Source: an uncultured Verrucomicrobiota bacterium (lineage in GTDB: Bacteria > Verrucomicrobiota > Verrucomicrobiae > Opitutales > Opitutaceae). From it: a stretch of 15,136 nt of DNA. Location: the NCBI GenBank assembly GCA_946481225.1, contig CAMLNJ010000014.1, positions 1-15,136 on the forward strand, given 5' to 3'. Each line of letters opens with the position of its first letter. Position 1 is the stretch's first letter. Under the pieces are notes generated by a model that had not been told where the DNA came from, made no database searches, and saw nothing but the letters and a program-made list of their open reading frames with translations. A program made the translations under genes and the position numbers. Shown here piece after piece: positions 1-15,136 of this stretch.

Positions 1-721
1 GCGCGGGATCGATCTCGGGCACCACGACCGTCATGCCGAGCGCCGGCGCGAACAGCGCGAACAACGGCAACAAGGGTAGATCCACCTCGCCCGGCTCGAT
101 GCCGTAGGTCTCGCGAATCATCCGCACCTGCGCGTCGAACTGCCCGTGCGTGTAGACGACGCCCTTCGGCGCGCCCGTCGACCCGCTCGTGAACAAAATC
201 GCCGCCGACTCGTCCCCTGCGCAGGCGCGCGCCCCCGCGTCGCCCGCCGGACGCGTCGCGCCCCGCCGCGTCAGCCGCGCCGTGTTCGCGCCCGACACCG
301 CCACCTTCACCTCCACGCTGCGGAAAGCCTTCCGGAAAATCCATGCCAACGCGCGCGCCAGCGGAATGCCCACCAGCACGCGCGGCCGGCTGTGCTCCAC
401 GCAGCGCAAAAACGCCCGCTGCCCCATGCCCGGATCGATCACCACCGGCAAGGCGCCGAGCTCGAACAAGGCGAATACCACCGCGATCAGCGGCAGGCCC
501 TGGCGCACCATGACCAGCGTCCGGTCTCCCGGCCGCACGCCCCGGGCGACGAGGCGTTCGCGCCACGCCGCCACCTCGGCCGACAGCTCGGCGTAGGAGA
601 GCTCGAGATAGTCGATGCGCCGGCCCTTGCGTCCGCGCGGCACCTTGAGCGCCGCCTGCGCGGGATGCGCCGCGGCCTGCGCGACGAGATGACGGGCGAT
701 GTTGGCGGAAAGTGCGCTCAC
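1..721 (-). CDS. oleC: OleC-like AMP-dependent synthetase/ligase, N-terminal part (runs off left edge)
   Basis: Translating the minus strand from GTG 721 gives 240 residues, open to the window edge. It belongs to the ANL (acyl-adenylate forming) superfamily: the ATP-binding P-loop FTSGSTGAPKG lies at residues 177-187. The stretch after it (IEPGEVDLPLLPLFALFAPALG, residues 208-229, shown here only as a landmark) closely resembles the OleC subgroup, as I remember it. OleC adenylates a 2-alkyl-3-hydroxy fatty acid and closes it to a beta-lactone in long-chain olefin biosynthesis, acting in the cytoplasm with OleA, OleB and OleD; those genes are not visible here and would have to lie to the left. 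GTG 721 is chosen because the typical N-terminus (SANIARHL) follows directly. No clear ribosome binding site is seen and a terminator-like hairpin sits just upstream. Another fatty-acyl ligase is the main alternative. Membership of the superfamily is near certain; the OleC assignment is less so. Confidence 0.8.
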   Translation of the reverse strand, partial: MSALSANIARHLVAQAAAHPAQAALKVPRGRKGRRIDYLELSYAELSAEVAAWRERLVARGVRPGDRTLVMVRQGLPLIAVVFALFELGALPVVIDPGMGQRAFLRCVEHSRPRVLVGIPLARALAWIFRKAFRSVEVKVAVSGANTARLTRRGATRPAGDAGARACAGDESAAILFTSGSTGAPKGVVYTHGQFDAQVRMIRETYGIEPGEVDLPLLPLFALFAPALGMTVVVPEIDPA

Positions 722-726
722 AAGGG

Positions 727-753
727 AAAAGCCGGCCTTTAACGCAGACCGGC
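727..753 (-). terminator. Probable intrinsic terminator of the GH-like gene
   Basis: On the minus strand, GCCGGTC (753-747) pairs with GGCCGGC (737-731), giving a 7-bp stem with one G:U pair and a 9-nt loop, followed directly by TTTT (730-727). It lies about 30 bp past the stop codon of the GH-like gene and ends only 6 bp before the GTG of the OleC-like gene. It could therefore also influence translation of that gene. Confidence 0.5.
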
Positions 754-784
754 GGCGCCTGCGCAAGCGCGCGAGGGCCGCGGG

Positions 785-2086
785 CTACCCGGCGCCCTTC
801 GCGTGCAAGTCCCGCGCCCTTAGGTGGACATGCGTCACCAGTTCCGTGTGCTCCACCGCCTCGTCGTCGTCCGCGTGGACCAGCCCCGCGCCAAAGGGGG
901 GCGCCTCGTCGCCGCCGTCCGCCCAATGCGCCCACTCGATGCCGATCGTCCGCGGATCGCGACACGCCGCCACCAAGCCCTCGCGCCCCGCGCGCAACAA
1001 ACGCTCCAAGCGGGTCGGGCCCGTGCCATCGCGCAGCGGCAGGTTCCTGAAGTCGCCATGGCTCAGCCCGCCGCCGGTCACCCACTGCGGTTCCTCGGCC
1101 GCCGCCGCGTCCGCTTGCGCGGAAAAACCCGCGCCGGCGTGCAATCGCCAGGACACCGCCGCCACGTCCGGCCAGGCGCAGGCCGCGCGCACCGCGCCCG
1201 GCGGAGGCGCCACGAAGCGGCAGCCCAGCACCAGATGCGAGGGATCGGCCGCGCGTAGGGCCTTTGCCGCCGTGGAAAAGTAGCGCCGCGCGAACTCCCT
1301 CGCGAAACGCGCCGAGTCCTCGGCAAAGGCCTCGCCTCCGATTCCCCGTTCCTCCCGGGTCAACTGCCGCACGGCCTCCCGGTGCGCGATCGGCAGTCCC
1401 CAACGCGCCGAAAGCGCCTCAAGCGTGCCGCCGTTCGCCGCGAGCGCGAACTCCCATGCCGCGTGATGCGCGGCCAGCGAAGGCTCGACGCTCAGGCAGG
1501 CTTGGAAAAGCCCCGGCCGCGAGGAGTCGGGCGTCCCCCAGCCCAGCCCGTCGTCGGTGAACCAACCGACCAGCTCACGCCGCCCCAGCCACGGTGCGGC
1601 GACCGCCGCCGCATGCGCCTCGGCCGCCTGCGGCCAGCGCGGATCGAACACGTCCGGCAAACGCAGCCCCGGCCCGTGCAGCAGGGGCGCGCCCGCGCGG
1701 CAAAAATCCGCCAGCGCCGTGAAATAAAAACCGCGCTCGACCAGCTCCGCGTCCGCCCAAGGACCGACCGTGTCGACGCCCCAGCCATGCAGGCGCGTCG
1801 CGGTATGACGCGCCCAGGCCTGCGAACCACCCGGACCGCCGCCGAAAAGCTGCTCCACCGCCCGCGCGTAGGCGCTTCGCAAGGTCGGCGGCGGCCCCGC
1901 GCGGCCATGACGGTTTACCCCGGCCACCGCCCGCAGCAGGACCGGCTCGTCCTCCGGCGTAAGCAGCCACCAGACGCCCTCATGCGTGCGACCGAGTCGG
2001 AAGAAGCCCGGCTCGCCCCGAATCGTCTCGGGCTTGATGTCGGCGAAAGTCGGCAAGGCGGCGGCGCGGCGCGTGGCTTTTCCCAT
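785..2086 (-). CDS. TIM-barrel glycoside-hydrolase-like protein (clan GH-A/agarase-like), probably lacking catalytic glutamates
   Basis: A 433-residue protein. Segments typical of large clan A (beta/alpha)8 hydrolases appear in the right order: the N-terminal GFFRLGRTHEGVWWLLTPED (28-47), LPDVFDPRW (143-151), the beta-4 segment LVGWFTDDGLGWG (172-184), DPSHLVLGCRF (281-291) and a beta-8 like IGIEWAHWADGG (381-392) followed by FGAGLVHADD. Relatives usually read DNE or DDE at beta-4; here it is DDG, with glycine at 180. The beta-7 segment (QWVTGGG, 334-340) also shows no glutamate. There is no signal peptide, so the protein is probably cytoplasmic. I chose ATG 2086 over a TTG at 2149 because the conserved part starts soon after it. 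The substrate is unknown. It may be an active enzyme of a divergent family or a non-catalytic relative. The fold call is moderately sure; the function is open. Confidence 0.6.
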   Translation of the reverse strand: MGKATRRAAALPTFADIKPETIRGEPGFFRLGRTHEGVWWLLTPEDEPVLLRAVAGVNRHGRAGPPPTLRSAYARAVEQLFGGGPGGSQAWARHTATRLHGWGVDTVGPWADAELVERGFYFTALADFCRAGAPLLHGPGLRLPDVFDPRWPQAAEAHAAAVAAPWLGRRELVGWFTDDGLGWGTPDSSRPGLFQACLSVEPSLAAHHAAWEFALAANGGTLEALSARWGLPIAHREAVRQLTREERGIGGEAFAEDSARFAREFARRYFSTAAKALRAADPSHLVLGCRFVAPPPGAVRAACAWPDVAAVSWRLHAGAGFSAQADAAAAEEPQWVTGGGLSHGDFRNLPLRDGTGPTRLERLLRAGREGLVAACRDPRTIGIEWAHWADGGDEAPPFGAGLVHADDDEAVEHTELVTHVHLRARDLHAKGAG

Positions 2087-2246
2087 GGCTGGGCTGTCTT
2101 CTCTAAGTCGCCGCACGGGAATTGCCGCAAAAAAGCGCAAGCCGCGCAAAACCCAGCCCCGATCTACCGCACGTTCTCGGATAACAGCCCCTCCACCCGC
2201 GACACAAGGGAGGTCCTAAAATCTCCGTCGCCCCCCCGCCCGCCGC

Positions 2247-2864
2247 TCACCGACGCCGGTCGGGACGCTCGAGCTGAAAACGGTCGCGCGTAGTGGCGTA
2301 GTCCTCGCCCCCCATGCGGCCGATGGCGTCCACCTTGGCCGGATCGACCGCTCCTTTCTCGCCGAGCACGTCGTCGCGCACCTGAAGCCGCAGGATGTCG
2401 CAAATCACTATGTGGGCCGCCATCGCGCCCTCGCCCACCGGCACGATCTGACGCACGCGGCACTCGAAGGCCGCCGGGGCCGCCGCCACGCGCGGCGGAC
2501 GCACCGTCGCGCTCGGCGCCGCCTCGATACCAAAAGCCTCGAACTCGCTCTCGCCGTGCGGCAGACGCGCGGCGCAGGCGTTCATTTTCGCCGCGAGAGC
2601 GTGCGGCACGATGTTGACCACGCATTCGGGCACGGACTCGAGGTTAAGCACGGTGTCCTTCTTCACCCCGTCGCGCAGGTTGACCGGCACGAAAAGCAAA
2701 GTCGGCGGCACCGAGGTCACGCCGTTGAAAAACGAGAAAGGCGCGAGATTCGCCCGCCCGTGCGTGTCGACGGTCGACACCCACGCGATGGGACGCGGCG
2801 TGATGAGGTCGGTCATCCACGTGTAGGCTTCGCGGGCGGAGAGCTTGGCGAGGTCGATTTCCAT
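2247..2864 (-). CDS. Flavin reductase-like FMN-binding split-barrel protein
   Basis: A 205-residue soluble protein of the flavin reductase-like/DIM6-NtaB family (Pfam flavin_reduct). The diagnostic FMN-binding segment is near the N-terminus: TPRPIAWVSTVD followed by G-x-A-N-L-A-P-F-S-F-F-N, then a P-P-T-L-L-F strand. Members bind FMN as dimers and reduce free flavin with NAD(P)H, or act as flavoenzymes themselves; the exact reaction cannot be read from the sequence. ATG 2864 is supported by a GGTGA Shine-Dalgarno-like motif about 10 nt upstream and by the family's usual N-terminus (MEIDLAKLSAREAY). An in-frame ATG at 2930 would add 22 residues of low-complexity character. It is transcribed in the same direction as the GH-like gene 160 bp downstream, with no obvious functional link. 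The length is typical of the family. Confidence 0.88.
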   Translation of the reverse strand: MEIDLAKLSAREAYTWMTDLITPRPIAWVSTVDTHGRANLAPFSFFNGVTSVPPTLLFVPVNLRDGVKKDTVLNLESVPECVVNIVPHALAAKMNACAARLPHGESEFEAFGIEAAPSATVRPPRVAAAPAAFECRVRQIVPVGEGAMAAHIVICDILRLQVRDDVLGEKGAVDPAKVDAIGRMGGEDYATTRDRFQLERPDRRR

Positions 2865-3036
2865 GGGCGCACATTCACCGCCAAGCGCCTGCGCCGCAAC
2901 GCCGCCCTGCGGGCGTATTTTGGAAAACATTGTGCGCCCGCTTTCGGCGGAGAACGCTGCCCGCTCCGCCACCGCCGCCCTTCCTCCCCATCCCATTCTC
3001 CGTCCCGCCGTCGCGCCCTTCTTTCCCTCTGCCGCC

Positions 3037-3100
3037 CTGTCCTTCCGTCGCTCCGTCCCTCTGTCGCTCTGTCCCTCTGTCGCTCTGTTCTCCCGTGTCC
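3037..3100 (+). repeat. Tandem octamer repeat (CYGTCNCT-like, eight units) running into a start codon
   Basis: From 3037 the sequence reads as consecutive 8-bp units: ctgtcctt, ccgtcgct, ccgtccct, ctgtcgct, ctgtccct, ctgtcgct, ctgttctc, ccgtgtcc. The middle units alternate ctgtcgct and ctgtccct, so 16 bp are exactly duplicated (3056-3071 and 3072-3087). The last unit contains the GTG start (3095) of the membrane protein gene. The surrounding 2970-3094 is strongly pyrimidine-rich on the plus strand. Slippage would change the 5' leader by 8 bp per event. Confidence 0.85.
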
Positions 3101-3784
3101 GCCGACTCTCCGCTCCGCCAGTCCCTCCGCGCCGCCCGCGCCAACCTCGGCCCCGGCTTGGTCCTCCAAGCCTTCGCCACCGCGCTCGTCGCCGCCTACT
3201 ACCTGCACGCGCCCTCGCGCGCCGCGTTGGAGAAACTGGCCGCGTTTCGCGTCGAGATCGGCCTACCCTTCGCCCTCGTGTCCACGGCGATCTTCGGCGC
3301 GCTGATCCCCTTTGCGGTGCTGCGTTTCACCGATGCGGGCCGCAACCGCTACGGCCTCGCGCAGCTAAGCGCGCTCGTCGTCTACTGGGCATACAAGGGC
3401 TTCGAGGTTTCCATCTTCTACGCATGGCAGGCGCGCTGGTTTGGCGAGGGCAAGAACTTCGCCACCATCGCGCTCAAGACCTTCAACGACCAGTTCGTCT
3501 ACTGCCCGCTCTTCGCCGCGCCCGTCACCTGGCTGGTCTATACCTGGGTGGAAAACGGCTTCGCCGCCGCGCCGCTCGCCGCGGAATGGCGCCGCCCCGG
3601 CTGGTATGCGCGCTGCGTGCTGCCCCTGCTCGTCACGACTTGGGTCGTCTGGGTGCCGGCGGTCGCGGTGATCTACATCCTGCCCACCGCCCTCCAGCTC
3701 CCGCTGCAAAACGTGGTGCTCTGCTTTTTCACGCTGCTGGTGATCTTCATGACCAGACGCCCGGCAAGCAAGTCGGGCTCCTGA
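3095..3784 (+). CDS. Polytopic membrane protein, possibly distantly Mpv17/PMP22-like
   Basis: A 229-residue hydrophobic protein with about six likely membrane segments (approximately 20-37, 55-77, 90-110, 135-152, 177-197 and 203-219). The loop near 120-132 is charged. Features recalling the Mpv17/PMP22 family are FNDQ followed by P138 before a membrane segment, and a C-terminal W-V-V-W-V-P...LP...QN stretch. The spacing does not fit that signature exactly, so this is only a suggestion. GTG 3095 is chosen because everything upstream in frame is translated simple repeat. There is no Shine-Dalgarno sequence, and the leader is pyrimidine-rich repeat DNA. The gene is convergent with the GH43-like gene, with only 31 bp between the stop codons and no clear terminator there. 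The function is unknown and no catalytic motif is seen. Confidence 0.65.
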   Translation: MSADSPLRQSLRAARANLGPGLVLQAFATALVAAYYLHAPSRAALEKLAAFRVEIGLPFALVSTAIFGALIPFAVLRFTDAGRNRYGLAQLSALVVYWAYKGFEVSIFYAWQARWFGEGKNFATIALKTFNDQFVYCPLFAAPVTWLVYTWVENGFAAAPLAAEWRRPGWYARCVLPLLVTTWVVWVPAVAVIYILPTALQLPLQNVVLCFFTLLVIFMTRRPASKSGS

Positions 3785-3815
3785 GTCAACTTGCCTGCAC
3801 CTCGCCGCTTCGCCC

Positions 3816-4946
3816 TCACTCTTTCGGCGCCGGCAGGCTCTCGTAGTCAAAACCCCAATGCGCCGCGAGCGCGCGCGCCTCGGCGTCGGTGAGATGGATA
3901 ATCGCGCCGTGCTTCGGGCTCGAGAAATTGGTCGCGCGCATTACGCCTTCGTTGAGGCGGCCTAGGTTTTCGAAACGTTTGAAATCCGCCGTCTCGGCGA
4001 AGCCGTAGTTGTGGGGATTCACGCCAAAGACGTCATACATCAGCACGTGGCGGTCGGTGCCGAGACGCCGCCAGACCGAGGGGGCCTCGCGTCCCACGCG
4101 CTCCGGATCGTAGGTGGCGGGGTCGTAAACGTAGCCGTGCGTGAGGTGGTCGGAGACCGCCTGCTTGATGCCGCCGCCCGGCCCTTGGGCGCAGTAAAAG
4201 AGGTGGTATTTGTCACCCACGCGGGTGATGTCGCCGTCGAGAATCTGGTGACCGGGAGGATACTGGAAATACTCCACGGGCACGGTCTCGAGCTTGGTGA
4301 AGGCCTCGTCGGCATAGGAGTAGTAGAGCTTCGTTTTCCCGTGGCCGATGCGCATCGTGAAATAGACCATCATGCGATCTCGCGCCGGATCGTAGATGCT
4401 CTGGGGCGCCCAAATACAGCCGACCTCGCGGGTCTCCTCGAAGGCCTTGTCCATGCGAACGTGGGAGTAGCTCCAGTGGATGAGGTCCTCGGAGCGCATC
4501 ATCACGATGCCGCGATTGTTGCCCCAGTCGTAAAGCTCGGCGGGGCGTTCCCACTGGGTGGTGCGATGGCCGGCGCGCTGACCGTAGACATGCAGGTCGG
4601 TCATCGTGAGGTAAAACGCACCGTCTCCCCCGCGCGCGATGTGCGGGTCGCGGATGCCTTTCTGCTCGGCGAGCTTGGTGCCGTCCATCACGGGCTTGCC
4701 GTCGTTCAACGCGGTGAAGGTGTAGCCGTCGCGGCTGAGCGCGAAACAAGGGCTGTGATGCTCGTCCTTGAAATAGACGAAGAAGTAGGCGCTGAGGTCC
4801 TTTTCCGAAACCGTCTTCCGCGCCGGAGCGGCGGGTGACGGCGCAGGGGCGTCGGCGTCCGACGACACCGAGACGGTCGGGCTGGAACAGGCGGCGAACA
4901 TCAAAGCGAATGCCGCCGCGGCGAAAGAAATGAGGCGAGTAAGCAT
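3816..4946 (-). CDS. GH43-like five-bladed beta-propeller glycosidase, predicted lipoprotein
   Basis: A 376-residue protein. It begins with a lipoprotein-type signal (MLTRLISFAAAAFALMFAAC, lipid cysteine C20), followed by a Pro/Ala/Ser linker to about residue 43. The catalytic part looks like glycoside hydrolase family 43: FVYFKDEHHSPCFALS (56-71), GIRDPHIARG (97-106), WAPQSIYDP (179-187), ILDGDI (235-240) and REAPSVW (286-292). By analogy with GH43 enzymes, D100, one of D237/D239 and E287 would be the base, the pKa modulator and the acid; this mapping is inferred. Family members remove arabinose, xylose or related sugars from plant polysaccharides; the substrate is not predictable here. ATG 4946 is chosen because it opens directly onto the signal peptide. 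No Shine-Dalgarno sequence is seen. It is divergent from the DUF3570 operon across 175 bp. Confidence 0.82.
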   Translation of the reverse strand: MLTRLISFAAAAFALMFAACSSPTVSVSSDADAPAPSPAAPARKTVSEKDLSAYFFVYFKDEHHSPCFALSRDGYTFTALNDGKPVMDGTKLAEQKGIRDPHIARGGDGAFYLTMTDLHVYGQRAGHRTTQWERPAELYDWGNNRGIVMMRSEDLIHWSYSHVRMDKAFEETREVGCIWAPQSIYDPARDRMMVYFTMRIGHGKTKLYYSYADEAFTKLETVPVEYFQYPPGHQILDGDITRVGDKYHLFYCAQGPGGGIKQAVSDHLTHGYVYDPATYDPERVGREAPSVWRRLGTDRHVLMYDVFGVNPHNYGFAETADFKRFENLGRLNEGVMRATNFSSPKHGAIIHLTDAEARALAAHWGFDYESLPAPKE

Positions 4947-5052
4947 AGGGCGAAAGCGAGGGCCTCGATGTAAACGTCGGAAGGGACCGGCGGCGAGCCA
5001 ACCTTCACCCAAGCCCACGGTCCGCCCGCGGTCCCCGGAGGCTGAACGCAAA

Positions 5053-5095
5053 TTCATCCCGCGTTCATCCTGCGTTCATCTTCGTCGGTTAAAGT
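5053..5095 (+). promoter_or_regulatory. Pho-box-like triple direct repeat with candidate -10
   Basis: TTCATC occurs three times with an exact 11-bp period (5053-5058, 5064-5069, 5075-5080); the last two copies extend to GCGTTCATC. Direct repeats at 11 bp are the hallmark of OmpR/PhoB-type response regulators, and GTTCAYC resembles the phosphate boxes described for PhoP/PhoB. A weak -10 (TAAAGT, 5090-5095, 4 of 6 matches) follows at about the right distance. It lies 41 bp before the DUF3570 start. The assignment rests on pattern alone. Confidence 0.45.
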
Positions 5096-5121
5096 CGGCC
5101 CGCCTCGCGCTCACCCGGCCT

Positions 5122-6288
5122 ATGCTCAATTCGTTCCATCCCCGCCCCCACCGGCTGCTCGCCTCTTTCATTACCGTCGCCGCCACCCACCTCGCGCAGG
5201 CCGAGGACAGCGTCACCGTGAAGGCCCAGTCCTGGCAGGAGGACGACAAGCGCGTCCGCGTCGATTCCCAATACGCGCTCCTCCAGACCGACCTCACCAC
5301 CGAGACCCGTCTCAAGATCATGGGCCTCGTCGACACCATCACCGGCGCCACCCCGACCGGTGAAAAATCCGCCGCGCCCGGCGCCCCCGTCCCGCTCTCC
5401 GAGATGGACGACCGGCGCGAGGCCTGGGACGCGAACCTCGCCTACCAGTTCCCCCGCGTGAACGTCTCCGCGGGCTGCGGCGTCAGCCGCGAAAGCGACT
5501 ACGTCTCCCACGGCTACGCGCTCAACACGCTCACCGACTTCAACCAGAAGAACACCCTGCTGCTCGTCGGCTGGGGCCACGCCGACGACCGCGTCGTGGA
5601 GCGCTTCTGGTCCGCCGACCGCGAAAAGACCGGCGACGACTTCATCGTCGGCATCACCCAGCTACTCTCCCCCGTCCTCTCCGTCACCGCCAACCTCTCC
5701 TGCGGCCGCGCCACCGGCTTCCTCGCCGACCCCTACAAGATCGTATCCACCACCCGCCTCGATCTCGATCCCGGCACCTACTACACGGTCCCGGAAAATC
5801 GCCCGGACGAAAAGGACAAGGTCTCGCTCTTCCTCGGCGCCGTCCGGCATTTCGATCCGGTCGACGGCGCGATCGACGCCTCGTATCGATTTTATCACGA
5901 CAGCTTCGGGATCGACGCCCACACCGTCGACCTGAAATGGGTGCAGCGCCTCGGCCCCCGCTGGATGCTCGAGCCCTCGGTCCGGTTCCACCACCAGTCC
6001 GCCGCGGACTTCTACCACGCCGACCTCGACGCCGACGGGGTCGTCGTCTCCCTCGATCCATCCCTCGAGACCGGCACCGCCCGCGTCCCCTACTACTCCT
6101 CCGACTACCGTCTATCGAGGATGGAGACCACGACCCTGGGGCTCAAGGCCGCCTACGCGCTCAACGACCACGTCTCCATCGACTTCGCCTACGAGCGCTA
6201 CCTCATGCGCGGGCTCGACGACGCCACGCCCCGGGGCGCCTACGCGGACGCCGACGTCTTCACCGTCGGCATGAAGTTCAGCCGCTGA
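5122..6288 (+). CDS. DUF3570 outer-membrane beta-barrel protein with candidate flavinylation motif
   Basis: A 388-residue protein. It has a signal peptide (residues 1-27, likely cleavage after AQA27) and a body of alternating polar/hydrophobic strands rich in Asp, Tyr and aromatic residues, ending FTVGMKFSR as outer-membrane barrels often do. Features of DUF3570 are the N-terminal RVRVDSQYALLQTDLTTETRLKI-type opening (about 44-66, abbreviated), the conserved LVDTITGATPTG (69-80) and repeated strand patterns such as YRFYHDSFGIDAHT. DTITGAT (71-77) fits D-x-x-[ST]-G-A-[ST], the motif to which ApbE attaches FMN, with T77 as the would-be acceptor; that is an inference. The gene starts a four-gene operon, 11 bp ahead of the apbE-like gene. 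ATG 5122 is chosen because it opens the signal peptide. The upstream triple repeat suggests control by a PhoB-type regulator. DUF3570 has no established function that I know of. Confidence 0.85.
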   Translation: MLNSFHPRPHRLLASFITVAATHLAQAEDSVTVKAQSWQEDDKRVRVDSQYALLQTDLTTETRLKIMGLVDTITGATPTGEKSAAPGAPVPLSEMDDRREAWDANLAYQFPRVNVSAGCGVSRESDYVSHGYALNTLTDFNQKNTLLLVGWGHADDRVVERFWSADREKTGDDFIVGITQLLSPVLSVTANLSCGRATGFLADPYKIVSTTRLDLDPGTYYTVPENRPDEKDKVSLFLGAVRHFDPVDGAIDASYRFYHDSFGIDAHTVDLKWVQRLGPRWMLEPSVRFHHQSAADFYHADLDADGVVVSLDPSLETGTARVPYYSSDYRLSRMETTTLGLKAAYALNDHVSIDFAYERYLMRGLDDATPRGAYADADVFTVGMKFSR

Positions 6289-6299
6289 TCCTTCCCGCC

Positions 6300-7298
6300 A
6301 TGAGCGCCCGCGTTCCCGACGCCTCGTCTCCGCCCGCCGCGCCCGCATCCGCGCCGGACGCGAGCGCGGGCGCGCCGCTGCGCCGGCGCCGCTGGTCCGC
6401 CCTCGGCACCGCCTGCGAGATCCAATACGCCTGCGACGACGAGACCCGCGCCCGCGCCTTCGAGACCGAGGCCCTCGCCTGGGTGGAAAACTTCGAGGCC
6501 CGCTACTCGCGCTTCCGCCCGGACAGCCTCGTCAGCCGGATCAACGACGCCGCCGGCGGCGACTGGGTCGACGTCGACGAGGAGATGGACGCCCTTCTGA
6601 GTTTCTGCGCCTCGCTGCACTTCCTCACCCGCGGCGTGGTCGACGTCACCGCCGCCCCCCTCCTCCGTCTCTGGAACTACAAGTCCGCCGCGCCGCGCAT
6701 CCCCTCGTCCTCGGAGATCGACGCCGCCCTTCGCCTCGTCGGCTGGGGAAAAGTCCGGCGCGAGTCCGGCCGCGTGCGCCTGCCGGAGCGAGGCATGGCC
6801 CTGGACTTCGGCGGCTGGGGCAAGGAATACGCCGTCGACGCCGTGGCCGCCCTCGCCCGCGCCCACGGCATCACGCGCGCCCTGGTCGACTTCGGCCACG
6901 ACATCATGGCCGTCGGCGCCGCCCCCGGAAAACCCGGCTGGCACATCGGCCTCGAAGATCCCGACGCGCCCTCCGGCCCCTGTCGCGGCAGCCTCGCCGC
7001 CGTCGACGTCGGCGTCGCCACCTCCGGCGACTACCTCCGCGGCTTCACCGTGGACGGAAAACGCTACGGACACATCGTCGACCCGCGCAGCGGCCACCCC
7101 GTCGCCAACGGCTGCCGACAGGTCACCGTCGTCGCGCCGAATTGCCTCATTGCCGGCGCCCTCTCCACCGCCCTCTTCGTCCTCGGGCCCGAGGACGGCC
7201 TCCGCCTCGCCGGCGAAATCATGGGCGCCGAGGCCCGCATCCTCGCCGACCGCGCCCTGCACCAAACCCGCGGCTTTTTTCGTTATGTCGTTTCCTAG
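6300..7298 (+). CDS. apbE: ApbE-like FAD:protein FMN transferase, divergent
   Basis: A 332-residue protein. ApbE enzymes use FAD and Mg2+ to transfer FMN to Thr/Ser of exported proteins. Family landmarks are present: the N-terminal LGTACEIQY (35-43), F-x-x-R-Y-S-R-F (65-72), TRGVVDVTAAPLLRLW (110-125), LDFGGWGKEYAVD (168-180), SGDY (242-245), YGHIVDPRSGHPV (256-268) and AGALSTALFVLG (285-296). Several positions differ from typical ApbE: the usual DA-L-[SA]-T has Gly at 286 instead of the metal-binding Asp, G-K-G is GKE (174-176), and the usual N-x-G-G-D is DFGHD (197-201). No clear signal peptide follows ATG 6300; a Pro/Ala-rich leader of about 28 residues precedes the domain, so localisation is unclear. 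It is 11 bp after the DUF3570 gene and overlaps the thioredoxin gene by 14 bp, which points to the barrel protein as its likely target. Confidence 0.87.
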   Translation: MSARVPDASSPPAAPASAPDASAGAPLRRRRWSALGTACEIQYACDDETRARAFETEALAWVENFEARYSRFRPDSLVSRINDAAGGDWVDVDEEMDALLSFCASLHFLTRGVVDVTAAPLLRLWNYKSAAPRIPSSSEIDAALRLVGWGKVRRESGRVRLPERGMALDFGGWGKEYAVDAVAALARAHGITRALVDFGHDIMAVGAAPGKPGWHIGLEDPDAPSGPCRGSLAAVDVGVATSGDYLRGFTVDGKRYGHIVDPRSGHPVANGCRQVTVVAPNCLIAGALSTALFVLGPEDGLRLAGEIMGAEARILADRALHQTRGFFRYVVS

Positions 7299-7788
7299 CC
7301 TTCCCGTCCTCCGCTACCTCCTCGCCCTCTGCGCCACCGCCCTCCTCGCCTCCGCCGGGGTGAAGGTCGGCGAACCCTTTCCCTCGCTCGCCGACCAAGG
7401 CCTCGAAGGCGCGCCGCCCGCGCTCGCCGGACGCGTCGCCCTGATCGACTTCTGGGCCACCTGGTGCGCCCCCTGCAAAGTCTCCTTCCCGCACTACGAC
7501 GCCCTGCAGACCGAGCTCGGACCGCGCGGCTTCACCGTCGTGGCCGTCAGCGTCGACAAGACCCCCAAGGCCTACGCCGACTTCGTGAAACGCCACGCCC
7601 CGGGCTTCGTCACCCTGCGCGACGCCGGCCAGAAGCTCGTCGCCGCCGTCGCCCCGCCCGCCATGCCCACCTGCTACCTACTCGACCGCAAAGGGGTGCT
7701 GCGCTTCGTCCACGCGGGCTTCCACGGCGAGGACGACGTGAAACAACTCCGCGCCGAGATCGCCCGACTTCTGGAGGAAAAACCGTGA
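7285..7788 (+). CDS. TlpA-like secreted thioredoxin-fold protein
   Basis: A 167-residue protein. It has an N-terminal signal or anchor (about 8-24, RYLLALCATALLASAG), then a TlpA/ResA/AhpC-TSA type domain. The redox motif WATWCAPCK puts the active cysteines at C61 and C64, and the cis-proline is P128 in AMPTC (126-130). VAVSVDKTPKAYADF (87-101) has the usual peroxiredoxin-like spacing. Such proteins work in the periplasm or at the membrane as thiol reductants for specific clients, and are usually kept reduced by CcdA or DsbD proteins; a complete DsbD homologue lies 3 kb downstream. ATG 7285 overlaps the end of apbE by 14 bp, which suggests translational coupling, and it opens directly onto the signal peptide. 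The likely client is within this operon, perhaps the cysteine-ending DUF4266 lipoprotein; that is an inference. Confidence 0.87.
   Translation: MSFPSLPVLRYLLALCATALLASAGVKVGEPFPSLADQGLEGAPPALAGRVALIDFWATWCAPCKVSFPHYDALQTELGPRGFTVVAVSVDKTPKAYADFVKRHAPGFVTLRDAGQKLVAAVAPPAMPTCYLLDRKGVLRFVHAGFHGEDDVKQLRAEIARLLEEKP
7773..7780 (+). promoter_or_regulatory. Strong Shine-Dalgarno for the DUF4266 gene
   Basis: GGAGG at 7773-7777 followed by AAA lies 7 nt before GTG 7785, inside the last codons of the thioredoxin gene. It fixes the GTG start of the DUF4266 gene. It stands out because most other genes here have no Shine-Dalgarno sequence. Confidence 0.75.
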
Positions 7789-8036
7789 ACCCGTCCCGCC
7801 CCGCTTCGTCGCGCCTCGCCGCCCTTTCCCTGCTCGCGCTCGTCGCCCTCGGCGCCGGCTGCTCGTCCGGCAAGCTCGCCCGCGTCCAACCGTGGCAACG
7901 CGAGACGCTCGCCGGCCCCACCATGAACCCCGACCGCGACCCGCTCCGCTCCGCCATGAGCGAGCACATCTACTTCTCCCGGGAAGCCGCCTCCGGCGGC
8001 CGTGGCGTCGGCGGCAGCGGCTGCGGCTGCAACTAG
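7785..8036 (+). CDS. DUF4266 small lipoprotein ending in CGCN
   Basis: An 83-residue protein. It has a clear lipoprotein signal peptide: RLAALSLLALVALGAGC (10-26), with lipid cysteine C26. The mature part contains VQPWQRETLAGPTMNPDRDP (34-53), matching the DUF4266 pattern of a [WY]-x-R-E-x-LA-x-P-x-M segment. The C-terminus is Gly-rich and ends GGSGCGCN, leaving C80 and C82 as a CxC pair. GTG 7785 overlaps the thioredoxin stop codon (GTGA) and is preceded by a strong GGAGG. DUF4266 proteins have no function I can name. Being membrane-anchored, tiny and cysteine-ended next to a TlpA-like thioredoxin suggests a redox or metal-binding role that depends on reduced thiols. The length is normal and the gene appears intact. 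It is the last gene of the operon. Confidence 0.85.
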   Translation: MNPSRPASSRLAALSLLALVALGAGCSSGKLARVQPWQRETLAGPTMNPDRDPLRSAMSEHIYFSREAASGGRGVGGSGCGCN

Positions 8037-8040
8037 TGTA

Positions 8041-8100
8041 GTTAAAAAATAACGACATCTTCCCCTGCCGTGCCACGTGGCACGGGCGTCCCGTCCGTGC
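8041..8100. repeat. Compound hairpin repeat with two overlapping stems
   Basis: It begins with an A-rich GTTA...TAAC (8041-8053) just past the DUF4266 stop codon. At 8068-8085 is a perfect 18-bp palindrome, CCGTGCCACGTGGCACGG. Its right arm GCACGG (8080-8085) also starts a second hairpin, 8080-8100, with nine pairs (one G:U) and a 3-nt loop. The two stems cannot form together. Read on the minus strand, the element encodes HGRDARATWHG, a string I recall as a common translated repeat in Verrucomicrobia. It may act as the 3' end of the operon transcript, though a U tract is missing on the plus strand. Confidence 0.75.
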
Positions 8101-8192
8101 GCCTTGTAAACGTCGCGCCGGTTCTCGCGCGCCACACCAGCCCCGGCCCGCCCTTCCAAACACCCGTCCGATCCTCCCCTCCCCCGCCTCCC

Positions 8193-10715
8193 ATGCCCGT
8201 CTTCGCCCTCTTCCACCGCCTCCACTGGTTGCACCTGCCGGCCACCTTCCTCGTCCTCCTCCTGCAACGCACCCCCGTGCTGCGTCTCCTCGCCGCCGAC
8301 GGCCCCGGCTTCGCGCTCCGCTCCGCCGACCTCCTCAAGTCCGCCTTCGCCCTCGCCGCCCTCGGCGCCTACAATTCGGTCACCGGCGCGACGACCTTCA
8401 ACTCGAGCGCCGTCGCCCCCGCGACCGCCAGCCCCGCCTCCGCGCCCGCGCGCTCCACCGTCAAACTCGGCGCCGTCGCCGGATCCCCGTTCCAAGTCTC
8501 CTTCACCGTCAGCGGCGCCCCCGGTTTCGTCCAATCCTGGAAAGTCACCGGCCCCCTGCCCGCCGGCCTCGCCGTCTCCAGCAACGCGGGCGCCGCCACC
8601 CTGAACGGCGCAAGCTACGTGGTGAACGGCAACAAGCTCTTCCTGGCCGGCACCCCCTCCTCCGCCACCACCGCCAACCTCGTCGTCGCCGCCTATTCCA
8701 GCACCGGCGCGAAAGGCGACAACGCCTCCGTCACCTGCGCCCTCGCCATCTCCGGCCCCGCCGTGGACGCCGCCCCCGTTTTCACCTTGCAACCCCTCTC
8801 CCAAAGCGTCGTCGCCGGCGGCGGCGCGACCTTCACCGCCACCGTCGCCGGCAGCCCCGCCCCCGCCCTCCAATGGTATAAGGACGGCGACGCGCTCCCC
8901 GGAAAAACCGCCGCCACGCTCTCGTTGACCGGCGTCCAGCCCGCCGACGCCGGCGACTACGTCCTCGTCGCCACCAACTCCTCCGCGCCCGCCGGAGTCC
9001 CCTCCTCCACCGCCACGCTCACCGTCAACCACGCCCCCGCGTTCTCCGCCACCCCGACGTCTCGGACCGTCGCCCTCGGATCCTCCGTCACCTTCTCGGC
9101 CGCGGCCTCCGGCCACCCCGCGCCGACCTATGTCTGGAAAAAAGACGGCGTCCTCCTCGCCGGTCAAAACGGCCCCACGCTCACCCTCGACCCCGTCACC
9201 TTCGCCGCCGCCGGCCGCTACGTCGTCACCGCGATCAACTCCGTCTCCCCCGCCGGCGTCCCCGCGCCCGCCGCCACGCTCACGGTGCTCGTCCCCGCGC
9301 CCGCCGCCATCGTCGATCCCGGCACCCTCCGCACCGGGAGCCAGGTCGCGTGGGACCTCGCAGGCGGCGCCCCCGTCCCCGCCGGCCTCGTCTACAAAGC
9401 CGCCGGCCTGCCCGCCGGGCTCAAGCTCGACCCCGCCACCGGCTGCATCACCGGCGTCGTCACCGCCGCTCCCAAGACCTTCACCGTCACCACCTGGGCC
9501 CAGGCCGGAGCCATCAAGAGCGCCGTCAACACCGCCACGCTCGTGATCGGCGCCTTCCCCGCCGCGCTCGTCGGCTCCTACGAGGCTCTCCTCCACGCCG
9601 ACGACGAAGCCGCCTTCCCCGCCGGCAAGGTCTCGCTCAAGGTCGCCGCCAACGGCGCCTTCTCCGGCACGCTCCTCGCCGACGAGCGCGCCGCCTTCAC
9701 GCTCAAGGGCAGCCTCGCCCTCGCCGCCGACAACGCCTCCGGCTCCGCTTCGCTCACCCTCTCGCGCGGCAAGACGCTCCCCGCCTACCTCCTCGAGGTC
9801 TCCGCCTCGACCGCGGCGCCCGCCCTCTCCGCGACTCTCTCCCTCGGCGCCGCCCGCGTCGGTGTCTCCACCGACGGCGCCCGCATCCTCGCCGCCGCGC
9901 CCGTCGGGGCCGCCGGCCCCTACACCGTGCTCCTCGCCGCGCCGACCAACCTCGGCGCCGTGGCCGGCCACCCGCTCGGCGACGGCCACGCCACCGCCAC
10001 CATCTCCGCCAAGGGCATCCTCGCGCTCTCCGGTAAAAACGCCGACGGCACCAAACTCGCCGGCAGCTTCCCCCTCGGCGCCGATCACGCCTACCGAGTC
10101 TACGCCAAGCCCTACGCGCTCGTCGGCGGCTACCTCGCCGGCACGCTCCCGCTCTCGCCCCGCGCCGACGCCGCCACCCGCTGGCACGTCGCCCCCGCCG
10201 CCGGCTCGGACGTCTACTGGCGCAAACCCGACCCCGTCGCCGCGACCACCAACTACGCCGATGGCTTCGGCCCCCTCGCCCTCACCGTCCGCCTCGAACC
10301 CTGGACCAAGCTTTCCAAAACCACCACGCTCGCGCCGCTCCTCGGTCTCGCCGGCGCCTCCGGCGACCTCACCCTCGCCCTCGCCGCCACCGGCCTGGCC
10401 AACGACGACACCGATCTCTACGGCCTGCCGAAACAGCTCGCCCTCTCCGCCGCCAACACCTTCGCCGTCGTCGGCGACAACACCTCCGCCCGCTTCACCG
10501 CCAAAGTGAACCCCGCCACCGGCGCGCTCAGCGGCGGCTTCATGCTCAAGGCCATCCCGCCCGTCGCCAAACGCACCGTCGTCTGCTCGGGCGTCCTGCT
10601 CCAAGCCGCGCCCGCCGACCTCCCCGGCCTCGTCGGCGGCGGATTTTTCCTCCTTCCCGCCACCACCCCCGGCGGCCCCGTCCTCTCCGGAAAAGTCGAA
10701 CTCGCCACGCCCTGA
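8193..10715 (+). CDS. Large exported Ig-like repeat protein of an Opitutaceae type
   Basis: An 840-residue protein rich in Ala, Thr, Ser, Pro and Gly. The N-terminus (FHRLHWLHLPATFLVLLL, about 7-24, then QRTPVLRLLAA) and GAYNSVTGATTF (58-69) are, as I recall, shared by a large exported family in Opitutaceae. Next come a putative Ig-like segment (about 95-187), two cysteine-free I-set-like Ig domains (about 195-278 and 281-366, each with W-Y/K-K-D-G and the AG-x-Y strand) and a PAGL-x-LDP-TG-x-ITG segment (about 380-452) typical of He_PIG domains. The rest (about 457-840) holds two or three diverged copies of a beta-rich unit with G-x-F-SG-x-L. It probably acts at the cell surface or outside the cell in binding; no catalytic site is seen. 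ATG 8193 begins the conserved N-terminus; the frame upstream is repeat DNA. The same-direction operon ends 156 bp upstream, so it is probably transcribed separately. Confidence 0.8.
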   Translation: MPVFALFHRLHWLHLPATFLVLLLQRTPVLRLLAADGPGFALRSADLLKSAFALAALGAYNSVTGATTFNSSAVAPATASPASAPARSTVKLGAVAGSPFQVSFTVSGAPGFVQSWKVTGPLPAGLAVSSNAGAATLNGASYVVNGNKLFLAGTPSSATTANLVVAAYSSTGAKGDNASVTCALAISGPAVDAAPVFTLQPLSQSVVAGGGATFTATVAGSPAPALQWYKDGDALPGKTAATLSLTGVQPADAGDYVLVATNSSAPAGVPSSTATLTVNHAPAFSATPTSRTVALGSSVTFSAAASGHPAPTYVWKKDGVLLAGQNGPTLTLDPVTFAAAGRYVVTAINSVSPAGVPAPAATLTVLVPAPAAIVDPGTLRTGSQVAWDLAGGAPVPAGLVYKAAGLPAGLKLDPATGCITGVVTAAPKTFTVTTWAQAGAIKSAVNTATLVIGAFPAALVGSYEALLHADDEAAFPAGKVSLKVAANGAFSGTLLADERAAFTLKGSLALAADNASGSASLTLSRGKTLPAYLLEVSASTAAPALSATLSLGAARVGVSTDGARILAAAPVGAAGPYTVLLAAPTNLGAVAGHPLGDGHATATISAKGILALSGKNADGTKLAGSFPLGADHAYRVYAKPYALVGGYLAGTLPLSPRADAATRWHVAPAAGSDVYWRKPDPVAATTNYADGFGPLALTVRLEPWTKLSKTTTLAPLLGLAGASGDLTLALAATGLANDDTDLYGLPKQLALSAANTFAVVGDNTSARFTAKVNPATGALSGGFMLKAIPPVAKRTVVCSGVLLQAAPADLPGLVGGGFFLLPATTPGGPVLSGKVELATP

Positions 10716-10767
10716 TCCCCGAAGAGGCGACGCAGGCTTTCAACCTCCGGCCAAACGTCCATCCACC

Positions 10768-10800
10768 GCGCCGCGCGCTCCCCGCGCGGCGCTTCTTGTC
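10768..10800 (+). terminator. Intrinsic terminator after the Ig-like gene
   Basis: A 10-bp perfect GC stem (10768-10777 with 10783-10792) and a CTCCC loop are followed by a T-rich tail (TTCTTGTC). It lies 52 bp past the stop codon and separates the Ig-like gene from the DsbD gene. Confidence 0.7.
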
Positions 10801-10878
10801 TCCACACGCCGCTCGCGAAAATCCAACAAACCACCGCGAACTTTTGCCCCCGCCGCGTATCTCCCTACATCTCCCGCC

Positions 10879-12990
10879 ATGCTTGTCCGCGCCCTCCGCC
10901 TGCTCCTGCTCGTCGCCCTCGCCGCGCTTCCGCCCGCCCTGCACGCGCAGGTCAAAGCCTCGCTCCACGCGCTCAAATCGACCTTCCCCGCCGACTCGAC
11001 CGAAGTCGTCGTCGGCCTCCGCCTCCAGCACGAGCCCCACTGGCACACCTATTGGCTTCAGCCCGGCACCGGCCTGCCCACCAGCCTCGCCTGGCAACTC
11101 CCCCCCGGCTGGAACGCCGGCCCCATCCGCTGGCCCGCGCCGCATCGCGTCTACGACACCGCCAAGAACCTCGCCGGCAACGGCTACGAAGGCGTCGTGT
11201 TTCTTCCCGTCACGCTCACCCCGCCGCGCGACCTCGCGGCGGACAAGCCCGTGACCCTCCGCGCCAAGGCCGAGTGGCTCATGTGCAAGGACGTCTGCAT
11301 CCCCGGTTCCGCCGAAGTCAGCCTCACCCTCACGCCCACCGCCCCCGGCGCGATAACCACCGCCAACGTCACCGACTCGCCCGAGGGCGAGGCGCTCCTC
11401 GCCACGCTAGAGGCCCTGCCGAAGCCGCTCCCCGCAAGCTCGACCGCACGCGTCACCCGGCCCGACCCCGCCGCGAAGCGCCTTCAACTTCAGGTCTCAG
11501 GTCTCATCCCGCCGCCTTCCGGCGAACCATGGTATTTCGACGCCGACGCCGTCATCGCCTACGACAAGCCCCAGCCTCGCGCCGCCGACGCGCCCGCCGA
11601 CCGGATCGCGCTCGAACTCGCCGTCTCCGACTACGCCGAGCCCTTCCCCGCCCGCCTGCGCGGTTTGCTTACCTTTGCCGGCGGACCGGCCTACGAGCTC
11701 GATCTTCCCGTCGAAGCCGCCCCCGCCCGCGCCGCCGCTCCCTCGACCGGTAACGCCAAGGCCGCCGATGGAGCCTCCGCCGCCTCCCTCGCTGGCATCC
11801 TCGCCCTCGCCTTCGTCGGCGGCCTCATCCTCAACCTCATGCCCTGCGTCTTCCCCGTGCTCGGCCTGAAGGTCATGGGCTTCGTGCAACAGTCCGGACA
11901 CGACCGCAAAAAAATCACCGCGCACGGCTTGGTGTTCACCAGCGGCGTGCTCCTTTCCTTCTGGCTGCTCGCCGGCGTGCTCGCCGTCCTTCGCGCCGGC
12001 GGCTCCGAGCTGGGCTGGGGATTCCAGCTCCAGGAGCCCGGTTTCGTCTTCGCGATGGCGGTCGTGCTCCTCGCCTTCGCGCTCAACATGTCCGGCGCCT
12101 TCGAGTTCGGGCTCGGCGCCACCGCCGTCGGCGGCTCGCTCCAGCAAAAGCAGGGCTACGCCGGCTCCTTCTTCACCGGCGTGCTCGCCACCGTGGTCGC
12201 CACCCCTTGCAGCGCGCCCTTCCTCGCCCCCGCCCTCGGCGCCGCCCTCGCCCTGCCCACCGCCGCGAGCTTCGCCGTCTTCACCGCCGTCGCGCTCGGC
12301 CTCTCCACGCCCTACCTCGTGCTCGCCGCCTTCCCCGCCGCGATCCGCGTCCTGCCGCGCCCCGGCGCCTGGATGGAGACCTTCAAGCAAGGCATGGCCT
12401 TCCTCCTTTACGCCACGGTCGTCCTCCTCGTCTGGATTCTCGCCGGGCAACTCGGCGCCGACGCCCTGCTCTCCGCCCTCCTCGCCCTCGCCCTTCTCGC
12501 CTTCGCGCTCTGGCTCTACGGCCGCGCCACCGCGCCCGAGGCGCGCAAACCCCGTCGCAAAACCCTCGCCCTTTCGCTCCTCCTCGCCGCCGGCGCCCTC
12601 GTCTACGGTTGGCCCCGCGCGGCCGCGCCCGACGAGATCGTTTGGGAGCCTTGGAGCGCCGAGCGCGTCGCCGAGCTGCAAAAAGAAGGCCGCCCGATCT
12701 ACGTCGATTTCACCGCCCGCTGGTGCTTCACCTGCCAGACCAACAAAAAAGCCGTCTTCCACGGGCCGGGCTCAGGCGAGGTTCTAAAAACTTTCCGCGA
12801 CAAAAAAGTCGCCACTCTCCGCGGTGACTGGACCAACCGCGACCCGAAGATCACCGCCGAGCTCACGCGCTGGAAACGCGCCGCCGTGCCCTTCAACCTC
12901 GTCTACCTGCCCGGCCGCGCCGAACCGCAGGTGTTACCCGAACTTCTGACGCCGGGCACGGTTCTCGAGGCTCTTCGAGCCTCGCCTTGA
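10879..12990 (+). CDS. dsbD: DsbD family thiol:disulfide interchange protein
   Basis: A 703-residue protein that moves electrons from cytoplasmic thioredoxin across the inner membrane to periplasmic thiol proteins. All three modules are present. After a signal peptide (1-23), an N-terminal DsbD-alpha domain has cysteines C136 and C140 (MCKDVC). The membrane domain (about 303-580, roughly eight segments) has the paired cysteines C323 (NLMPCVFPVLG) and C444 (VATPCSAPF). A C-terminal thioredoxin domain has WCFTC (C616, C619) and its cis-proline near P671. The N-terminal domain and length resemble the larger ScsB-like members. ATG 10879 opens the signal peptide. It is the only complete candidate here to reduce the TlpA-like protein of the upstream operon. 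A stem CGAGGCT/AGCCTCG (12966-12984) sits at the end of the gene but lacks a T tract. All key cysteines are intact. Confidence 0.93.
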   Translation: MLVRALRLLLLVALAALPPALHAQVKASLHALKSTFPADSTEVVVGLRLQHEPHWHTYWLQPGTGLPTSLAWQLPPGWNAGPIRWPAPHRVYDTAKNLAGNGYEGVVFLPVTLTPPRDLAADKPVTLRAKAEWLMCKDVCIPGSAEVSLTLTPTAPGAITTANVTDSPEGEALLATLEALPKPLPASSTARVTRPDPAAKRLQLQVSGLIPPPSGEPWYFDADAVIAYDKPQPRAADAPADRIALELAVSDYAEPFPARLRGLLTFAGGPAYELDLPVEAAPARAAAPSTGNAKAADGASAASLAGILALAFVGGLILNLMPCVFPVLGLKVMGFVQQSGHDRKKITAHGLVFTSGVLLSFWLLAGVLAVLRAGGSELGWGFQLQEPGFVFAMAVVLLAFALNMSGAFEFGLGATAVGGSLQQKQGYAGSFFTGVLATVVATPCSAPFLAPALGAALALPTAASFAVFTAVALGLSTPYLVLAAFPAAIRVLPRPGAWMETFKQGMAFLLYATVVLLVWILAGQLGADALLSALLALALLAFALWLYGRATAPEARKPRRKTLALSLLLAAGALVYGWPRAAAPDEIVWEPWSAERVAELQKEGRPIYVDFTARWCFTCQTNKKAVFHGPGSGEVLKTFRDKKVATLRGDWTNRDPKITAELTRWKRAAVPFNLVYLPGRAEPQVLPELLTPGTVLEALRASP

Positions 12991-13521
12991 ACCCGCCCAC
13001 GCCGCCGACGCGATCGGCAGATGCTCAGCAGGTTGCACGAGATGAGTCGCGGCTATCGCCGCCCCGTAAAGCACGGCACGGACGACGGGCCGACTTATTT
13101 GCAAGACACGGCCCAGGCCCAGGGTTAGCGGGGTTTGGCGGATCAGGAGACGGGCCAGAAAACCCGCCCCGTTCCCGGGACCGGATTCCGCGGCACGCTG
13201 TCCAACAATCACCTATCGAAGCCCTGCTCGGTCGAGGCCAAGCTGAAACCCTTCGACCTCGGGTGCCCATCCAGCCGTCGTTCGGAATCGAATCCCGGCG
13301 AGAGCGGGGAAAACGCGTGGACCTGTCCGCACGAAGCGCGTCCCCCGGAGGCGCGGATCGGGTCGCCGCGTTCGGCGTGGTTCATAACGCCGTCCGTCCG
13401 CGCGTCTGGTGTATTGACGGCCCCATGACACCCCGCACTGTGCTCGGGAAGCCCTTCGCCATTCCCCGCGAAGCCGCCGCCGTCGCCCCCTCACCCCGCC
13501 CCAAGGGTTTTTCACGCCTCC
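12991..13521. other. Intergenic stretch without a convincing gene
   Basis: These 531 bp between dsbD and the LacI gene contain short open frames in several phases. A minus-strand frame (13212-12934) includes a hydrophobic patch (PVVRAVLYGAAIAATHLV), and a 35-codon plus-strand frame starts at 13021 (MLSRLHEMSRGYRRP). Neither has a recognisable domain or a ribosome binding site. No tRNA or known riboswitch was recognised. TTGACG at 13414-13419 is a possible -35, but no good -10 follows 17 bp later. The stretch may hold the lacI promoter and decayed sequence. Confidence 0.5.
13373..13392. promoter_or_regulatory. Inverted repeat, possible operator upstream of the LacI gene
   Basis: CGGCGT (13373-13378) and ACGCCG (13387-13392) form a 6-bp inverted repeat with an 8-bp spacer (GGTTCATA), 20 bp in all. 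It lies about 130 bp before the lacI start and 22 bp before a TTGACG. It lacks the central CG typical of LacI operators. It is offered only as a candidate regulator site. Confidence 0.25.
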
Positions 13522-14568
13522 ATGCCAGAGCCGGCATCCCGCCCTCCCACCATGTCCGACATCGCCCGCAAGGTCGGGCTCGGACGCTCGACCGTGTCGA
13601 TGGCGTTGCGCAATCACCCGGAGGTCGCCGCCGCCACCCGGGAGCGCGTGCTTCTGGCCGCGCGCGAGCTCGGCTATCAGCCCAACCCCCTGATCTCGCT
13701 CCTGATGTCGAGATTGCACGAGGAGACGGCCTCGCGCCGCGATACCGTGCTCGCGGTGATCAACGAGCCCGAGGCGCGCTGGAACTGGCGAGATTTCCCG
13801 ATCTTTCGAACGATGTGGTCCGGCATCGAGGAACAGGCCCGCCGACGCGGATACCTGATCGAGGAGTTTAGCACCGGCCCGCGCGGGCTGCCGCCCGCCC
13901 GCCTCCGCCAAATCCTCGCCGCCCGCGGCGTCCCGGGCGTCATCCTCGCCCCCAAGCTCGAGACCGGACCGAGCCGCTTCGCCGGCTGGGAGGATTTCGC
14001 CGCGGTCACCCTGAACTGGTCGATCACCACGCCCGGGCTGTCGCGAGCCTGCGTCGACTGCATCCACAACTTCAACCGCGCCTGGGCCGCGCTGGAAGCC
14101 CGGGGCTACCGCCGCATCGGCTTCTTCAACAACCCCGGCCAGAGCATCCGACTCGCCCACCAATATCTCGCGGCGAATCTGGCGCAGCTCTACTTTCTGC
14201 CCCCGGAGCGCCGCGTAAACCCGCTTTCCCTTCCGCCGGACCAGGTGACGGCGGAGGATGTGCGCGCCTGGCTGCGCCGCGAGCGGCCGGACGCCGTTCT
14301 GCTCTCCGACGCCGGCCACGGGGCGCACCTCGTGCGCCAGGCGGCCTCGGTGCCCGACGAGCTCGGCATGGCGGCGCTCGAACTCGGCAACGCCCCCGCG
14401 GGCATGTCGGGCATCGATGAACGCGTCGGCGCGATCGGCGCCGCCGCCGTCGACCTCCTGATCGGCCGGCTCCAACGCAACGAACGCGGGCCCGTCGAGG
14501 CGCCCCGCCTGCTTCACGTCGCGGGCGCCTGGCGGGACGGCGACAGCACGAGGCCCCTCCAGGCATGA
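13522..14568 (+). CDS. LacI family transcriptional regulator
   Basis: A 348-residue DNA-binding repressor or activator. The N-terminal LacI helix-turn-helix is clear: MSDIARKVGLGRSTVSMALR (11-30), then NHPEVAAATRERVLLAARELGYQPNPL (31-57, abbreviated motif: R-V-x-x-x-A-x-x-L-G-Y-x-P-N), where the hinge helix begins. A periplasmic-binding-protein-like effector domain follows from about residue 75, with typical GYRRIGFF and a final IDERVGAIGAAAVDLLIGRLQ before a short tail. Regulators of this kind usually sense a sugar and control neighbouring glycoside hydrolases. Here the convergent neighbour is a GH12 endoglucanase, so cellulose- or xyloglucan-derived sugars are a reasonable guess. The start at 13522 gives a 10-residue lead-in; ATG 13552, at the start of the domain, is an alternative. 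No Shine-Dalgarno sequence is seen before either. The gene is full length, with its stop codon next to the GH12 terminator. Confidence 0.9.
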   Translation: MPEPASRPPTMSDIARKVGLGRSTVSMALRNHPEVAAATRERVLLAARELGYQPNPLISLLMSRLHEETASRRDTVLAVINEPEARWNWRDFPIFRTMWSGIEEQARRRGYLIEEFSTGPRGLPPARLRQILAARGVPGVILAPKLETGPSRFAGWEDFAAVTLNWSITTPGLSRACVDCIHNFNRAWAALEARGYRRIGFFNNPGQSIRLAHQYLAANLAQLYFLPPERRVNPLSLPPDQVTAEDVRAWLRRERPDAVLLSDAGHGAHLVRQAASVPDELGMAALELGNAPAGMSGIDERVGAIGAAAVDLLIGRLQRNERGPVEAPRLLHVAGAWRDGDSTRPLQA

Positions 14569-14599
14569 AAAAGCGCGGACGCCGCCAGGGCGTCCGCGC
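14568..14599 (-). terminator. Intrinsic terminator of the GH12 gene
   Basis: An 11-bp perfect stem (14599-14589 with 14583-14573) and a 5-nt loop are followed on the minus strand by TTTTT (14572-14568). It serves the minus-strand GH12 gene; the T tract touches the LacI stop codon. It may also slow plus-strand transcription as a hairpin without a T tail. Confidence 0.8.
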
Positions 14600-14617
14600 G
14601 AGGCACGGGTTTGTCGT

Positions 14618-14670
14618 CGCTCCGGCTCGGAGCGTATCGATCGGCAGCCGCGCCCGTCCTCGGGCGCGGC
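14618..14670. repeat. Two further hairpins between the convergent genes
   Basis: CGCTCCG/CGGAGCG (14618-14624 with 14628-14634, 3-nt loop) and GCCGCGCCCG/CGGGCGCGGC (14647-14656 with 14661-14670, 4-nt loop) are perfect stems. Neither is followed by a T tract. Together with the terminator at 14573 they put three stems into the 110-bp gap. Confidence 0.6.
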
Positions 14671-14678
14671 GCACCGGG

Positions 14679-15136
14679 TCACTGCCAGAGGTTGTAGCGG
14701 GTGAACTTGAACTCGGCGCGACTGGTCGAGGAGCTACCGCAGCTCGTGATCTCGAAACCGTGCTGCACGTCGCCCACCGTGATGTCGCCGAACCATCCCT
14801 TGCTCTTGACCCAGTTCAGGATGGCGCGGGTGTCCACCCAGGCGCTGTTCGTCTTCGAAGTGCGCAGGAACGAGGTCACGTTGATGGTGCCGTTTTTGCC
14901 CCGGAAAACGTTCCAGGTGCTGCCGCCGACGGAGACGTTGGTGGCGACCGGCCTGGCGTTGCCGTTCGCGTCCCAGGAGGAGGAAATGGGCTTCACGTTG
15001 CCGCCGCCGGTGGAAGTGCCGGTGTAGTTGAACCAGAGCATCACTTCCTCGCTCTTGGAGGAGTTCCAGATGTCGTAGGTCACGGCCCAGGCGCCGCCCG
15101 AGGGCGTGACGGCGGTGAAGTTGCCGTCGAGCTTGG
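14679..15136 (-). CDS. GH12 family endoglucanase/xyloglucanase, C-terminal part (runs off right edge)
   Basis: The last 151 residues of a secreted-type beta-jelly-roll hydrolase of glycoside hydrolase family 12, open to the window end. VTYDIWNSSKSEEVMLWFNY (18-37 of the visible part) matches the strand bearing the nucleophile, which would be E30 in the E-[VI]-M-x-W motif. GDVQHGFEITSCG (121-133) carries the acid/base E128. VGGSTWNVFRGKNG (69-82) is also typical of the family. These enzymes are retaining and cut beta-1,4-glucan or xyloglucan outside the cell. The N-terminus, including any signal peptide or carbohydrate-binding module, lies beyond the window. An internal GTG at 15083 is not the start, because the GH12 fold clearly continues upstream (GNFTAVTPSGGAWA). 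It ends FTRYNLWQ with no C-terminal extra module and is convergent with the LacI gene. Confidence 0.9.
   Translation of the reverse strand, partial: KLDGNFTAVTPSGGAWAVTYDIWNSSKSEEVMLWFNYTGTSTGGGNVKPISSSWDANGNARPVATNVSVGGSTWNVFRGKNGTINVTSFLRTSKTNSAWVDTRAILNWVKSKGWFGDITVGDVQHGFEITSCGSSSTSRAEFKFTRYNLWQ

Follow-up and report, generated by a model that had tools for sequence, protein, structure and literature searches.

A divergent, apparently signal-less ApbE encoded beside a predicted barrel protein of the DUF3570 family suggests flavinylation before export

The ApbE-family protein encoded behind the DUF3570 gene in the window (the whole 15,136-nucleotide stretch of DNA analyzed here) has no visible export signal and carries an altered active site, in which glycine stands in place of the Mg-binding aspartate of canonical ApbEs and a glutamate is gained in a neighboring loop. 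On sequence grounds, the swapped active site and the absent signal together suggest that flavin is attached to the DUF3570 protein before export. In the specific form that we favor, Thr77 of DUF3570 would be flavinylated in the cytosol by this ApbE and the flavin would come to lie at the outer mouth of the barrel pore, a reading to which sequence comparison and structure modeling lead us to give an even chance. If the flavin is indeed attached before export and faces outward, the cell envelope could be flavinylated without periplasmic FAD, and electrons may have a way across the outer membrane that does not depend on haem. DUF3570 and DUF4266, a further member of the cluster, both carry the names of domains of unknown function.

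Neither the flavinylation of DUF3570 by ApbE nor the gene cluster itself is new, both being already in print. According to Meheust et al. (2021, PMC8238504), the evidence is that the DUF3570 protein of Chlorobium luteolum (the ABB24424/ABB24423 pair) is flavinylated upon co-expression with its ApbE, that ApbE-associated DUF3570 proteins have two conserved [ST]GA[ST] motifs, and that loss of flavinylation in the C. luteolum protein needed serine changes at both sites. The same paper describes 285 DsbD clusters that typically hold ApbE, DUF3570 (227), a thioredoxin-like protein (183) and DUF4266 with a C-terminal CxC (221), as well as 316 further clusters without DsbD. Its main text contains neither “barrel” nor “cytosolic ApbE”, and “outer membrane” appears there once, in relation to TonB receptors. 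A 2024 structural paper (PMC11334425) models other flavinylated domains, and the name DUF3570 does not occur in its text as available. In the literature searched, DUF3570 and DUF4266 are each named in one paper only, PMC8238504, and a description of a swapped, signal-less ApbE or of an outward-facing flavin site was not found.

Results

Gene cluster

All five genes of the published cluster type (DUF3570, ApbE, thioredoxin, DUF4266 and DsbD) lie in the window (Table 1), which by its nearest homologues appears to come from an Opitutaceae-like verrucomicrobium. The suspicion voiced in the initial annotation, that ApbE, DUF3570 and DUF4266 form a recurring cluster, agrees with what PMC8238504 reports. 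The 11-bp spacing it gave also holds, the ApbE start lying 11 bp past the DUF3570 stop codon. The DUF3570 protein scores 233.8 bits against a PF12094 cut-off of 25, and this is its sole Pfam match at E 0.01; an FMN_bind domain of the NqrC/RnfG type is absent. The thioredoxin also matches the ResA model NF002854, with a score below that model's cut-off. With its co-encoded thioredoxin-like protein, CxC-bearing DUF4266 and DsbD, the window shares the members of the published DsbD-type flavinylation system, from which it differs in that a large Ig-domain gene (start chosen by eye within the open reading frame 8070–10715) separates DsbD from the rest and in that the thioredoxin matches Redoxin/AhpC-TSA rather than PF13899.

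Table 1. Features of the window discussed in the text.
Feature	Position	Strand	Remarks
DUF3570 protein, predicted 16-stranded outer-membrane beta-barrel	5122–6288	+	388 aa; PF12094, E 4e-69
DUF3570 likely signal peptide	5122–5202	+	residues 1–27; judged by eye
Flavinylation motif D71-T-I-T-G-A-T77	5332–5352	+	predicted extracellular end of strand 3 (62–78)
Putative acceptor Thr77 codon	5350–5352	+	within DTITGAT of DUF3570
ApbE-family protein, divergent E/G subclass	6300–7298	+	332 aa; PF02424, E 4e-75; no signal peptide seen
ApbE E176 codon	6825–6827	+	Glu vs. Gly of canonical ApbEs; GG-x-A-K-G becomes GGWGKE
ApbE G286 codon	7155–7157	+	Gly vs. Mg-binding Asp of canonical ApbEs
TlpA/ResA-like thioredoxin	7285–7788	+	hydrophobic N-terminus; CxxC (C61, C64); PF08534, E 4e-15
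DUF4266 lipoprotein	7785–8036	+	GTG start; PF14086, E 3e-22
Large exported Ig-like-domain protein	8193–10715	+	I-set/Ig_3 Pfam matches; between DUF4266 and DsbD
DsbD-like transmembrane thiol reductase	10879–12990	+	Pfam DsbD_N, DsbD_TM, Thioredoxin_7

Altered active site of the ApbE

The window ApbE belongs to the PF02424 family by profile and by fold, and the catalytic serine and histidine of the family (Ser257 and His273 of FmnB) are present as S242 and H258. The Mg ligands of FmnB are Asp301, Ser304 and Ala187, and Ala replacement greatly reduced or abolished activity (PMC8906456); the text of PMC4767422 gave no match for the names of metal ligands. By alignment and residue count, FmnB Asp301 corresponds to G286 of the window protein and Ala187 to G172, which means that the Mg-binding aspartate (Asp285 in V. 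cholerae) is a glycine here. Four residues past G172, E176 stands for a glycine kept in canonical ApbEs. Compared with canonical enzymes such as Listeria FmnB, Treponema Ftp and V. cholerae ApbE, the window protein thus has Gly for the Mg-binding Asp and Glu for the loop-1 Gly, and we file it by sequence as a divergent subclass rather than as a canonical ApbE. Classes are named here by residue 176/residue 286, with E/G denoting Glu/Gly and canonical denoting Gly/Asp.

The two positions go together. The window and the loci supply 219 distinct full ApbE cores, which divide into 129 with Gly/Asp, 82 with Glu/Gly and 8 with other pairs, and a Glu/Asp or Gly/Gly combination occurs in none of the 219. 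The 8 others comprise two Ala/His cores, one probably misaligned fragment and five cores that have Gly176 without either Asp286 or the gained glutamate, residue 286 being Glu in two of them and Ser, Thr and Asn in one each. Within the E/G class, D169, E176, D201, R247, S242, H258 and T290 are each found in 96/96 sequences (not deduplicated). Homologues of the window ApbE are Glu/Gly in 120/120 cases among the matches listed, as are 119/120 of those listed for the Vibrio ApbE, the exception (P0361) being a shorter protein that differs in this part; the named members of the latter set are proteobacterial and come from Vibrio, Shewanella, Photobacterium, Psychromonas, Moritella, Marinobacterium, an epsilonproteobacterium and a magnetococcal MAG. 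Cys39 of the ApbE is another residue with an uneven distribution (93/96 in the E/G class vs. 8/133 canonical ApbEs).

In the ApbE tree, the E/G proteins make up one side of a single branch (SH-aLRT 93, under the tool's mark of 95), and both residues therefore probably changed once, in a single evolutionary event. Since the class is a single branch, we argue for a moved Mg ligand from the position and fixation of the residues and not from repeated co-change. On these grounds Glu176, perhaps together with Asp201, appears to replace the canonical Asp as Mg ligand, which would make the E/G ApbEs a case of an acidic metal ligand apparently moved to the opposite loop within one enzyme family.

Absence of an export signal

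Most ApbEs are apparently secreted, and the cytosolic ones that are known and cited have intracellular targets, as in Klebsiella (PMC12052999). Canonical ApbEs usually, if not universally, have a signal peptide or lipobox, and neither is seen in the window ApbE, whose first 26 or so residues form neither strand nor helix (low pLDDT at 1–13) and include no hydrophobic segment. We applied a simple hydropathy rule (an 11-residue mean of at least 1.9 within the first 45 residues), which 98/120 DUF3570 proteins pass as a control. Two homologue searches gave a hydrophobic N-terminus in 1/120 and 2/119 E/G ApbEs, or 3/239 in all, and ApbEs taken from the loci gave 1/88 for the E/G class vs. 74/92 for the canonical class. 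The ApbEs linked to a second group of DUF3570 proteins, from Hymenobacter (L090) and a verrucomicrobial locus (L101), do have a hydrophobic N-terminus.

Conservation of the motif in DUF3570

The initial annotation placed DTITGAT at residues 71–77 of DUF3570 and took it for a possible site of flavinylation, and the sequence confirms the motif and its position; it fits D-x-x-[ST]-G-A-[ST], the definition given in PMC12052999. When the mature protein is shuffled 20,000 times, the strict pattern arises in 109 cases (about 0.5%), so that a chance origin is unlikely but not negligible, and conservation decides. D71, G75, T77 and G80 are each present in 120/120 aligned close homologues, A76 in 116/120 and P78 in 119/120. 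The window together with 80 loci gives 80 readable proteins out of 81 (L016 is cut), a set overlapping that of the 120 homologues, and in it D71, G75, T77, P78 and G80 are each 80/80 and A76 is 78/80. Position 74, the fourth of the motif, is far more variable: it is Ser or Thr in just 13/120 homologues and 30/80 locus proteins and usually Ala (Ala 106, Thr 9, Ser 4 and Val 1 among the 120), giving D-x-I-A-G-A-T-P-T-G as the usual sequence. Judged by the strict pattern, 107/120 homologues might be thought to have lost flavinylation; the alignment leads us to reject this, as mostly only the fourth residue differs.

The motif is N-x-I-S-G-A-[TS]-P in other verrucomicrobial DUF3570 proteins (L091–L093, L096, L098 and L099) and DTVSGAS in a Vibrio one, and across these and the window type the acceptor is always Thr or Ser, while positions 1 and 4 of the motif vary. 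In L100, L101 and Hymenobacter, which form a group apart, it is D-x-x-S-S-A-S. The window protein holds a single [ST]GA[ST] segment (TGAT, 74–77), and in this it departs from the published two-motif pattern. Four of the five proteins from L091, L092, L093, L098 and L099 (all but L098) bear a second KAGAT-P segment, a possible further flavin site, and the DUF3570 genes of L090:5129-6381 and G124 (L096) are broken up by stops or frame changes.

Association of DUF3570 with E/G ApbEs

Across the 80 loci, an ApbE lies downstream of DUF3570 in 71 (in five of which the ApbE extends past the contig end: L008, L011, L022, L052 and L080), the thioredoxin follows without an intervening ApbE in 6 (L007, L027, L038, L057, L073 and L077) and the contig is too short in 3 (L019, L020 and L069); an apparent absence in L039 and L055 is an artefact of long overlapping reading frames. 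The initial annotation had proposed to test whether the motif is invariant only where apbE is nearby; the acceptor Thr is fixed, the strict [ST]GA[ST] form varies, and all six loci without an intervening ApbE keep the motif. The genomes of these six encode a full ApbE elsewhere (E below 1e-116), always of the E/G type; in G147 (L239) and G151 (L241) it lies away from DUF3570, and the G152 copy sits some 2 kb upstream.

A scan of 145 Verrucomicrobiota genomes found DUF3570 in 13 and ApbE in 110. All 13 DUF3570-bearing genomes have an ApbE within 1.3 kb of DUF3570, and this neighbor is of the E/G type in 11/13 vs. 0/126 distinct non-adjacent ApbEs retrieved from the 145 genomes. The exceptions, G062 and G129, pair a Gly/Asp ApbE with a DUF3570 protein of the D-x-x-S-S-A-S group. 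Since the 80 loci, which come from one genome scan, are all titled Verrucomicrobia, Opitutae or their relatives, a single Vibrio cluster (three near-identical records) is the basis for linking E/G ApbE with DUF3570 outside Verrucomicrobiota. Plasmid searches for DUF3570 loci returned Vibrio and Hymenobacter only, and a viral scan for DUF3570 relatives found none. E/G ApbEs distant from any DUF3570 exist (L239, L241 and L244); the last, also seen as L007:540-1610 on the minus strand, is not directly beside DUF3570 and falls among the proteobacterial members of the clade. In L036 (7997-9785), a second ApbE, a thioredoxin and a short, weak DUF4266-like reading frame stand directly upstream of a complete DUF3570-ApbE-thioredoxin-DUF4266 set.

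Predicted position of Thr77

The structure model of the window DUF3570 protein is confident (pLDDT 92.6) and consists of a 16-stranded barrel with its long loops all on one side; the initial annotation had likewise called the protein an outer-membrane barrel. Exposure of T77 in the periplasm, which the initial annotation had proposed to look for in such a model, is not what the model suggests, as it places T77 where strand 3 meets the loop-rich side, predicted to be extracellular. Thirteen of the 14 invariant columns fall on the loop-rich side together with T77 (Fisher p 0.004), and five relatives (again L091, L092, L093, L098 and L099) have a long insertion rich in Pro, Ala, Ser and Thr in the loop directly behind the motif. 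Conservation favors the outer half just weakly when strand residues are compared (p 0.09; of the top 50 positions by conservation, 35 lie there, p 0.03), and we therefore base the outer-side topology on the loop insertions and the 14 invariant columns. By the model, Thr77 is predicted to face the cell surface.

DUF4266 and other partners

The window DUF4266 has a lipobox cysteine at position 26 (judged by eye) and a Gly-rich C-terminal tail with a final CGCN (C80 and C82). The CGCN ending is present in 69/69 DUF4266 relatives from the 80 loci, 68 of them with G-x-GCGC, and a simple pattern finds a lipobox in 55/69; two DUF4266 proteins of the other DUF3570 group end in CGCY and CGCF. A lipid-anchored protein with such a two-cysteine tail might serve to pass electrons from the thioredoxin on to the barrel. 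The DsbD-like reductase is the probable source of these electrons, a view to which gene order lends weak support. Within 1.4 kb downstream of DUF4266, 37/63 loci encode a protein with an LQRTP-type N-terminus, the window example being the Ig-domain protein. This protein has YNSVTGAT just after a hydrophobic stretch, which resembles a flavinylation motif; we considered it as a second ApbE target and set it aside, as the hydrophobic run and A-G-A in relatives make a signal-peptidase site more likely.

Discussion

In the mechanism that we propose, the E/G ApbE would attach FMN to Thr77 of the DUF3570 precursor in the cytosol, while the chain is unfolded and ahead of Sec export and outer-membrane insertion, with Mg bound through Glu176 (perhaps with Asp201). 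Two points make the cytosol the most likely place of attachment, namely that an export signal is not visible in the ApbE and that the model puts Thr77 at the predicted outer end of its strand; passage of the FMN-bearing chain through Sec is assumed. In the mature barrel, the FMN would then sit on the lumenal side of the pore's extracellular mouth, and electrons may run from DsbD by way of thioredoxin and the CxC tail of the lipoprotein DUF4266 to the FMN, and from there to an acceptor on the outside or in the lumen. The original idea of a flavinylated barrel is partly supported.

The compartment could be a different one, with the ApbE exported by an unrecognised route and Thr77 modified in the periplasm before BAM inserts the barrel. 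That ApbEs mostly seem to be secreted (PMC12052999) would fit, as would the hydrophobic N-termini of the ApbEs linked to the second DUF3570 group, but the scarcity of such N-termini among E/G ApbEs (3/239), the window protein included, makes this route unlikely in our estimation. Cytosolic ApbEs are, moreover, known. The ApbE of Klebsiella pneumoniae that acts on fumarate reductase resembles the window enzyme in having no signal peptide, although its target is a soluble intracellular enzyme and the candidate target here is exported and predicted to reside in the outer membrane (PMC12052999).

A more radical possibility is that the E/G proteins have no FMN transferase activity and act on DUF3570 in some other way, for example by FAD hydrolysis or as chaperones, with GATP-x-G being kept for the turn at the end of strand 3. 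The Mg-binding Asp, which is important for FmnB activity (PMC8906456), is Gly throughout the class, P78 and G80 lie outside the known motif and are conserved like T77, and the fourth motif residue is mostly Ala, all of which speak for this possibility. Against this, no member of the class departs from Ser242, His258, Thr290 or Asp169 and the neighboring loop has gained an acid, the acceptor Thr is fixed in both overlapping DUF3570 sets, and for one relative DUF3570 has been established as a substrate of ApbE (PMC8238504); we regard loss of activity as improbable to the same degree as periplasmic attachment. The C. luteolum pair is like the window in Pfam family, [ST]GA[ST]-type site, adjacent ApbE and the usual thioredoxin-like and DUF4266 neighbors, and differs in having two motifs with tested serine acceptors vs. 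one motif with Thr, a comparison made without regard to ApbE class. It might be supposed that the window holds an ordinary DUF3570 system, in which the differences of the ApbE are neutral family variation and the predicted topology is wrong or irrelevant. The cluster content is indeed that of Meheust et al. (2021, PMC8238504), but two active-site changes fixed jointly over a verrucomicrobial and proteobacterial clade, together with the absence of an export signal, are hard to call neutral, and we consider this explanation very unlikely.

Cytosolic flavinylation of Thr77 can be extended to the whole assembly. A relocated-ligand, cytosolic ApbE acting with DsbD, thioredoxin and the threaded, Gly-rich CxC tail of DUF4266 would make DUF3570 a “flavin porin”, that is, a haem-free, thiol-driven conduit of the outer membrane. 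We regard this fuller picture as doubtful and have lowered our estimate slightly because DsbD is found near DUF3570, inside the examined flanks, in just 4/80 loci (L001, L003, L004 and L057). Porin-cytochrome and Cyc2-type conduits have a haem cofactor within or at an outer-membrane barrel. Likened by description only, they share with the proposed system the combination of redox cofactor and barrel, with haem in the one case and putatively FMN in the other. A flavin-reductase-like gene (PF01613) is also present in the window at 2250–2903, on the opposite (minus) strand and 2.2 kb from the cluster.
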